Part shown: piece by piece, positions 1 to 64,000 of the stretch
Numbering within the stretch: the first letter of the stretch is position 1
Layout: each line of letters begins with the position of its first letter
DNA from: Opitutaceae bacterium
Lineage (GTDB): Bacteria > Verrucomicrobiota > Verrucomicrobiia > Opitutales > Opitutaceae
Reading direction: 5' to 3'
Assembly: GCA_027482185.1 (NCBI GenBank)
Contig: JAIXWF010000011.1
Coordinates: forward strand, 372,001-436,000
DNA length: 64,000 bases
Notes under the pieces: model-generated
Databases searched by the model: none
What the model was told of the DNA's origin: nothing
What the model saw: only the letters and a program-made list of their open reading frames with translations
Made by a program: the position numbers and the translations under genes

Positions 1-39
1 GGAAGGGACAGGTAAGGGGTAGAGGGAAACGAAGAACGA

Positions 40-90
40 AAAAGGGGACGGAAAGCCGCTGCCGCGGGAAGCGGCGCGGCCGGCGGCAGC
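40..90 (-). terminator. Possible terminator hairpin downstream of nrdB
   Basis: Read on the minus strand, just past the nrdB stop, an 8-bp perfect stem (GCTGCCGC/GCGGCAGC, plus-strand positions 58-65 and 83-90) encloses a 17-nt loop. A T-rich stretch with a TTTTT run follows about 15 bases on (positions 40-44). The long loop and the distance to the T run make this a weak intrinsic terminator at best. Confidence 0.3.
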
Positions 91-1176
91 TCAGAGCTCG
101 TCGTCGCTGGCGACGTTGAGCGAGGAGGCTTTCTGGTACTCGGTGACGCGGCCTTCGAAGAAGTTCTGCTCCTTCTTGATGTCCATCATCTCGGCAAGCC
201 AGGGCAGCGGATTGCGGACGCCAGGGTTGAGGAGGGCGAGGCCGCAGCCCTCGAGCCGGCGGTCGGCGATATAGTCGATGTAGGTGAGGAACTCGTCGAT
301 CGCGAGGCCGACGGCGTTGACCGGCAGGCAGTCGCGGATGAATTCCTTTTCCAGCGTGATGGCTTCGCGCATGAGCTCGCGCAGCTCCTCCTTGAACTCG
401 GCGGTCCAGATCTCGCGGTTCTCCTCGACGAGATCCATGAACAGATTCCGGAAGACCTCGATGTGGTTGGACTCGTCGCGCAGCGTGTAGCGGAACATCT
501 GGCCGATGCCGGGAAACTTGTTCTGCCGGTAGAGCGACAGCACCATGCCGAAGAGGCCGTAGAACTGCGTGCCCTCCATGCACTGGCCGAAGACGAAGAT
601 GTTTCGCGCCAGGAGCTTCTTGTTCTCGGGCTTGGTCAGATCGAGGTCGCGGCGCAGGTCGCGGGAGACCTTGGTGACGAATTCGTTTTTGCGGACGATG
701 GTCGGCACATCCTCGAACATCGCCTCGCACTCGTGCGGGTTGATGCCCAGCGAGGCGATCATGTAGAGCAGCGAATCGGCGTGGATGTTTTCCTCGTGGG
801 CGTGGCGCCCGAGCACGAGCTTGAGCTCCGGGGCGGTGACGAGTTCGCGGACGACGTGCTGGATGTTGTCGCCGACGATGCCTTCGGCCGCCGAGAAGTA
901 GCCGATGCCCATGCGGATGATCCAGCGCTCGACCTCGGAGAGGGATTTTTCGTCGCGCCACTGCTCGATGTCCTTGCCCATCGGGATGTCCTCGGGCTCC
1001 CAGTGGTTGGCCTTCATCTTCCGGTAGAGATCGTAGGCCCACTGGTACTTCAACGGCAGCAGGTTGAAGGTCATCGTCTCGCGGCCATTGATGACCCGCT
1101 TGCCGGCGAAGGCGGCTTCGGCTTTGGCTTCGTCGAGGACGAAGGTCTTGGCACCGATCTGAAACGTTTTTTGCAT
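91..1176 (-). CDS. nrdB: Ribonucleoside-diphosphate reductase small subunit, class Ic type (Leu at the radical Tyr site)
   Basis: 361-residue R2 subunit of aerobic ribonucleotide reductase, which houses the dinuclear metal/radical cofactor for dNTP synthesis with the large subunit NrdA (not in the window). The carboxylate/His ligand set is visible: E98, E129 and H132 (ENIH), E201 (CMEG), E235 and H238 (DESNH). The residue four after H132, which is the radical Tyr in class Ia (Tyr122 in E. coli), is Leu136 here, and the first ligand is Glu rather than Asp. Both features match the Chlamydia-type class Ic proteins that use a Mn/Fe centre instead of a tyrosyl radical. Length is normal. The start is the ATG at 1176. 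A candidate NrdR operator pair lies about 115 bp upstream. The large subunit could be just outside the window. Confidence 0.95.
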   Translation of the reverse strand: MQKTFQIGAKTFVLDEAKAEAAFAGKRVINGRETMTFNLLPLKYQWAYDLYRKMKANHWEPEDIPMGKDIEQWRDEKSLSEVERWIIRMGIGYFSAAEGIVGDNIQHVVRELVTAPELKLVLGRHAHEENIHADSLLYMIASLGINPHECEAMFEDVPTIVRKNEFVTKVSRDLRRDLDLTKPENKKLLARNIFVFGQCMEGTQFYGLFGMVLSLYRQNKFPGIGQMFRYTLRDESNHIEVFRNLFMDLVEENREIWTAEFKEELRELMREAITLEKEFIRDCLPVNAVGLAIDEFLTYIDYIADRRLEGCGLALLNPGVRNPLPWLAEMMDIKKEQNFFEGRVTEYQKASSLNVASDDEL

Positions 1177-1289
1177 GGGACTGGCGGAAGGCGGCGGAAA
1201 AGGAGTGAAAAGGCGGAAAAGAGGGCTGGTTTCGGGGACAGCAGGACCCTAGGCGACTAAAAGTTGTTGGGAGTTATTGACGCGTTGTT

Positions 1290-1340
1290 GACCACAACAG
1301 GATGTGGTTCCCAACCGCGGCGACCACAACCCATGGTACC
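1290..1340. promoter_or_regulatory. Candidate NrdR-type operator pair upstream of nrdB
   Basis: The 18-mer ACCACAACAGGATGTGGT (1291-1308) has perfect 6-bp inverted ends around a 6-nt centre. Its left half, GACCACAAC, recurs 32 bp further on (1290-1298 and 1322-1330), where the right half is degenerate. Two about 16-bp boxes placed three helical turns apart upstream of a ribonucleotide reductase gene is the layout known for NrdR repressor sites. The bases are only loosely like the published NrdR consensus, so assignment to NrdR is inference from spacing, symmetry and neighbour. Confidence 0.42.
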
Positions 1341-1990
1341 GCAGTTTTTTTCCGTCAATTCGTTTGTCGTGATTTCGGGGTGAATTTTTCGGCCAATTTT
1401 GGCTTGCCCAAAGACTTGGAACTTTGCCCCGAGGGAAAAAAACACCGCCCGCGCGGCCGGTTGCGGGCGGCCCGCCCCGGCGCCCGCCGGCGGGTACCGC
1501 CGACGATTCCCCTAACCGCTCCCAGTCCGCCGGTTGCGCAATCCAGGCACCCTCCGCCGGCGACCCCGGGCGGCCCCGCGGGGTCCCGGATCCGGCGGCC
1601 CGGGGCGGAACCCGCCCCGGCGCCCGGCCGGCGGCGTATCGGAAACGGAATGACACCGGATCCCGCCGGTCCGTTTTGCCTCGGAAAAACCGCCCCGGCG
1701 GCGTCTCCGCAATCCGGTGACACGGGACTGTAACACAAAATTGGAGACATCGGCGGCCATCAGGGCCGCTGCTCGGCCGCCGCGCCCAGCATTAGCGGAA
1801 CTGCAACCCCGGCCCGGCCGGCCGGCCGGCGGGCGAGCCGCCCGGCGAATCCGTTTTCCCGATACAGCCGGGCGGACGCTTCGGTATCCGAAATCCGGAT
1901 TCACCGTCGGCGGCGTCCTGCGGCACGCCCCGGACGGCCGGCGAAGGGACGCCGCCCGGCGCGCCCGGGACCGGCGGCCGCGCGCGGCGG
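1341..1990. other. Long non-coding stretch, CCGG-rich
   Basis: About 650 bases between the nrdB upstream region and the uspA terminator hold no convincing gene. All frames give only short, Arg/Pro/Gly-dominated translations with no recognisable domain. The part from about 1440 on is extremely GC-rich and full of short palindromes (CCGG, GGCCGGCCGGCC, GGATCC), while 1341-1440 is AT-richer. A structured RNA or a decayed gene is possible, but nothing specific can be named. Confidence 0.5.
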
Positions 1991-1996
1991 ACGGGC

Positions 1997-2029
1997 AAAA
2001 AAAAGGGCGCGGGCCCCACGCCCGCGCCC
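1997..2029 (-). terminator. Rho-independent terminator of the universal stress protein gene
   Basis: On the minus strand a GC-only 10-bp stem (GGGCGCGGGC/GCCCGCGCCC) with a short G-rich loop is followed directly by eight T residues. It sits 25 bases past the stop of the UspA-like gene. This is a textbook intrinsic terminator. Confidence 0.9.
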
Positions 2030-2053
2030 GGTGTTCCCACATACCCAAGGGTT

Positions 2054-2506
2054 TCAGCCCGGCGCCGGTTTGGCCTGGGACGGAATGACCACGACGGGGC
2101 ATTGCGCCCGCATCAGGACTCCGTGCGTCGTGCTGCCGACCAAGAGGTCGTAAAGTGCCGTGTGCCCGTGCGAACCCATCACGATGTAGTCCGCCGCGAT
2201 CTTCTTCGCGTGGTCGGAGATGAGCGTGATCGGCGCGCCGACGAGCTGGACGGATTCCACCGCGAGGCCCTGGCCGCGGAGCTTCTCCTCGATCTGGCCG
2301 AGGCGGCGGGCGGCATTGCGTTCGCCGGCCGAGGTGATTTCCGCGAGATTCTCCATCACCATCGCGTATTCGTGCGTCAGCGCCGGGGGCTGGATGATCG
2401 CGAGCAAGGCGATCTTGCCGCCGAACGCCCGGGCCAGGGCGGCGGCCTCGCCCACCACGGCGTCGGTGACGCCGGAGAAGTCGAGCGGGGCAAGGATCGT
2501 TTTCAC
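2054..2506 (-). CDS. Universal stress protein, UspA family
   Basis: 150-residue single-domain Usp protein, a cytoplasmic nucleotide-binding stress protein. The N-terminus MKTILAPLDFS is the typical first strand. The ATP-binding signature GSHGHTALYDLLVGSTTHG (G-x2-G-x9-G-S/T type) lies near residues 113-131, followed by the closing strand CPVVVIP. The start codon is GTG at 2506 and no stronger start is in frame upstream. A strong terminator follows the stop, so it is probably a single-gene transcript. The precise partner or trigger cannot be read from sequence. Confidence 0.93.
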   Translation of the reverse strand: MKTILAPLDFSGVTDAVVGEAAALARAFGGKIALLAIIQPPALTHEYAMVMENLAEITSAGERNAARRLGQIEEKLRGQGLAVESVQLVGAPITLISDHAKKIAADYIVMGSHGHTALYDLLVGSTTHGVLMRAQCPVVVIPSQAKPAPG

Positions 2507-2580
2507 GTGCCTACCCTACCAGCCCCGCGCTTTCCCCGCCACGCAGCCGTTGTCCAGCAATGCGCGAATCTTGGCAGCCG

Positions 2581-2613
2581 AAAAAAAGGCCCCGCCGCGG
2601 GTGCGGCGGGGCC
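2581..2613 (-). terminator. Rho-independent terminator after the YkvA-like gene
   Basis: On the minus strand an 11-bp stem (GGCCCCGCCGC/GCGGCGGGGCC) with a 4-nt loop is followed by seven T residues. It starts about 20 bases past the stop of the YkvA-like gene, ending the TerC-YkvA transcript and separating it from uspA. Confidence 0.92.
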
Positions 2614-2633
2614 GGGGATCCGTTGCGGCGGAC

Positions 2634-3119
2634 TCAGAGTTCCGCCGGCCAGGTGCGGCGGCGCCGCAGCCAATGCGCGCGCAGCGTGGTCGCATGCCGC
2701 TGCAGCACGGTTTCCACGATGAGCGCGTCGTCGAGCAGGCCGATCTCCGGGACGGAATCCGGAATGCGGTCGAAGCCCTTGAGGAAGTAGAGCAGCGCGA
2801 ACGTGACGTCGCAGTGCGTCGGCGTGCCGGTGGTGCCGTCGCGGCAGGCTTCGTCGAAGTAGAGCGCCAGCAACTCCAGCCGGCTGCGCAGCCGAGCGGA
2901 ACCCTCGATCCGGGCGATCTTCGCCTGCAGCGCCGGGCGCAAGCGGCGAAGGCCCTCGATCGCATCCGGCGTCACCAACGCCGATCCGCGCTCGATGTAC
3001 TCGAGCGTGCCGGTGATGTCGTCGCGGTGGTTGGTGGAGAGATAATGGTCGAGCGTCTGCGGCACGGAGGAACCCGGGGAACCGGGCCGTTTCTGGGGAG
3101 CGGTCATGAGTGCGGTCAT
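2634..3119 (-). CDS. YkvA-like protein (DUF1232)
   Basis: 161-residue protein. The C-terminal half carries the DUF1232/YkvA signature, a hydrophobic helix then DRIPDSVPEIGLLDD (consensus D-hh-PDfipv-G-hDD). The function of the family is unknown; members are small proteins often thought to be membrane-associated. The N-terminal about 70 residues are charged and helical without a recognised domain. Two in-frame ATGs, 3119 and 3107, are possible; neither has a clear ribosome-binding site and the longer is used here. It lies 47 bases downstream of the TerC gene and a strong terminator follows, so the two are probably cotranscribed. Confidence 0.75.
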   Translation of the reverse strand: MTALMTAPQKRPGSPGSSVPQTLDHYLSTNHRDDITGTLEYIERGSALVTPDAIEGLRRLRPALQAKIARIEGSARLRSRLELLALYFDEACRDGTTGTPTHCDVTFALLYFLKGFDRIPDSVPEIGLLDDALIVETVLQRHATTLRAHWLRRRRTWPAEL

Positions 3120-3166
3120 AGGGGAACGTTGCGTTGCGTGGTTGGAGGGGAAACAGGACGCGGGCC

Positions 3167-4210
3167 TCAGGTCCGGGCCGGGGCCTCGGTCGCCGCGGGC
3201 GTTCCGCGGGTCCATAGCAGCGAAGCGGCGACGGTCACCGCGAGAATGGCGGCGATGATGCCGAGCGACCAGGAAACCGGGAATTTGCCGCCGAAGGCGT
3301 CGTTCAGCCAGACCATCTTCAAGCCGACGAAGATGAGGATCAGGCCGAGGCCGTACTTCAGGAAACGGAATTTGTGCATCACGCCGGCGAGCAGGAAGAA
3401 CAGCGCGCGCAGGCCGAGAATCGCGAACACGTTCGACGTGAAAACGATCAGCGGCTCCCGCGTGATCGCGAAGATCGCGGGCACGGAATCGACCGCGAAC
3501 ACGATGTCGCTGAGCTCGATCATGACCAGCGCCACGAAGAGCGGCGTCGCGTGGAGCACGCCGTTGCGCCGCAGGAAGAATTTCTCGCCTTCGAGCGTCG
3601 GCGTGACCGGGATCATGCGGCGCAGCAGGCGGATCAACGGGTTCTTTTCGGGATCCAGCGGCTTTTCGGGCGCGAAGAAGACCTTGACGCCGGTGAGGAT
3701 CAGGAAGCCGCCGAAGACCCAGATGACCCAGTGCCACTGCATGAGCGCGGAACCGAGCGCGATGAAGATCACGCGGAAGAACAGCGCGCCGAGGATGCCG
3801 AAGAAGAGCACGCGGTGCTGGTACTTCGCCGGAATGCCGAAGAAGGCGAACACCACGACGAACACGAAGATGTTGTCCACCGACAGCGACTTCTCGATCA
3901 CGAAGCCGGTGAGGAATTCCAGGCCGACGCGGTCCGCGAGATCGGCGGTCTGCGCGGCGGTGAGGCCCGCGGCGATCAGCCGCGGATCCTGCGGCAATTT
4001 CCACTGCGCGTAGCTCCAGAAGCCCCACGCGAACAGCAGCGCGAGGCTGATCCAGACCACGCTCCAGCCGAGCGCCTCCTTGAACTTCACTTCATGGGCC
4101 TCGCGGTGGAAGACGCCCAGATCGAGCGCCAGCAACGCGAATACGCCGAGGAGAAAGATGCCGTAAAACCACCAGTAGTCGGCAAAGGGGAAGAGAATCA
4201 GATCGGTCAT
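3167..4210 (-). CDS. TerC/Alx family integral membrane protein
   Basis: 347-residue polytopic inner-membrane protein of the TerC family, whose members are linked to tellurite resistance and, for Alx/MntX-like ones, to manganese export. About eight or nine hydrophobic helices are visible. The family hallmark acidic residues inside the membrane are present in the segments EKSLSVDNIFVF and ELSDIVFAVDSVPAIFA. The start is placed at the ATG at 4210 (MTDLILFPF), because residues upstream of it look like untranslated sequence. It sits upstream of the YkvA-like gene. Which ion or stress it handles cannot be told from sequence. Confidence 0.92.
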   Translation of the reverse strand: MTDLILFPFADYWWFYGIFLLGVFALLALDLGVFHREAHEVKFKEALGWSVVWISLALLFAWGFWSYAQWKLPQDPRLIAAGLTAAQTADLADRVGLEFLTGFVIEKSLSVDNIFVFVVVFAFFGIPAKYQHRVLFFGILGALFFRVIFIALGSALMQWHWVIWVFGGFLILTGVKVFFAPEKPLDPEKNPLIRLLRRMIPVTPTLEGEKFFLRRNGVLHATPLFVALVMIELSDIVFAVDSVPAIFAITREPLIVFTSNVFAILGLRALFFLLAGVMHKFRFLKYGLGLILIFVGLKMVWLNDAFGGKFPVSWSLGIIAAILAVTVAASLLWTRGTPAATEAPART

Positions 4211-4373
4211 CGGGTCGGGAAGCCCGGAGTGGGCAGGCCGGCGGCGGTGAAGGTGTGCGAAGAGGACATCCGGCCAACGTACCATTCCCGGGGCCGTTCA
4301 GAAATTACATCTTGGCCGCGAAATTCCTGCGGCCGCCGGCGCCGCCGGGCCGTACGGCCGCAGCGGCGGCAAA

Positions 4374-5363
4374 TCACGCCGCCGGCAGAAACCGCCGCAG
4401 ATCCGCCGCCGGATCGAAGGGTGTTCCGGCGACCAGATGCTCCCGCCATTGCCGCGCGAGCCACGGGGCAAAGAGCGCGCCCTTCGCGCCGAGTCCGTTG
4501 CACAATCCGAGCGCGGGATCATCGGGATGCCGGCCGACCACGGGGCGGCGGTCGGGCGTCGTGACGCGCACGCCGCAGCGCTGGCCCGTCACGGCGAAGG
4601 GGCGTTCCAGCAAAGCGCGCGCCGCGGCTTCGAGCTGCGCCCGCCCCTCGGCGGTCGGCGCCGCAACCGTTTCGCCCGGGGCATGCGTGGCACCGAACCA
4701 GGCCGCGCCCGCGCCCACCGGCAGGACCCAGTGGCGGCGATTGAGAATCACGCCGTCCTCGAGCCCGGCCACGGCGAGCTCGAGCATTTCGCCCCGGTCG
4801 AACGACCACGGGAGCGCGGCAAACGGACCGGCGCGGGCGGCGGCCAGGCCCGTGCAATCGACGACCAGCCCGTAGCGGCGGCGCGCCGCGACCGGATCGG
4901 CCGGACCCGCGAGGAGCCGGCCCTGCGCGGTCCATTCCGCGCGCGCCCAATCCAGCAGCGCCGGCACATCCACCCGCGCCGCGCCTTCGATCCAGAAACC
5001 CGTTTCGTCGGCCGCCCCACCGAACGGCGCCAACTCGCCGCGGGCCGATTTCGTCGCCCACGCCGCGCGTTCGGCGGCGGCGGCGAAGAGCCGGCGCACG
5101 CGGAAGTCGTGCCAGAACGGCCGGCCGGCGGCGGCGCCGAGCTCCGCAAACACGGACCGCGCGGCCGGCAGGAGGGAGTCGATGCGCCACGCCTTCACCA
5201 GGCGGCGTCCCGTAATGGGATTTATAATACCGGCGGCCGCCCGGCTCGCGGCGCCGGCCGGCCCGGCGTCGGCGACATGGAACGGGATCCCCGCCCGCGC
5301 CAGCTCCCAGCCGAGCAGCGTGCCGGCCAGGCCCTGGCCGACGATCAGGACCTCGGGTTGCAT
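4374..5363 (-). CDS. FAD-dependent oxidoreductase (DAO/glycine-oxidase-like)
   Basis: 329-residue flavoprotein of the D-amino-acid oxidase/ThiO/MnmC fold. The N-terminal Rossmann motif is GQGLAGTLLGWELARAG with the acidic strand end VADAG. The substrate part includes AAGIINPITGRR, and the C-terminal FAD-binding section is TTPDRRPVVGRHP then LCNGLGAKGALFAP. The order resembles the oxidase half of MnmC, but the methyltransferase half is absent, so the substrate is open. It is the last gene of a tight minus-strand run, 24 bases after the ROK-like kinase. Confidence 0.85.
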   Translation of the reverse strand: MQPEVLIVGQGLAGTLLGWELARAGIPFHVADAGPAGAASRAAAGIINPITGRRLVKAWRIDSLLPAARSVFAELGAAAGRPFWHDFRVRRLFAAAAERAAWATKSARGELAPFGGAADETGFWIEGAARVDVPALLDWARAEWTAQGRLLAGPADPVAARRRYGLVVDCTGLAAARAGPFAALPWSFDRGEMLELAVAGLEDGVILNRRHWVLPVGAGAAWFGATHAPGETVAAPTAEGRAQLEAAARALLERPFAVTGQRCGVRVTTPDRRPVVGRHPDDPALGLCNGLGAKGALFAPWLARQWREHLVAGTPFDPAADLRRFLPAA

Positions 5364-5387
5364 CGCGGGACGCGCCGGCGCGTCCGG

Positions 5388-6791
5388 TCAGCGCGCGGGG
5401 CGCCGGAGGGCGGGCAGGCTGGCCGCCGCGGTGGCTTGGCCGTGGCGCTTGTTTTTCTCGTCGGGCGTGCGGAGGCGGACCGATTCCGCCAGGGCGGGAA
5501 ACTCGGCCCGCAGCACGTCCATCGCGCGGGCGAGAATCAGTTCGCCGCCGGCGCCGGACGTGACGCGGCCGAGCACGAGCAGGTTCCGGATCTCGTAGAA
5601 CGAAGCGTAATGCGCGATCGCGTAGCCGAAGCAGACGCCGATCGTGTCGTAGATCTGGCGGGCACGGGCATCGCCGCGGGCCATGGCCTGCTGCACTTCC
5701 ACCAATTGCTCCGGCAGCGGCAGCGACGCGGGAAACCCGAAGCCCGCCCGCTTCGCCAGCCGGCCGACACCCTGCTGCGAGAAGTACTGCACGCCGCAGC
5801 CGATGTCGCCGGACCATTCGTCGCGCGGCGCATCCGGGCGATAATCGATCGGGGCGAAGGCGAGTTCGTTGAGCCACGGCGTGATGTTGCCCGCGGGCGT
5901 GACGTAGCCGCCGGCCTGGCTGGTGCCCATGGACACGCCGAGGACGGCGTTGTCGTTCATCGACATCGAGCCGGCGAGGGCGGTGACCTCGCCGTCGTTG
6001 ACGACTTCGAACGGCACGCCGCCCCAACGCTCCTGCAGGGTGAAGAACATGCGGCGGACGTGCTGCTCGAAATCGGCCGGCGCGACCCCGCGGAACAGCG
6101 ACGCGGCGCGGACTTCGTTGTTCACGTAGACGCCCGCGGCGCTGCCGCCGATGGCATCGACGCGCGGCAGATGCGCGGCGGCGCGGCGCAGGGAATCGTG
6201 CACGCCTTCAAGGTGGTAGGAGGGGTCCTGTTGGAAATAGGGATCCCAGGCGATTTCCTCGGAGAAAACGACTTCGCCGTCGATCAGCGCCGCGGCTTTG
6301 CGGTCGCTGCCGCCGAGGTCGAAGCCGATGCGGCAGCCTTCGAGGTGGCGGCCCATCGGCAGGCTCGTTTCCGAGACCGCGGGCAGGGCCGAGAACGGCG
6401 TCGCCGTCACGGAGAACGCGCGGCCGAAAATCTTTTCGCCCATGAACTCGTGATCGAAGCCGCGCGCGCCGCCCGGCGCGTAGGTCGCGGCGAGCGCGGC
6501 GGCGAGTTCGTCGGCGCCGGCGACCAGCACCTGCGGGCCGCCCTTCATCCAGAGCAGGAACTTCAGCAGCCGCTCGGCATAGGTGAACGACAGGGCGGCG
6601 GCCGGATGCGCGGCGGACAGCACGCGTCCGTCGTGGCGGAAGACGGAGCCGTCGGTCCGCACGAGCACCAAGGCGAAGGGACGCGCCCCGGGATCGCGGG
6701 CGACGAGTTCGTCGTAGGCGCGGTGCCAGAGGGCGGCCGGCAGGAAATCGGGATCGAGGACGGGACGGAGTTTCGGTTCGACGGTCAGCAT
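5388..6791 (-). CDS. ROK/hexokinase-like sugar kinase family protein
   Basis: 467-residue actin-fold protein. The phosphate-1 motif is IGFDLGGSDRKAAALIDG near residue 150, and the second nucleotide loop region is EVVNDGEVTALAG followed by LGVSMGTSQAGGYV. This matches ROK-type ATPases but with a long N-terminal extension of about 145 residues. The catalytic-type Asp (VNDG) is present; the zinc-binding CxCGxxGC segment of classic ROK proteins is not seen. The start is the ATG at 6791 (MLTVEPK). It lies 70 bases downstream of a glucokinase gene and may use another sugar or act as a sugar sensor. Confidence 0.72.
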   Translation of the reverse strand: MLTVEPKLRPVLDPDFLPAALWHRAYDELVARDPGARPFALVLVRTDGSVFRHDGRVLSAAHPAAALSFTYAERLLKFLLWMKGGPQVLVAGADELAAALAATYAPGGARGFDHEFMGEKIFGRAFSVTATPFSALPAVSETSLPMGRHLEGCRIGFDLGGSDRKAAALIDGEVVFSEEIAWDPYFQQDPSYHLEGVHDSLRRAAAHLPRVDAIGGSAAGVYVNNEVRAASLFRGVAPADFEQHVRRMFFTLQERWGGVPFEVVNDGEVTALAGSMSMNDNAVLGVSMGTSQAGGYVTPAGNITPWLNELAFAPIDYRPDAPRDEWSGDIGCGVQYFSQQGVGRLAKRAGFGFPASLPLPEQLVEVQQAMARGDARARQIYDTIGVCFGYAIAHYASFYEIRNLLVLGRVTSGAGGELILARAMDVLRAEFPALAESVRLRTPDEKNKRHGQATAAASLPALRRPAR

Positions 6792-6861
6792 GGCTCGAAG
6801 CGCCGGACCGTAGCGAAGGCCGGCGCAGGTTGGGAAGCGAGATCGCGGCCGGGACGCCGGC

Positions 6862-7602
6862 CTACTTCTTTTCCGCGGCCCAGAGGGCGGCGCCGACGAT
6901 GCCCGCGTTGTTGAAGAATTCCGCCGGTACGAGTTTGGCACGCGGTTTGATGTATTTGAAAAACTTCCGGTGGTCGGCGCTGACGCCGCCGCCGATGATG
7001 ATCAGCTCGGGCCAAAGCAGTTTCTCGAGGACGGCGACGTAGTCGCGGAGGCGCCCGCCCCACTCCGGCCACGACAGCTTCTGCTGGTCGAGCACGGAGG
7101 CGGCGACGAACTTCTCGGCGGAAACGCCGTCTTGGCCCCACGGGAAATGCCCGAGTTCGAACGGCGTGACGACGCCCTGGTAGGCGAAACACGAGCCGAC
7201 GCCGGTGCCGAGCGTGAGCAGCAAAGTCTTGCCCATGAAGCCGCGGCCGGCGCCGAAATGCATCTCGGCGATGCCGGCGGCGGCGGCGTCGTTGATCATC
7301 GCGACCGGGCAGCCGGCGGCGCGGCCGAAGAGCTTGGCGCCGTCGGTGCCGATGAATTTTTTGTGCAGGTTGGCCGAGGTCCAGATGGTGGCGTCCTCGA
7401 TCACGCCGGGGAAACCCACGCCGATCGGCCCCTTCCATTTGAAGTGGGCGGCCATCGCCGCGACCGCCTTGGCCATGGCGGCCGGCGTGAGATTTTCAGG
7501 CGTGTCGATCCGGAAGCGTTCGCCGGTCAGGCGGCCGGTCGTGGTGTCGACGGGTGCGCCTTTGAGCGCGGAGCCGCCGATGTCGATACCGAGGGTTTGC
7601 AT
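6862..7602 (-). CDS. ppgK: Polyphosphate/ATP glucokinase-like ROK kinase
   Basis: 246-residue ROK kinase that phosphorylates glucose using polyphosphate and/or ATP. The N-terminus [16 protein letters not shown] is the phosphate-1 loop as in PpgK. The catalytic Asp is in [12 protein letters not shown], the phosphate-2 loop is [12 protein letters not shown], and the sugar contact FELGH follows. Length and motif spacing fit PpgK better than the longer ROK regulators. The start is ATG 7602. It follows the SlyD-like gene by 56 bases in a probable four-gene run. Use of polyphosphate is inferred by family. Confidence 0.85.
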
Positions 7603-7658
7603 GGGAAACCGGCGAGGCAAAGGCCCGGCCGGCTCCTTGGCAACCGCGCGCCGCCGCC

Positions 7659-8150
7659 TCAGTGGCAGCCGCAACCGGAACCGCAGCTGCCCTCGCCGCC
7701 GCCGTGGGCGTGACCGTGGCTGAGTTCCTCGGCCGTGGCTTCGCGGGCGGAGACGATCTCGACGTCGAACGTCAAATCGACACCGGCCAGCGGATGGTTG
7801 GCGTCGAGGAGCACGTCGTCGCCTTCGATCGCGGCAACGGTGACGACCGGGGAGAAACGATCCGGGCCCGTCTGGAATTGGTCGCCGATGCTGAGCTCGC
7901 CGTCGACGGGCAGGAGCGAACGCTTCACCTTCTGCATCTGGGCGGGATCGCGTTCGCCGTAGGCCTTGGCGGCGGGCACGGTGACGCGGGTCTTCGTCCC
8001 CGCGACCGCGGAACGCAGCTCGGCGTCGAGCCCGTCGATGATCTGGCCGGCGCCTTCCAGGTAGGCGATCGGCTCGCCGCCGGCGGAGGTATCGAGGACG
8101 CGGCCGCCCGGATCACGGAGAGTGTAGTTGAAAGTGACGACGCGCGGCAT
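7659..8150 (-). CDS. slyD: SlyD-type FKBP peptidyl-prolyl isomerase
   Basis: 163-residue cytoplasmic prolyl isomerase/chaperone. The FKBP core begins [18 protein letters not shown]. The characteristic insert-in-flap region follows ([23 protein letters not shown], then an IF-domain-like stretch ending [17 protein letters not shown]). The C-terminal tail is rich in His, Cys and Gly ([19 protein letters not shown]), as in metal-binding SlyD. The ATG at 8150 (MPRVVTF) fits the domain start. It heads a minus-strand run with the glucokinase. Confidence 0.93.
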
Positions 8151-8223
8151 GGAGGTAGGAATGAAGGCGAGAAAAAGAGGGAGAACCCGGGGCCCTGACA
8201 AAGGAAATCCGCCGGCCGCGGGA

Positions 8224-10833
8224 TCACGTTTCCTGGCGCAGGATCTCGAGCGGCGGGTGATTGGTGATGCCGCGGCCGGAGAGGAAACCGGTGACGACCG
8301 TCACGGCGCAAACCGCGAGGCCGCCGGCGGCGAGGAGCAAGACCGGCACGCTGGGCGTGATGCGGAAAACGTATTTCGCGAGCAGGTAGTTGCCGCCGAC
8401 GGAGAGCAGGCAGCCGACGAAGGCGGCGAGGAAGCCGAGGATCAGGTACTCGACGAGCTGGATCTGCACGAGTTGGCGTTGCGTCGCGCCGAGGGTGCGG
8501 AGGAGCACGGTTTCGCGGATCCGTTGGAAGCGGCCGGTCATCACGGCGCCGGCGAGCACGATCACTCCCGTCAGCACGGTGAAGAGCGCCATGAACTGGA
8601 TCACGAAAGCGACCTTGGTGAAAATGCCGTCGACCGTCTGCAGCACGAGCGAAAGGTCGATGGCGGTGACGCTGGGGAAACGCTCGACGAGGGCGCGTTG
8701 CACGGCGGCGGAATGCTCGGAGTCGCGGGCCCGCACGGCGGCGACATGGAATTTCGGGGCGCCCTCGAGCACGCCTTCGGGAAAGACGACGAAAAAGTTG
8801 GGCTCGAGGCGGCGCCACTCGACGGCGCGGACGCTCGCGACCTTGGTGCGCATGGGCACGCCCTGGATGTCCCACTCGATCTCGTCGCCCAGCGTCAGAC
8901 CCATGTCCTTGAAGATGCCTTCCTCGATGGAAATCGGCACGACGGCCTCGCCCGGTTCGACGCGGCCGACGAACTCGCCGCGCACGAGGCGTTCGCTGGT
9001 TTCCAATTGGCCGCGGAACGTCGAGCGGTACTCGCGGCGCAGGGTCCAGCCCGGCAAACGCGCCTGCCCGCCGCCGGGGCCCTTGCGTTCCTCCGCTTCG
9101 GCGTCGTTGCCGCCGGGCCCCGGGGCCGGCGCGCCGCCGCGTTGGTCGCGCAGGATGTCGTCGACCTTGCGGCCCTTGAGGGCGGAGATCCGCATCGTGA
9201 CGATCGGGGCGTGCACGATGACCGGCGCGCCGGCTTCGGCGCTGGCGGATTTCAGGCCGTCGATCTGGTCGTCCTGGATGTCGAAGAAGAGCAGGTTCGG
9301 CCGGCCGCCGCCGTTGGTGAATTCGATTTCCCGCAGCAGCGTGGTGCGCGTGAGAAACAGCGTGAGCATCAAAAACGTGCCGAGCCCGAGCGACACGAGC
9401 AGGAGCACGGTGCGGTTGTTGGGCCGGTAGAGGTTGGCGACGCCCTGGCGGACGACGTAGGGCAGCCGTTTCGGGAACCAGCGGCGCGCGGCCCAGGTGA
9501 CGGCCTTGGCGAGGGCGGCGAGCAGGAGGAAGCTGACGAGCAGGGCGGAGGCGAAGCCGATGCCGTCGCGCAGACGCGACGTTTGCCAGATCGCGAAGGC
9601 GTAGACCGAAGCGACGATGAACAGGCCGACGGCGAGGCGCCACGGATCGCGGCCCGCGCCGACGTTTTCCGCGAAAGCCGAGCGGATCGCGACGAGCGGC
9701 GACACCTTCCGCACCGCGAGCAGCGGCAGCAGCGTGAAGAGCAGGCAGATCACGAGACCGGCGCCCATGCCGCGGGCGACGGCGGCCCAGGCGATGGCGA
9801 ACTCGACGTCGAACGGCAGCATGTCCTTGAGCAGATTCGGCAGGCCGGCCTGCACCGCGACGCCGAGGGCGGCGCCGCAGACCGCGCCGAAAAGACCGAG
9901 GGCGAAGCCCTGCACCAGGTAGACGGCGAAACTCTGCCACGCCGACGCGCCGAGGCAGCGGAGCACGGCGACGGTCGTAATCTTCTGGCGGATGTAGACA
10001 TGGATCGCGCTGGCGATGCCGATGCCGCCGAGGAAGAGCGCCACGAAACCGACGAGGCTCAAAAAGCCGGAGATGTTGTCGAGGACGCGGCCGAGATCGC
10101 GTTTGCGCTCGGCGACGGTGTCGAAGCCGAGCCGCTCGGCGCGGAATTTCCGGCGCATCTCCGTCTCGACGGCGAGCGGGTCGCGCGTCTCCGGCAACTT
10201 CAGCATGAGCCGGTGGCGGACGAGCACGTTGCGCTCGGCGAGGCCCGTGGCCTCGAGCCGGTCCATCGGAATCAAGGCGCGCGGCGCGACGGTGGCGGCG
10301 AGGGCGGACGATTCGCCGGGCAGTTTCTGGAGCGAACCGACGACGGTGAAACGCGTTTCGCCGAGCTTCACCGTGTCGCCCACCTGCACGCGGTACTGCC
10401 GCAGGAGCGTTTCCTCGAGGATCGCGACATCGCCGCCGGCGCGGAACTTAGCGGGCGCGTCGGCGGGCACGGTGACGAAGTCGCCGTAGAACGGAAACCC
10501 GCCCTCGAGGGCGCGGACGTTGACGAGGCGCGTAGCGTTCTGCGCGGTCGGGAACGACGCCATCGACGAGAAACTCTTTTCCTTCGCCAACTGCGCGCCG
10601 AGGGCGACGGCGTGGGCCTCGACCTCGGCGCCGGGGGCGTTGCGGCCCGTGACAATCAGATCGGCGCCGAGCAACCCGCGGGCCTGGTCGTCGATCGCGC
10701 GCTCGAGATTGGCGCCGAGGGAACCGATCGCGACGAGCGCGGCGATGCCCAGCACGACGGACAGGGAAAACAGCAGCAGCCGCTGCCGCGACGCGCGCGA
10801 ATCGCGCCAAGCCATCCGGAGGATGAATTTCAT
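8224..10833 (-). CDS. ybbP: ABC transporter permease, YbbP/FtsX family
   Basis: 869-residue membrane permease with two FtsX domains. An N-terminal helix is followed by a large periplasmic MacB-like region, a central block of helices, a second periplasmic region and a closing set of helices ending near the C-terminus. Length and layout match YbbP of E. coli. It starts 10 bases after the stop of the ATPase gene, so the two form an operon. The divergent neighbour is a TesA-like esterase, the same trio as in E. coli, where YbbAP is proposed to extract hydrophobic or lipidic molecules from the membrane. The exact substrate is unknown. Confidence 0.92.
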   Translation of the reverse strand: MKFILRMAWRDSRASRQRLLLFSLSVVLGIAALVAIGSLGANLERAIDDQARGLLGADLIVTGRNAPGAEVEAHAVALGAQLAKEKSFSSMASFPTAQNATRLVNVRALEGGFPFYGDFVTVPADAPAKFRAGGDVAILEETLLRQYRVQVGDTVKLGETRFTVVGSLQKLPGESSALAATVAPRALIPMDRLEATGLAERNVLVRHRLMLKLPETRDPLAVETEMRRKFRAERLGFDTVAERKRDLGRVLDNISGFLSLVGFVALFLGGIGIASAIHVYIRQKITTVAVLRCLGASAWQSFAVYLVQGFALGLFGAVCGAALGVAVQAGLPNLLKDMLPFDVEFAIAWAAVARGMGAGLVICLLFTLLPLLAVRKVSPLVAIRSAFAENVGAGRDPWRLAVGLFIVASVYAFAIWQTSRLRDGIGFASALLVSFLLLAALAKAVTWAARRWFPKRLPYVVRQGVANLYRPNNRTVLLLVSLGLGTFLMLTLFLTRTTLLREIEFTNGGGRPNLLFFDIQDDQIDGLKSASAEAGAPVIVHAPIVTMRISALKGRKVDDILRDQRGGAPAPGPGGNDAEAEERKGPGGGQARLPGWTLRREYRSTFRGQLETSERLVRGEFVGRVEPGEAVVPISIEEGIFKDMGLTLGDEIEWDIQGVPMRTKVASVRAVEWRRLEPNFFVVFPEGVLEGAPKFHVAAVRARDSEHSAAVQRALVERFPSVTAIDLSLVLQTVDGIFTKVAFVIQFMALFTVLTGVIVLAGAVMTGRFQRIRETVLLRTLGATQRQLVQIQLVEYLILGFLAAFVGCLLSVGGNYLLAKYVFRITPSVPVLLLAAGGLAVCAVTVVTGFLSGRGITNHPPLEILRQET

Positions 10834-10843
10834 CGCGGCGGCG

Positions 10844-11539
10844 TCAGCCCGTGAGTTCGTCGGCGACCACGGCGCCGCTCTTGAAACGGAGGATCCGGCC
10901 GCACTTGCGCGCGAGCTCGGGATCGTGGGTGACGAGCACGAGCGTCGTGCCGCGCTCGTGGTTGAGCCCGAAAATCAACTCGACCATCGCCTGCGCGGTG
11001 GCGCCGTCGAGATTGCCCGTGGGCTCGTCGCAAAAGAGAATCTTCGGCCGATTCATGAAGGCCCGCGCGAGCGCGACGCGCTGCTGTTCGCCGCCGGAAA
11101 GCTGGATCGGATAGTGGTCGGTGCGGGCGCCGAGCCCGACGCGGCCGAGCAGGGCCTGCGCCTCGGCCTCGGCGGCCGGGCCGCCTTCGCCGCGGAGCTC
11201 GACGGGCACGAGGACGTTTTCCAAAGCGGTCAGCGTGGGAACCAATTGGAAATTCTGGAAAACGAAACCGACGTGCGCGTTGCGGACGCGGGCGCGGGCG
11301 TCCTCGGACATTTCGCCGATCGATTCGCCGGCGAGAACGACGTCGCCCGTGGAGGGCCGGTCGAGCCCGGCGCAAAGGCCGAGGAGCGTGGTTTTGCCGC
11401 TGCCGCTCGGGCCGACGATCGCGAGGCTGGCGCCGCGGCCGAGCTCGAAGCTGACCTCTTTCAATACGGTCAACGGACCGGCGGCGGTGGCGTAAGTCTT
11501 GGTCAGCCGCTGGACTTTCAGCATCGATTGCTCACTCAT
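10844..11539 (-). CDS. ybbA: ABC transporter ATP-binding protein, YbbA/LolD family
   Basis: 231-residue ABC ATPase. Walker A is GPSGSGKTT, the signature is LSGGEQQRVALARA, Walker B is ILFCDEPTGNLD and the H-loop is VLVTHD. The LolD/MacB/YbbA subgroup is recognised by KTYATAAGPLTVLKEVSFEL at the N-terminus. Two starts are possible, ATG 11539 (MSEQSMLKV) and ATG 11524 (MLKV); the first gives only 41 bases to the divergent tesA start. It is the first gene of the ybbAP operon. Confidence 0.94.
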   Translation of the reverse strand: MSEQSMLKVQRLTKTYATAAGPLTVLKEVSFELGRGASLAIVGPSGSGKTTLLGLCAGLDRPSTGDVVLAGESIGEMSEDARARVRNAHVGFVFQNFQLVPTLTALENVLVPVELRGEGGPAAEAEAQALLGRVGLGARTDHYPIQLSGGEQQRVALARAFMNRPKILFCDEPTGNLDGATAQAMVELIFGLNHERGTTLVLVTHDPELARKCGRILRFKSGAVVADELTG

Positions 11540-11580
11540 GAAGGGCCCACGAAACACACGAATGTCGTTTAATCGAGCCG

Positions 11581-12240
11581 ATGCGGACTGATCTTTGGCG
11601 GAAACTTGCACCTTGGTTCGCGCTCGCGGCGGCCTGCTGGACGACGGTCGGGACGGCGGCGCCGGCGACGCCCCGGAACCTCGTTTTCTTCGGCGACAGC
11701 CTGACGGCGGGCTACGGCCTCGACGACCCGGCGTCCGAAGCCTACCCGGCGTTGATCCAAAAGAAAATCGACGCCGCCGGCGGGGGCTGGCGCGTCGCCA
11801 ATGCCGGCCTGAGCGGCGAAACCTCCGCCGGCGGGCTCCGCCGCATCGATTGGATGCTGCGGCAACCGGTCCATCTCTTTGTGCTCGCGCTCGGCGCCAA
11901 CGACGGCCTGCGCGGCCTCAGCCCCGAGGTCACCCGGGCCAACCTCCAGCAAATCATCGACCGGGTGCGCGCGAAGAACCCCGCGGTCACGATCGTGATC
12001 GCCGGCATGGAAATGCCCCCGAGCTACGGCGCGGATTTCACCGGTGCCTTCCGCGCGGTGTTTCCCGCGTTGGCCGAGAAGAACGGCGCCACGTTGATTC
12101 CTTTCCTGCTCGACGGCGTGGGCGGGGTCGCGGCCCTGAACCAAGGCGACCGCATCCACCCCAATCCGGCCGGCCACCGCAAAGTGGCGGAAAATGTCTG
12201 GGCGGTCGTCGGGCCGCTCTTGCGGCAAAAGCCGGATTGA
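11581..12240 (+). CDS. tesA: Arylesterase/acyl-CoA thioesterase I-like SGNH hydrolase
   Basis: 219-residue secreted SGNH hydrolase of the TesA group (thioesterase I/lysophospholipase L1). The N-terminal signal peptide has a hydrophobic core WFALAAACWTTVGTA ending near A26. The four catalytic blocks are all present: S40 in FFGDSLTAG, Gly in NAGLSGE, N107 in LGANDGL, and D190/H193 in DRIHPNP. It diverges from ybbA with only 41 bases between starts, so the promoters must overlap or one start is misplaced. The pairing with ybbAP suggests a shared lipid-related job in the envelope. Confidence 0.93.
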   Translation: MRTDLWRKLAPWFALAAACWTTVGTAAPATPRNLVFFGDSLTAGYGLDDPASEAYPALIQKKIDAAGGGWRVANAGLSGETSAGGLRRIDWMLRQPVHLFVLALGANDGLRGLSPEVTRANLQQIIDRVRAKNPAVTIVIAGMEMPPSYGADFTGAFRAVFPALAEKNGATLIPFLLDGVGGVAALNQGDRIHPNPAGHRKVAENVWAVVGPLLRQKPD

Positions 12241-12245
12241 TCCGG

Positions 12246-12265
12246 AGCGTCGCGTCCCCGACGCT
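12246..12265 (+). terminator. Hairpin after tesA without a clear T run
   Basis: A perfect 7-bp stem (AGCGTCG/CGACGCT) closes a 6-nt loop five bases past the tesA stop. No T tract follows, so it is only a weak candidate terminator or attenuating hairpin before the downstream plus-strand cluster. Confidence 0.3.
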
Positions 12266-12361
12266 GCGCCTCCGCTCGGCGAATCCGGCTCCACTTTGCC
12301 GGCATCCGACCGATAAATCCAAGCGTTCCAAAAAGACTCCCTCCGCCTCCGCCCTTTGCCC

Positions 12362-13237
12362 ATGCCCCGATTTGGAGTTTCCGTCCTGCTCTTCGCTCTT
12401 CTCGCGTTGCCGGCCGCGCAGGCGGTGAACCTGCGCATGGAAGCCGTCACGACCCGGATCGAAAACATCACGCGGGCGTCCTCCCCCGGGGATTGGAAGG
12501 ACGCCAATCGCCATGAGGCGCTGCTCTCCCTGGGCCAGCACCGGGAGTGGCGCACCGGCCTGCTGACCGCCGGCAGCATCGAACTCGGCGCCGAGGACGT
12601 GACGCATTTCAATCTGCTCACGGCCGCGACGCAGGGTCTCGCCGGCACCGTGCGTTGGAAATTCGGCTTCGGGCCCTTCGCGCCTTGGGTGGCCGTCGAC
12701 GCCGGCCTGCGGCATCGTGCCAGCCGCCTGGACTTCGAGGACGGCTGGACGACCACGGCCGCCCTGCGCACCGGCAAACGCCTCACGTCGAACCTGCGCT
12801 TTTCCGCGGAAGCGGATTGGCAGCAGCAGGATTCCCGCGGCGCCATGTTCGATCTCCGGCACCACCGCGTCTTCGCGACCGTGACCTGGGACATCACCTC
12901 GTGGCTGCAGTTGTCGCACGGCAACGGCCGGCTCTGGGGCTCGTTCACCGCCAACGCCTCGCCGACCGTGTGGCCGCGGGCGCTCTCCGGCGGTCTAGGA
13001 CCGGCCATCGCCGCGTATTACAACACCGTACCGTGGGCCGTCACGGATGCCTACGGCCGCGGCTGGGTCACCTACCGCGTCGACGGACATGTCAGCTTCT
13101 GGTGGCTCGAACTCTCCCCCGCCCTCGGCCGCAACACGTCGTTGCCGCTCCGTTACGAAAGCCGGTTCGCGGTCAATCGGGTCGGCGTGAAATACCGCCA
13201 GGATCTCTGGTCCCTTGCGCTCCTCCACAAATTCTAA
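12362..13237 (+). CDS. Predicted outer-membrane beta-barrel protein, first of a pair
   Basis: 291-residue secreted protein with a clear signal peptide (MPRFGVSVLLFALLALPAAQA). The mature part alternates short amphipathic strands and turns, with many Trp/Arg/Leu pairs and a C-terminal aromatic residue (LALLHKF). This is the usual signature of an outer-membrane barrel. No named family is recognised. It opens a compact plus-strand cluster: its end overlaps the second barrel gene by 23 bases, followed by a cupredoxin and a membrane adenylate cyclase. The start is the ATG at 12362; an in-frame TTG two codons upstream is less likely. Confidence 0.7.
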   Translation: MPRFGVSVLLFALLALPAAQAVNLRMEAVTTRIENITRASSPGDWKDANRHEALLSLGQHREWRTGLLTAGSIELGAEDVTHFNLLTAATQGLAGTVRWKFGFGPFAPWVAVDAGLRHRASRLDFEDGWTTTAALRTGKRLTSNLRFSAEADWQQQDSRGAMFDLRHHRVFATVTWDITSWLQLSHGNGRLWGSFTANASPTVWPRALSGGLGPAIAAYYNTVPWAVTDAYGRGWVTYRVDGHVSFWWLELSPALGRNTSLPLRYESRFAVNRVGVKYRQDLWSLALLHKF

Positions 13238-14102
13238 ACGCCTCCGCCCCCGACAGTGGCTGGGCTTGGGCGCGCTTCTGGGAACGGCCGGACCGATCCC
13301 GGCGTCCGGCGCCTCCGGTGCCGCGGTATGGACGGCGTCGACGGGCGCAGTCTGGCACAGCAACGCGACCAACGCCGATCGCGACGCCGACGTGGTCGGC
13401 GGGTTCGAGTTGAAGAACGAGCTGCTCGCGAATCGCCGTTGGAGCGCCGGACGGGACGACGCCGTCCTCGCCGGCCTGCGCCTCGCCGCCGAGACGTGGC
13501 CGAGGTACGACGGCTTGGACCGTTTCTCCGCGGGAGTCGCCCTGGGTTGGCAGCACAAATTCGGCCTGGGCTCGCGCGTGCCCGTATTGCGCCTGAATGT
13601 CTCCGGAGAACATGTCAGTGCGAGGGAATCGGGTCGCCGCGGCCTGGCCGGCACCGCCGCCTTGCAACTGCGGCAACGCCTCGGCCACTGGGGACTGCTC
13701 CAGTTTGCCCGCGAATACCAGCGCCACGATGCGCGCACCCATGCCTTCGACCGGACCGGCGCGGAATCGTCGGCGCGTTTCACGTTTGCCCCCCGTTCCG
13801 GCTGGCGGCTCACGGCGGCCGCGGCGCGACGCGACGGCGGCGTCCTTTCCTATGCCACGCCGCCGCATCCGGAACTACTGCGGAAGGCGAAGCCCCTGAC
13901 CACGGTCACGACGTTCGACCGCGCGCAGGACATGGTGGCCTACTACTTTATAGCCCGGACCGAATCCGCCCGCGCCGAGGCAGGGTTCAGTCTGGGTCCG
14001 CGCTCCGAAATCGTTTTGTCGCACGAAAGACGCACCACCTCCGAAGGCGTGGTGGCCTACCGCAATCACCTGACCTCATTCTCGATCGTCCATGAATTCT
14101 AA
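13215..14102 (+). CDS. Predicted outer-membrane beta-barrel protein, second of a pair
   Basis: About 295 residues, similar in layout to its upstream neighbour: a basic N-terminus, a hydrophobic stretch ending in Ala/Gly/Ser, alternating beta-strand-like sequence and a final aromatic (SIVHEF). There is no ATG near the start. The best start is a TTG at 13215 inside the previous gene, giving a leader KRLRPRQWLGLGALLG, so the exact N-terminus is uncertain. The stop overlaps the next gene by 11 bases, pointing to translational coupling. No family was recognised. A surface channel or receptor role is inferred only from the barrel-like pattern. Confidence 0.62.
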   Translation: MRSSTNSKRLRPRQWLGLGALLGTAGPIPASGASGAAVWTASTGAVWHSNATNADRDADVVGGFELKNELLANRRWSAGRDDAVLAGLRLAAETWPRYDGLDRFSAGVALGWQHKFGLGSRVPVLRLNVSGEHVSARESGRRGLAGTAALQLRQRLGHWGLLQFAREYQRHDARTHAFDRTGAESSARFTFAPRSGWRLTAAAARRDGGVLSYATPPHPELLRKAKPLTTVTTFDRAQDMVAYYFIARTESARAEAGFSLGPRSEIVLSHERRTTSEGVVAYRNHLTSFSIVHEF

Positions 14103-14775
14103 CCCGCTTCCCGCCGCCCGGCGCCGCCTGTTGCCGTCGTTTCTTTTCCTGTGCCTGCTCGGTCACCTCGGCGGCGCCGCCCTCCTTCCCGCCAGCGTCG
14201 TCCGGGTCGAAATCAAGGACGGCAAAGGCCAACCCGTGGCCGACGCCGTCGCTTCGCTCGTGCCGTTGGACCGTGCGCCCGTCATCGACGTGCCCGCCGA
14301 ACCGGCCGTGATCGTGCAGGACAACGAGGAATTTTCCCCGACGGTCACGGTCGTGGTGGTCGGCGGCAAAGTCGTGATTCCGAACCGCGACAAGGTGCAG
14401 CACCACGTCTACTCGCTGTCGCCCGCGAAGCGTTTCGACATCCCGCTCTACAAGGGCGAAATGAAGGATCCCGTGGTGTTCGACCGCCCCGGCATCGTCG
14501 CGCTCGGCTGCAATATCCACGACTGGATGGCGGCTTACGTCGTCGTCCTCGCGACGCCGCATTTCGCCAAGAGCGAAGCCGCCGGCACGGCGCAGATCGC
14601 AAACCTGCCGCCCGGCCGCTACCGGCTCGAGGTCTGGCACCAGCGCATCACGGCACCCGTCGTGCGCGAAGTGAACGTGAGCTCGGATCCGGCCACGCAG
14701 GTGATCGCGGTCACGCTGCGCGAGCTGCGCCAGATCCGGCGCGCGCCGGAAACCGGCGGCGGCGCCTACCGTTGA
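14092..14775 (+). CDS. Periplasmic cupredoxin-domain (blue-copper-like) protein
   Basis: 227-residue exported protein: signal peptide (hydrophobic LLPSFLFLCLLGHLGGAAL), then a beta-rich domain with possible type 1 copper ligands H104 or H105 (KVQHHVYS), C140 and H143 (ALGCNIHDWM) and M146. The C-terminal half (NLPPGRYRLEVWHQ) resembles a carboxypeptidase-regulatory-like beta domain. Proteins of this architecture are often labelled methylamine utilisation protein, but no amine dehydrogenase genes are here, so that label should not be taken as function. It overlaps the preceding barrel gene by 11 bases and precedes an adenylate cyclase gene by 99 bases, suggesting a copper- or redox-linked signalling unit. 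Confidence 0.8.
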   Translation: MNSNPLPAARRRLLPSFLFLCLLGHLGGAALLPASVVRVEIKDGKGQPVADAVASLVPLDRAPVIDVPAEPAVIVQDNEEFSPTVTVVVVGGKVVIPNRDKVQHHVYSLSPAKRFDIPLYKGEMKDPVVFDRPGIVALGCNIHDWMAAYVVVLATPHFAKSEAAGTAQIANLPPGRYRLEVWHQRITAPVVREVNVSSDPATQVIAVTLRELRQIRRAPETGGGAYR

Positions 14776-14874
14776 CCCCGCGGTCCCGGGCCGCACCCGG
14801 GGCTTGCGCCGCCCGCGCGATCCGGCCGTGATCGCGGCGATGATCGCGTCCCCCGCGCGCGCCGCGCCGCCGGC

Positions 14875-16560
14875 ATGAAATTCCTCCCGCAGAGCTTCGG
14901 CGCCAAACTGCTGGCGCTGTTCATGTCCGCCGTCGGACTCACCCAGTTCGCCACCTGGGCCTTCATCCGGGAGTTCAACGGCACCCAGGCCCGCGAGCTG
15001 ATCAACGACGAGCTCGACCGCACCACCCGCAACTTCGCGCGCGTCACGGCGGACCGGAACACCCTGCTCGCCGCCGCCGCCGCCACCGCGGCCCGCGACT
15101 ACGCGGTCAAGTCGCTCTTCGCGGGCGACGACGACGCCACGCTCGCCACCGCGCTCAAGAGTATCCGGATCTCCAGTACCGCCGACCTGGTCGCGGCGCT
15201 CGCCCTCGACGGCAAGGTCCGCGCCGCCACGCTGCCGGGCCCGGTGCCCGATGCCGCCTTCGCCGACCTCGTGCGCCGGGCCCACGCCTCGCCCGACGCC
15301 TCCGCCAAGGGCTACGGCCTCTTCGGCGGCGAACTCCACGCCCTCGTCCTCGCGCCCGTGCATGCGCCCGACATCATCGCGTGGATGGTCGTCGGCTTCC
15401 GGATCGACGACGCTTTCGCCCGCCGCCTGAAGGAGCAGACCGGAATCGACCTGACCTTCTTCGATCCGGCGGGGCGCCCGCTCGCCACCACCCTCGCGCC
15501 CGCGGTGGCCCGCGATCTCACCGCCCTGCTGCCCAGCCTGCACGAAGCCGCCAGCAGCGAGGAGGCCGTCCTCGCCGGCACCACCGCGCTGGTCCGCATC
15601 CGTCCGCTCGCCGCCGGCGGGGCCCGCAGCGGCACGCTCGCCCTGCAGTACTCCCTCGACGAAAAACTCGTCCCCGCCGAGATCGCCCAGAGCCGCCAGC
15701 TGCTCGTCGCCGTCGGCGGCATGATCGCCGCGATTTTCCTCAGCCTCGCCTTCGCCCGCGGCGTCACCCGGCCGATCGTCGAACTCGTCGGCCACACCCG
15801 GCGCATCACGCGCGGCGACTACAGCATCCGCAACCGCAGCTACCGCACCGACGAGCTCGGCCGTCTGTCCGAAGCCTTCGACCAGATGTCCCTCGGGCTC
15901 GCGGAACGCGACCGCGTGCGCGACTTGCTGGACAAGAACGTCTCGCCCGAGGTCGCCGCCCAGCTCCTGCGCGACGGCGCCACCCTCGGCGGCGAGGAGC
16001 GCGAGGTCACCATCCTGTTCGCGGATCTGCGCGGGTTCACCACCCTCAGCGAGAACCTGCCGCCGCGCGAGCTGCTCACGCTGCTCAACCGCTACCTCGA
16101 CCGCATGAGCGCCGAAATCGAGGCGCACGGCGGCGTGATCGACAAGTTCATCGGCGACGCGATCATGGCGCTGTTCGGCGCCCCGGTGCCGCAGGGCGAC
16201 GCCGCCCGCCGCGCCGTCGCCGCCGCCCTCGCGATGGAACGCGCCCTCGCCAAGCTCAACACCGAGCTCGCCGCCGAGGGCCGCCCGCCCCTCGCCATCG
16301 GCGTCGGCGTCAACACCGCCCGCGTCGTCGCCGGCAACATCGGCTCCCAGCGCCGCCTCAACTACTCCGTGATCGGCGACGGCGTGAACGTCGCCTCGCG
16401 GCTTCAATCGCTGACCCGCACGGCCGAGTACCGCACCAACGTGATCGTCAGCGCCGCCACGCTCCGCGCCGCGCAGCCCACGTTCAACACCCGCCCGCTC
16501 GGCACCGTCGCCGTCAAGGGCCGCGCCGAACCCGTCGAGATCTTCGCGATCGACGCGTGA
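14875..16560 (+). CDS. Membrane-bound class III adenylate cyclase with HAMP domain
   Basis: 561 residues: a first membrane helix (residues 10-30), a periplasmic sensory domain of about 230 residues (CACHE-like by position), a second helix near 285-305, HAMP (about 305-355), then the catalytic domain. Metal-binding D384 (FADLRGFT) and D428 (DKFIGDAIM) are present. K424 and D502 (IGDGVN) are the pair that selects ATP, and N506 and R510 complete the site, so it should make cAMP. It is the last gene of the barrel-cupredoxin cluster, so its periplasmic sensor may monitor the state of those envelope proteins. The gap before it (14776-14874) shows no terminator. Confidence 0.92.
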   Translation: MKFLPQSFGAKLLALFMSAVGLTQFATWAFIREFNGTQARELINDELDRTTRNFARVTADRNTLLAAAAATAARDYAVKSLFAGDDDATLATALKSIRISSTADLVAALALDGKVRAATLPGPVPDAAFADLVRRAHASPDASAKGYGLFGGELHALVLAPVHAPDIIAWMVVGFRIDDAFARRLKEQTGIDLTFFDPAGRPLATTLAPAVARDLTALLPSLHEAASSEEAVLAGTTALVRIRPLAAGGARSGTLALQYSLDEKLVPAEIAQSRQLLVAVGGMIAAIFLSLAFARGVTRPIVELVGHTRRITRGDYSIRNRSYRTDELGRLSEAFDQMSLGLAERDRVRDLLDKNVSPEVAAQLLRDGATLGGEEREVTILFADLRGFTTLSENLPPRELLTLLNRYLDRMSAEIEAHGGVIDKFIGDAIMALFGAPVPQGDAARRAVAAALAMERALAKLNTELAAEGRPPLAIGVGVNTARVVAGNIGSQRRLNYSVIGDGVNVASRLQSLTRTAEYRTNVIVSAATLRAAQPTFNTRPLGTVAVKGRAEPVEIFAIDA

Positions 16561-16574
16561 GGCGAACTCATGGA

Positions 16575-16682
16575 GTTGAGCGAGCTTGGTTGAGAGTTGA
16601 GAGCCGAACCGTTCGGTTTCGCATGCACGCTGCTGCGGCTACGTTTTCCGTGCTTCGGCGGATTGACCGCTCAACTCTCAAC
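16575..16682 (+). repeat. Dispersed palindromic repeat, family A copy 1
   Basis: 108-bp element between the convergent cyclase and Dabb genes. The left arm (16575-16603) and right arm (16669-16682) are inverted copies of GTTGAGAGTTGAG. Reverse-complemented, copy 2 at 25544-25658 matches through the left arm with about one mismatch in 29, then shares GAACCGTTCG and ACGTTYTCCGTGC in the middle. No open reading frame is involved. Confidence 0.8.
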
Positions 16683-16732
16683 TTTGGACTCTCGACTGCA
16701 TGATCCCGCCTGAGGCGGGCCGACGCGGATAC

Positions 16733-16759
16733 AAAAAAGGCCGCCCCGGAGGACGGCCC
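16733..16759 (-). terminator. Rho-independent terminator of the Dabb protein gene
   Basis: On the minus strand an 8-bp GC-rich stem (GGCCGTCC pairing with GGGCGGCC, one G-U) is followed by six T residues, about 25 bases after the stop of the Dabb gene. A second small hairpin, CCCGCC-TGA-GGCGGG, lies just beyond (16707-16721). Confidence 0.8.
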
Positions 16760-16782
16760 GAAGATTCCGGAAACCGAAGAAC

Positions 16783-17169
16783 TCAGTTCGTGATGTCGAA
16801 CGTCGTGCTGCGTTCGCGGATCGGCAGGTAGGCCTTGTACCATTCCTTCTGCGCCTCGCTGTCCGTGTAATCCTTGAGCGCCTGCTCGCTGGCGAATTCC
16901 ATCACGATGGCGTGCGTGCGCTCGCCCTGCGCCTTGATGGTCTTGGTCCAGACGCGGGTGATGCCCTTGTAGGCGGCCGGCAGCTTGTGGGCGCCGTCGA
17001 GGGCGGCCTGGATCTGCTCGGGCTTCGTGTCTTTCTTCCACGACACGGTGACGACGTGGATCACGGACTTGGGCGCCGTGGCGCTCGCGGCCGCGGCGTG
17101 CGCGGAGCTGGCGGAAACGCCGAGCGCAACAACGCCGGCAAGGAGGAGGGACGAGATCAGTTTTCTCAC
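16783..17169 (-). CDS. Exported Dabb-domain (stress-responsive alpha/beta barrel) protein
   Basis: 128 residues from a GTG start at 17169. A signal peptide (RKLISSLLLAGVVALGVSASSAHA) is followed by one Dabb domain: IHVVTVSWKKDTKPEQIQ, the conserved mid-part GITRVWTKTIKAQGERTHAI, and the C-terminal HisProTrp-equivalent region KEWYKAYLPIRE. Dabb proteins are dimeric ferredoxin-like barrels; most are of unknown function and this one is predicted to be periplasmic. A strong terminator follows. The GTG start is preferred because it directly precedes the charged n-region of the signal peptide. Confidence 0.83.
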   Translation of the reverse strand: MRKLISSLLLAGVVALGVSASSAHAAAASATAPKSVIHVVTVSWKKDTKPEQIQAALDGAHKLPAAYKGITRVWTKTIKAQGERTHAIVMEFASEQALKDYTDSEAQKEWYKAYLPIRERSTTFDITN

Positions 17170-17311
17170 GGGTGGTTCTGGTAGGGGCTGAGGACGGTGC
17201 CGGGCGACATGCCCTGCACCAAGGAACCGGACCGTAGGAGGGATGCGTTGTTTTTCAACCGCGACCTGCAGTCTCGCCCCGGGCCGGATCCCCGCGGATG
17301 CTTTCCCGGCC

Positions 17312-17944
17312 ATGAAGACCCTGCTGTTGCTCGGCGCCACGGGCCTGGTCGGCCGAAGCGTGCTCGACCTCGCCGCGGCCGATCCCGCCGTCGGTCGCAT
17401 CGTGGCCCCGACACGCCGGCCTCTGCTGCCCCGACCCAAGCTCGAAAATCCGCAGATCGACTACGGCAACTTGCCGGCCGCCGCGCCTTGGTGGGCGGCG
17501 GACGCCGTCATCTGCACGCTGGGCACGACGCTGCGCCAGGCCGGATCGCCGGCGGCGTTCCGCCGCATCGATTGCGACTATGTGATCGCGGCGGCCCAAG
17601 TCGCCCGCGCCGCCGGCACCCCGGTGCTGGCCTACAATTCGTCCCTCGGCGCCGATCCGCGGGGCCGCACGCTTTATCTGCGGGTCAAAGGCGAAACCGA
17701 AGCCGGGCTGGCGGCGTGCGGGTTCGCTTCCCTGACGTTGGTACGACCCGGTTTGCTGGGCGGCCGCCGAGAGGAGTTCCGCCCGGGCGAGCGTTTCGCG
17801 CAGCTCCTGCTCGGCCTCCTGCATCCGCTCCTGCCGGCGCGTTACCGCATGGTCCCCGCCGACGCGGTCGCCCGCACGTTGCTGGCAGCGGCCCTCGCCG
17901 CCGCGCCGGGCCGCCGTGTCGTCGAATCCGAGGCGATCCGCTGA
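17312..17944 (+). CDS. NAD(P)-binding Rossmann protein, HTATIP2/TIP30-like
   Basis: 210-residue short atypical dehydrogenase/reductase. The N-terminal dinucleotide motif is LLLLGATGLVGRSVLDLA (G-x2-G-x2-G), and a core like the one in TIP30/YwnB proteins follows: VICTLGTTLRQAGS, AYNSSLGADPRGRTLYLRVKGETE (the Ser/Tyr/Lys region of atypical SDRs) and LTLVRPGLLGGRREEFRPGE. Substrate is unknown. The start is ATG 17312, directly before the first strand. The next gene, a pectinase, lies 61 bases on in the same direction. Confidence 0.83.
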   Translation: MKTLLLLGATGLVGRSVLDLAAADPAVGRIVAPTRRPLLPRPKLENPQIDYGNLPAAAPWWAADAVICTLGTTLRQAGSPAAFRRIDCDYVIAAAQVARAAGTPVLAYNSSLGADPRGRTLYLRVKGETEAGLAACGFASLTLVRPGLLGGRREEFRPGERFAQLLLGLLHPLLPARYRMVPADAVARTLLAAALAAAPGRRVVESEAIR

Positions 17945-18005
17945 TTCGTTCCCCGGCACCGCTTGGCGCTTGCCGCGCCGGCGGCTTCCGCCGCATTGAG
18001 AAACC

Positions 18006-19322
18006 ATGAGGTACGCGCTCCTGCTGCTGTGGTGTTGTCTGGCTGGGCCCGCGCTTTGCGCCGAACGCGATCTGGCCGGATTCGGCGCCGCGCTCGACGG
18101 CAAAACCAACGACCGCGCCGCCCTCCAGCGCGCGATCGACGCCGCGCACGCGGCCGGCGGCGGCACCGTCACGATCCCCGCCGGGCGCTCACTGCTCAGC
18201 GGTTCTTTCGAACTCAAGTCGCACGTCGTCCTCCATCTCGCGCCCGGCAGCCGCCTCGTCGCGAGCACCGAACGGGCCGACTACCGCGGCGACGTGTTCA
18301 TCGAGGCCTTCGGCGCCGAGGCGATCGCGATCACCGGCACCGGCACGATCGAGGGCCGCGGCATCGAATTCATGGCCGAGGAAGGCCCGCACATTTTCCG
18401 GCCGAAACCGTGGCGCCCGAAAATGATGGTGCTAGAAGGCTGCCGCCGCGTCCGCCTCACGGACTTCACGCTGCGCGACGCCCCGCAGTGGGCGATCCAT
18501 CTCGCCGGCTGCGACGACGTCGCCGTCCGCGGCCTCACCATCCTCAACAATCCCAAGATCCCCAACTGCGACGGCATCGACCCCGACCACTCCCGCAACG
18601 TCCGCATCAGCGACTGCCACATCGTGGCCGGCGACGATTGCATCGTGATCAAGAACCGCCGCGAGTACGCGAAATACGGCCCCGCGGAAAACATCACGGT
18701 CACCAATTGCACCCTCGTCTCGACCTCGGCGGCCTTGAAGATCGGCACCGAGACGATGGACGACATCCGCGACGTCGTGATTTCCAACTGCGTCGTTCGC
18801 GGCAGCCACCGCGGCGTCGCGCTGATGCTGCGGGACGAAGGCAACATCGAGAACGTCCTCGTGCAGAACCTCGTGATCGAGACGCGGCTCTTCGCCCCCG
18901 TCTGGTGGGGCGCCGCGGAAGCCATCTCGGTCACCGCCGTGCCGCGCACCGCCGGCGCCAAAATCGGCCGCCTGCGCGGCGTGCGTTTCCAGCAGATCCG
19001 CGCGCGCGGCGAAGGCGGCGTGTTTGTGAGCGGCAGCCCGGAAAGCGTGATCGAGGACGTCGCGTTCCACGACGTGGACATCGCGCTCGTGCGCACGACC
19101 GCGGAAACCGCCGGGCGCATCGACCTCCGTCCTTCCGCCGGCGCGGAGCCGCCCGCCGTCGGACCGCTCACCGGATTCCAAATCCGGCACGCGCGCGACA
19201 TCACCCTGCGCGACTGCAGCGTGCGTTGGTCCCGGCCGAAGCCCGCGGACGCCGCCGCCCTGCGTCACGACGAAGCGACGGCCGAGATCCGCGTCATCGG
19301 CTTCCGGGAAATCGCGCCCTGA
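18006..19322 (+). CDS. Exported glycoside hydrolase family 28 (polygalacturonase-like)
   Basis: 438 residues with a signal peptide (RYALLLLWCCLAGPALCA), then a right-handed beta-helix of GH28, the family that cleaves polygalacturonan or rhamnogalacturonan. The catalytic acids are visible: D189 and D192 in NCDGID and D210/D211 in AGDDC. The catalytic-region His is H268 in GSHRG, a variant of the usual GHG. No canonical RIK motif is seen. The N-terminus DLAGFGAALDGKTNDRAALQ is the usual helix cap. With the acetylesterase at 27.1 kb and RhaM at 28.1 kb, it supports pectin use. Endo- or exo-action cannot be told. Confidence 0.9.
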   Translation: MRYALLLLWCCLAGPALCAERDLAGFGAALDGKTNDRAALQRAIDAAHAAGGGTVTIPAGRSLLSGSFELKSHVVLHLAPGSRLVASTERADYRGDVFIEAFGAEAIAITGTGTIEGRGIEFMAEEGPHIFRPKPWRPKMMVLEGCRRVRLTDFTLRDAPQWAIHLAGCDDVAVRGLTILNNPKIPNCDGIDPDHSRNVRISDCHIVAGDDCIVIKNRREYAKYGPAENITVTNCTLVSTSAALKIGTETMDDIRDVVISNCVVRGSHRGVALMLRDEGNIENVLVQNLVIETRLFAPVWWGAAEAISVTAVPRTAGAKIGRLRGVRFQQIRARGEGGVFVSGSPESVIEDVAFHDVDIALVRTTAETAGRIDLRPSAGAEPPAVGPLTGFQIRHARDITLRDCSVRWSRPKPADAAALRHDEATAEIRVIGFREIAP

Positions 19323-19342
19323 GCAACGGCGCCCCACCGCGC

Positions 19343-19468
19343 CGCGATTCCGTTCCGCGAATTCCGTTCTACCAATTCCGTTTTCCGAACTTCCCGTCTT
19401 CCAATCTTCCGCTTTTCCAATTTCCCGATTTCCCGATTTCCCGATTTTCCAATTTCCCGCTTTTCCAA
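19343..19468. repeat. Octamer-phased tract, family C copy 1
   Basis: 126 bases between the convergent GH28 and VWA genes are pyrimidine-rich. From about 19385 on they fall into imperfect 8-bp units such as CCAATTTC, CCGATTTC, CCGATTTT and CCGCTTTT, about 11 in a row, three of them nearly identical. The same units recur at 55598-55676. Confidence 0.75.
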
Positions 19469-21874
19469 TCACTCCGCTTTGAGGAGTTCCTGCGCCTGGC
19501 GGGCCAGATCGAGAAATTCGCTGCGGTAACCGCGGAGATCGTCGGCGGGATTGGCGGCACCGGCGGCGGCCCACGCGATGACGTCGCCCATGGTGGCCTT
19601 CCCGCGGAATTCGGATTTGCGCAGGATCATGCCGAACTCCGCCACCGCCGCGGCGAAACGGAAATCGGCGCTCGCCTCCGGGAAACGTTGGCCGCTGTCC
19701 GTCAGCGCGAATTCCAGCTTCCGGCTCGTGTCGCCCGTCGGCTCCTTGAACCGCAGCTTGACGGTGAGCAATTCGCCCGAGGCCGCCGCGCCCGGGGCCG
19801 CCGGCGCGACGGTTTGGTAGCGGCGTTCGTCGACGGCACCGGCGGCGACCGGCGATTCGACGCCGACGGGCACGATTTCGTAGAGCGCGGTGACGGTGTG
19901 GCCCGCGCCGACTTCGCCGGCGTCGACCTTGTCGTTGTTGAAATCTTCCTTCGCGAGCAGGCGGTTCTCGTAGCCGATGAGCCGGTAGCTCGCGACCTTG
20001 GCGGGATTGAATTCGACCTGGATCTTAACGTCCTTCGCGATCGTCACGAGGGTGCTTGTGACTTCCTCGACAAAGAGTTTCTCCGCCTCGCGCGCCGTAT
20101 CGATGTAGCCGTACTGGCCGTTGCCCTTGTCGGCGAGTTGCTCGAGCGTGCCGTCCTTGAGATTGCCCATGCCGAAGCCGAGCACGGTGAGGAACACGTT
20201 CGACTTCGCCTTCTCCTCGACGAGCCGCACGAGGTCGCCGGGGCTCGACACGCCGACGTTGAAATCGCCGTCGGTGCAGAGGATGACGCGGTTGACGCCC
20301 TCGGTCGCGAAATTGGCTTTGGCGACATCGTAGGCGAGATGGATGCCCATGCCGCCGTTGGTCGCGCCGGCGGGCCGCAGCGAATCGAGCGCCGCGAGGA
20401 TCTCGCCGGAACGGGCCACGGGCGTCGAGGGCAACGCGAGCCCGGATTGGCCGGCGTAGGTGACGATGGCGACGCGGTCGTCGGGCCGGAGCTTGCCGAG
20501 CAATTTGCGCAGCGAATCTTTCACCAGCGGCAATTTGTTCGGCTGGTTCATGGAGCCGGACACATCGACGAGGAAAACGAGATTCGCCGCGGGCCGGGCC
20601 TCGGGCGCGACCTCGCGGCCCTTCAGCCCGATGCGCACCAGCCGATGCTGCGGCGCCCAGGGCGCGTCGGCCACCTCGAGGGCGGCGGCGAACGGCGCCG
20701 GACCCTGCGGGGCCGGATAGCGGTAGGGGAAATAGTTCACGAGTTCCTCGATGCGCACCGCGTCGGGAGCCGGCAGCCGGCGGAGCGAGAGGAAGCGGCG
20801 CACGTTCGAGTAGCTCGCGGTGTCGACATCGACGGCAAACGTGGAGAACGGATTCGCCGCCGCGCCGAGGAACGGGTTGTCGCGGAGCAACGCATACGAC
20901 TCGGTGTTGGCCGCGTGCAGGCGCTCGGCCGGCGGCGGCGGCGGGGCAATGCCGCCCCGGGCCGGCAGTGTCACCGTGAAAGCATCGAGCACGAGGCCTC
21001 CGGCCGCACCGCCCGTGGAGCCCAGCACCACGCCGCCGACGCCCGGATTCGCCGCCAGGCCGCGGGACTTTGCTTCCGCCGCAAACTTCGCCTGCTGCAC
21101 GGCGGCCGGCGCGGCCGCGGACGCCACCGGCGGGGCCGCTTCGCGGCGCTTCGCCTGGTCCAACGGCGTGCCGCTGAACGTGAACGAACCCGGCGCGGCG
21201 GTCTTGGCCGCACGGTTGGCTTCCGCCTGCCCGATCAACGACAGGTCGCGCGGCGCCAGGCCGCCCGCGGTCGGCGCCGCCGCCGGAGCCTGGGCGACCA
21301 CCGTGCCGGCCGTCCCGATTTTCGAAGCGGAGTCGGCGGCCGGAGAAGTCATCGCCGCCGGAGCCGCGGCCAGTTCGGCCAACGGCATCTGCACCACGAC
21401 GCTCCGCTGCGCCTCGGCGCGTTCCTTCATCGCCGTTTCCAGCGCGACGGTCCGGGCCTGCTGCCGTGCGTTCAATTCGTCCCGCTGCAACGCCACCACG
21501 ACGGCGAAGCAGGCCGCCGCCAAACCGCCGACGACAAAGTAGAACCGGGGAAACTTCAGCAGCACGCCGCCGGACTTGGCGTCCGCATAGTCGCCGCCGC
21601 TGGGCCGGCGGGAATCCCGTCCGGGCAAGAGGGCCGCGGGACGGTTTTCGGCGTTTGCCGCGGGCTCCGAGGCCGGCGCGGCGGCGGTTTCCGCCCCGAA
21701 AACGGCCTCGAGCTGCGCGGCCGTGGCGCGGATCTCGGCGACCGCCGCCTGCAACGCCGGGTCGGCGCGCACCGCGGCCTCCACCTCCGCGCGGTCGGCG
21801 GCGTCGAGTTCGCCCAGCGCATAGGCGGTGAGGCGGGGATCGTCGGACAAAAATCGGGTGTCGTTCGGCTTCAT
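19469..21874 (-). CDS. YfbK-type VWA-domain protein with anti-sigma-like N-terminus
   Basis: 801 residues. The first about 60 residues (LTAYALGELDAADRAEVEAA) look like the cytoplasmic helical part of an anti-sigma factor. A membrane helix spans about 111-129. A low-complexity Ala/Pro linker follows, and then the YfbK arrangement: a von Willebrand N-terminal segment (NPFSTFAVDVDTASYSNVRR), a VWA domain with MIDAS DVSGSMN near residue 434, and a C-terminal DUF3520-like part. It follows an ECF sigma gene by 9 bases, which suggests a membrane-anchored regulator of that sigma with a metal-dependent periplasmic adhesion domain. No zinc-finger Cys/His motif is present in the N-terminus. Confidence 0.86.
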   Translation of the reverse strand: MKPNDTRFLSDDPRLTAYALGELDAADRAEVEAAVRADPALQAAVAEIRATAAQLEAVFGAETAAAPASEPAANAENRPAALLPGRDSRRPSGGDYADAKSGGVLLKFPRFYFVVGGLAAACFAVVVALQRDELNARQQARTVALETAMKERAEAQRSVVVQMPLAELAAAPAAMTSPAADSASKIGTAGTVVAQAPAAAPTAGGLAPRDLSLIGQAEANRAAKTAAPGSFTFSGTPLDQAKRREAAPPVASAAAPAAVQQAKFAAEAKSRGLAANPGVGGVVLGSTGGAAGGLVLDAFTVTLPARGGIAPPPPPAERLHAANTESYALLRDNPFLGAAANPFSTFAVDVDTASYSNVRRFLSLRRLPAPDAVRIEELVNYFPYRYPAPQGPAPFAAALEVADAPWAPQHRLVRIGLKGREVAPEARPAANLVFLVDVSGSMNQPNKLPLVKDSLRKLLGKLRPDDRVAIVTYAGQSGLALPSTPVARSGEILAALDSLRPAGATNGGMGIHLAYDVAKANFATEGVNRVILCTDGDFNVGVSSPGDLVRLVEEKAKSNVFLTVLGFGMGNLKDGTLEQLADKGNGQYGYIDTAREAEKLFVEEVTSTLVTIAKDVKIQVEFNPAKVASYRLIGYENRLLAKEDFNNDKVDAGEVGAGHTVTALYEIVPVGVESPVAAGAVDERRYQTVAPAAPGAAASGELLTVKLRFKEPTGDTSRKLEFALTDSGQRFPEASADFRFAAAVAEFGMILRKSEFRGKATMGDVIAWAAAGAANPADDLRGYRSEFLDLARQAQELLKAE

Positions 21875-21883
21875 GGCGTGGTC

Positions 21884-22426
21884 TCAGGGCCGCTGGGCGG
21901 CGAATTCCGCGCGCAGGCGCGCAACGGCGGTGTGGATCAGGAAACCGACGTTGCCCACCGAGTGTTCGGTGATCCGGGAGATTTCCTTGTAGCTGAATCC
22001 GTTTTGAAATTTGAGCCGCACGACCTCCTGCTGGTTCGGCGGCAAACGATCGATCAGTTGCAGCACGGCGGCCTGCGTTTCCGCCTGCTCCAGCGTCCGG
22101 CCCGGCCGCGGTTCGGCGGCGGTCACGCGCTCGGCCTGGCCCTCCTCGAAGCGTTTCATCCGGCCCTCCTTGCGCAGCACGTCGAGCGCGCGGTGGCGGC
22201 AGACCGTGAACAGCCACTCGACGGCGTGGCCGTTGAGCGCCGCCGGCGGCTGCGCCATGAGTTTGACGAACGTGTCCTGCACGACGTCCCGCGCCCGGTC
22301 GGCATCCCCGCCGAGCAACCGGGTCGCGTAGCGGACGAGAGGCGCCTGGTGGGCAGCGACGAGCGTTTCCAGAAAACCGGAGTCTTCATGCGGCAAATCC
22401 CGGGAATTCGGGGTGGAAGGGAACAT
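21884..22426 (-). CDS. ECF-type RNA polymerase sigma factor
   Basis: 180 residues. Region 2 is visible at about residues 15-85 (LVRYATRLLGGDADRARDVVQDTFVKLM then WLFTVCRHRALDVLRK), and region 4 at about 125-175 (LIDRLPPNQQEVVRLKFQNGFSYKEIS). There is a linker between them and no extra C-terminal domain. The start is ATG 22426. It is immediately upstream of the VWA protein with an anti-sigma-like N-terminus, so the pair probably forms a sigma/anti-sigma unit responding to an envelope signal. Confidence 0.93.
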   Translation of the reverse strand: MFPSTPNSRDLPHEDSGFLETLVAAHQAPLVRYATRLLGGDADRARDVVQDTFVKLMAQPPAALNGHAVEWLFTVCRHRALDVLRKEGRMKRFEEGQAERVTAAEPRPGRTLEQAETQAAVLQLIDRLPPNQQEVVRLKFQNGFSYKEISRITEHSVGNVGFLIHTAVARLRAEFAAQRP

Positions 22427-22510
22427 GCGGGTTCTCCGGGATGACGGGCCGCCGGCGGGTTTCTTAGAAAAGATTTTTGCGTGCGCCGCCAGCCCGGGTT
22501 TCCTGCCGAC

Positions 22511-24127
22511 ATGCCCGCCCGCCTTCCGGTTGCCTCGATTTTCTTGGTCGTCCTCGCCCTGCTGGCCGGCTGCGCCAAACGCGAGACCGACACCGCCGCC
22601 GGCGGCCGCGCCGCGTCGCTCCTCGTCGGCAACTCCGCCGAGCCCGGCGATCTCGACCCGCACCTCGCGTCGATTTTGAGCGACCAATTCATCGTCAACG
22701 TCCTCTTCGAGGGCCTCACGATCCTCGACGAACGCTCCACGCAGCCGCTGCCCGGCGCGGCGGAATCCTGGACCACGTCGGCCGACGGCCTCACGTGGAC
22801 GTTCCGCCTGCGCGAAGGCCTGAAATGGTCCAACGGCGAGCCGCTCGTCGCCGCCGATTTCCTCGCCGCCTGGCGCCGCGTGCTGAATCCCGAATTCGCT
22901 TCCGACAACGCCTGGTACCTCTTCGCCGTGAAGAACGCCGAGGCCTACAACGCGAAGAAACTCGCCGACTTCGGTGCCGTCGGTTTCGCCGCCCCCGATC
23001 CGCGCACGCTCGTCGTCACGCTCGAGCGCCCCGCGCCCTATCTCCCCGCGCTTGTTTCCCTTCCTGCCTGGTTCCCGGTCAACCCGCGCGTGATCGCGAA
23101 ATTCGGCCCCTTGGAAAAACGCGGCACCGACTGGACCCGCGCCGGCAACCTCGTCGGCAACGGCGCCTTTGTCCTGAAGGAATGGTCGCCCAACGCCCGC
23201 ATCGTCGCCGCGAAGAACCCGCATTTCCGCGAGGCCGCCTCGAACCGCCTCGCCGAGGTCGTGTTCTTCCCGATCGAAAGTCCGGACCTCGAGGAAAAGA
23301 ATTTCCGCGCCGGCCAACTGCACGTCACGTCCAATTTGCCCGTGACCAAGATCGCGACGTGGCGCGAACGCGATCCCGCCGCCCTCCGCCTCGAGCCCAC
23401 CCTCCAGGCCAATTTCCTCCGTTTCAATACGACACGCGCTCCGTTCACCGACCCGCGCGTCCGCCGCGCCCTCTCGCTCGCCATCGACCGCGAGGCCCTC
23501 TCGCGCGCGATCTTCCAAGGCAGCCGCCTGCCCGCCTTCGCCCTCACGCCGCCGGGCACCGGCGGCTACACGGCCAAGGCCGCCGTGCCGCACGACGTCG
23601 CCGCCGCGAAGCAACTCCTCGCCGCCGCGGGATTCCCCGACGGCAAGAATCTCCCCGTCCTCGATCTCCAATGCCGCAACGACGAGATCTCGCCGCGGCT
23701 CGCGGAGGCCCTGCAGGCCATGTGGCAACGCGCGCTCGGCGTGCGCGTCGCGATTTCCCAACTCGAGCAGAAGACCTGGATCCAGAACCAGCAGTCCCTG
23801 AACTACACGGCGACCGTCGCGGCCTGGACCGCCGATTTTCCCGATCCCATCACCTTCCTCGGACTCTTCACCGGCGGCAGCGGCTACAACTGGACCGGTT
23901 GGAAAAACGCGGACTACGACCGGCTCCTCGATGCCGCCGCGGCCACCGCCGACGGCGCCAAGCGCTACGATCTGTTCCAGCAAGCCGAGGCCGTGCTGCT
24001 CGAGGATGCCCCGGTCGCGCCCGTCTACGTCGGCGCCCGCACCTACCTCATCGCGCCGGCCGTCAAGGGCTGGGAACCCGCGCCTCTCGTGTTCCGCCGC
24101 CTGCAGATCGTGCGGTTGGAAAACTGA
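22511..24127 (+). CDS. Peptide-binding lipoprotein, OppA family
   Basis: 538-residue solute-binding protein of ABC peptide importers (SBP_bac_5). It begins with a lipoprotein signal whose lipobox LLAGC gives C21 as the lipidated residue. Family blocks follow: AEPGDLDPHLAS, LFEGLTILDE, LTWTFRLREGLKWSNGEPL, LVGNGAFVLKEW, and the C-terminal PVAPVYVGARTYL. The permease and ATPase genes of an Opp system are not in the window, so it must work with components encoded elsewhere. The chosen ATG 22511 fits the signal peptide; the divergent sigma gene starts 84 bases away. Confidence 0.92.
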   Translation: MPARLPVASIFLVVLALLAGCAKRETDTAAGGRAASLLVGNSAEPGDLDPHLASILSDQFIVNVLFEGLTILDERSTQPLPGAAESWTTSADGLTWTFRLREGLKWSNGEPLVAADFLAAWRRVLNPEFASDNAWYLFAVKNAEAYNAKKLADFGAVGFAAPDPRTLVVTLERPAPYLPALVSLPAWFPVNPRVIAKFGPLEKRGTDWTRAGNLVGNGAFVLKEWSPNARIVAAKNPHFREAASNRLAEVVFFPIESPDLEEKNFRAGQLHVTSNLPVTKIATWRERDPAALRLEPTLQANFLRFNTTRAPFTDPRVRRALSLAIDREALSRAIFQGSRLPAFALTPPGTGGYTAKAAVPHDVAAAKQLLAAAGFPDGKNLPVLDLQCRNDEISPRLAEALQAMWQRALGVRVAISQLEQKTWIQNQQSLNYTATVAAWTADFPDPITFLGLFTGGSGYNWTGWKNADYDRLLDAAAATADGAKRYDLFQQAEAVLLEDAPVAPVYVGARTYLIAPAVKGWEPAPLVFRRLQIVRLEN

Positions 24128-24166
24128 GACGTTGTCCCCCGCCCTTCCCGCGCCCACGTTCCCGCC

Positions 24167-24637
24167 ATGCGATTCGCGCTGCTTGCCGCCTGCTTCGTCC
24201 TGACCGCCGCCCTCCGCGCCGCGGACGTCGAATTCGTCCGCGTGTGGCCCGCGTGGCGCGACGCCGCTTCGTTCGAGACCATCGGCGAATATTTCGGCGG
24301 CGCCGAAAACCCGCGCGGCCAGGTCGTCGTCCGTTCGCAGTCCGCCGCGCGCGACGGCTACTACTTCCTCGTCCGCACCCGCACCGCCGGCGTCCCGGCC
24401 GCGGGCGCCCAATTCGTCCTCGAATTGATCCGGCCCGATGCGCCCGAGGCGAAACGCTTTTCGTTTCCGGCCGCGTTTGCCGGGAAGGAAACCGTTTTCC
24501 AACTCGGCCTCACCGGCGCGGATTGGCCCGGCGGCAAGAACGCGCACCCGGTCGCGTGGCGGCTGACGTTGCGCGACGGCGCCGACCGCGTGCTCGCCGA
24601 GCAGAAGAGCTTCCTGTGGGAAAAGCCGGCGAAGTGA
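24167..24637 (+). CDS. Small exported protein of unknown function
   Basis: 156 residues. An N-terminal signal peptide (RFALLAACFVLTAALRAA) is followed by a beta-rich domain with a conserved-looking core (FVRVWPAWRDAASFETIGEY, and LVRTRTAGVPAAGAQFVLEL). No named family is recognised. It lies 39 bases after the OppA gene and its TGA overlaps the GTG start of the DNA glycosylase gene (GTGA), so it is probably cotranscribed and translationally coupled to it. The link with DNA repair is unexplained. Confidence 0.7.
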   Translation: MRFALLAACFVLTAALRAADVEFVRVWPAWRDAASFETIGEYFGGAENPRGQVVVRSQSAARDGYYFLVRTRTAGVPAAGAQFVLELIRPDAPEAKRFSFPAAFAGKETVFQLGLTGADWPGGKNAHPVAWRLTLRDGADRVLAEQKSFLWEKPAK

Positions 24638-25548
24638 GCGCCGCCGCGGCCCTGCGCTGGTCGGAGTGGCAGCCGCTCGCCGGCTACCCCGCGGTCGATG
24701 CCGCCATCCTCGCCGAGACCGTCGACGGCGGCCAGGCCTTCCGCTGGCACGCGCAGCCTGACGCCACATGGCTCGGCCAATGGTCGGACCACGTGGTCGG
24801 CCTCCGGCTCGGCGCCGCCGGCCGCGTCGAATGGCGTTGTCCCGCCGGCGCCGAAACGCGCACGGCCGCCGCGCTGGCGATCTACTTCGGCACGGATGCC
24901 GATTTTCCCGCCCACACCGACGCCCTGCCTTGGCGCACCGACTCGCACCTGGCGCGCTGCCTCGCCGATTTTCCGGGTCTCCGGATCTTGCGCCAGCCCT
25001 TCGGCGAAACGCTCCTCGGTTTCCTTTGCAGCGCGACGAAGCAAATCGTGCAGATCAAACAGATGCAGGAATTGCTCGCCGCGCGCCACGGCGCGCCCGT
25101 GCCCGGCACCGGCGATGCCTTCCGCCGCCTGCCGACCTGGACCGAACTCGCGGCCTGCTCCGAAGCCGAGCTGCGCGCCTGCCAACTCGGTTTCCGCGCC
25201 CGCTACATCGGTGAAACCGCGCGGTTTATCGCCGCCCGGCCGGATTGGCTGCGGGAAACGGAAGCCTTGCCGTATCCGGAAGCCAAGGACCGCCTGCTCG
25301 GCTTGCCGGGCGTGGGCGAGAAAGTCGCCGACTGCGTCCTGCTCTTCGGTGCCGGCCGGCTGGAGGCGTTTCCCGTCGATGTCTGGATTCTCAAGACGCT
25401 TGGCCGCCGCTACGCGCTCGACGGCTGGAAGCCGCCGCAGCTCGCGCAGTTCGGCCGCGCGCACTTCGGCCCGCTCGCCGGCCTCGCGCAGCAGTTCCTC
25501 TTCGCCTGGGAACGCCGCCACGGCCGGACCGACCAAGTGGATCGTTGA
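24634..25548 (+). CDS. ogg: OGG1-type 8-oxoguanine DNA glycosylase/lyase
   Basis: 304 residues, bifunctional base-excision repair enzyme of the HhH-GPD superfamily. Catalytic Lys is K230 in LPGVGEKVADCVLLFG and the essential Asp is D249 in FPVDVW. The 19-residue spacing equals that of human OGG1 (K249/D268). The N-terminal TBP-like domain (GGQAFRWHAQPDATWLGQW) and SATKQ in the helix bundle fit. The start is a GTG that overlaps the previous stop. Eukaryote-type OGG1 is uncommon but known in bacteria. Confidence 0.93.
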   Translation: MSAAAALRWSEWQPLAGYPAVDAAILAETVDGGQAFRWHAQPDATWLGQWSDHVVGLRLGAAGRVEWRCPAGAETRTAAALAIYFGTDADFPAHTDALPWRTDSHLARCLADFPGLRILRQPFGETLLGFLCSATKQIVQIKQMQELLAARHGAPVPGTGDAFRRLPTWTELAACSEAELRACQLGFRARYIGETARFIAARPDWLRETEALPYPEAKDRLLGLPGVGEKVADCVLLFGAGRLEAFPVDVWILKTLGRRYALDGWKPPQLAQFGRAHFGPLAGLAQQFLFAWERRHGRTDQVDR

Positions 25549-25658
25549 GAGTTGAGGGTTGGGAGACCGATCCGTCTGGGCACGGAGAACGTCACCGCCG
25601 CCAGGCGCGTGAGAGCGCGAACGGTTCTTCTCTCAACTCTCAACCAAGCTCACTCAAC
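25544..25658 (-). repeat. Dispersed palindromic repeat, family A copy 2
   Basis: 115-bp imperfect palindrome between the convergent glycosylase and glyoxalase genes, in opposite orientation to copy 1. Arms GTTGAGAGTTGAG and CTCAACTCTCAAC lie at 25544-25556 and near 25631-25644, with a second outer CTCAAC at 25653-25658. Its left edge touches the glycosylase stop codon. Confidence 0.8.
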
Positions 25659-25672
25659 TGTATTGGCCGGCC

Positions 25673-26056
25673 TCAGCGCTTGGCGCGCTGGATCAGCTCC
25701 ACCTCGTAGCCCTCGGGCGCGTCGATGAACGCGATCACCGAGCCGCTGCTCGTCGGCGTCGGGCCGTCGCTGAGTTTGAAGCCCTTGCTTGCGAGCTTCG
25801 CCGTGAACGCCGCCAAATCCTCCACCTCGAACGCGAGGTGCATCAGGTCGGGCTGCACCTGCACGCTCGGGCTGTTCGGCAGCTGGCAGATCTCGATTTC
25901 CTCGTCGCTGTTCGGGGTCTGCAGAAAAACGATCTGCGCCCCGCGGGGCGAAATGTTGCGCCGCGCCACCTTGAGCTCGAGCGCCTCCTCGTAGAACCGC
26001 ACGGTGCGCTCGATGTCGTTCACCCGCATCCGGGTGTGGAGAAGTTTTTTGACCAT
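25673..26056 (-). CDS. gloA: Lactoylglutathione lyase-like glyoxalase (VOC family)
   Basis: 127 residues with the paired beta-alpha-beta-beta-beta fold of glyoxalase I, which detoxifies methylglyoxal adducts. The four metal ligands are in their usual contexts: H7 (LLHTRMRV), E in EIEICQLP, H in LMHLAFEV and E in YEVELIQ. The family motif FYEEALELKVARR is also present. The start is ATG 26056. The gene is a short stand-alone unit between convergent and divergent neighbours. It could serve another alpha-keto aldehyde adduct. Confidence 0.92.
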   Translation of the reverse strand: MVKKLLHTRMRVNDIERTVRFYEEALELKVARRNISPRGAQIVFLQTPNSDEEIEICQLPNSPSVQVQPDLMHLAFEVEDLAAFTAKLASKGFKLSDGPTPTSSGSVIAFIDAPEGYEVELIQRAKR

Positions 26057-26160
26057 GGCCGCAGTGTGCGGCCGGCCGATTCCCGCGCAAGCGTCGCGCC
26101 GCCGACCTTGGCGTTGCGCCCTTGCCTTCCGCGCCGCCACACTCTCCCACCGTTTCGCCC

Positions 26161-27111
26161 ATGTCCCTCGACCTCGCCGCCATCCGCCGCGCCCACGAGC
26201 GCATCCGGCCCCACATCCACCGTACGCCCGTGCTGACGAGCGCGCGCCTCGACGCCGCCTGCGGAGGCCGCCTGTTCTTCAAGTGCGAGAACTTCCAGAA
26301 GGTCGGCGCCTTCAAGGCGCGCGGCGCCGCCAACGCCGTGTTCGCGCTCGACGACGCCGCCGCGGCCCGCGGCGTCGCCACGCACTCCTCCGGCAACCAC
26401 GCCGCCGCCCTCGCCCGCGCCGCCGCCCTCCGCGGCATCCCGGCCCACATCGTGATGCCGGCGAATTCCGCCCAGCCCAAGATCCGCGCCGTCGAGGGCT
26501 ACGGCGGCAAGATCACGCTCTGCGAACCCACCCAGGCCGCCCGCGAAGCCGCCTGCGCGCGCATCCTCGCCGCCACCGGCGCGACCCTCGTGCACCCATA
26601 CGAAAACGAAGACGTCATGGCCGGCCAAGGCACCGCCGCCGTCGAACTTATGGAGGATGCGCCCGACCTCGACTTCATGCTTTGCCCGGTCGGCGGCGGC
26701 GGACTGCTCGCCGGCACCGCCGTGGCCGCCAAGGCCTTGCGCCCCGGCATCGTCGTGATCGCGACCGAACCCGAGGAAGCCGGCGACACGGCGCGCTCGT
26801 TCGCCGCCGGCCACATCGTGCCGTTGGAGAAAACGACGACGATCGCCGACGGCCTCCGCACCACGATCGGCAAACCGAATTTCGAGATCGCGCGACGCCA
26901 TGTCGACCGCGTCGTGACGGTGTCGGAGGCCGAGATCGTCGCCGCCATGCGCACGATCTGGGAAACGCTGAAGATCATCATCGAGCCGTCCTGCGCCGTG
27001 CCCTACGCCGCGATCCAAAGCGGCAAAATCGACGTCGCCGGCCGCCGCGCCGGCCTGATCTTGACCGGCGGCAACGTCGATCTCGACGCCCTCCCTTGGT
27101 TCAAGAAATGA
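26161..27111 (+). CDS. PLP-dependent threonine/serine dehydratase or serine racemase
   Basis: 316-residue fold-type II pyridoxal-phosphate enzyme. Schiff-base Lys is in QKVGAFKARGA, the substrate loop is THSSGNHAAALA, and the phosphate cradle is PVGGGGLLAG. The C-terminal residues near the PLP ring nitrogen are in ILTGGNVD (Ser/Cys replaced by Gly-Asn, as in several dehydratase/racemase members). No C-terminal ACT regulatory domain is present, so it resembles catabolic TdcB or serine racemase rather than IlvA. The start is ATG 26161. The next gene overlaps the stop by ATGA. Confidence 0.88.
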   Translation: MSLDLAAIRRAHERIRPHIHRTPVLTSARLDAACGGRLFFKCENFQKVGAFKARGAANAVFALDDAAAARGVATHSSGNHAAALARAAALRGIPAHIVMPANSAQPKIRAVEGYGGKITLCEPTQAAREAACARILAATGATLVHPYENEDVMAGQGTAAVELMEDAPDLDFMLCPVGGGGLLAGTAVAAKALRPGIVVIATEPEEAGDTARSFAAGHIVPLEKTTTIADGLRTTIGKPNFEIARRHVDRVVTVSEAEIVAAMRTIWETLKIIIEPSCAVPYAAIQSGKIDVAGRRAGLILTGGNVDLDALPWFKK

Positions 27112-27857
27112 TCCCGGCCATGCCCCGCCTCGCCCGCTTTCTTTCCCTCCTTGTTCCGCTTTGGTTTGCCGCGTCCGTCGCCGCCGCGCCGCAGGTCTTC
27201 ATGATCGGCGATTCGACCATGGCGAACAAGCCGCTCGATTTGCCGGAACGCGGCTGGGGCATGGCCTTCGGGGATTTGGTCCGCGCGCCCGCGACGGTGC
27301 AGAACCACGCGATGAACGGCCGCAGCACCAAGAGTTTCATCGACGAAGGCCGCTGGGACAAAGTCCTCGCCGACCTGCGCGCGGGCGACTTCGTGATCAT
27401 CCAGTTCTCGCACAACGACGAGAAGAAGGAGGACCCGAAGCGCTACACCGACCCGGCGACGACCTTTCCCGCCAACCTCCGCCGTTTCATCGCCGAGACC
27501 CGCGCGAAGCAGGCAACGCCGATCCTCGCGACGCCGGTCGCGCGCCGGAAATTCGCCGCCGACGGCAAACTCACGTCGACGCACGGCGAGTATCCCGCGG
27601 CGATCCGGAAGGTCGCCGCCGAGGAGAAAGTGGCGCTGCTCGAATTGGAAAAAGCGACGGAGCGCTGGCTGCAGGCCGCGGGACCCGAAGCCTCGAAGCA
27701 GTTCTTCATGTGGATCGAACCCGGCACGCACCCGAAGATCCCCGACGGCCGCAAAGACGACACGCACTTCGTCGGGGCCGGCGCCAAAGCCGTCGCCACC
27801 ATGGCCGCCGAGGAATTGCGCCGCGTGAATTCGCCGCTGGCGGAATGGCTGCGCTGA
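27108..27857 (+). CDS. Exported rhamnogalacturonan acetylesterase-like SGNH hydrolase
   Basis: 249 residues (245 if the second ATG at 27120 is used). A signal peptide (RLARFLSLLVPLWFAASVAA) is followed by an SGNH esterase of the rhamnogalacturonan acetylesterase group. Ser is in FMIGDSTMA, Gly/Asn are in NHAMNGRSTKSF and FSHNDEKKE, and the Asp/His pair is in KDDTHFVGAGA. It removes acetyl groups from pectin side chains. The ATG at 27108 overlaps the dehydratase stop (ATGA), suggesting coupling, although the metabolic link is unclear. RhaM and GH28 nearby support the pectin role. Confidence 0.88.
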   Translation: MIPAMPRLARFLSLLVPLWFAASVAAAPQVFMIGDSTMANKPLDLPERGWGMAFGDLVRAPATVQNHAMNGRSTKSFIDEGRWDKVLADLRAGDFVIIQFSHNDEKKEDPKRYTDPATTFPANLRRFIAETRAKQATPILATPVARRKFAADGKLTSTHGEYPAAIRKVAAEEKVALLELEKATERWLQAAGPEASKQFFMWIEPGTHPKIPDGRKDDTHFVGAGAKAVATMAAEELRRVNSPLAEWLR

Positions 27858-27883
27858 TTTCGCCTGCGGGCGAAATAGGCGCC

Positions 27884-28043
27884 GAGTTTGGAGTTTTGAG
27901 TTTGGGGTTCGGAGTTGCCGGAAAGGAATCCTCCGGATCGCGGCGATTGCCAAAGCGTGAATTTTCCGAATGTCCCCGGAAACTCCGAACTCCGAACTCC
28001 GAACTCCGAACTCCGAACTCCGAACTCCGAACTCCGAACTCCG
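27884..28043. repeat. Inverted heptamer arrays, family B copy 1
   Basis: Nine perfect tandem copies of AACTCCG occupy 27981-28043. About 60 bases to the left, 27884-27919 holds five degenerate heptamers of the opposite sense (GGAGTTT, TGAGTTT, GGGGTTC, GGAGTTG), so the two arrays can pair as a long imperfect hairpin. It lies between convergent genes. Confidence 0.9.
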
Positions 28044-28078
28044 AACCCGCCGCAGCCGCAGCCGCGGCCGGCGCCGCG

Positions 28079-28393
28079 TCAGTCCAAGTGAAACACCTCG
28101 CGCAGCGGCGCGGCGACGGGACTGTGGTCGGAGTTGCTCGGCATCACGTCGCCCATGTGGCGCCACCAGCGCTGGCAGACTTCGGTTTTCGCGATCGCGG
28201 CCCAGCGGGCCTCGTCCTCGATTTCCGCGTACGCGAAGAGCTGCCGCGTTTCCGGCAGCAGAAAGATCGAGTAGTTGTGGACGCCGTGCGCTTTGAGCAC
28301 GGCCTCGAGCTCGGGCCAGATCGGCTGGTGCCGGCGCGCATACTCGGCCTCGCGGCCGGCATCGACGCTCATGACGAAGGCTTTTCGGATCAT
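28079..28393 (-). CDS. rhaM: L-rhamnose mutarotase
   Basis: 104-residue enzyme that interconverts the alpha and beta anomers of L-rhamnose. Family blocks are present: [21 protein letters not shown] (catalytic His region), [21 protein letters not shown] and the WWRHMGDVM core with DHSP near the end. Length is normal. The start is ATG 28393. It is isolated from other rha genes. Together with the acetylesterase and the GH28 enzyme it suggests use of rhamnogalacturonan-derived rhamnose. Confidence 0.95.
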
Positions 28394-28406
28394 CCTAGAA
28401 TACGCA

Positions 28407-28573
28407 GTGGGACACAGAGGCCACGGAGGCAAACCGTGAGGACACGGAGGGATGGAGTAAGCATGTTGCCGCAACGGCATTCGCCCGCCGTGTGAACCCG
28501 TACCGGGGAACCGTCGCAGCTCCGACTGCCGCTCGGTGGCCTCCTTTTCCTTCTCCGTGCCCTCCGTGACTCA
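28407..28573. repeat. CACAGAGG-armed palindromic repeat, family E copy 1
   Basis: About 167 bp between rhaM and the next minus-strand gene. The left part carries GACACAGAGGCCACGGAGG and GACACGGAGGG. The right part carries the complementary GTGGCCTCC and CCCTCCGTGACTC; GAGGCCAC (28417-28424) and GTGGCCTC (28536-28543) pair perfectly. The ends resemble copies at 37035 and 58462. Confidence 0.65.
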
Positions 28574-28594
28574 TGACATCGTCGGAAAACAGGC

Positions 28595-30292
28595 TCATTT
28601 GGCCGCGGGGGCCGGCGCCGGTTTCGCGGGTTCGGGTTTCAACGTCTCGGGGTGGTCGCGCTCGACCGCGGCTTGCAGCATCCGGAATCGGTCCTGCACG
28701 GCCGGCTCCGTCGCGATCTTCACGCCGTGCGCGGCCAACGCGCGCGCTTCGGCCGGGAAGCCGCGGCCGGCGGCCAGCAGTGTCGCCTGGAGCAGCAGAT
28801 TGAAATCGCGCGGAAACAGGTTCACGCCGCGCACCACCGCGGCGAATTGGTCCCGCGTCGGATTCGCCGCGGACGCCATCCACATCTCGGCCGCCAACGC
28901 ATACACGCCGGCCAATTCGGGCGGCTGCATCTGCGCCGTCTTCAGCGCCTCGATCACCGGGGCCAATTGCGCCGGCGTCAATTTGCCGCCGGGCGCGGCG
29001 GGCTTCGCCTTCGCGTCGGCGAACCGCAGCCGCGCCAATTCCAGCCACGCCCGCGCACGCACGGCTTTGCCGGCCGCGGCCGCCTCGAGAAACTTGCGCG
29101 CGCGCTCGTCGTTGCCCGCGAGTTTCTCGTCGAGTCCCAGCGCCGCCAAGAGGCGCGGATCGCGTTCGCCGCGCACATAGGGGGCGATGAGCGCGTTGCG
29201 GGCGGCCGTGCCGTGGCCGGCCAAACGCAGGACTTCGCCCTTGAGGCGCCCGACGACGGCGTCGGGGGCGTCGACCAGATTCACCGGCGGCGGCGCGGGC
29301 AGTTCCTCGCCCTTCTTCGCCGTGTACTGCATCGCCTGGTAGTTCGTGAAACCGATGTAGCCGCGGAGCGTGAGGCCCATGTCTTTGTACGACATCTTGA
29401 AGCAGGCCTTGAAGAGTTCCTCGGTGATCGGCTCGCGGCCGGCCCGCTGCAAAAAGGTCAGGAACGGTTTCTGGTATTTCTTGTTTTCGCCGTAGAGACA
29501 CAGGTGCACGAACGCATAGCACTGCGCCGACCAATAGGCGGAGCGTTCCCGCGGCTGCTCCGACTCGAGCAATTCCTGCATCGGGATCAGCGCATGCTGG
29601 GCGAGCAAACGGTTGAAGTCGCCGGTCTTCTCGCCGCCGAAGCCGTCCCCGATCTGCGCAAACGTGATCCACTTCCGGTTGAAATCGATCGCGGAGAAAA
29701 TCTGCACGAGGCCCTCCTCGAACCACACCGGCGGCGGCGTCGCGCTCTGCCGCCGGATCAGGTGCCGGAAATACTCGCGGTAGAAGGCGCGGTACGGATC
29801 GCTCTCGACCGTCCGGTCGCCCTCCAGCTGCAATTCCGCGATCGCGAAATCCACCACGATCGCCGTGCGCTCGCTGTTGCTGAAAAAGAGACTGTTCGAG
29901 CCGAAACGCGTTTCGCTTTGGTTCTCGGGCACGAACTGGTCGAAGGAGTTTCCCCGGCTGCACAAAATCAGCGCCGTCGGCACCGGCACCGCGCCGCCGG
30001 CGAGTCCCGGCATGATCGCGGCCACGGCTTGCTGCAGCAGATGGAAATCGGAAACGAACCGCTTCGTCGCCCCGGCCGACATGTTCGACAGGATCTCGAA
30101 ACCCGGGATCTCCGCGTAGCGCCACGACTCGGGCGGCGGCAGGAGCCGCGAATCCGTCACCTCGAACTTCGGCAATTCGACCACCGGGCCCGACGGCGCC
30201 GCCGCGGGTTGCGCCGCCCACGCCGCCCAACCGCCCGCCCACGCGAGCAGGCCGAGCGGCAGGAAACGGAAACGGCGCGTCGCGGGCTTCAT
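28595..30292 (-). CDS. Secreted lineage-specific protein, paralogue 1 (ELPKFEVTD family)
   Basis: 565 residues: signal peptide (hydrophobic LPLGLLAWAGGWAAWA), the segment VVELPKFEVTDSRLLPPPE, then IPGFEILSN. A region with PPVWFEEGLVQIF follows, reminiscent of a degenerate gluzincin helix (no HExxH), and then a Leu/Ala-rich C-terminal part with TPR-like helices. It is a close paralogue of the upstream gene over its whole length (shared IPGFEILSN, FKMSYKDM, RGERDPxLLAALGL). The genes overlap by 4 bases (ATGA), so they arose by tandem duplication and are cotranslated. Function unknown. Confidence 0.8.
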   Translation of the reverse strand: MKPATRRFRFLPLGLLAWAGGWAAWAAQPAAAPSGPVVELPKFEVTDSRLLPPPESWRYAEIPGFEILSNMSAGATKRFVSDFHLLQQAVAAIMPGLAGGAVPVPTALILCSRGNSFDQFVPENQSETRFGSNSLFFSNSERTAIVVDFAIAELQLEGDRTVESDPYRAFYREYFRHLIRRQSATPPPVWFEEGLVQIFSAIDFNRKWITFAQIGDGFGGEKTGDFNRLLAQHALIPMQELLESEQPRERSAYWSAQCYAFVHLCLYGENKKYQKPFLTFLQRAGREPITEELFKACFKMSYKDMGLTLRGYIGFTNYQAMQYTAKKGEELPAPPPVNLVDAPDAVVGRLKGEVLRLAGHGTAARNALIAPYVRGERDPRLLAALGLDEKLAGNDERARKFLEAAAAGKAVRARAWLELARLRFADAKAKPAAPGGKLTPAQLAPVIEALKTAQMQPPELAGVYALAAEMWMASAANPTRDQFAAVVRGVNLFPRDFNLLLQATLLAAGRGFPAEARALAAHGVKIATEPAVQDRFRMLQAAVERDHPETLKPEPAKPAPAPAAK

Positions 30293-32094
30293 TTCTTGGC
30301 TTTGCCGGCCGGGGCCGCCGCCGGTTGCGCCGCGGCCGCGGGCGCCGGGGCCGGCGGGAGCGAGGCCTTGAGATCCTCGAATCGCTTCTTCGTGTTCGCG
30401 TCCGGGGCGTAGCGGACGCCGTGGTCGGCCATGGCGTGCGCCACTTGCAGCTCGTTGACGGACGAGGCGAAAAGCCCGGCCTGATAGATCAGTTTCAGCC
30501 GCATCGGGAAGAGCTGCGCGCCCTCGATCAGCGGCACGACATCCTCCTTCTTCGGCGGGACCGCGCTGCGGACCCAAGTGTCGCCGAGCAATTCGTACAG
30601 CGCAAATTGATGCGGCGGCTGCCGGCGCGCGCGCAGCAGCGGTTCCGTCACCGCGGCCACCTGCGCCGCGGAGAACCGCCCGTCTGCGCCGCCCGGCGCA
30701 GCGAGCGCGTCCGCAAAACGGTAGCGCGCCAATTCCAGGGTCGCATCGGGTCGCGCCGACTTGGCGGCGTAGGCGGCCTCGAGGAACTTCCGCGCGCGAG
30801 CCTCCTCGCCGTAGGATTTCTCGTAGAGCCCGAGCGCCGCCAGCAGGTTGGGGTCGCGTTCGCCGCGCGTGTAAGGCGCGATCAATTCGGTGCGGGCCGC
30901 GGCCTTGTGGCCGGCGAGCAGCATCGCTTCGCCCTTGATCCGGCCGACCTCCGCCTGCGTCGCCTCCCGCAGCGCCAACGGCGGCGGCGGCAAAATCACG
31001 TCCTCCTTGGCCCGGAACTCCTTGGCTTCGTAAACGGTGAATTCGACGTAGCCGCGGATCTGCATGAGCATGTCCTTGTACGACATCTTGAAGACCTCTT
31101 TGAAAAGCGTCTCGCTCATCGGCTCGCGCCCGAGCCGCGTCAGCAATTGCGTGAACGGCTTCTGGAACTTGCCGCGCTCGCCGTAGAGGCACATGTGCAC
31201 GAACGCGTAGGCCTGCTTGGCCCAGACGTTGTTGCCGAGGACGTTGATCGCCTCCGGCGAGTCGTGCGTCACGGCGAAGAACTTCGCCAGCGGCACCAGC
31301 GAGCGGCGCCTCAGCGCGGCGTTGAAATCGCGGTCCTCGGCCGGCGCGCCGGGCAGCGTTTGCGCCTCCGGATCGTCGGCCGTCGCGAGCGCGTTGAGCT
31401 GCTGCACCATGCCCGCCTCGGCGGAAATCGTGTTCGGGTCCTCGAGCTTCGCGAACTCGATGGTCCGGGCGTCGAACTTCATCCGGATGATGATCTGCGA
31501 AAGGCCTTCCTCGAGCCACGCGGGCAGGCGCGGTTCGTTTCGGCTGAGCAGGTAGCGGATGTACTCGCGGTAGAGCTGCTTGTCGTGCTCGACGGAAATC
31601 AGGCCGGAGTTCGTGCCCGTCGCGGCATCGTCCGCGCCGTCGACGTTGAGGACGCTCAGCGTCGTCGACTGCAGATCGATCACGATCGCGGTACGGTTGC
31701 CCTGCTTGAGGAAGAGGCTGGCGAAGCCCGCGTCCGGCCGGTACTTCCCCTCCGGGATGAACCCGTCGAACTTGCCCTTGCGGCCGCTCAGAATGAGCGC
31801 CGTGGGCTGCGAGATTTGCTGCGGGATCGGCCAGACATGCCCGAGCGCCTGGCGGAACATATCGAAATCGCGGATGAGCCGCTGCGTCGCCTTGTCGGAG
31901 GCGTTCGAGAGGATCTCGAAGCCGGGAATCGTCGCGTAGCGCCACGCCTCGGGCGGCGGCAGCTCGCGGTTGTCGGTCACGACGAACTTCGGCAGCTCGA
32001 CCACCGGCGCACCGGCCGGCGCCGACTCCTGGGCGGACAACCAGACGGCACTGCCCAACGCGGCGAAAACAGCGCACACGGCAAAGGGTTTCAT
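30289..32094 (-). CDS. Secreted lineage-specific protein, paralogue 2 (ELPKFVVTD family)
   Basis: 601 residues, first gene of the tandem pair. A signal peptide (KPFAVCAVFAALGSAVWLSA) is followed by VVELPKFVVTDNRELPPPE and IPGFEILSN, a middle section with LPAWLEEGLSQII, and a helical C-terminal half rich in Ala/Leu. The tail ends in a Pro/Ala-rich run before GKAKK. The VELPKFxVTD segment resembles the N-terminal extension common on secreted Opitutaceae proteins. The peptidase-like helix keeps EE but lacks the HExxH zinc motif, so enzymatic activity is doubtful. Role unknown. Confidence 0.8.
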   Translation of the reverse strand: MKPFAVCAVFAALGSAVWLSAQESAPAGAPVVELPKFVVTDNRELPPPEAWRYATIPGFEILSNASDKATQRLIRDFDMFRQALGHVWPIPQQISQPTALILSGRKGKFDGFIPEGKYRPDAGFASLFLKQGNRTAIVIDLQSTTLSVLNVDGADDAATGTNSGLISVEHDKQLYREYIRYLLSRNEPRLPAWLEEGLSQIIIRMKFDARTIEFAKLEDPNTISAEAGMVQQLNALATADDPEAQTLPGAPAEDRDFNAALRRRSLVPLAKFFAVTHDSPEAINVLGNNVWAKQAYAFVHMCLYGERGKFQKPFTQLLTRLGREPMSETLFKEVFKMSYKDMLMQIRGYVEFTVYEAKEFRAKEDVILPPPPLALREATQAEVGRIKGEAMLLAGHKAAARTELIAPYTRGERDPNLLAALGLYEKSYGEEARARKFLEAAYAAKSARPDATLELARYRFADALAAPGGADGRFSAAQVAAVTEPLLRARRQPPHQFALYELLGDTWVRSAVPPKKEDVVPLIEGAQLFPMRLKLIYQAGLFASSVNELQVAHAMADHGVRYAPDANTKKRFEDLKASLPPAPAPAAAAQPAAAPAGKAKK

Positions 32095-32176
32095 CGTGGG
32101 AGGAGACGAGCGCGGCCCCCGAAAGTTGCCGAGACTAAATTTCCGGCGGCGCCGGTCATCCGGCGCTCCGTTCCCT

Positions 32177-32260
32177 GTAGGGGCGTCGCTCGTCGGCGCC
32201 CGCTTGGGAATAGGCGTCGCTCGTCGGCGCCCGAGGGCGTCGGCCAGCGACGCCCCTGCG
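32177..32260. repeat. GTAGGGGCG-armed palindromic repeat, family D copy 1
   Basis: 84 bp upstream of the secreted paralogue pair. GTAGGGGCGTCGCT at the left pairs with AGCGACGCCCCTGC at the right. The left arm is duplicated: the 16-mer GGCGTCGCTCGTCGGC occurs at 32182 and again at 32213. Copy 2 lies at 40701-40754. Confidence 0.8.
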
Positions 32261-32293
32261 CAAGGCCCTCGGCGCCGGCAGGCCGTGCGCCGC

Positions 32294-34330
32294 TCAGCCC
32301 ACCGCCGCCCGCAGCAACACAATGAACAGCCCGAGGATCGCGCCCGAGACGAGGCAGCACGCGAAGAACCCGATCGTGTCCGTGCGGTTCCACTTCGTCA
32401 GTTCCCAGTTGGAACGGGGGAACAGCTTGCGGTCGTTGAACCGGTTGGGCTCCCGCGCCGTCGCCGCCATCTCCCGCGCCTCGATCTCCGGCGTCGCGCC
32501 GACCTCGGTCTTCATTTTTCCGTAGAACAGATCGACCTTTGCCTTGTCCGGCTGGCGCGTGAGATAGCTCACCAGAATCAGCAGCGCGAACGGGAACAGG
32601 CCGTCGAAGAAGAACCGCGCGGCGTTCCGCGCGCTGGCCGACTTCGTCGTGAAGTCGACGCCGACACGGTCGAGCAGGTACAGCTCCGTGTGGAACCGGC
32701 CGCGGCCTTCGAGCGGACTCGCGGGATCCTCGGGCCGCGAGCGCACGACGGATTCGAAGAACACCGGCTCGCGGCGGCCGTCGGCGTTCGGGACCGATTG
32801 CACCGTGAGCGCCGGGCTCGTCCGCCACGCGTCCACTTTCCCGATGAGCAGCGGCGATATGATGTTCACCAGCGCCGAGACAATCACGGCCACCCACACC
32901 GCAGCCGGCGTCAGCCGCCGCCAGAGAAACATCAGCAGCACCGCGGCGCCGAAGGGGACGTTCACCGTGAGCATCAGCTGCAGGACGGAAAACACGCTCG
33001 TCATCTGCGTGGCGGCCAGAATGCCGATCGCCAGCGCGGCCGCGATCGCCCAGCGGCCGGCGCGGACGGCGTCGCCGTCCGTCATGTCGGGCTTCATGTA
33101 GCGGTAGACATTGCGTACGAACAAAGCCGATACCGCCATCGTCTGGGCCGCGACGGTCGACATGTTGGCGGCGAGGACGCCGGCCATCATCAGGCCGAGC
33201 AGTCCGGGCGCGAGCAGGTGCCGCGACATCGTACCCCACACGGCGTCGGGGTCGGAGAGGGCGTTCGGGCCGGCGAAGAGCGCGATGGCGATCAGGCCCG
33301 CGAACGCCCACATGACGATCATCAGGCGCTTCGCGTAGGTGCCCGAGACGGCGCCGAAGCGGGCCGCGAACTCGTCCTTCGCCGAGCCGCTCACGCTCAT
33401 GTTGCCGATGATGCCGTGGATCTGCACGACGCTCACCAGCAGAATCCCCGCGAGCGTCCAGCCCGTGACCTGCGACGACGCGTTGCCCAGCAGGTCGAAC
33501 ATCGCCGCCGGCACCTTTTGGCCGAGCGCGTCCCACCCGCCGATGGCCGCGAGGCCGAACGGCAGCAGCAGCGCCGAGAACACCACGATGAGCACGCCCT
33601 GCACCGCCTCGTTCACGGCCGTGGCCGCCATGCCGCCGAGCACGATGTAGAGGCCGACGATCACAGTGTAGATCACGTAGAACGACCACGGTTCGAGCGC
33701 GGTCACGTAGCTGCGCAGTTCGCCCCGGGCGTTCGCGTCGTGCAAGGTGTCGAGCCGGGCCTTGTCCGCCGGCGCCAACGCCCCCGCCTTCGCACTGCGC
33801 TCGAGCACCTTCATCTCGGTGTAGCCCTCGACCGACTGCCGTTCCGCGGCCGTCCACTGCGCCTCGGGTTTCACCAGCAGGGACGAGGAAATCTTGTACG
33901 AGATCAGGTTGCCGAAACCGATGGTGACGACGACCGAGGCCACGATCTGGAACAGCGCGTAGAACCGCGCCAGCCCGCGGCTGCCGAGCCGGTCGGTAAA
34001 CAGGTCCGCCACCGTCACCAACCGCACGCGGCGGAACCAGAGGTTCATGAACCAATAGTACGGATTCATGAACAGCGTCTGGAAGGAGAGCCACACGCCC
34101 GACACGCCCTGCTGGTAGACGAGACTGGCGGTGCTGACGGCGCCGTTGGCGTCGGTCGCGTTCCCGAAATTGAGGAAAAACTGGTACAGTTTGCCGAGAC
34201 TGCGGTCGGCCAGAAAGAAGCTCTCCTCGTTGGCCGCGCCCTTCGCCGCCCGGTTGCCGAGGTACGTGACCGTCCCGAGGTAAGCGAGAACGACAAGGAT
34301 ATCGATCACATGCAGGCTGCCGATGGTCAT
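32294..34330 (-). CDS. Sodium:solute symporter family transporter
   Basis: 678-residue inner-membrane carrier of the SSS family with about 13 hydrophobic helices. The core begins IDILVVLAYLGTVTYLG and has the typical helix 2 segment FFLADRSLGKLYQFFLNFGNATDANG. Two long soluble loops are inserted: one after residue 170 (KPEAQWTAAERQ) and one near 520-590 before the final helices. Substrate cannot be assigned by sequence; the divergent LacI gene suggests a sugar or uronate. The ATG at 34330 faces the regulator start at 34489 across a 158-base shared region. Confidence 0.92.
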   Translation of the reverse strand: MTIGSLHVIDILVVLAYLGTVTYLGNRAAKGAANEESFFLADRSLGKLYQFFLNFGNATDANGAVSTASLVYQQGVSGVWLSFQTLFMNPYYWFMNLWFRRVRLVTVADLFTDRLGSRGLARFYALFQIVASVVVTIGFGNLISYKISSSLLVKPEAQWTAAERQSVEGYTEMKVLERSAKAGALAPADKARLDTLHDANARGELRSYVTALEPWSFYVIYTVIVGLYIVLGGMAATAVNEAVQGVLIVVFSALLLPFGLAAIGGWDALGQKVPAAMFDLLGNASSQVTGWTLAGILLVSVVQIHGIIGNMSVSGSAKDEFAARFGAVSGTYAKRLMIVMWAFAGLIAIALFAGPNALSDPDAVWGTMSRHLLAPGLLGLMMAGVLAANMSTVAAQTMAVSALFVRNVYRYMKPDMTDGDAVRAGRWAIAAALAIGILAATQMTSVFSVLQLMLTVNVPFGAAVLLMFLWRRLTPAAVWVAVIVSALVNIISPLLIGKVDAWRTSPALTVQSVPNADGRREPVFFESVVRSRPEDPASPLEGRGRFHTELYLLDRVGVDFTTKSASARNAARFFFDGLFPFALLILVSYLTRQPDKAKVDLFYGKMKTEVGATPEIEAREMAATAREPNRFNDRKLFPRSNWELTKWNRTDTIGFFACCLVSGAILGLFIVLLRAAVG

Positions 34331-34350
34331 GGGGTGGGGAAACTGGCGGC

Positions 34351-34393
34351 GAACTTGCGGCGCGCCTCCGGCAGCGGCGAGCAAACTTGCGCG
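34351..34393. promoter_or_regulatory. Candidate operator sites between symporter and LacI genes
   Basis: The octamer AACTTGCG recurs at 34352 and 34384, 32 bp (three helical turns) apart. At the second site GCAAACTTGC (34381-34390) is a perfect GCAA/TTGC palindrome, the kind of half-site pair bound by LacI-type regulators. No biochemical consensus is known to me for this regulator, so this is only a candidate. Confidence 0.35.
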
Positions 34394-34473
34394 CGGACCG
34401 TCCGGCACACCCGGCCGCGGCGCGGCGCGCCGCCCGCGAAACGGGTTGCTTTCCGCCGTTCTTCCCCGAACTT

Positions 34474-34484
34474 CGGACAGTCCG
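34474..34484. promoter_or_regulatory. Palindrome at the LacI gene start, possible autoregulatory site
   Basis: CGGACAGTCCG is a perfect 5-bp inverted repeat around one base, ending four bases before the LacI-family ATG. A protein bound here would block translation start or transcription of the regulator; no second copy is seen in the divergent region. Confidence 0.25.
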
Positions 34485-34488
34485 GAAC

Positions 34489-35523
34489 ATGTCCGCCTCC
34501 GCCCCCACCCTCCGTTCTCTCGCGAAGCAGCTCGGCCTCTCGCGCACCACCGTCTCCGACGCCCTGCGCGGTTCCCCGCGCGTCGATCCCAACACCGCCG
34601 CCCGCGTCAAGAAGGCCGCCCGCGAAGCCGGCTACCGCCGCAACCCCCTCGCCGGCGCGCTCATGTCCGAGCTGCGCCGCTCCCGCGGCGGCGCCTTCCG
34701 CGGCGTCATTGCCGCCGTCGATTTCAACGAACCCGACCGGCCCGAAACCTCCTCGCGCTACCACCGCGAACTCGTGCTCGGCGCCGACACCCGCGCCACC
34801 GAGCTCGGCTTCAAGGTCGAGAAATTCTCCGTCGGCCACGCCGGCGTCTCCGTGCAGCGCCTCGACTCGATCCTCCAGTCGCGCGGCATCCACGGCGTCA
34901 TTCTCCTGCCCGCCTGGGAGGAACCCGACCTCTCCAACCTCGATTGGTCGCGCTTCGCCGGCATCTACACGGACTACATCATCGAGCGGCCCGCCCTGCA
35001 CTCGGTCTGCCCCGACCATTACCGCTCCCTGCTCGCCGCGCTGCAGCGCCTCGCCGCCCTCGGCTACCGCTCGCCCGGCCTCTTCGTGAAACGGCACCAG
35101 GACGAGCGCCTGCAGTTCCGCTGGGGCGCCGCCTTCCGCGCCTTCCAGGAACACCACCCCGAGATCCGCGCCATCCCGCCGCTCGTCGAGGAGACGATCA
35201 CGCGCGACAATTTCTCGAAGTGGTTCAAACGGCACAAACCCGACGTCGTCATCGGCCACAACACCGACGTCATCGAATGGATGGAAGGCTGCGGCGCGAA
35301 ACTGCCCGAGACGCACGGCTTCTTCTGCCTCAATCTGCACATGAAGGCGCGGCCCTGCGCCGGTCTCGACCTGCAGCCGCGCATGCTCGGCGCCCGCGCG
35401 ACGGAGTTGCTCATCGCGCAACTGCAGCGCAACGAAACCGGCATCCCCGAGTGGCCGTCGACGACGACCATCCCCGCCCACTGGGCCGAGGGACCGACCG
35501 TCCGCCCCGCCGCCCCGGCCTGA
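34489..35523 (+). CDS. LacI family transcriptional regulator
   Basis: 344 residues. The N-terminal helix-turn-helix is TLRSLAKQLGLSRTTVSDALRG followed by the hinge VKKAAREAGYRRNPLA. The periplasmic-binding-like sugar-sensing domain fills residues about 65-330. The ATG at 34489 begins just before the helix-turn-helix. It diverges from the symporter gene and probably represses it in the absence of the transported sugar; this is inferred from position. The effector is unknown. Confidence 0.92.
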   Translation: MSASAPTLRSLAKQLGLSRTTVSDALRGSPRVDPNTAARVKKAAREAGYRRNPLAGALMSELRRSRGGAFRGVIAAVDFNEPDRPETSSRYHRELVLGADTRATELGFKVEKFSVGHAGVSVQRLDSILQSRGIHGVILLPAWEEPDLSNLDWSRFAGIYTDYIIERPALHSVCPDHYRSLLAALQRLAALGYRSPGLFVKRHQDERLQFRWGAAFRAFQEHHPEIRAIPPLVEETITRDNFSKWFKRHKPDVVIGHNTDVIEWMEGCGAKLPETHGFFCLNLHMKARPCAGLDLQPRMLGARATELLIAQLQRNETGIPEWPSTTTIPAHWAEGPTVRPAAPA

Positions 35524-35546
35524 ACCGCGCCGCGACCGGAGGGCGA

Positions 35547-35571
35547 CCGGCGGCTCGACTTCGGCCGCCGG
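35547..35571 (+). terminator. GC-rich hairpin after the LacI gene
   Basis: An 8-bp perfect stem (CCGGCGGC/GCCGCCGG) with a 9-nt loop lies 23 bases past the LacI stop and 51 bases before the SIR2-TIR start. There is no T run, so termination is uncertain. Confidence 0.35.
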
Positions 35572-35621
35572 CCACGTGCAGCTTGCGCTGGCTCCCTCCC
35601 CCGGCCACAGATTTCTCCCGC

Positions 35622-37025
35622 GTGCTTTCTTCGGCCACTACGACGCAGGACTTCTTCTGGGACGATCTGCTCGAATACATCGACGAGCGGCGCGTGATTC
35701 CCGTCATCGGAGCCGAATTGCTGACCGTGTCCGACGGCGCCGGCGGAGAGCTTCCGCTGGCCCGCGTCCTCGCCCAGCGCCTCGCCGAGCGTTTGCGCGT
35801 GCCGGCCGAGGACTGCACCGGTGACGACGCCCTCAACCAGGTCGTTTGCCGCTACCTCCAGCGCGGCGGCCGCCGCGAGGAAATCTACCCTCGCCTGCGC
35901 AACCTGATGAAGGAACTCGCGCCCGCCGTGCCCGAGCCGCTTCGCCAGCTGGCGCGCATCCGGCACTTCAACGTCTTCGTCACGACGACCTTCGACTCGC
36001 TGCTCGCCCAGGCCCTCGACGAAGAGCGCCACGGCGGCGCGCCGAAAACCGTCTCGCTCGCCTACGCCCCCAACCACACCGCCGACCTGCCCGCCGACGC
36101 GCGCCGTGCCCCCGTGCCCACGGTGTTCCACCTGCTCGGCCGGATGTCCGCGTCGCCCGACTACGTCATCACCGAGGAGGACACGCTCGAGTTTTTCACT
36201 TCCATGCAGACCGAGTCGAAGCGCCCCGGCGTGCTGCTCGACGAACTCAAATCCTCCCACCTGCTGCTCATCGGCAATACCTTCCCCGACTGGCTCGCAC
36301 GCTTCTTCATCCGCATCGCCAAAAGCGGCCGGCTCTCGCTCCAGCGCGAGGAACTCGAGGTCATCGCCGACCGCCGCGTGCGCACCGAGCCCGGCCTCGT
36401 GCTCTTCCTGAAGAATTTTTCCTACCGCACGCAGATCTTCGAGCAGGGCAACGCCGCCGAATTCGTGCAGGAGCTCGCCGCCCGCTACACCGCGCGCCAT
36501 CCCGCCGGCTCAAGCCCGCCGGTCGCCGCTCCGGCCGCCGCCGCGCTCTCCTCGGCCCCGACCGAAGAAATGAAACCGGGCGCGGTCTTTCTCAGCTATG
36601 CCAGCCAGGACGCCGTCGCCGTGAAACGCCTGCGCGACGCCCTCGATGCCGCCGGCATCGACGTGTGGCTCGACCAACGCCACCTCGAAAGCGGCGACGA
36701 TTTCGACCAGCAGATCAAAAGGAACATCCGCGCCTGCTCGCTCTTTCTGCCCGTGATTTCCGCGGCCACCCAGGCCCGCCACGAGGGCTACTTCCGCCTC
36801 GAATGGAACCTCGCCGTCGAGCGCGCCAAACTCATCGCGGAGACGATCCCGTTCATTCTGCCCGTCGCCCTCGACGGGGTCTCCGAACAGGGCGCCCTCG
36901 TCCCCGAGCGTTTCCTGCAAGTCCAGTGGACCCGCCTCCCCGGCGGCGCCGCCACCCCGGAATTCATCGAGCGGATGGTGCGGTTGATCCGGGATTTCCG
37001 GAAACGCGAACGGGGGCTGTTATGA
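35622..37025 (+). CDS. SIR2-like plus TIR domain protein (candidate NADase effector)
   Basis: 467 residues from GTG 35622; no ATG is in frame near the N-terminus, so the start is uncertain. Residues about 15-285 form a SIR2_2-like domain: VIPVIGAELL (nucleotide loop), FVTTTFDSLL (TTNYD-like), H170 in FHLLGR, and LLLIGNTFPDWLARFF. After an Ala/Pro linker, residues 319-455 form a TIR domain: AVFLSYASQD, DVWLD, and E394 in FRLEWNLA, the likely catalytic Glu. Both domain types can consume NAD and occur as effectors in bacterial immunity. It is followed by an nSTAND NTPase gene in the same direction. Whether both sites are active is unknown. Confidence 0.85.
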   Translation: MLSSATTTQDFFWDDLLEYIDERRVIPVIGAELLTVSDGAGGELPLARVLAQRLAERLRVPAEDCTGDDALNQVVCRYLQRGGRREEIYPRLRNLMKELAPAVPEPLRQLARIRHFNVFVTTTFDSLLAQALDEERHGGAPKTVSLAYAPNHTADLPADARRAPVPTVFHLLGRMSASPDYVITEEDTLEFFTSMQTESKRPGVLLDELKSSHLLLIGNTFPDWLARFFIRIAKSGRLSLQREELEVIADRRVRTEPGLVLFLKNFSYRTQIFEQGNAAEFVQELAARYTARHPAGSSPPVAAPAAAALSSAPTEEMKPGAVFLSYASQDAVAVKRLRDALDAAGIDVWLDQRHLESGDDFDQQIKRNIRACSLFLPVISAATQARHEGYFRLEWNLAVERAKLIAETIPFILPVALDGVSEQGALVPERFLQVQWTRLPGGAATPEFIERMVRLIRDFRKRERGLL

Positions 37026-37034
37026 TCGATTTCT

Positions 37035-37149
37035 GTCACAGCGGGCACGGAGGAGCCACCGAGGACACCGAGACTGACCAAGTCTCTGCAGCGAAACGTT
37101 CCGTGGCTTGCTCTGTGGGCTCCGTGCTCCCCTCCGCGCCCTCTGTGAC
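37035..37149. repeat. CACAGAGG-armed palindromic repeat, family E copy 2
   Basis: About 115 bp filling the gap between the SIR2-TIR and nSTAND genes. GTCACAG at the left end pairs with CTGTGAC at the right end, and GCACGGAGGAGCC pairs with GGCTCCGTGC inside. It ends 10 bases before the nSTAND ATG and could shape translation of that gene or terminate transcription. Confidence 0.65.
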
Positions 37150-37158
37150 TCAACTTCG

Positions 37159-40100
37159 ATGAGCGTCGCCAATTCCACGCCTCCTTCCGCTGCCATCGAC
37201 CGCGACAACCCTTGGCCGGGCCTCGAGTCCTTCACGGAAAGCGCGCGCGATTTCTTCTTCGGCCGCGAACAGGAAACCGAAGAACTCAACCGCCTCGTCG
37301 GCCGGCAGACCCTCACCGTCCTCTTCGGCCAATCCGGCCTCGGCAAATCCTCGCTGCTCCACGCCGGCCTGTTCCCGCTCCTGCGCGCGTCGGACCACCT
37401 CCCGCTCTACCTCCGTCTCGACCACGCGCCCTCGACCCCGCCGCTCGCCGAGCAGGTCAAGACCGCGCTTACCGCCGCTTTCGCCGCCGTCCGCGCCGAG
37501 GCTCCCGCCTTCACTCCGGGCGAGACGCTCTGGGAATACTTCCACCGCAAAGACGTCGACATCTGGAGCGCCAAGAACCGCCTGCTCACGCCCGTCCTCG
37601 CCTTCGATCAGTTCGAGGAAATCTTCACCCTCGGCCGCGCCGACGAAACCTGCCGCGAACGCTCGCGCGTTTTTCTCGACGAGCTCGCCTGCCTCGTCAC
37701 CAACCGCGCCCCCGCCGCCGTGCAGGCCCGGCTCGACCACGGTGAACTCGATCCCGCCCGGTTCAATTTCCAGAAGCCCTCCTGCCAGGTCATCCTCAGT
37801 CTGCGCGAGGACTACCTTCCCGACCTCGAGGGCCTGAAGCAACAGATGCCCGCTCTGGTGCACAACCGGATGCGCCTGAAACGGCTCACCGGCACGCAGG
37901 CGCTCGACATCGTCCAAAAACCCGCGCCGCACCTCCTCGCCCCGGGCGTGGCGGAGCGCATCGTGGAATTCGTCGCCGGCGCCCGCGGCGGCTCGGCCGA
38001 ACGCCTCGCCGAATTCGACGTCGAGCCGCCGCTGCTCTCCGTCATCTGCCGCGAGCTCAACGAACGCCGCCGCGCGCTCCGCCAGACGCAGATCACCGTC
38101 GACCTCGTCTCGGGCAACCGCCGCGAGATCCTCACCCGTTTCTACGAGCGCAGCGTCGCCGATCTGCCCGAGGCCATGCGCACCTTCGTCGAGGAGCGCC
38201 TGCTCACCAAATCCGGTTTCCGCGACAACCTCGCCCTCGAATCCGCCCTGGAGTCGCCCGGCGTCACCCGCCCGCTCATCGACACGCTCGTCGCCCGCCG
38301 TCTGCTGCGCATCGAGGACCGCCTCGGCGTCCAGCGCGTCGAGCTCACCCACGATGTGCTCGCCGAGGTCATCCGCGCCGCGCGCGACGCCCGCCGCGAG
38401 CAGGAAGCCCGCGCGGCCGAGGAACGCCGCCGCCTCGCCACGGAATCCGAACTCGCCGCCTCCAAAGCCCGCGAAGCCGAGGCCAAGCGCGCCCTCGTCC
38501 GCGCCCGCCTCATCGCCGCCGGCTGCGCCGTCCTCGCCGTCGCCGCCATCGCCGCCACCGTTTTCGGCTACAACAACCTCCGCCGCGCCCGCGCCGCCGA
38601 GGCCGGCGCCCGGGCCAACGCCGACCGCGCGCTGGAGAAGGAACGCCTCGCCTTCGCCACCCGTGCCGAAGCCGAACGCGTCGTCAACTACCTCGTCGAG
38701 GACCTCGCCACCGACCTGCAGCCGCTGGGCCGGTTGAGCCTGCTTTCCAATCTCTTCCGCGGCGTGCTTGCCTACTACGACGGCGTGCCGGCGGACCAGC
38801 GCACGCCCGAAGGGCTGATCAACCAAACCTCGGCCTACGCCCGCGCCTCGCGCATTTCCTACCAACTGGGATTGCGCCAACAGTCGGACGAGCAACTGGA
38901 CCGGGCCCGCGCCGCGCTCGCGGCCGCCGGGAATCGCGCCGACCCGGAGAAAACCGACCTCGCCCGGGCCGATCTTTTGCTGGCCACGAGCCAAATCGCC
39001 GATCTTTCGAGCGATGCGGTGACCGCCGTGGCCCAGGCCCGCGAGGCGCTCGCCTTGCTCGAACCTTGGCTGGCCAAACCCGATCCCACGCTGCGCGTCC
39101 GCCGCGTGGCCAGCGTGGTGACCTACTTCGTGGGCCAAGGGCTCACGCGTTCGGGCGATCCGGCCGCCCTCGCCTATCTGGAACGCAGTGCCGAACTGTC
39201 CCGCGGGCTCATCGCCGCGGGCGACAACGTGAATCTCAACCGGCGCTACCTCGGCAGCACCTTGGCCTGGATGGCGACGGCCGCCAATCGCTCGGGCCTG
39301 GTGGACCAGGTTGTGCCCCGGGCGCGCGAAGCCCTGCAACTCCTGGAACAGGTCCGGGCGGAGGACCCCAACAACGTCGTCGCGCTGGGCGGGATGGCGT
39401 CGGCCCTGAACGCGCTCGCCGAAGGCTACCGCGCCCTCAACCGGCCGAGTGAAGCGGCGGCCTTGGAGCCCCAGCTGAAAGCGGTCAGCGAGGCGCGGCT
39501 GCGGGTCGATCCCTACAATCTGACGGAAAACAACAATTCGATGATCAGCGGGATCTACTTTGGTCTCACGCATCTGCGGCAGGGCGAGGTCGCCGAGGCG
39601 CTCGCCGCCCTCCGGGAAAACGATTCCACCGCGCTGGTCGCGGCCAAGGGCACCGCCTTCCAGAAAAACAATCTCCTGCGCCTGCGGGCCGAGCGCGCCG
39701 AAGTGCTCGCCGCCGTCGGCGGCCCCCGCGCCGTCCGGGAAGAACAGGCGGCCATCGAGCAGCTGGGCCGCGAGTTGATCGCCTTTGAAAGCCCCGACAG
39801 CCCCGCCCACGCCCGTGCCGTGCAGCGCCTGGAAACGGCCCGTCGCCAAAGCGCCCTCGCGGCGGGCGAGTTTTCCACCGTCCGCACCTCGGCCCGCGCC
39901 TCCGTGAAAGCGTTGGTCACCGCCGGCGGCAAGGTGGCCGATCCGGCCAGCCAACGCGTGCTCCTGCGCCATGCCCACCACGCGCTCGGCATCGCCTCCG
40001 CCGAGGAATCCGACTGGACCGAAGCCGCCGCCGCCCTGCAAAGCGCCCTCGATGCGGACGTCATGAATGCCGGCGCGGCGGAAAACCGCGTCGTCAGCGA

Positions 40101-40482
40101 AGGCATGATTTCCGCGCTGTCTGCCGAGGCGAGTTCCGCCGCCCGCCGCGCCGAGCTCCAGACGTGGCGCGCCTGGGTCTTCGCCCACCAACCCGGCCAA
40201 GCCGCCGCCGCGGTCGCCGCCGCCGCCGAAGCGCGCGACTTCCAGCGCCGGCAACTCACGATCGGCGACGGCACCGACCAGGCTGTGCGCCTCTTCGCCG
40301 CGTTCGCCGAGGTTGCCTACGCCCGCGCGCAGGTCGCCGCCGGCGGACCCGCCCCGGAAATCCGCGCCGGCCTTGCCGAAGCCGGCAAACTGCTCGCGAG
40401 CCTCTCCGACGAATTCAAAGGCACAAGTTGGGTCCAGCGCCTGCAGGCCAAACTCGCCGCGACGCGCGCCCTCGCGCCGTAG
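37159..40482 (+). CDS. Membrane-tethered nSTAND1 NTPase with TPR-like C-terminus
   Basis: 1107 residues. The nSTAND1 module opens with NPWPGLESFTESARDFFFGRE, then Walker A GQSGLGKSS (57-65) and Walker B VLAFDQFEEIF (D150-E154), with winged-helix-like parts to about residue 410. A charged Ala/Arg/Glu coiled coil (about 410-450) leads to one membrane helix (about 454-475). The remaining 600 residues are helical repeats resembling TPRs rather than WD40 blades. STAND proteins sense a ligand through the repeats and oligomerise on ATP. Its partner here is probably the SIR2-TIR protein upstream. The start ATG 37159 is well placed before the conserved NPWPG motif. Confidence 0.87.
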   Translation: MSVANSTPPSAAIDRDNPWPGLESFTESARDFFFGREQETEELNRLVGRQTLTVLFGQSGLGKSSLLHAGLFPLLRASDHLPLYLRLDHAPSTPPLAEQVKTALTAAFAAVRAEAPAFTPGETLWEYFHRKDVDIWSAKNRLLTPVLAFDQFEEIFTLGRADETCRERSRVFLDELACLVTNRAPAAVQARLDHGELDPARFNFQKPSCQVILSLREDYLPDLEGLKQQMPALVHNRMRLKRLTGTQALDIVQKPAPHLLAPGVAERIVEFVAGARGGSAERLAEFDVEPPLLSVICRELNERRRALRQTQITVDLVSGNRREILTRFYERSVADLPEAMRTFVEERLLTKSGFRDNLALESALESPGVTRPLIDTLVARRLLRIEDRLGVQRVELTHDVLAEVIRAARDARREQEARAAEERRRLATESELAASKAREAEAKRALVRARLIAAGCAVLAVAAIAATVFGYNNLRRARAAEAGARANADRALEKERLAFATRAEAERVVNYLVEDLATDLQPLGRLSLLSNLFRGVLAYYDGVPADQRTPEGLINQTSAYARASRISYQLGLRQQSDEQLDRARAALAAAGNRADPEKTDLARADLLLATSQIADLSSDAVTAVAQAREALALLEPWLAKPDPTLRVRRVASVVTYFVGQGLTRSGDPAALAYLERSAELSRGLIAAGDNVNLNRRYLGSTLAWMATAANRSGLVDQVVPRAREALQLLEQVRAEDPNNVVALGGMASALNALAEGYRALNRPSEAAALEPQLKAVSEARLRVDPYNLTENNNSMISGIYFGLTHLRQGEVAEALAALRENDSTALVAAKGTAFQKNNLLRLRAERAEVLAAVGGPRAVREEQAAIEQLGRELIAFESPDSPAHARAVQRLETARRQSALAAGEFSTVRTSARASVKALVTAGGKVADPASQRVLLRHAHHALGIASAEESDWTEAAAALQSALDADVMNAGAAENRVVSEGMISALSAEASSAARRAELQTWRAWVFAHQPGQAAAAVAAAAEARDFQRRQLTIGDGTDQAVRLFAAFAEVAYARAQVAAGGPAPEIRAGLAEAGKLLASLSDEFKGTSWVQRLQAKLAATRALAP

Positions 40483-40540
40483 CCAGACCGGCCGCAGACC
40501 GGCTCCGCCCATATCCGCAGTCCGACCGCCAGATCCCTTG

Positions 40541-40624
40541 TGGTGCCCGGGACAGGACTCGAACCTGCACACCTTGCGGCAACGGCTTCTAAGACCGTCG
40601 TGTCTGCCATTCCACCACCCGGGC
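40541..40624 (-). tRNA. tRNA-Leu(UAG)
   Basis: 84-nt type II tRNA on the minus strand. The 7-bp acceptor stem is GCCCGGG/CCCGGGC with discriminator A and an encoded CCA. The anticodon stem is ACGGT/GCCGT with loop CTTAGAA, giving anticodon TAG (reads CUA and other CUN codons). A long variable arm (GCC-GCAA-GGT) and T-arm GCAGG-TTCGAGT-CCTGT are present, all typical of Leu. Confidence 0.97.
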
Positions 40625-40700
40625 GGGCTTGGGCGCGGAATTTCGCCGTCGGCTCCGGCCGGGGCAAGCGCTGAAACTTTCCGCGCGGCCCTGACGCATG

Positions 40701-40754
40701 CGTAGGGACGCTGCTCGTCTGCGCCCACGGGCGTCGGCCAGCGCCGCCCCTACG
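40701..40754. repeat. GTAGGGGCG-armed palindromic repeat, family D copy 2
   Basis: 54-bp palindrome between the tRNA and the amidase stop: CGTAGGGACGCTG at the left pairs imperfectly with CAGCGCCGCCCCTACG at the right (outer CGTAGGG/CCCTACG perfect). It shares GGGCGTCGGCCAGCG exactly with copy 1 at 32177-32260. Confidence 0.8.
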
Positions 40755-40783
40755 AAAGGCACGCCGAGCCGGACCTCGCCCGC

Positions 40784-42406
40784 TCAACGCCGCGGCAGCG
40801 TCGGCGCGAAGGTCGGGACGATCCGCGCCTTCGTCCGCGCCTCGAAATCCGCGCCCAGGGCGAGGATCCGCGCGTCGCTCCACGCCGGCCCGAAGAAACA
40901 CAGCCCGTACGGCAGGCCCTTCAGGTTGCCCGCCGGCACGGTGAGGCTCGGGTAGCCGGCCACCGCCGGCAGCACATAGCCCGCGCCGCCCGTCGTCGAA
41001 CCGCCGAACAGCGCGTCCGCCAGCGCCGCCGGCGCGTTGTTCTGCGCCACGATCGCGTCGAGCCGGTGCTCCGCCACCCAACGGTCGATGCCCTCGGCCC
41101 GCGCGATCCGGCGGCACGTGTCCAAGGCTTCCAGATACGCCGGCTCCGTCAGCGGTCCCTTACCTTCCGCTTTCTCGAAATCCTGCTGGCCGAAGAACGC
41201 CAGCTCCTGCGCCGCATGCGCGCGGTTGAACGCGATCGCGTCCGCGAGCGTCTTGATCCGCGAATCCGGCCCGAGGGTCGCAAAATACGCCGCCAGCCCC
41301 GCCTTCAGTTCGTAGAGCATCACTTCGTAACGCGCCGGTCCCGTCCGACCCAGCGCCGGATACTGGCCGAGCTCGACCAGTTCCGCCCCGGCCGCGCGCA
41401 GCACCGCGAGCGAGGCTTCGAAGGCGGCGTCGAGGTTCGGCCGGAAATCGAAGGGCCCGCGCAGCACTCCGAGCCGCGCCCCGCGCAACGCTCCGGGCAC
41501 GATCGCGGCCGCAAAGCCGCCCGCCGGCGCGGCCGGCTGCGCCAAGGTGGCGGCGTCGTTCGGATCCGGCCCCGCCAGCGCGTCGAGCAACAGCGCCGCA
41601 TCGCGCACCGTGCGCGCCATCGGCCCGGCGGTATCGAAACTGGCCGCGATCGGGATCACGCCGGTGCGGCTGATGAGGCCGACCGTGGGTTTGAAGCCGA
41701 CGATACCGTTCACCCCGGCCGGCGAAAGGATGGAGCCGGTGGTCTCGGTACCGACGGCGACGGCGATCAGGTTGGCCGCCACGGCCACGGCCGAACCCGA
41801 GCTCGAACCCGAGGGCGTGCGGTCGAGCGCGTACGGGTTGCGCGTCTGGCCGCCGCGGCCGCTCCAGCCGCTGATCGAGCCGGAGCCGCGCATATTGGCC
41901 CATTCGCTGAGATTGGTTTTGCCGAGAATCACGGCGCCCGCCTCGCGCAGCCGCGCCACCAGCGGCGCATCGGCCGGCGGCTTGAGTCCGACCAAGGCCA
42001 GCGACCCGGCCGTCGTTTCCATGCGGTCGCCGGTGGCGATGTTGTCTTTGATCAGCACGGGCACGCCGTGCAGCGGGCCGCGGATTTTGCCGGCGCGGCG
42101 TTCCGCATCGCGGGCGTCGGCCAGCGCGAGCGCGTCCGGGTTAAGCTCGATGACGGCCTTCAGCGTCGGGCCGGCACGGTCGATTTCCGCGATGCGCGCC
42201 AGATAGGCCTCGGCGATGCGGCGCGAGGTCGTTTCGCCGGCGGCCATCCGGCGGCCGAGTTCGTCGACGGTGATCTCGTGCAGGTCGGGCGCCGCGGCGA
42301 AGCCCGAAACCGCCGCCGCTCCGGCGAAGCCCGCCGCAAAGCGCAGGCGCCGCCCAAACTCACGTGCCGCGCGTCGCAGTCCCCAGCCGGTCGCCCATTT
42401 TTGCAT
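40784..42406 (-). CDS. Amidase-signature hydrolase, probably exported
   Basis: 540 residues with the Ser-Ser-Lys amidase signature: Lys in VLIKDNIATG, cis-Ser in TPSGSSSGSAVAVA and nucleophile Ser in TETTGSILSPAG. Between the MQKW start and the core lies a basic then hydrophobic leader (RRLRFAAGFAGAAAVSGFAAAP) that looks like a signal or Tat-like peptide, so the enzyme is probably periplasmic. The ATG 42406 makes the gene overlap the end of psd by 47 bases; no later ATG precedes the leader. It could hydrolyse a wide range of amides; no GatA-partner genes are nearby. Confidence 0.85.
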   Translation of the reverse strand: MQKWATGWGLRRAAREFGRRLRFAAGFAGAAAVSGFAAAPDLHEITVDELGRRMAAGETTSRRIAEAYLARIAEIDRAGPTLKAVIELNPDALALADARDAERRAGKIRGPLHGVPVLIKDNIATGDRMETTAGSLALVGLKPPADAPLVARLREAGAVILGKTNLSEWANMRGSGSISGWSGRGGQTRNPYALDRTPSGSSSGSAVAVAANLIAVAVGTETTGSILSPAGVNGIVGFKPTVGLISRTGVIPIAASFDTAGPMARTVRDAALLLDALAGPDPNDAATLAQPAAPAGGFAAAIVPGALRGARLGVLRGPFDFRPNLDAAFEASLAVLRAAGAELVELGQYPALGRTGPARYEVMLYELKAGLAAYFATLGPDSRIKTLADAIAFNRAHAAQELAFFGQQDFEKAEGKGPLTEPAYLEALDTCRRIARAEGIDRWVAEHRLDAIVAQNNAPAALADALFGGSTTGGAGYVLPAVAGYPSLTVPAGNLKGLPYGLCFFGPAWSDARILALGADFEARTKARIVPTFAPTLPRR

Positions 42407-43268
42407 AGATCTCGATGTGGTCGCGGCTGTGGCCGACGAGGTCCTCGTCGAAGCGGATCCGCCCACGCTGGAAAACCGTCACGACGCACGAACCCCCGAA
42501 CGCAAAGAGGCCCTTTTCCTCGCCCTTGGCCACGGCGCGGCCGGGCACAAAACTCTGCTTGATGCTGCCGACGTTGGTCGCGCCGATCTCGATCATCGCG
42601 ACGGCACCGAAGGCCGCGGTCTGGAGGCGCGTGACCTCGCGTTTGTTGGCGACGAGGTAGCGGATGTTTTTGCGCAGCGCGACGGGACTCACGGAATAAA
42701 GCCAGCCGTCGATCCGCCGCGCGTCGCCCGGGGTGCCGGCGACCGGAAAATGGAAGCGGTGGTAGTCCACCGGGCAGAGCCGCGAGATCACCATGCCGCC
42801 GCCCGCGAACTCGCGCGCGAGCTCCGCGTCGCCGAGCAATTCCGCCAGGGTGAACGTCGCGCCCTTGATGTAGAAACCGTCCGCCGTGTCCGCTTCCGGA
42901 AAGACAAGATGGCGGCCGTCGGCCGGCAGCACCGCGACTCCGTCGCCGGGCGCGATCGGGCGGGCGCCCGGTTTGAGGGCGCGGTAGAAGAAGTCGTTGA
43001 ACGTCTTGTAGTCGAAGGCCGACTTCGCGAACTCGTCCACGTCGAGCCCGTACCGCGCGATGAACGGCAGCACGCGCAGCGCGCTCTCCGGTTTGTTCAT
43101 CTTCCAGCCGTAGAACTTCGAGAAGAAGGCGCGCCGCGCGAGCAGCCAGACGAAGAACGGCCCGACCGGATTCTCGTAGGCGAAACGCAGCCACTTCTCC
43201 CCGAAGATCTGTTCTTCGCGGAGGGTCTTCTGGGTGCGGTCGTAATACCGGATCGGGGACGCGGACAT
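42360..43268 (-). CDS. psd: Phosphatidylserine decarboxylase proenzyme
   Basis: 302 residues. It makes phosphatidylethanolamine from phosphatidylserine at the inner membrane. The self-cleavage/pyruvoyl site is at S260 in FAFGGSCVVTVF, the GGS version rather than LGST. Supporting motifs are ADGRHLVFPEA and the His-containing VDYHRFHFPVAGTP. The length and N-terminal region (NPVGPFFVWLLARRAFFSKFYGW) fit the larger PSD type. It precedes the amidase gene, which overlaps its end. Confidence 0.93.
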   Translation of the reverse strand: MSASPIRYYDRTQKTLREEQIFGEKWLRFAYENPVGPFFVWLLARRAFFSKFYGWKMNKPESALRVLPFIARYGLDVDEFAKSAFDYKTFNDFFYRALKPGARPIAPGDGVAVLPADGRHLVFPEADTADGFYIKGATFTLAELLGDAELAREFAGGGMVISRLCPVDYHRFHFPVAGTPGDARRIDGWLYSVSPVALRKNIRYLVANKREVTRLQTAAFGAVAMIEIGATNVGSIKQSFVPGRAVAKGEEKGLFAFGGSCVVTVFQRGRIRFDEDLVGHSRDHIEIYAKMGDRLGTATRGT

Positions 43269-43326
43269 GCGGAGGCAGACTCGCGGCGCGGCCGCGGCGG
43301 GGCAAAGCCCAAAATCGGCGGGACCC

Positions 43327-45738
43327 TCAGTCCGGAAACGGCGGCGCCGAACCGCGGCCGAGGCAGCGGGCCACGCCGCGGCCGAGGGCGGCCAGGGTGA
43401 GCGGCTTGTGCAGGCAGACCTCGATGCCGAGCGTATCCGCCGCCTGGCGCTCGGCGCCCGAGAAGAACCCGCTGGCCAGAACGATCGGCAATCCGGGCCG
43501 CAGCGTGCGCACCCGGGCGGCGAGCTCGAGACCGCCGCAACCCGGCATCGCGAGGTCGCTCACCACCGCGGCGAAGCCTTCGCCCGGGCCCGCGAGCTCG
43601 GCGAGCGCATCTTCCGCGCGCGTGTGCACGCTCGGGCGGTAGCCCAGCCGGACGAGGATTTCCCCCGCCGTCCGGGCGATCACCGGGTCGTCGTCGACGA
43701 ACAGCACCCGCTCCCCGGCGCCGCGCGGCGGCGGCAGATCGGGGTCGGCGGACGGCGCGGCGCCGGTCGCCGCCGGAAAGTAGACGTGGAAGAGCGTGCC
43801 CCGGCCCGGCTGGCTGTAGACGGTGACGGCGCCGCCGTGCCGCTCCATGATGCCGTGCACCACCGAGAGGCCGAGCCCCGTGCCGGAACCCAGCTCCTTC
43901 GTGGTGAAGAAGGGCTCGAAGATCCGCGCCTGCACCTCCGCCGCCATGCCCGGTCCGGTATCCCGGACTCCGATACGGACATAGGCGCCCGGGCGCAGGG
44001 CCGGATGCTGGGACTGCACTTCCGCGCCGAGCTCGACGGCCTCCTCCGTGACCGTGAGCACACCGTGCCGGCCGGCCATGGCCTGCACGGCGTTGGTCGC
44101 GATGTTCATCAGCACCTGGTGGACCTGGGCCGGGTCGGCGACGATGCCGGGCAACTCCGCGGCGCGCTCGTGGACCAGGTCGACCTTGCCGCGGGCGACG
44201 GAGCGCACGAGGCCGAGGGTTTCCTCGATCAGCGGCGTGACGGCGAGGCGCTCGCGCGTGGGTTCGGCCTGCCGGGAGAAGGTCAGGATCTGCTTCGCGA
44301 GCTGGCCCGCGCGGCGGGCGGCCTGCAGCACGCGCTGGAGATATTCCTCGGCCGGATGGCCGCGGCCGGATTCCAGCTGCGCCAGCTCGGTGTTTCCGAC
44401 GATGGCGGTGAGCAGGTTGTTGAAATCGTGCGCCACGCCGCCGGCGAGCGTGCCGACCGCCTCGAGTTTCTGTTTCTGCACCATCTGCGCCTCCTGCCGG
44501 CGCAGCCGCTCCCGGGCTTCCGCGGCCTCCGTGACATCGGCGACGGTGAGTAGCCGGCGGTCGCCCAACGGGGCGACCGAAACGCGCCAGCGGCCCGTGC
44601 GGCCGGCGCACTCGAGTTCCGCCTCCGGCCGGCCGGCCGCGACGAAATCCGGCACGGGCGAGTCCGCCGGCAACAGGGCCCGCAGGCCCGGGGCGGTGCC
44701 CGTCGCCGGCAGCCCAAGGAGCCGGCGGGCGGAGGGATTCGCCTGCTCGACCGGAAAGTCGCCGTCGGGCAGCGCCGGACCGAGCACCACCAAACCGTCG
44801 TGCGCGCCCTCGAAGACCGCGCGCAGGCGCTCCTCGCTCCTCCGGATTTCGGCCGCCTGCTGGGCGATGCGCAGCCGCAGCGTGCGTTGCCGCAGAAAAG
44901 CCCACAGGGCCACGGCCAAGGCCAGCGCGAGACCCGCCGCAACCACCAGCGCCACGTCCGCGGCGGAATAGCGGCGCGGTTCGACCTGGCCGAACCAACG
45001 CCGGTAAATGACGTCGAACCGGCCGGTGCGCACGAGGATGGCCAGCCCCTCGTTGACGCGGGCGAGCAGCTCGCGTTCGCCCTTCGCCACCGCGATACAG
45101 TAGCGCACCTCGTAACCGGGCACATCGCCGGGCACCACCCGGATCCGCTTGAGGCCGGACCGATGGGCAAGCGCCAGCCCGCTGAGCCGCGTCGCCAGCG
45201 TGGCGTCGGCCTCGCCGCGGTCCAGCTGCACGAGCGACTGCTCGACCGAGTCGACGTATCGGATGCTGTCCGCCAGTCCGGCCGCGCGCAGCAGATCCTC
45301 CCCGAGACTGCCGCGGTGCACCGCGACCCGCCGGCCGCGCAGATCGGCCAGCGCGGCGATCCGCGTCTCGCCCTCCCGCACGAAAATCGCGCCGGCCATC
45401 GTCAGATAGGGAAACGAAAAATCGAACTTCTCCTCCCGTTCGGGCGAATGCGCGAAACTCTGCAGCACGTCGAGCCGGCCGGCCATGAAAGCCCCGTTGA
45501 TCTCGGGCGTGCGGCCCTCCGTGCGCTCGAATCGCAGGTCCATCACGCGCTCGATCTCGCGCACCATTTCGAAAGCGAACCCCTTCACCTCGCCGTCCGT
45601 GTCGCGGAACGAAAACGGGTAGTTGTCGGTCAGGACGCCGACTTTGGCCGGCCGCGGCTCGGCGGCGCCCGCCACGAGCGTCGCCAGGACGAGCCAGGCG
45701 CCCAGGCGGACGAAGTCGCGGAGGCGGCGGGAAGACAT
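43327..45738 (-). CDS. Hybrid sensor histidine kinase with periplasmic SBP_bac_3 sensor
   Basis: 803 residues. A signal/leader is followed by a periplasmic solute-binding-type domain (about 30-255: VGVLTDNYPFSFRDTDGEVKG, FSFPYLTMAGAIFVREGE). A membrane helix follows near 265-290 and a PAS-like region at about 300-410. The HisKA domain has H437 (GVAHDFNNLL). HATPase motifs are present (NIATNAVQAM, DTGPGM, GSGTGLGLSVVHG), and a C-terminal receiver has phospho-acceptor D728 (VVSDLAMPG). The sensor resembles amino-acid-binding proteins, suggesting it detects a small ligand outside the membrane. No separate response regulator gene is adjacent. Confidence 0.92.
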   Translation of the reverse strand: MSSRRLRDFVRLGAWLVLATLVAGAAEPRPAKVGVLTDNYPFSFRDTDGEVKGFAFEMVREIERVMDLRFERTEGRTPEINGAFMAGRLDVLQSFAHSPEREEKFDFSFPYLTMAGAIFVREGETRIAALADLRGRRVAVHRGSLGEDLLRAAGLADSIRYVDSVEQSLVQLDRGEADATLATRLSGLALAHRSGLKRIRVVPGDVPGYEVRYCIAVAKGERELLARVNEGLAILVRTGRFDVIYRRWFGQVEPRRYSAADVALVVAAGLALALAVALWAFLRQRTLRLRIAQQAAEIRRSEERLRAVFEGAHDGLVVLGPALPDGDFPVEQANPSARRLLGLPATGTAPGLRALLPADSPVPDFVAAGRPEAELECAGRTGRWRVSVAPLGDRRLLTVADVTEAAEARERLRRQEAQMVQKQKLEAVGTLAGGVAHDFNNLLTAIVGNTELAQLESGRGHPAEEYLQRVLQAARRAGQLAKQILTFSRQAEPTRERLAVTPLIEETLGLVRSVARGKVDLVHERAAELPGIVADPAQVHQVLMNIATNAVQAMAGRHGVLTVTEEAVELGAEVQSQHPALRPGAYVRIGVRDTGPGMAAEVQARIFEPFFTTKELGSGTGLGLSVVHGIMERHGGAVTVYSQPGRGTLFHVYFPAATGAAPSADPDLPPPRGAGERVLFVDDDPVIARTAGEILVRLGYRPSVHTRAEDALAELAGPGEGFAAVVSDLAMPGCGGLELAARVRTLRPGLPIVLASGFFSGAERQAADTLGIEVCLHKPLTLAALGRGVARCLGRGSAPPFPD

Positions 45739-45817
45739 GCGCGGGACGGCAGCGCGATGCAGGGCGCTTACCCGGCCAGGCGCAAGGCCGGAGACGCCGA
45801 GCCGCCCCGGCCCGGAC

Positions 45818-48427
<2,610 letters not shown>

Positions 48428-48573
48428 GGTGAACCGCCTTCGCAGGCGGCACGCCAATCCTAGCCCCTATCCGCCCCGGGGCAAATCGGCCGGAGCTGTG
48501 CCAGCGGCGGACAACCTGTCCCGCCGCGCGCCAACCTGCGCGCTCCGGCGGCACAAGCCCCGCCCGGCCCCGG

Positions 48574-49410
48574 CTACTTCGCCGCCGGCAACTGCGCCGC
48601 GATCGCGGCCGCGACCTGCCGGCCGAGGAAGTCGTAGCCGGCGGCGTTGAAGTGGACGTCGTTCAGATTCTGCAACGTCGCCAACTGCGGCGTGACGGCC
48701 GCGAAGAGATCGGCCGTCGGAATGCCATGGCGCGCCATCACGGTGGCGGCCGCGGCATTGCGCTCCGCGATGGAGGCCGCGGTTTGCTTTTTCGCCGCGT
48801 CGTCCGGAATCGGCGTGGTCGCCACCCAAATCAGTTTCGCGCCCGTCGCCTTGAGGCGCGCGACGATCCGCTCGAGCCGATCCGTGTAGTCGGCCAAGGG
48901 CGTGGCGCGGTCGTGGATGCCGAAATTGAAAGTCACGATATCCCAACGGCCGCTCCCGAGCCACACGTCGAGTTTCTTCAGGCCGTTCGCCGTGGGGCCG
49001 CAGTTTTCCGGGGCGCGGTGGACATTGGCCCGGCCGGCGAGCGCGGCCCGCACCGGCAACGTGTAGCCGCGGGAAACGGAATCCCCGATGATCAGGACGC
49101 GCGGCAGCCGCGGATCGTCCGCCACGAAATCCCACGCCGTCGACGTGCCCTTCACGAAATCGCGTTTGTGGATCGGCAGGTAGAACGCGTTGCCCAGATT
49201 CTGCTCGAGCAACGTTTCCCAGGCCTGCCGCTCCGGCGACAGCGTCGCCTTCTTCGCCTGGTACTGTGCGTCGATCCGCGCATTTTCTTCGGCCTTCTTC
49301 GCCGCCGCTTCCGCGGCGTTGGTCGGCTCCGCGGCGCCCAAGTACGTCCCTCCGAGAGCAAAAACGATGAGCGTGGCAAACAAGCGCGGGGACAAACGCA
49401 ACGGGGTCAT
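48574..49410 (-). CDS. Exported SGNH/GDSL hydrolase
   Basis: 278 residues: signal peptide (RLFATLIVFALGGTYLGA), an Ala/Glu-rich helical linker, then the SGNH fold with Ser in LIIGDSVSRGY, Asn/His in FNFGIHDRATP and Asp/His in NDVHFNAAGYDFLG. The middle insert and loose motif spacing suggest a carbohydrate esterase rather than TesA. Substrate unknown; a polysaccharide-deacetylating role would fit the rest of the window but is inferred. Confidence 0.87.
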   Translation of the reverse strand: MTPLRLSPRLFATLIVFALGGTYLGAAEPTNAAEAAAKKAEENARIDAQYQAKKATLSPERQAWETLLEQNLGNAFYLPIHKRDFVKGTSTAWDFVADDPRLPRVLIIGDSVSRGYTLPVRAALAGRANVHRAPENCGPTANGLKKLDVWLGSGRWDIVTFNFGIHDRATPLADYTDRLERIVARLKATGAKLIWVATTPIPDDAAKKQTAASIAERNAAAATVMARHGIPTADLFAAVTPQLATLQNLNDVHFNAAGYDFLGRQVAAAIAAQLPAAK

Positions 49411-49480
49411 ACGCCCATAGTCCGGAACGGATTGCCGGCGGCGAGCCCGGAGCGGAGCCCCGGCCTCCGCGCCGGTGGCG

Positions 49481-51871
49481 TCAGCGCGCGAGCTCGTAGA
49501 CTTCGATGATGCCGACGCCCGCGACGGCCGGCTGGTCGAGCGACGGCGTCGCGCTGCGGCGTTCGAAGGGTTGCACCGTGACGGTGTAGCTGCCCGGCGG
49601 CAGATCGAGCAGCACGCAGGGTTCGCGGCGGTTGCCCGGCGCCAATCCCGTCGCCGCGATGGCCCGCTCGCCGAACGTTTCGATCACCGGGCGGAAATCG
49701 TTTTCCGCGCTCGCGCCGCCTTCGGCATCGCTGCTCCAGTCGTCGTTTTCGAGCAGCTTCAGGCCGGCCGCGTTGCGCAATTCGAGCACCGGGTCGTCGA
49801 GCACGCCGCCCATCCGGAAGGGTTCGCGCGCCAAACTCGGGCCGAGCACGCGGATCAGAATACGCTTCGGTTCGCCGGGATTCCCGCCGACCACGAAGCC
49901 CCCGACCATCTCGCGGCCGTTCCGGTCCGCGAAGCCGCGCGTGGCCAGATTCACGATCCGCCCACCGGCGCGATCCGTTTCGTAGACCTCGACGAGGCCC
50001 GCACCGGTCGTGCCACCGCGGCCTTCGAGCACCGCCGTGTACGCGCCGGGCGCGAGCGTGACGAGCACGGCCGCATCCGCACTGCCGGCGGCAAACGGAA
50101 ACGCCCCCGCCCCGGCCGCCGCCGTCGCCATTTCCGCCGCGCTCGCGCCGCCCGCCGCGGGCCGATCCCAATTGTCGTTCTCGGCCCGCTGCGTCGCGCC
50201 GGCGAACACGCGCAGTTCCGGATCGGCGAGCGCACCCGCGACGCCGAACCCCGCGAGCGCCGGGCCCGCACCGCGCACGAGCACGCGCTTCGGCGCGGCC
50301 CCGCCGACGACGAAGCCCGCGATCAGCACCTGCTCGTCGCGCCCGACGAAGGCCCGCGTCGCCACGTTGACGAGTTGCCCGGCCCCGGCCGGCGTTTGCC
50401 GCTGCAGCCGGTAGCCCGCCGTGACAAAGGCCGTGCGCGAAATCGTCTGCGCGGCATCCGCTTCGCCGCTTTGTCCCGCGGCGATCCCCATCGGCGCCGA
50501 CACGGGCGCGGGCACGACGACCTGCGGGTTGGAAAAATAGGGCAGCTCCGTCCCCGGCGGATACGCCATCAGGTCGCGGTACTGGAGCCGGTCCGCGCCG
50601 GAAAAACGGTAACCGTAGCTGTACGGAAACGCCCCCGGCGACGGCGCGTTGTTGCGGTCGTGCGCGCAGCCGAGCACATGGCCGAGCTCGTGCGGGACGA
50701 CGCGCGTGCCCGCCACGTTGCCGAACTCCACGACGGAAAAGGCGAAGTCCGCGTTGTCGTAGCGGTCCGGTTCGGCGAGCAGGAAACTCAGCCCGCTGCT
50801 GACGAAATCGCTGCGTTGCAACGCCAGCATCACGATGTCCGCACCGGTCGCCTCGCGGACCGCGTGCACTTCGTCCATCTCGCGATCCTCCGTCTGGTAG
50901 AGCGCAGTGAGCGCGTCGTCCTGCACTTTGTTGCCGGCGCTGCGGCTCTCGTCGTAGCGCGTCTCGTGCACGCCGACGAGGCGCACGCGCGCGTCGACCA
51001 GACTCGCTTCGAAGATCTGGTTCACGCGCGCGATCGCGGCATCGAACGCCCCCTGCAACGCCGCCGTCCGCGCCGCGCCCGCCAGTGTCGGCAGCACGGC
51101 CGGCGTGTGGACCATCAGGACATGGACCTCGGGCCGCTGCGGATTTTCCGCCGCCGCGCGTTCGGGGATCGCGGGGTCGCCCGCCGCGGGACCGACCGAC
51201 GGGCGGAGCGACGCCGTCCGCGGCGGCAGGGCCCGCCCGCCACCGCACGGTGCCACCCGCGCGGGATCGATCCGGTAGAATTGCGCCAACGTTTCGGTCG
51301 CCGCGCGCAGCACGAAGGTCCCAAGGACCGGATCCTCGACCGTCGCATGGACAAACCCCGCCGAAACGGAAAACACCGCGCGGCTCGCCGGTCGGCCCGG
51401 GATGGCGCCGAAACTCACGAAGCGGTCCGCCCCGAGCATTTCGCTGCGCTCGAGCGCGACTTCGATTTCCCCGCCCTGCGGCAGCGGCAACGTGATCCGC
51501 CCCGAGCCAGCGCGTTGCCAAAACGGCGATCGTTTCCCGCCGAGCACCGCAGCGTCGATCGCGACATAGTCGATGCGCGCGGCCGGCGCCGGCAGCGCCG
51601 CGGTCAACTCGGCCGCGCGCGGCGTCGGCACAAAATGAAACAACCGCGGCGCCGGTTCCGATGCGCGCGCCTCCGGATCGACGGCCCACGCCGACGTTTC
51701 GCCTGCGCCGGTGGCAAGCGCGGATGTTTTCGCCGCCACGGTTGCGGTCGCCGGGACTGCGCCGGACCTGTCCGACTTCGCCGCCCGCCACCCTACCCAT
51801 CCCGCCAAGCCCACCGCCACCAGCCCAAGCAGGGACAGCAGGAGGCGTTGACGGAACGGACGGCGGCTCAT
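49481..51871 (-). CDS. Secreted zincin metalloprotease with C-terminal repeat pair
   Basis: 796 residues with an N-terminal membrane or signal helix (LLLSLLGLVAVGLAGWVGW). A propeptide-like region follows to about residue 230, then a reprolysin-like metalloprotease domain with zinc motif HELGHVLGCAHD near residue 394 and a later Met-turn (DLMAYPPG). The C-terminal third contains two copies of a beta-sandwich repeat (NVATRAFVGRDEQVLIAGFV, RGAGPALAGFG and again NLATRGFADRNGREMVGGFV, RVLGPSLA), a pattern common on secreted Opitutaceae proteins. Probably secreted to degrade protein; the repeats may anchor or sort it. Confidence 0.85.
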   Translation of the reverse strand: MSRRPFRQRLLLSLLGLVAVGLAGWVGWRAAKSDRSGAVPATATVAAKTSALATGAGETSAWAVDPEARASEPAPRLFHFVPTPRAAELTAALPAPAARIDYVAIDAAVLGGKRSPFWQRAGSGRITLPLPQGGEIEVALERSEMLGADRFVSFGAIPGRPASRAVFSVSAGFVHATVEDPVLGTFVLRAATETLAQFYRIDPARVAPCGGGRALPPRTASLRPSVGPAAGDPAIPERAAAENPQRPEVHVLMVHTPAVLPTLAGAARTAALQGAFDAAIARVNQIFEASLVDARVRLVGVHETRYDESRSAGNKVQDDALTALYQTEDREMDEVHAVREATGADIVMLALQRSDFVSSGLSFLLAEPDRYDNADFAFSVVEFGNVAGTRVVPHELGHVLGCAHDRNNAPSPGAFPYSYGYRFSGADRLQYRDLMAYPPGTELPYFSNPQVVVPAPVSAPMGIAAGQSGEADAAQTISRTAFVTAGYRLQRQTPAGAGQLVNVATRAFVGRDEQVLIAGFVVGGAAPKRVLVRGAGPALAGFGVAGALADPELRVFAGATQRAENDNWDRPAAGGASAAEMATAAAGAGAFPFAAGSADAAVLVTLAPGAYTAVLEGRGGTTGAGLVEVYETDRAGGRIVNLATRGFADRNGREMVGGFVVGGNPGEPKRILIRVLGPSLAREPFRMGGVLDDPVLELRNAAGLKLLENDDWSSDAEGGASAENDFRPVIETFGERAIAATGLAPGNRREPCVLLDLPPGSYTVTVQPFERRSATPSLDQPAVAGVGIIEVYELAR

Positions 51872-51932
51872 CGCGCCGATTGAGCGGCAAAGCCGCCGGG
51901 CCGCAATCGCGCTTCGGCCCGCCCGGGCCGGA

Positions 51933-52406
51933 TCACAGCGTCTTCAAGACCGCGAGCAGCTGCGCGGCATGGTCGGCCGTGTCGACCTTTTCGACCACCG
52001 CCAGCACCTTGCCCTTGCGGTCGAAAACGAAGGCCGCCCGCGCCGGCCCAAGGTACTTCTTTCCGTACATCGATTTCTCGACCACGGCATCCATCGCCTT
52101 CGCGAAACGGTCCTCCGGATCGCTCGCGAGCACGTAGGTTATCTTCTTGGCCACGGCGTACTTCTGGTGGGAAGCGCAGGTGTCTCGGCTGAGCGCGACG
52201 AGGTCGTAGCCGGCCTTGGCCAACGCCGCGGCGTGGGCAACCAGGCTGTCGTTCTGCCGGTCGCAGCTCGGCGTCTTGTTCTTCATGTAAACCGACACGA
52301 TCGTCGGCCGTTTGAAGAGGTCGCGGATGCGGACGTTTTCGACGGTGCCGTCGCGGACGACATCGAGTTTGAAATCCAGATCGGGTTGGGCGCCGGGAGC
52401 GAGCAT
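51933..52406 (-). CDS. Peroxiredoxin of the BCP/PrxQ type
   Basis: 157 residues with a thioredoxin-like fold. The peroxidatic Cys region is VYMKNKTPSCDRQ, and a second Cys lies in SRDTCASHQKYA, arranged as in atypical two-Cys BCP proteins. The usual P-x3-T-x2-C signature is present as K-x-K-TPSC, slightly degenerate. It reduces peroxides using thioredoxin or glutathione. The start is ATG 52406. Function is assigned by fold; activity with the variant active site is not certain. Confidence 0.78.
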   Translation of the reverse strand: MLAPGAQPDLDFKLDVVRDGTVENVRIRDLFKRPTIVSVYMKNKTPSCDRQNDSLVAHAAALAKAGYDLVALSRDTCASHQKYAVAKKITYVLASDPEDRFAKAMDAVVEKSMYGKKYLGPARAAFVFDRKGKVLAVVEKVDTADHAAQLLAVLKTL

Positions 52407-52522
52407 GCGCGGACTGAGCGGGTCGTCCGGACGGCGTCAAACTTGAGTCCGGTTTTTACATAAGTCCGCTGGTTCACCTGAGGTTTTGACGCGCTCCGGA
52501 AAACCCTCCACGGTCGCCCGAG

Positions 52523-52984
52523 ATGAAATCGGTCAAGGTCCCCGCGCTTGAGCTTTTCCTTCACGAGATGATCCCCCTCGCGAAGGCGATGGGCGTCGGC
52601 GTGGAGGTGAGCGACGACCGTTCGCTGGTGCTGCGCGCGCCGAAGGAGCAGAACAAGAATTCCCTCAACACCGCCTTCGGCGGCAGCCTCGTTTCCCTCG
52701 CCACCCTCGCCGGCTACGGCGTCGTGTGGGAGCTGATGAAGAACGAAAAAGGCGCCGACAAGGCCGAGTGGAGCATTGTCGTGAAGGAAAGCCGCGCCGC
52801 CTACCGCAAGCCCGTGATCGGCGACCTGCGCGCGATCTGCGAGCGTCCGGCCCAGGCCGCGATCGCGGAGTTCAAGGAAGCGCTTTCCCGCTACGGCAAG
52901 GCCAAGCTCAAGCTCAAGGCCTGCATCGTGGAAAACGGCCAGACCGCGGTCGACGTCACCGCGGCCTTCGTCGTTTCCCGCTGA
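52523..52984 (+). CDS. Hotdog-fold thioesterase-like protein (YiiD C-terminal type)
   Basis: 153-residue single hotdog domain. The family motif is NSLNTAFGGSLVSLATLAGYGVVW (long helix with conserved Asn and Gly-Gly), followed by a beta-sheet with VVKESRAAYRKPVIGDLRAIC. It matches the thioesterase-like domain found fused to acetyltransferases in YiiD but stands alone here. An acyl-CoA or acyl-carrier hydrolase role is likely; substrate unknown. The start is ATG 52523. Its stop is 13 bases from the convergent DUF885 stop. Confidence 0.83.
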   Translation: MKSVKVPALELFLHEMIPLAKAMGVGVEVSDDRSLVLRAPKEQNKNSLNTAFGGSLVSLATLAGYGVVWELMKNEKGADKAEWSIVVKESRAAYRKPVIGDLRAICERPAQAAIAEFKEALSRYGKAKLKLKACIVENGQTAVDVTAAFVVSR

Positions 52985-52997
52985 GTCGGCGGCCGCG

Positions 52998-54797
52998 TCA
53001 ACCGCGGGCCGGAGCCGCCTTTTCGTCCGCGATCCACGCGTCGATCGCCCGGCCGAGCACATCGAGCGGCACGCTGCCGGTTTTCAAAACGACATCGTGG
53101 AACGCCGGCAGCGAGAAACGCGGGCCGAGCGCGGCCTTGGCTTTCTCGCGGTAGTCGAGAATCCGCAGCAGCCCGATCATGTAGGAGCAGGCCTGGCCGG
53201 GATTCACGACGTAGCGTTCCACTTCCTGCGCCGAAATGCCGTAGTCGATCGCCTGCTGGCGCGTCCATCCCTTGGCATGCAGCCCGGTGTCGACGACGAG
53301 ACGCCGCGCGCGGAACAGCTCCGAGCTCAGCGCGCCGAGATGGCCGAGCGGATCGCCTTCGTACCAGCCTTGCTCGACCGCCAGGCGCTCGGCGTAGAGC
53401 CCCCAACCTTCGCTGTGCGCGCTGATGCTGCCGAACGTGCGTCGCGCGCGGAACCGGGGCAGGTCCTTTTGCTCGAGCTGGATCGCGAGTTGGAAATGGT
53501 GGCCCGGCACCGCCTCGTGATAGGCAAGGCTCCGCATGCGCGGCCCGAAAAAGAACGTCGGCCCGGGCAAGGGTGCCCAGAAAATCCCGGGGCGGCTGCC
53601 GTCCGCAGCCGGCATCGTGTAGTAGGCCGAGGCGGTGCGCTCGGTCAGGGGCGGCACGCGGCGCACCTCGACCGGGGCGACGGGTTTCAGATTGAACAGG
53701 GCCGCGCTGCGTTTTTCCGCGTCGCGGATGATTTCGGTGTAGCGCGCGATCATCGCCGCGCGCGGATCGGGCTCGGCGGGCAGCGGGTTGCCCGCGGCCA
53801 ACCGGCCGAAGCGCTCGTTCACGGTGCCGTCGGTATGGCCGAGGGCCCGCAGGCGGACGTCCATCTCGCGCTCGAGCCGGGCGACCTCGCGCAGGCCGAT
53901 GGCATGGATTTCTTCGGCCGAGAGCGTCGTGGTCGTGAACGTCCGCAACGCGTGCTCATACGCCGCCGGCCCGTCGGGCAACCGCGAGATGCCCGCAGCG
54001 TCCGTCGTCAGCGGCAGCAACTCGCGCAGCAAATCGCGCACGCGCGTGTACGCCGGGATGACGTCGGCGGCCACGATCGCCCGCGCCTTTTCCAACGCGT
54101 CGGTCCGCGCGGCGGCCTCGCCGTTTTTCAACGCGGCCAAACGGCCTTCGAGCGCGGTGACGAAGATGTTTTTCTCCGGGACCGGCGCCAGGATTTGGTC
54201 GAGTTGCTGCAGGCTGCGCTCGACGATGAAGCGCGGCGGGATGAGCCCGCGTTTCACCGCCGCGCGCGTGCGCGCGATGCCTTCGTCGAGGCGCGGGGCG
54301 ACGCGCCCGAGCCGCGCCAGGTAGATCGGCACGTCGGCCGGCCGCCGCACGGTGGTGCGCTCGGTGAGGGTGTCGACGAGCGAGACATGCAGCCCGCGCA
54401 ATTGCCGGAAAACAAATTGATGGTCCGCAAAGGGCTGGCGGGCGACGACGAGTTCGAGATTCCAACGCAGCACCGCCGCCGAAATCCGTTGGGCCGGCGC
54501 CAGCCGTTCGTCGGGCCACTCCCCGAGCCGCTCGAGCCCGCGCCGCGCCAATGCGACCTCGTGCGCCCGCCGCACTTCGAGCCCCTCGAGCGGATTGCCG
54601 TCGTTGTCATCCTCCGCGGCTTCGCGCGCGGGCGCGCCGCCCGCCGGGGTCTGGGTCGCCGCCGCGCCGGAACCGGCGCGCCATTCGGCGGTGAACGACT
54701 CCACCCACGCGTCGAAGGCCGCATCCGGCACCGCCGGCGCCGCCCACACCGCGACCGACGCCATCCAACCGAGCACCGCCCAACGAATCTGCTTCAT
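52998..54797 (-). CDS. DUF885-family exported protein, possible metallohydrolase
   Basis: 599 residues: signal peptide (KQIRWAVLGWMASVAVWA) then one long DUF885 domain. The family hallmark HEAVPGHHFQ (His-Glu then His-His) is present near residue 430. A C-terminal core GWGLYAERLAVEQGW precedes Trp/Arg-rich helices. DUF885 proteins are exported, often described as putative peptidases with a zinc-like motif; activity is not proven for most. The ATG 54797 fits the leader. A convergent hotdog gene lies next to it. Confidence 0.87.
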   Translation of the reverse strand: MKQIRWAVLGWMASVAVWAAPAVPDAAFDAWVESFTAEWRAGSGAAATQTPAGGAPAREAAEDDNDGNPLEGLEVRRAHEVALARRGLERLGEWPDERLAPAQRISAAVLRWNLELVVARQPFADHQFVFRQLRGLHVSLVDTLTERTTVRRPADVPIYLARLGRVAPRLDEGIARTRAAVKRGLIPPRFIVERSLQQLDQILAPVPEKNIFVTALEGRLAALKNGEAAARTDALEKARAIVAADVIPAYTRVRDLLRELLPLTTDAAGISRLPDGPAAYEHALRTFTTTTLSAEEIHAIGLREVARLEREMDVRLRALGHTDGTVNERFGRLAAGNPLPAEPDPRAAMIARYTEIIRDAEKRSAALFNLKPVAPVEVRRVPPLTERTASAYYTMPAADGSRPGIFWAPLPGPTFFFGPRMRSLAYHEAVPGHHFQLAIQLEQKDLPRFRARRTFGSISAHSEGWGLYAERLAVEQGWYEGDPLGHLGALSSELFRARRLVVDTGLHAKGWTRQQAIDYGISAQEVERYVVNPGQACSYMIGLLRILDYREKAKAALGPRFSLPAFHDVVLKTGSVPLDVLGRAIDAWIADEKAAPARG

Positions 54798-54896
54798 GGT
54801 GCCGGAAGCCAAAGCCCGACGGCTCCGTTGACGGAAGGCAATTCCGTCGCCCGGGCAGCGAATACGAACGCGACGCGGCCGAGCCGAGCTCATGCC

Positions 54897-55022
54897 GTTG
54901 AGCGCATGTACCGGGACGAGAGTCGATCGCGAAACCCTGCGGTCACTCGGGTCCGGTTCCCGGTACGAAACTTCCGCGCCCCGACGGGCCGATCTTTCAA
55001 CCCTCAACCTTCAACTCTCAAC
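54897..55022. repeat. Dispersed palindromic repeat, family A copy 3 (divergent)
   Basis: 126 bp between two minus-strand genes. The right half reads GACGGGCCGATCTTTCAACC then CTCAACCTTCAACTCTCAAC, matching the corresponding half of copy 2. The left edge keeps GTTGAGCG. The centre differs, so it is a diverged copy. Confidence 0.6.
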
Positions 55023-55036
55023 TTCCCGATTCCGGC

Positions 55037-55408
55037 TCAGATGTGCTTCGAGTCGGCTTCGTCTTTCTTCACGTAGCCGCTGTCCTGCCGCTGGTGGTTC
55101 ACCTGGTTCTTCTTGAGGTAGGCCTGGTAAACGTCGTCCGCGGTCATGCCGAGGGTCTGCGCCAGCGAAACGAGGAAATGGAAGAGATCGACGACCTCGA
55201 CCTTGGCGTTCTGCTCGTCGAATTTCTGGTACTTGGCCCACCATTTCCACGGCACGCTGTCGATCAGCTCGGCCGTTTCCTGCTGCATGGCGCGGGTGTA
55301 ATTGAGGATCCACTTGGCTTTTTCCTCGTCCGTCGGCGGCGGCAGATTGACGCCGATGCGCTGGTTGAGGGCCTCCTGCATCCGGAAAATTTCCTCGAGC
55401 TTGTCCAT
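55037..55408 (-). CDS. Dimeric dUTPase (all-alpha, dUTPase_2 family)
   Basis: 123-residue all-alpha NTP pyrophosphohydrolase. The Mg-binding helices show QQETAELIDSVPWKWW and KVEVVDLFHF (conserved E-x2-E/D pairs), and the end segment KKNQVNHQRQDSGY is the family signature. It converts dUTP to dUMP plus pyrophosphate, keeping uracil out of DNA. The start is ATG 55408. No other dUTPase (trimeric Dut) is in the window. Confidence 0.93.
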   Translation of the reverse strand: MDKLEEIFRMQEALNQRIGVNLPPPTDEEKAKWILNYTRAMQQETAELIDSVPWKWWAKYQKFDEQNAKVEVVDLFHFLVSLAQTLGMTADDVYQAYLKKNQVNHQRQDSGYVKKDEADSKHI

Positions 55409-55441
55409 GGCGCGAAGCTGCCGCGGCCGCGGCGCCGGTGG

Positions 55442-55676
55442 CAAACTCCAAACGCCGCGCTATCGCCGCGACGTTTGGAGTTTGGGTTTGGAGTTCGGAG
55501 TTCGGGGTTCGGAGTTTGTCCGCCGGGGCGTGGATACGGGTTCTGGGTTTTGGGTTTTGAGTTTTGGGTTTTGGGTTTCGCCGGAGCTCGGGTGTTCCCG
55601 TTTTTCCAATTTTCCGATTTCCCAAGTTTCAGCTTTTCCGCCTTTCCGGTCTCCGGTCTCCGCATTCCGGTTTCCA
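55442..55676. repeat. Compound intergenic repeat: hairpin, heptamer and octamer blocks
   Basis: Between the dUTPase and the RG-rich gene. A perfect 13-bp inverted repeat, CAAACTCCAAACG (55442-55454) and CGTTTGGAGTTTG (55472-55484), opens the block. Heptamers of the type AGTTCGG follow to 55518, then six phased GGGTTTT-like heptamers at about 55540-55580, then octamers such as CCAATTTT and CCGATTTC at 55598-55676 as in family C. The remaining gap to 55849 shows nothing else. Confidence 0.8.
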
Positions 55677-55849
55677 CCAGTATCCGCCCTCCGGCGACGC
55701 CCGGAATTGCCCTTGCCTCCCGTGCCCTCGCGGGCGAGCCTCCACACTCCTTGCACGCGTCGAGCGCCTCCGGCGCTCCGGGTGCGCAACCACCACGGCC
55801 GCTCCCCTGTTTCCACGGGCGGAGCCGCCTTCATCCAAAAACAACACAC

Positions 55850-57007
55850 ATGTCAGATAACGAGAAGTCAGGCGCGCCGGTTCCGGCCCCCGCCGACTCG
55901 CCCGCGCCGGCCCCTGCCGCCGCGGAAGGCAACGGCGCCCCGAGCGCGCCCGTTGCGGCCGCCAGCGCTCCCGCTACCGGAGCCTTCGGCACGTTCGGAG
56001 CCACGCGCGGCTCCGGCCTCGCGCGCGGCAAGCGCATGAGCGCCCCGTCCGCCGCCCCGAGCAGCGCCCCCGCCGCCGGCTACAAGCCGAGCGCCTTGGA
56101 AGTGATCAAGCCGCAGAGCGAGTACCGCAACCCCTTCACCGGGGAAACCTCCGTGGCCTCCCCCGTCGTCGAAGCTCCGGCTCCGGCGCCGGCCCCGGTT
56201 GCCCCCGCGCCGGTCGCCGTCGCTCCGGTCGCCCCGGCCCCCGTGGCCGAAACGCCGGCTCCCGCCGCGCCCGCGGCTCCGGCCCCGGCGCCCGCCGCCC
56301 CGGCCGAGCCCGAGGCCAAGGCCGAGCTCAAGATTCTCCCGCCCGAGGAGGTCAAGCGTCCCGCCATGAAGTGGGAAGCCGGCTCCTCCGGCCACGAAGG
56401 CGCGCCCACCCGCGACGAACGTCCCACGTTTTCGCCCCGCGATCGTCGCGACGGCCGGGACGGCGGCGAGCGCCGCGAACCGCGCGAAGGCCGCGACCCG
56501 CAGGGGCGCGACGGCCAAGGCCGCGAAGGCCGCAATTTCGAACCCCGCGAGGGCGGCCGCGGCCGTCGCGACGGCGGCGAACGCCGCGACGGACGCGACG
56601 GTCGCGATCGCGGTTTCGAGCCGCGCTCCAACCAGCCGCACACGCCCCGTCCGGCCCCCGCGCCGGCCGAGGCCCCCAAGGCCTCCGGCGGTTTCATCGG
56701 CTGGGTCAAGGGTCTCTTCGGCGGCAAGCCCAAGGCACCCGAGGCTCCGGCCCCCGGTGCCGGCGGCGACGGACGTCGCGACGGCCAGGGCGGCGACCGC
56801 CATCGCGGCGGCCGTGGCCGCGGCGGTGAACGCGGCGGCTACCGCGACCAAGGTCCCCGCGGCGAAGGCGGCGAGGGCCAGGGTCACGGCCAAGGCGGCG
56901 AGCACGGCGACGGCCAGCGCCGTCGGCGTCGTCGCGGCGGCCGCGGCCGTTTCCGCGGCGAAGGCGGCCCGCGCCCCGAAGGCCAACAGGGCGGCGGCGC
57001 GATTTGA
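55850..57007 (+). CDS. Disordered Ala/Pro- and RG-rich protein of unknown function
   Basis: 385 residues of low-complexity sequence. Residues 1-170 are rich in Ala/Pro (APAPAPVAPAPVAVAPVAPA). Residues about 180-260 and 305-380 are rich in Arg/Gly/Asp repeats (GRDGGERREPREGRD, RGGRGRGGERGG, RRRRRRGGRGRFRG). A short ordered-looking patch, FIGWVKGLFGGK, lies in between. RG/RGG-rich tails bind RNA or membranes in other proteins, which suggests RNA-binding or condensate behaviour, but this is inference. The ATG at 55850 follows an A-rich leader without a Shine-Dalgarno sequence. A strong terminator follows. Confidence 0.75.
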   Translation: MSDNEKSGAPVPAPADSPAPAPAAAEGNGAPSAPVAAASAPATGAFGTFGATRGSGLARGKRMSAPSAAPSSAPAAGYKPSALEVIKPQSEYRNPFTGETSVASPVVEAPAPAPAPVAPAPVAVAPVAPAPVAETPAPAAPAAPAPAPAAPAEPEAKAELKILPPEEVKRPAMKWEAGSSGHEGAPTRDERPTFSPRDRRDGRDGGERREPREGRDPQGRDGQGREGRNFEPREGGRGRRDGGERRDGRDGRDRGFEPRSNQPHTPRPAPAPAEAPKASGGFIGWVKGLFGGKPKAPEAPAPGAGGDGRRDGQGGDRHRGGRGRGGERGGYRDQGPRGEGGEGQGHGQGGEHGDGQRRRRRRGGRGRFRGEGGPRPEGQQGGGAI

Positions 57008-57061
57008 GCGTCCCGTTCCGTTAATTCCTTGCCGAGCCCAACTCGGCCCGCGCATTTCAAA

Positions 57062-57093
57062 GGCGCCCGCACTCCGCGGGCGCCTTTTTCTTT
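57062..57093 (+). terminator. Rho-independent terminator of the RG-rich protein gene
   Basis: A 9-bp GC-rich stem, GGCGCCCGC/GCGGGCGCC, with a 5-nt loop is followed by TTTTTCTTTT. It lies about 55 bases past the stop, isolating the gene from murA. Confidence 0.93.
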
Positions 57094-57165
57094 TCCGCTG
57101 CCCGGACTTCCGCGTTCCACGCTCCGGCCGCATCCTTTCCCTCCGCTCCAACTTCCCGCTCCCAG

Positions 57166-58455
57166 ATGGCCGATCTCATCGTCAACGGCGGCAAACCGCT
57201 CTCCGGCGTCATCACCCCCTCCGGCAACAAGAATTCCGTGCTGCCGATTTTCTGCGCCACGCTGCTCACCGACGAGCCGGTCACGCTGAAGAACGTCCCC
57301 GACATCACCGATCTCGACAAACTCGTCGCCTTCTTCCGCGGCCAGGGTTCGAAGATCGAGTGGAACCGCGAGTCCGGCGTCATGCGCGTCGACCACAGCT
57401 CGTTCCGCAGCACGCTCGTCAACCACGAGCTGCCGCAGGACATGCGCTCGACGGTGCTGCTTTACCCGGCGCTCCTGCAACGTCTCCGCCGCATCAGCAT
57501 CCTCGCCAACACCAAGGGCTGCTCCCTCGGCGTGCGCGAAATCGATCCGCACCTCGACATCCTCCGCGCTCTCGGCGCCGTCATCAACGAGGGCGACCCG
57601 CTCGTGATCGCGTTGCCCAACGGTTTCCAGGGCGCGCGCCATTGGCTCGACTACATGTCCGTCACCGTGACGGAAAACTTCGCCATGGCCGCCGCGTTGG
57701 CGAAAGGGAAATCCGTCCTCGTCAACGCCGCCAGCGAACCCCACGTGCAGGACCTCTGCGCCGCCCTCGTCGCCATGGGCGCCAAGATCAAGGGCCTCGG
57801 CACCTCCATGCTCGAGATCACCGGCGTCAAGAAACTGCACGGCGCCACGATCACGATCAGCAGCGACTACCACGAGATCGTCACCTTCCTCGCCCTCGGC
57901 GCCATCACCGGCGGCGAAGTCACGGTGAAGAAATCGCTCCCGCAGCATTTCGACCTCATCGTGCGCGCCTTCGCCAAACTCGGCGTCGTCGTCGAGCAGG
58001 AGGGCGACATCGCCCGCGTCCGGCGCAACCAAAAGCTCGTCATCCAGACGCCGTACACGAGCAACCTGCTGCCGAAGATCGAGGCCGCGCCGTGGCCGTA
58101 TTTCTCCGTCGACCTGCTGCCGCTGCTCATCGCGCTCAGCACGCGCGCCGACGGCACGATCCATTTCTGGAACAAGGTCTACGAGAACGGCTTCTCCTGG
58201 ATGCCCGAGCTGGCGAAGTTCGGCGCCCACGTGATGGTCGGCGACCCGCACCGCATCGTCGTCTTCGGCAACCGCCCGCTCCGCCCCGCCGTCGTCGATT
58301 CGCCCTACATCATCCGCGCCGCCGTCGCCCTCGCGATGGTCGCCGCCGCCATCCCCGGCCGCTCCGTCGTCCGCAACGCCGAGATCATCAAGCGCGCCCA
58401 CCCGCGCTTCGTCGAAAATCTCCGCAGCCTCGGCGCCGAACTGGAGTGGAAGTGA
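57166..58455 (+). CDS. murA: UDP-N-acetylglucosamine 1-carboxyvinyltransferase (MurA-like, divergent)
   Basis: 429 residues with the EPSP-synthase fold; MurA transfers enolpyruvate to UDP-GlcNAc, the first step of peptidoglycan synthesis. The Lys-Asn pair K22/N23 is in SGNKNSVLP, the loop Cys is C119 in NTKGCSLGVREIDPHLD, and the core Asp is in YFSVDLLPLLIAL. In standard MurA the loop reads GGCxIGxRPVDLH; here the Pro after Arg and the flanking Gly are changed, so it may be a divergent paralogue. Start ATG 57166. It precedes ruvB. Confidence 0.83.
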   Translation: MADLIVNGGKPLSGVITPSGNKNSVLPIFCATLLTDEPVTLKNVPDITDLDKLVAFFRGQGSKIEWNRESGVMRVDHSSFRSTLVNHELPQDMRSTVLLYPALLQRLRRISILANTKGCSLGVREIDPHLDILRALGAVINEGDPLVIALPNGFQGARHWLDYMSVTVTENFAMAAALAKGKSVLVNAASEPHVQDLCAALVAMGAKIKGLGTSMLEITGVKKLHGATITISSDYHEIVTFLALGAITGGEVTVKKSLPQHFDLIVRAFAKLGVVVEQEGDIARVRRNQKLVIQTPYTSNLLPKIEAAPWPYFSVDLLPLLIALSTRADGTIHFWNKVYENGFSWMPELAKFGAHVMVGDPHRIVVFGNRPLRPAVVDSPYIIRAAVALAMVAAAIPGRSVVRNAEIIKRAHPRFVENLRSLGAELEWK

Positions 58456-58461
58456 GGATTT

Positions 58462-58554
58462 GAACCACAGAGACACAGAGGCCCAAACAACTTTGTCCGC
58501 CAAGATACGTGCCCTTCCGTTTTGAACTCTGTGCTCTCCATGCCTCTGTGGTTC
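58462..58554. repeat. CACAGAGG-armed palindromic repeat, family E copy 3
   Basis: 93 bp between murA and ruvB. The outer arms GAACCACAGAG and CTCTGTGGTTC pair perfectly over 11 bp, and inside ACACAGAGGC is echoed by AACTCTGTGCTCTCC. It ends 16 bases before the ruvB ATG. Confidence 0.7.
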
Positions 58555-58570
58555 ACTCAATGATCCGCCC

Positions 58571-59611
58571 ATGACCGCCGAACCTCAAAAAGGCTTGGGT
58601 TATATCACATCCGCCCTCGCCGCGCCGGTCTCGCCGGCCGAGGCCGCGCTCCGGCCGTTGTCGTTCGCGGATTTCACCGGCCAACCGAAAACCGTCGAAC
58701 GCCTCCAGGTCATGGTCGGCGCCGCCAAACGCCGCGGCGATCCGCTCAACCACATCTTGCTCTCCGGCCCGCCCGGCCTCGGCAAGACCACCCTCGCGTT
58801 CATCCTCGGCCATGAACTCGGCAAAAGCGTCCGCGTCACCTCCGGCCCCGTCATCGAAAAAGCCGGCGACCTCGCCGGCCTCCTGACCAATCTCGAGGAA
58901 GGCGACATCCTCTTCATCGACGAGATCCACCGCATCCCCAAGACCGTCGAGGAATACCTCTACTCCGCGATGGAGGACTTCCGTCTCGATATCATGATCG
59001 ACCAGGGGCCCAACGCCCGCAGCGTCCGGCTCACGATCCCGCGCTTCACCTTGGTCGGCGCCACCACGCGCAGCGGTCTGCTCACCGCCCCGCTGCGCTC
59101 CCGCTTCACGTTGCAGACCCGGCTCGACTACTACGACCGCTCCACCCTCGATACGATCGTCCGCCGCAGCTGCGATCTGCTGAAAATCGACGTCGAAGCC
59201 GGCGGCTCGCAGGAAATCGCCGCGCGCTCCCGCGGCACGCCCCGCGTCGCCAACAACCTTATCAACTTCGTCCGCGACTTCGCCCAGGAACGCGCCAAGG
59301 GCCGCATCACGCAGCCCGTCGCCGCCGCCGCCCTCGAACTGCTCGAGATCGACGCCGCCGGCCTCGACGAAATGGACAAACGCATGCTCCGCGTCATGGC
59401 CGAAAACTACCGCGGCGGCCCCGTCGGCATCGGCACCATCGCCGTCGCCGTCGGCGAGGAAGCCGAGACGCTCGAGGAGGTCCACGAACCCTTCCTTATC
59501 CAGGAAGGCTACCTCCAGCGCACGCAGCAGGGCCGCGTCCTCACCGCCAAAGGCTACCACGCCATCGGCCTGAAGGCCGCCGCCGGCGGCGACCAAGGCT
59601 CGCTGCTCTGA
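58571..59611 (+). CDS. ruvB: Holliday junction branch-migration ATPase RuvB
   Basis: 346 residues, AAA+ motor that with RuvA drives branch migration. N-terminal LRPLSFADFTGQ is followed by Walker A SGPPGLGKTTL, Walker B ILFIDEIHR, sensor GATTRSG and the Arg finger LTAPLRSRF. The C-terminal winged helix contains GPVGIGTIAVAVGEE and LIQEGYLQRTQQGR. Length is normal. Starting ATG 58571 gives the usual short leader before the motor. RuvA and RuvC are not adjacent. Confidence 0.98.
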   Translation: MTAEPQKGLGYITSALAAPVSPAEAALRPLSFADFTGQPKTVERLQVMVGAAKRRGDPLNHILLSGPPGLGKTTLAFILGHELGKSVRVTSGPVIEKAGDLAGLLTNLEEGDILFIDEIHRIPKTVEEYLYSAMEDFRLDIMIDQGPNARSVRLTIPRFTLVGATTRSGLLTAPLRSRFTLQTRLDYYDRSTLDTIVRRSCDLLKIDVEAGGSQEIAARSRGTPRVANNLINFVRDFAQERAKGRITQPVAAAALELLEIDAAGLDEMDKRMLRVMAENYRGGPVGIGTIAVAVGEEAETLEEVHEPFLIQEGYLQRTQQGRVLTAKGYHAIGLKAAAGGDQGSLL

Positions 59612-59624
59612 GACCGGAGTCAGA

Positions 59625-59701
59625 AGTTGAGGGTTGAGAGCTGGGAGACCGACCCAACTCCGAACCCCAACTCCAAACCCCAAACTCAAAACTCCGAACT
59701 C
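59625..59701. repeat. Partial family A arm joined to a heptamer tract (copy 4)
   Basis: 77 bp after ruvB. GTTGAGGGTTGAGAG (59625-59639) and TGGGAGACCGA (59642-59652) match one end of the family A element at 25544. The rest is heptamer-phased: AACTCCG, AACCCC, AACTCCA, AACCCCA, AACTCAA, AACTCCG, AACTCGG. It therefore links the two repeat types. Confidence 0.65.
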
Positions 59702-59726
59702 GGCGCGCGCCGCGCGCCGCCGCCCC

Positions 59727-60512
59727 GTGATCCCTCCCGCTGTCCGCCGTTGCCTCGGGCTCGCCCTCGCGGCCGTCTGCGCGGTGGTCCTGCGCGCAGC
59801 CGACGCCGAAGGACCCGTCCCTTTCGATCTCGATCTGCACATGCGCGGCGCGCGCGTCTACGAGCGGCAATGCGCCCCCTGCCACGGCCGCAACGGCCGC
59901 GGCGACGGCGACTGGGCCTCCGATGTCGCCGTCAAACCGCGCAATTTCGCCCGCGGCCTCTTCAAGTTCCGCTCCACCCCGCCGGGCAAGCTCCCCACCG
60001 CCGCCGACCTCAGACGCACCGTGCGCACCGGCATGTCGGGCACGATGATGCCCGCGTTCACGAAGCTGACCGACGGCGAAGTCGACGCCGTCCTCGCCTA
60101 TGTGCGCAGTTTCTCGAAACGCTGGGCCGACCCCGCCGCCTACGCGGCCCCCGTTCCCCTGCCCGCCGCCCCGCCGGCGTGGTTCGGCGCCGGTCCGCTT
60201 CAGGACGCCGCCGCCCGGCGGGGCGCCGCCCTCTTCGCCGTCCACTGCGCGACCTGTCACGGTCCGGCCGGACGCGGCGACGGCCCCGCCGCCGCCGGCC
60301 TGCGCGATGCCTGGGACCGCCCGATCGCGCCCGCCAATCTGGCCGCCGCGCACTTCAAGAGCGGCGACGCCCCGACCGACCTCTTCCGCACCGTCGCCGT
60401 GGGTCTCGACGGCACCCCCATGGCCGGCTTCCTGCCCGCCCTCGGCACCGAAGCGCTGTGGGATCTCCTCGCGTTCATCCGCACCCTCGCACCGGTTTCG
60501 CCGGGCCGCTGA
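59727..60512 (+). CDS. Diheme cytochrome c
   Basis: 261 residues from GTG 59727. A short leader (LGLALAAVCAVVLRA) is followed by two class I cytochrome c domains. Heme sites are CAPCHG (near residue 50) and CATCHG (near 175), and the likely axial Met residues are in GTMMPAFT and GTPMAGFLP. Each domain ends in a typical helix (AVLAYVRSF, LLAFIRTL). A periplasmic electron carrier; its partners are not obvious here. The GTG is preferred because it sits just before the leader; no ATG is near. Confidence 0.9.
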   Translation: MIPPAVRRCLGLALAAVCAVVLRAADAEGPVPFDLDLHMRGARVYERQCAPCHGRNGRGDGDWASDVAVKPRNFARGLFKFRSTPPGKLPTAADLRRTVRTGMSGTMMPAFTKLTDGEVDAVLAYVRSFSKRWADPAAYAAPVPLPAAPPAWFGAGPLQDAAARRGAALFAVHCATCHGPAGRGDGPAAAGLRDAWDRPIAPANLAAAHFKSGDAPTDLFRTVAVGLDGTPMAGFLPALGTEALWDLLAFIRTLAPVSPGR

Positions 60513-60570
60513 CACCCCGCCAGTTTCGCATTCCCACCGCGCGCGAACCGGGCACGCTCGCGCGGTTCCC

Positions 60571-62952
60571 ATGCACCTTCCCCGTCTCGCCGTTTCGCTC
60601 CTCGCCTGCGTCGTCGCCGTCCCGTTGTTCGCCGCCGCCGGAGCCCCGGTCGCCAAGTTCCAGCAGTTGGAACAAGCGCTCCCTTCGCCCACGCCGCAGC
60701 GCAACGCCGCCGGTGCGCCCGGGCCCGCCTACTGGCAGAACCGCGCCGACTACGATCTCGATATCGAACTCGACGACGCGAACCGCCGCCTCACCGGCCG
60801 CGGCACAATTACGTTCCACAACCGCTCGCCCGACCCGCTCGCCTACGTCTGGCTCCAGCTCGACCAAAACCACTTCGCCCACGACGCCGACGCCCGCACC
60901 GCCTCGCGCCGCTCCATCGACTCCGGCAAACTCGGCTACCGTTCCCTCGAGCAATTGCTCCTGCAGGAATCGTACGACGGCACCCTCAAGCTCGGCGCGG
61001 TGACCGACGCCGCCGGCCAGCCGCTCAAGCACACCGTCGTGAAAACGATGCTGCGCATCGACCTGCCCGCGCCGCTCGCCCCCGGCGCCTCGACCGCGTT
61101 CAAGCTCTCCTGGGAATACCCGATCAACGACATGAAGCGCTTCGGCGGCCGCACCGGCTACGAGCACTTCCCGGCCGACGACAACTGCGTCTACACCCTC
61201 GCCCAGTTCTTCCCGCGCCTCGCCGCCTACACCGACTACGCCGGCTGGGTGCACAAACAGTTCCTCGGTACCGGCGAATTCACCCTCGAGTTCGGCGACT
61301 ACAACGTCCGTCTCACCGTGCCCGCCGACCACGTCGTCGGCGCCACCGGCATTCTGCAGAATCCCGACCAAGTCCTGAGCCCCGCGCAACGCGAGCGCCT
61401 GCGCGAGGCTTACGGTTCGACCAAAAAGACCGTCTTCATCGTCACGCCCGACGAAGCCCGCGCCGCCGAAAAGACAAAGGCCACCGGCAAAAAGACCTGG
61501 CACTTCCGCGCGGAAAACGTCCGCGACTTCGCCTTCGCCTCCTCGCGCAAGTTCGTCTGGGACGCCATGGCCGTCGCCGGCACCCAGTATCCGCTGCCGC
61601 CCGCGCGCGCCGGCGGCGCCGCCGACCGCATGCAACGCCTGCCCGTCATGGCCATGTCGCTCTATCCGAAGGAAGGCATGCCGCTCTGGGACAAATATTC
61701 GACCCACGCCATCGCCCACACGATCGAGGTCTACTCGAAGTTCACGTTCCAATACCCGTACCCCGTCGCCTACTCCGTCATGGGCGGCCTCGGCGGCGGC
61801 ATGGAGTATCCGATGATCTGCTACAACGGCCCCCGGCCCGAGGACGACGGCACCTACACCGAACGCGTGAAGTACGGCCTCATCGGCGTCATCATCCACG
61901 AGGTCGGCCACAACTACTTCCCGATGATCGTCAATTCCGACGAGCGCCAGTGGACTTGGATGGACGAAGGCCTGAACTCCTTCGTCCAGGCGCTGGCCCA
62001 CGAGGAATGGGAAAAGGACTGGCCGCAGCGCCGCAACGAACGCGACCTAGTCGAATACATGCGCCGCACCGACCGCGTGCCGGTGATGACGAATTCCGAA
62101 TCCATCGCCGATCTCGGCAACAACAGCTACGCCCAGCCCACCGTCGCCCTGAGCGTGCTCCGCGAACACATCCTCGGCCGCGAGCTCTTCGACCACGCCT
62201 TCAAGACCTATGCGCAGCGCTGGATGTTCAAACGCCCGACGCCCGCGGACTTCTTCCGCACCATGGAGGACGCCAGCGGCATCGATCTCGATTGGTTCTG
62301 GCGCGGTTGGTTCTACGGCACCGACCGCGTCGATGTCGCCGTCGACCAGGTGAAGTGGCTGCAGCTCGACTCCCGCGATCCCGCGATCGAAAAGCCGAAG
62401 ACCAAGGCCGAGAAGGACGCCCTGCCCGCCATGACCTCCCGCGCCCTCAACGCCGACCTGCCCAAGCGCCTCGACCGTTTCCCGGAGCTGAAGGATTTCT
62501 ACGACGGCTTCGACGAAGCCAGCGTCCTCCCCAGCGAGAAGAAGGCCTACGAGTCCCTGCTCAAGGAGTTGGCCAAGGCGAAGATCGATCCCGCGCTGCT
62601 CAAGACCCCGCACAACTTCTACGTCGTCGAGTTTTCCAACGTCGGCGGCCTGCTCACGCCGCTGATCCTCAAGCTCGATTTCACGGACGGCAGCTCCGAG
62701 GAACTGAAGATTCCCGCGGAAATCTGGCGCTTCAACACGGAGAAAACCTCGAAGCTCATCCTGACGAAGAAAGAATTGAAGGCCGTGACCTTCGATCCGC
62801 GTCAGGAACTCGTCGACTGCGACATCGAGAACAACTTCTGGCCGCGCCGCCCGGTGAAGTCGAAGTTCCAGCTCTTCAAGGAAGAGACCCCGAAGAATCC
62901 GATGCGCGAACTCACGAAGCCCGAAGCCGCCAAAACCGAAGATCCGAAGTGA
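60571..62952 (+). CDS. Exported M1 family zinc metallopeptidase
   Basis: 793 residues: signal peptide (LAVSLLACVVAVPLFA), beta-rich N-terminal domain, then the gluzincin site with H443/E444/H447 in IIHEVGHNYFP and third ligand E466 in WMDEGLNSF. The exopeptidase-type motif is GGMEYPM. The long C-terminal part is helical and charged, ending near residue 793. Members act on peptides or as non-peptidase scaffolds; which applies is unknown. The small DUF6702 gene starts 4 bases after the stop, a pairing I have in mind from other genomes, suggesting cooperation. Confidence 0.92.
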   Translation: MHLPRLAVSLLACVVAVPLFAAAGAPVAKFQQLEQALPSPTPQRNAAGAPGPAYWQNRADYDLDIELDDANRRLTGRGTITFHNRSPDPLAYVWLQLDQNHFAHDADARTASRRSIDSGKLGYRSLEQLLLQESYDGTLKLGAVTDAAGQPLKHTVVKTMLRIDLPAPLAPGASTAFKLSWEYPINDMKRFGGRTGYEHFPADDNCVYTLAQFFPRLAAYTDYAGWVHKQFLGTGEFTLEFGDYNVRLTVPADHVVGATGILQNPDQVLSPAQRERLREAYGSTKKTVFIVTPDEARAAEKTKATGKKTWHFRAENVRDFAFASSRKFVWDAMAVAGTQYPLPPARAGGAADRMQRLPVMAMSLYPKEGMPLWDKYSTHAIAHTIEVYSKFTFQYPYPVAYSVMGGLGGGMEYPMICYNGPRPEDDGTYTERVKYGLIGVIIHEVGHNYFPMIVNSDERQWTWMDEGLNSFVQALAHEEWEKDWPQRRNERDLVEYMRRTDRVPVMTNSESIADLGNNSYAQPTVALSVLREHILGRELFDHAFKTYAQRWMFKRPTPADFFRTMEDASGIDLDWFWRGWFYGTDRVDVAVDQVKWLQLDSRDPAIEKPKTKAEKDALPAMTSRALNADLPKRLDRFPELKDFYDGFDEASVLPSEKKAYESLLKELAKAKIDPALLKTPHNFYVVEFSNVGGLLTPLILKLDFTDGSSEELKIPAEIWRFNTEKTSKLILTKKELKAVTFDPRQELVDCDIENNFWPRRPVKSKFQLFKEETPKNPMRELTKPEAAKTEDPK

Positions 62953-62956
62953 GCGC

Positions 62957-63475
62957 ATGATCCGTCGCCGGCTGTCCGTCCTCGCCCTCGCGCTCGGCCT
63001 GCTGGCCGCCGCGCGGGGCCACGAGATCCATACCTCGTTCGCCGAGGCGGACCACCGGCCGGAAAGAGGCGTCCTCGAAATCTCGATCCGCGTCTTCGCC
63101 GACGACTTCGAAGCCGCGCTGGCGAAGCGCGCCGGCAAACCCGTGTCGCTCGCCAAAACGCCGGCCGCGGAATTCGACGCCCTCGCCCGCGCCTACCTCG
63201 CGGAAAACTTCACCGTACGCTCCGCCGCCGGGCAGCCCGCGGCCCCGCGCTGGGTCGGAAAACAGCTCGAGGACGCGGCCAACGAGCTCTGGCTCTTCGT
63301 CGAGTATCCGTTTCCCGGCGACGTCGACGGCGCCCTGATCCGCCACGGCTTTCTGCGCGAGCTGTTTCCCAACCAGCTCAATTCCGTGCTCGTGCGCGCC
63401 GGCCCGCGCGCCGTCACGCTCGTCTTCTTCCCCGACCCGCGGGAGAAGTCCGTGCGGTTTCCCGCCGCCCGCTGA
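62957..63475 (+). CDS. Small exported DUF6702-like protein
   Basis: 172 residues with a leader (RRLSVLALALGLLAAARG) and a beta-rich domain that opens HEIHTSFAEADHRPERGVLEI and continues ISIRVFADDFEAAL, the pattern of DUF6702. Function unknown. It starts 4 bases after the M1 peptidase stop, so the two are cotranscribed; it may be a periplasmic partner or cofactor of that peptidase. Confidence 0.75.
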   Translation: MIRRRLSVLALALGLLAAARGHEIHTSFAEADHRPERGVLEISIRVFADDFEAALAKRAGKPVSLAKTPAAEFDALARAYLAENFTVRSAAGQPAAPRWVGKQLEDAANELWLFVEYPFPGDVDGALIRHGFLRELFPNQLNSVLVRAGPRAVTLVFFPDPREKSVRFPAAR

Positions 63476-63492
63476 ACGTCCGCCGTCGCCGA

Positions 63493-64000
63493 ATGTCCGC
63501 GCCCGTTCCCGCCGCCGCGCCCCCGGCCTCTTCGCGCCTGCGGCGCAACCTCCCGCTCCTGCTCGGACTCGCCCTCGCCGGCCTTTGCGCCTGGGCCCTG
63601 CTCAGCCGCATCACCGAGCGCGCCGGCTGGCTCGTCGTCGAGGTGCCCGCCGAGGTGCCGAAGGGCCGTCCGCTCGAGATTAGAATCACGCTTCCGCAGC
63701 CGGTCCCGGCCGGCACGATCAAGGTCGACCTGCATTGGAAGGACCAACGCGGCGAGATCCGCGGTTTTCTCAGCGCAGCCCCGCGGCAGGCGACCAAACC
63801 GGAAATCGCCGCCCATCGCTTTCTCCTGCCGCTGCCCGCGCTGCCGTCGCTCGCCGAAGTCTACGCCGTCGCCTACCTGTCGCCGGACGGCCGCTGGGAG
63901 AAACGCACGCGCGCCGCCGTCACCGAGGAAATCGCCGTCGGCCCCGCCCCCGCGGCATCCGCCGCCCCCGCGCCGGCCGGGTTCCGCCGGATCGATGCCT
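63493..64000 (+). CDS. Membrane-anchored protein, runs off the window end
   Basis: At least 169 residues are visible. A Pro/Ala-rich N-terminus is followed by a membrane helix (LPLLLGLALAGLCAWALL), then a beta-rich region beginning RAGWLVVEVPAEVPKGRPLEI, resembling an immunoglobulin-like or fibronectin-like fold. The open frame continues past position 64000. No family is recognised. It follows the DUF6702 gene by 17 bases and is probably in the same operon. Confidence 0.6.
   Translation, partial: MSAPVPAAAPPASSRLRRNLPLLLGLALAGLCAWALLSRITERAGWLVVEVPAEVPKGRPLEIRITLPQPVPAGTIKVDLHWKDQRGEIRGFLSAAPRQATKPEIAAHRFLLPLPALPSLAEVYAVAYLSPDGRWEKRTRAAVTEEIAVGPAPAASAAPAPAGFRRIDA

Follow-up and report, generated by a model that had tools for sequence, protein, structure and literature searches.

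A conserved barrel, cupredoxin and receptor gene set with variable output suggests an envelope route for reporting copper or redox state

YfiBNR of Pseudomonas is the closest functional analogue of the four-gene locus described here (g1 to g4), an analogue built from different parts. Like our module, it joins an outer-membrane protein, a periplasmic protein and an inner-membrane cyclase with a periplasmic sensor, and the available portion of its description suggests a secondary role for YfiR as a redox sensor (PMC4655355). According to the same portion, the lipoprotein YfiB carries an OmpA-like domain, whereas g1 is a predicted 12-strand barrel; YfiR is no cupredoxin and the system's output is c-di-GMP, whereas g3 has a predicted cupredoxin fold and the output here would be cAMP (PMC4655355). 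No YfiBNR-type Pfam family matched g1 to g4, and no YfiR-type family matched g3 at E up to 1. HmsC-HmsD is likewise comparable in that a periplasmic redox-responsive protein controls an inner-membrane nucleotide cyclase, but it works through disulphides, and the available part of the source mentions neither a copper site nor an outer-membrane barrel (PMC8846402).

We analyzed a 64,000-nt window (the whole stretch of DNA studied, to which all coordinates refer) of Opitutaceae bacterium contig JAIXWF010000011.1. According to the list of open reading frames (ORFs), four plus-strand genes at 12362–16560 are predicted to encode a pair of homologous barrels, followed by a cupredoxin and then by a class III cyclase with dCache and HAMP domains (Table 1). 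The ORF coordinates bear out the initial annotation's description of a cluster in which the first three genes overlap, g1/g2 by 23 bases and g2/g3 by 11 bases; a gap of 99 bases separates g3 from g4, and no earlier in-frame ATG, GTG or TTG allows an upstream extension of g4. No Rfam family was found at 11500–17000, and the promoter and terminator scan of the locus was uninformative; the terminator-like stem listed in Table 1 probably belongs to the converging gene and not to the g1–g4 operon.

Table 1. Features of the locus in window coordinates.
Feature	Position	Strand	Basis
g1, outer-membrane beta-barrel, 12 strands, signal-peptide-like start	12362..13237	+	ORF; AlphaFold; VIA
g2, second barrel of the g1 family, TTG start within the end of g1	13215..14102	+	ORF; sequence homology to g1
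g3, cupredoxin protein, signal-peptide-like start	14092..14775	+	ORF; family; predicted structure
g3, transthyretin/CarboxypepD_reg/CnaB-like domain, first half, residues 35–58 (approximate)	14194..14265	+	VIA
g3, inserted plastocyanin/amicyanin-like domain, residues 68–153	14293..14550	+	Predicted structure; VIA
g3, transthyretin-like domain, second half, residues 155–210 (approximate)	14554..14721	+	VIA; Pfam sub-cut-off
g3, conserved C-terminal tail, ends IRRAP..GGG.YR	14725..14772	+	Tail survey; low model confidence
g3, predicted copper ligands	H104 14401, C140 14509, H143 14518, M146 14527	+	
g4, putative membrane receptor-cyclase	14875..16560	+	ORF; Pfam
g4, dCache_3 sensor, residues 46–258	15010..15648	+	Pfam 36.0 bits, cut-off 25.7
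g4, HAMP relay, residues 293–342	15751..15900	+	Pfam 45 bits, cut-off 25
g4, class III cyclase domain, residues 376–557	16000..16545	+	Pfam Guanylate_cyc 90.3 bits, cut-off 21.9
Intrinsic terminator-like stem	16738..16759	-	Consensus scan only

The AlphaFold model of g3, with block means of 92–98 across residues 71–160 and pLDDT values of 50–72 in the last blocks, predicts that a transthyretin-like domain is interrupted by a plastocyanin/amicyanin-like one. VIA matched g3 to 5fc9, 1bxu, 1sf3 and 6hbe (Z = 11.6–11.9, 80–90 residues, rmsd 1.8–2.2) and the model range 35–210 to 2nsm and 1qmu. In Pfam searches, CarboxypepD_reg scored 28.4 bits on residues 148–209 (cut-off 32.3) and Cupredoxin_1 scored 13.7 bits (cut-off 27), so that g3, divergent by sequence, is classed by fold and ligands only; these predict a type-1 copper protein with His, Cys, His and Met ligands. 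The initial annotation had named C140, H143 and M146. All three are present, and H104 completes a four-ligand His-Cys-His-Met set that is invariant in 44 of 44 sequences and kept entire in 117 of 120 relatives, the exceptions being L260, a fragmentary sequence (L081) and a tandem copy in L258. Given these conserved ligands, a copper or redox input to the module is plausible. Public records label g3 relatives "methylamine utilization protein", yet these proteins adjoin receptors; no methylamine dehydrogenase genes are annotated in eight plasmid neighbourhoods of cupredoxin relatives.

The architecture of g4 is dCache_3-HAMP-Guanylate_cyc, every domain scoring above its Pfam cut-off. Across 72 relatives, its cyclase domain conserves D384 (72/72) and D428 (71/72), which we take to be the metal-binding aspartates, K424 (69/72), presumably the substrate lysine, and N505 and R509 (71/72 each), presumably the catalytic Asn-Arg pair. 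By class III spacing, S498 would be the substrate-site partner of K424; the position is Ser in 42 of these relatives and Thr in 28. Since K424 and S498 make a class IIIb-like ATP pattern, the earlier description of the catalytic site as ATP-selecting is a reasonable prediction from sequence. Seven cNMP-binding matches above cut-off occur in the window's genome. His, Cys and Met are absent from the sensor residues conserved at a level of at least 85%.

To survey the family, a single pattern-limited scan returned 534 cupredoxin relatives, and the best 80 of these were taken as named loci, a selection in which cyclase types are over-represented. Across 115 related genomes, among them that of the window, each of the 28 close relatives of the cupredoxin adjoins a g4-type sensor half, which in turn adjoins the cupredoxin in 28 of the 30 genomes having that sensor. 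Among the named loci, as judged with profiles partly built from these same loci (which affects presence, not position), the sensor gene lies downstream of the cupredoxin in 76 of 79 with room and a barrel lies upstream in 66 of 74, with no barrel found in the other 8; L055–L081 and part of L095–L174 are the same contigs in two collections, so these counts and those from the 115 genomes are not independent. From the class of Noviherbaspirillum, which we take to be Gammaproteobacteria in GTDB, we chose 16 regions (L241–L256) among the stronger of 45 matches, leaving out short plain cupredoxins; 11 of the 16 have a sensor-profile match within about 2 kb, to whose score HAMP may contribute because the profile comprises g4 residues 1–345. 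Separations do occur: G031 and G052 retain cyclase and sensor without an adjoining cupredoxin, G022 retains a g2-type barrel without other module genes, no sensor was found near the family cupredoxin of L163 and L252–L256, and none was found near the Sinorhizobium/Phyllobacterium cupredoxin copies, which lie beside SCO and hemA genes. The strict claim that the four genes are always together is thereby ruled out, the constant core being cupredoxin and sensor. The genes do not separate freely in relatives: cupredoxin and sensor are hardly ever found apart, and a barrel usually accompanies them, with few exceptions.

The barrel was examined by modelling and by profile searches. The AlphaFold model of g1 is a 12-strand barrel (pLDDT 95.8; VIA Z = 19.3 to 4rl8), and its Foldseek and VIA matches (4rl8, KdgM, autotransporters and FapF, at about 5–14% identity) place the predicted structure only among small outer-membrane barrels. 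A g1 query reached the window's g2 at E = 7.7e-4 and the g2 of L055 at E = 5.4e-6, and iterated profiles seeded with g1 or g2 converge on an identical 104 ORFs in 95 loci; judged by these searches, g1 and g2 are homologous. The pair of barrel-like proteins in the initial annotation is thus supported here by the g1 model and by homology, but it is a minority form, with two barrels in only 4 of the 74 named loci with upstream room and one barrel usual. Neither OmpA nor DUF3034 gave a Pfam match to g1 or g2 at E up to 1, and a relationship to DUF3034 found no support (hhalign probability 0.4% against an 8-row DUF3034 alignment). An MtrAB-type porin-cytochrome conduit was considered and not adopted, its basis being a single weak profile match (E = 0.0092) to 6r2q chain B, presumably MtrB; no CxxCH motif of multihaem cytochromes occurs in g1 to g4.

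Receptor outputs in relatives are of four kinds, mostly joined to the same sensor half. By g4 sensor-HAMP profile match and Pfam, the output is a cyclase in L144, L168 and L257; GGDEF-EAL in L169, L164, L241 and L249; a histidine kinase in L174, L244, L092 and L087; and a Ser/Thr kinase in L247, L250, L251 and L259. The receptor of L175 is dCache_3-HAMP-GGDEF-EAL by Pfam. Eighteen output changes fall on the best tree, and fewer are forced; this tree, on which the tail analysis also rests, has poor resolution, with stars on 9 of 54 inner branches. A cupredoxin paralogue is immediately preceded by a response-regulator gene in five loci (L085, L088, L089, L090 and L091; Pfam 5/5), and a histidine-kinase gene was detected downstream in four of them; the kinases of L085 and L089 gave no match to dCache, HAMP or the sensor profile and so have a different input half. 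In plasmid records of Caballeronia and Novosphingobium, DUF3034 occurs together with a globin with a signal-peptide-like start, a cupredoxin and an EAL protein. Barrel, cupredoxin and receptor form a conserved gene set in bacteria of several phyla. The proposal of an "envelope sensor" is well supported and can be generalised, as c-di-GMP enzymes, histidine kinases and Ser/Thr kinases likewise occur as partners of family cupredoxins.

Linkage, kept ligands, swapped outputs and response-regulator neighbours together make it most likely that the cupredoxin serves membrane receptors as a dedicated accessory in the periplasm. We give an even chance to the fuller reading that the locus belongs to a widespread envelope module of barrel, blue copper protein and dCache-HAMP receptor with variable output, here cAMP. 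Computation shows which parts are present, that they are linked, that the copper site is conserved and that the outputs vary. Against the fuller reading count the separations, the 8 named loci with no barrel found, the kinases with a different input half, and the absence of His, Cys and Met from the conserved sensor residues. In the mechanism that we envisage, g3 would be secreted, bind copper and dock onto the dCache domain of g4; its copper redox state or occupancy would alter this docking, and the change would pass through HAMP to the dimeric cyclase, changing the level of cAMP, which would act via cNMP-binding proteins encoded in the same genome. The signal would then be the redox state or occupancy of the copper and the barrel its gate, admitting whatever determines the cupredoxin's state or retaining it at the outer membrane, and possibly gripping the cupredoxin's conserved basic Gly-Tyr tail. 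Of the copper/redox-to-cAMP sensor first proposed, linkage and the envelope sensor therefore stand, while the copper or redox input is a plausible reading of the conserved ligands.

The tail also bears on a YfiBNR-like alternative, which we consider unlikely, in which an envelope change makes the outer-membrane protein capture the periplasmic one, freeing the inner-membrane enzyme, and copper is structural. The three-compartment layout is the same, and by a loose pattern the tail ends in Tyr in all 76 cupredoxins with a g1/g2-type barrel neighbour; however, the loose tail also occurs in 14 of 37 with neither barrel type found nearby (and in 1 of 7 with DUF3034), and under a stricter pattern (n = 57) 23 have tail and barrel, 26 have neither, and there are 4 exceptions each way. 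The tail-barrel link was noticed after the fact, has exceptions and is phylogenetically non-independent, the tree offering a single independent pair on starred branches; it is only a lead. Structural copper, moreover, would not require such strict ligand conservation, and redox or gas chemistry is indicated by the genes for predicted exported globins that adjoin some relatives.

The conserved His-Cys-His-Met site would also suit a copper-occupancy sensor or chaperone, whose apo and holo forms would differ in dCache binding so that periplasmic copper, not electron flow, is reported. This is improbable in our estimation, as the eight annotated plasmid neighbourhoods show no genes labelled as copper-handling except SCO beside distant homologues, and type-1 copper sites usually serve electron transfer. 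That the cupredoxin and barrel are a metabolic or electron-transfer pair merely sharing an operon with a receptor for its own small-molecule ligand would fit the direct binding of small ligands common among dCache domains, the rare receptors without a cupredoxin and the cupredoxin relatives with no receptor found nearby, but is very unlikely given that cupredoxin and sensor half stay together with all four outputs and in several phyla, and that in five loci a paralogue comes right after a response-regulator gene. The conserved proteins and confident models rule out chance ORFs and an artefact of GC content; chance is no plausible account of the arrangement.

The accessory reading, with the cupredoxin serving a membrane receptor, suggests that the gene set is a so far undescribed route that carries information on copper or redox state from beyond the cell membrane into the cell. 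More tentatively, and with doubt prevailing, one may imagine a class of "electron-reading" receptors, in which the blue-copper protein would be a detachable redox cofactor supplied in trans to Cache receptors, charged or discharged by outer-membrane partners (the barrel, joined in some lineages by an exported globin), its oxidation state being read as cAMP, c-di-GMP, phosphorelay or Ser/Thr phosphorylation by lineage. Should these cupredoxins prove to be receptor accessories, a role would be gained for a large family (534 relatives in the pattern-limited scan), and the open question of how periplasmic copper or redox sensing reaches second messengers would acquire concrete genes, testable in laboratory E. 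coli. Nature's own output swaps, in which one input half is joined to four kinds of output, offer a ready-made experiment.

The initial annotation knew of no described system of this make-up, which agrees with our literature searches aimed at the module, in whose results no description of it appeared; nor is it described in the available portions of PMC8055020, PMC3770913 and PMC10141476, and "copper", "cupredoxin" and "plastocyanin" do not appear in the available text of a review of c-di-GMP sensing (PMC8846402). Cache receptors in general share with the module a Cache sensor with varied outputs, with no partner cupredoxin mentioned in the portion available (PMC4822843). Amicyanin, pseudoazurin and plastocyanin have the predicted fold of the g3 inserted domain and the His-Cys-His-Met site in common with it; they are stand-alone electron carriers, whereas the g3 domain sits within a transthyretin-like domain beside a receptor gene. 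In haem-bearing Cache sensors of NO, as far as the available part of their description extends, a redox- or gas-reactive metal centre likewise serves a Cache receptor, but the haem lies inside the Cache domain, whereas the metal of the present module would be carried on a separate protein (PMC12889525).

The ORF coordinates bear out the initial annotation's placement of four plus-strand genes and of the overlaps among the first three. The receptor encoded by g4 contains dCache_3, HAMP, and class III cyclase domains, all above the Pfam cut-off. At E values up to 1, g1 has no Pfam match and g2 matches DUF7465 alone, below threshold, as are all matches of g3, CarboxypepD_reg and Cupredoxin_1 included. 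In the window's genome, class III cyclases are matched twice; of its three g3 relatives, two neighbour histidine kinases and the third the cyclase.

Genes of the barrel, cupredoxin and cyclase cluster
Gene	Product	Positions	Strand	Basis	Spacing
g1	barrel	12362-13237	+	ORF	
g2	barrel	13215-14102	+	ORF	overlaps g1 by 23 bases
g3	cupredoxin	14092-14775	+	ORF	overlaps g2 by 11 bases
g4	dCache-HAMP-class III cyclase receptor	14875-16560	+	ORF	starts 99 bases after g3

The g1 model, built from an alignment of 50 relatives, is a predicted 12-strand barrel (pLDDT 95.8) that in structure most resembles the COG4313 channel 4rl8 (Z 19.3, rmsd 2.9, 222 aligned, 9% identity), with numerous other small barrels next; sequence comparison places g1 and g2 in a single family. 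In the g3 model (mean pLDDT 88.1, 44 relatives in the alignment), residues 68–153 resemble plastocyanin, amicyanin, pseudoazurin, and the cupredoxin domain of nitrite reductase (Z 10.4–11.9, rmsd 1.7–2.5), and the flanking residues 35–58 and ∼155–210 align with transthyretin-like domains, most closely with those from carboxypeptidases (2nsm, Z 12.2, rmsd 1.6, 78 aligned). Because of this split, the copper domain in the predicted structure is inserted into the transthyretin-like domain. By sequence, the g3-family profile retrieves copper nitrite reductase, blue copper protein, and amicyanin (E 1.2e-5 to 0.35). His104, Cys140, His143, and Met146 show no variation across two alignments of 24 and 44 relatives, and 117 of 120 cupredoxin relatives retain the full set. 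One locus also carries a tandem second cupredoxin-like gene with an incomplete copper-ligand set (L258:6549-7373).

Matches to g3 occur in 47 of 115 related genomes (the window's own included), and each of the 28 close g3 relatives adjoins a g4 sensor-half match (query residues 1–305); 27 of these relatives are complete, the window's among them, and one is a fragment (G016). Sensor-half matches occur in 30 of the 115 genomes and adjoin a cupredoxin in 28; an additional fragmentary match in G026 begins at a contig end. In the two exceptions, G031 (100% complete, 2 contigs) and G052, no cupredoxin adjoins the cyclase and its sensor. The barrels adjoin a cupredoxin in 18 of the 20 genomes matching g1 (exception G060) and in 21 of the 24 matching g2 (exceptions G022 and G042), the remaining match in each case lying at the end of another contig in G005. 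The G052 cyclase (L269:2-1717) directly adjoins an esterase gene resembling one upstream of g1, with neither cupredoxin nor barrel in the stretch read. The g2-type barrel of G022 (L082:7754-8593) lies downstream of esterase and ABC-transporter genes like g1's neighbours in the window, these identities in both genomes coming from sequence reading rather than profiles; it occurs without g1, g3, or g4 and is likely a remnant of the operon.

A pattern-limited scan of 84,980 species, one genome each, confirmed 534 g3 relatives. The best 80 of these come mainly from Opitutaceae bins, with other records labelled Delta-, Beta-, and Gammaproteobacteria, Rhodospirillales, SAR86, Nitrospinota, Riflebacteria, Rokuibacteriota, Methylomirabilota, and Noviherbaspirillum pedocola. 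Of the best 80, 79 loci have 600 or more bases of sequence available, and 76 of these carry a co-directional sensor gene within the next 400 bases; at the other three the order is swapped (L146), no sensor was found (L163), or the best cupredoxin copy has the barrel and a second, divergent copy the sensor (L164). Upstream, 74 loci offer 900 or more bases, and 66 of them have a g1/g2-type barrel there, singly in 62 and paired in 4. The outputs of the best 80 comprise 70 cyclases, one GGDEF-EAL, and one histidine kinase, with four sensors lacking a recognised output and four loci lacking a downstream sensor. Matches to g3 were found in 19 of 194 genomes drawn from the window's phylum (E 1e-10; Verrucomicrobiota, judged by named relatives) and in 36 of 185 from Noviherbaspirillum's class (E 1e-15), many of the latter being short plain cupredoxins.

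We compared the output domains, assigned by Pfam, of receptors matching a profile of the sensor-HAMP half (g4 residues 1–345). Beside a cupredoxin, this half carries a class III cyclase in the window, L144, L168, and L257, and GGDEF-EAL in L169, L164, L241, and L249; it is also joined to histidine kinases, only some of them with a receiver (L174, L244, L092, and L087), and to a Ser/Thr protein kinase (L247, L250, L251, and L259). The last combination, a Cache/HAMP-type cupredoxin partner with a Ser/Thr protein kinase, is an unusual receptor design. Pfam gives dCache_3-HAMP-GGDEF-EAL for the plasmid locus L175; some receptors miss its dCache_3 cut-off, with HAMP alone in L174, L092, L249, L257, and L258, dCache_1 sub-threshold in L251, and both dCache_3 and HAMP sub-threshold in L244. 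The receptor and cupredoxin genes are separated by ∼1.8 kb in L250 and ∼1.3 kb in L258. Directly upstream of cupredoxin and hybrid kinase, L092:5041-6372 and L093:5321-6607 encode proteins of 444 and 429 residues that begin with a coiled-coil-like stretch, match no Pfam family over cut-off, and are possibly another barrel type.

The cupredoxins occupy further settings. In a second paralogue group, a response-regulator gene (Response_reg and Trans_reg_C by Pfam, 5/5) lies directly upstream of the cupredoxin in L085, L088, L089, L090, and L091, and a downstream histidine-kinase gene was found in each of these loci except L091; the two kinases checked (L085 and L089) have no dCache, HAMP, or sensor-profile match. 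Four Caballeronia/Novosphingobium plasmid records combine DUF3034, a group 1 truncated haemoglobin, the cupredoxin (labelled “methylamine utilization protein” or “carboxypeptidase regulatory-like domain”), and an EAL-domain protein, the DUF3034 and globin genes being on the opposite strand in one; in a fifth record the receptor's place is taken by a short cache-domain gene. Near DUF3034 and cupredoxin, the globins at L175:4489-4929 and L178:3363-3926 start with a signal-peptide-like stretch, which suggests a periplasmic globin. In Comamonas, a DUF4394 gene replaces DUF3034 and globin. Since DUF3034 has no detectable relation to g1/g2, more than one family may take the barrel's position. A loosely defined C-terminal tail ending in Tyr (mostly IRRAP..GG.Y) is shared by all 76 cupredoxins that neighbour a g1/g2-type barrel, by 1 of the 7 that neighbour DUF3034, and by 14 of the 37 lacking both, a post hoc association that is not independent of descent and has exceptions under a stricter pattern.

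At L252–L256 the stretch read contains no sensor-profile match, and distant cupredoxin relatives in Sinorhizobium and Phyllobacterium (L179 and L180) adjoin SCO, hemA (5-aminolevulinate synthase), and metallophosphoesterase genes; the Phyllobacterium copy also has cbb3-type oxidase genes nearby. The family may therefore have a broader function in copper or respiration.

Output, barrel family, and neighbours vary, yet the cupredoxin stays with the sensor half, and the gene of a paralogue sits within two-component operons, a combination typical of a protein dedicated to assisting receptors. Weighing against this reading are the separated genes of G031, G052, and G022, the L252–L256 loci, the copies next to SCO and hemA, and the tandem copy in L258. 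Because the copper site is strictly conserved, we infer that copper occupancy or redox state would be the natural variable of the module. The g3 cupredoxin would be secreted, bind copper, and dock on the receptor; any role of the barrel, and the direction in which control runs, are likewise putative. Seven cNMP-binding matches over cut-off mean that candidate cAMP targets are present in the window's genome. The literature searched, non-subscription papers and a minority of preprints, yielded no description of this module. YfiBNR shares its three-compartment logic but differs in its parts (PMC4655355; PMC4992967), and HmsC-HmsD provides a second redox precedent (PMC8846402). The pairing of a periplasmic accessory with a membrane receptor is itself an already known kind of system.
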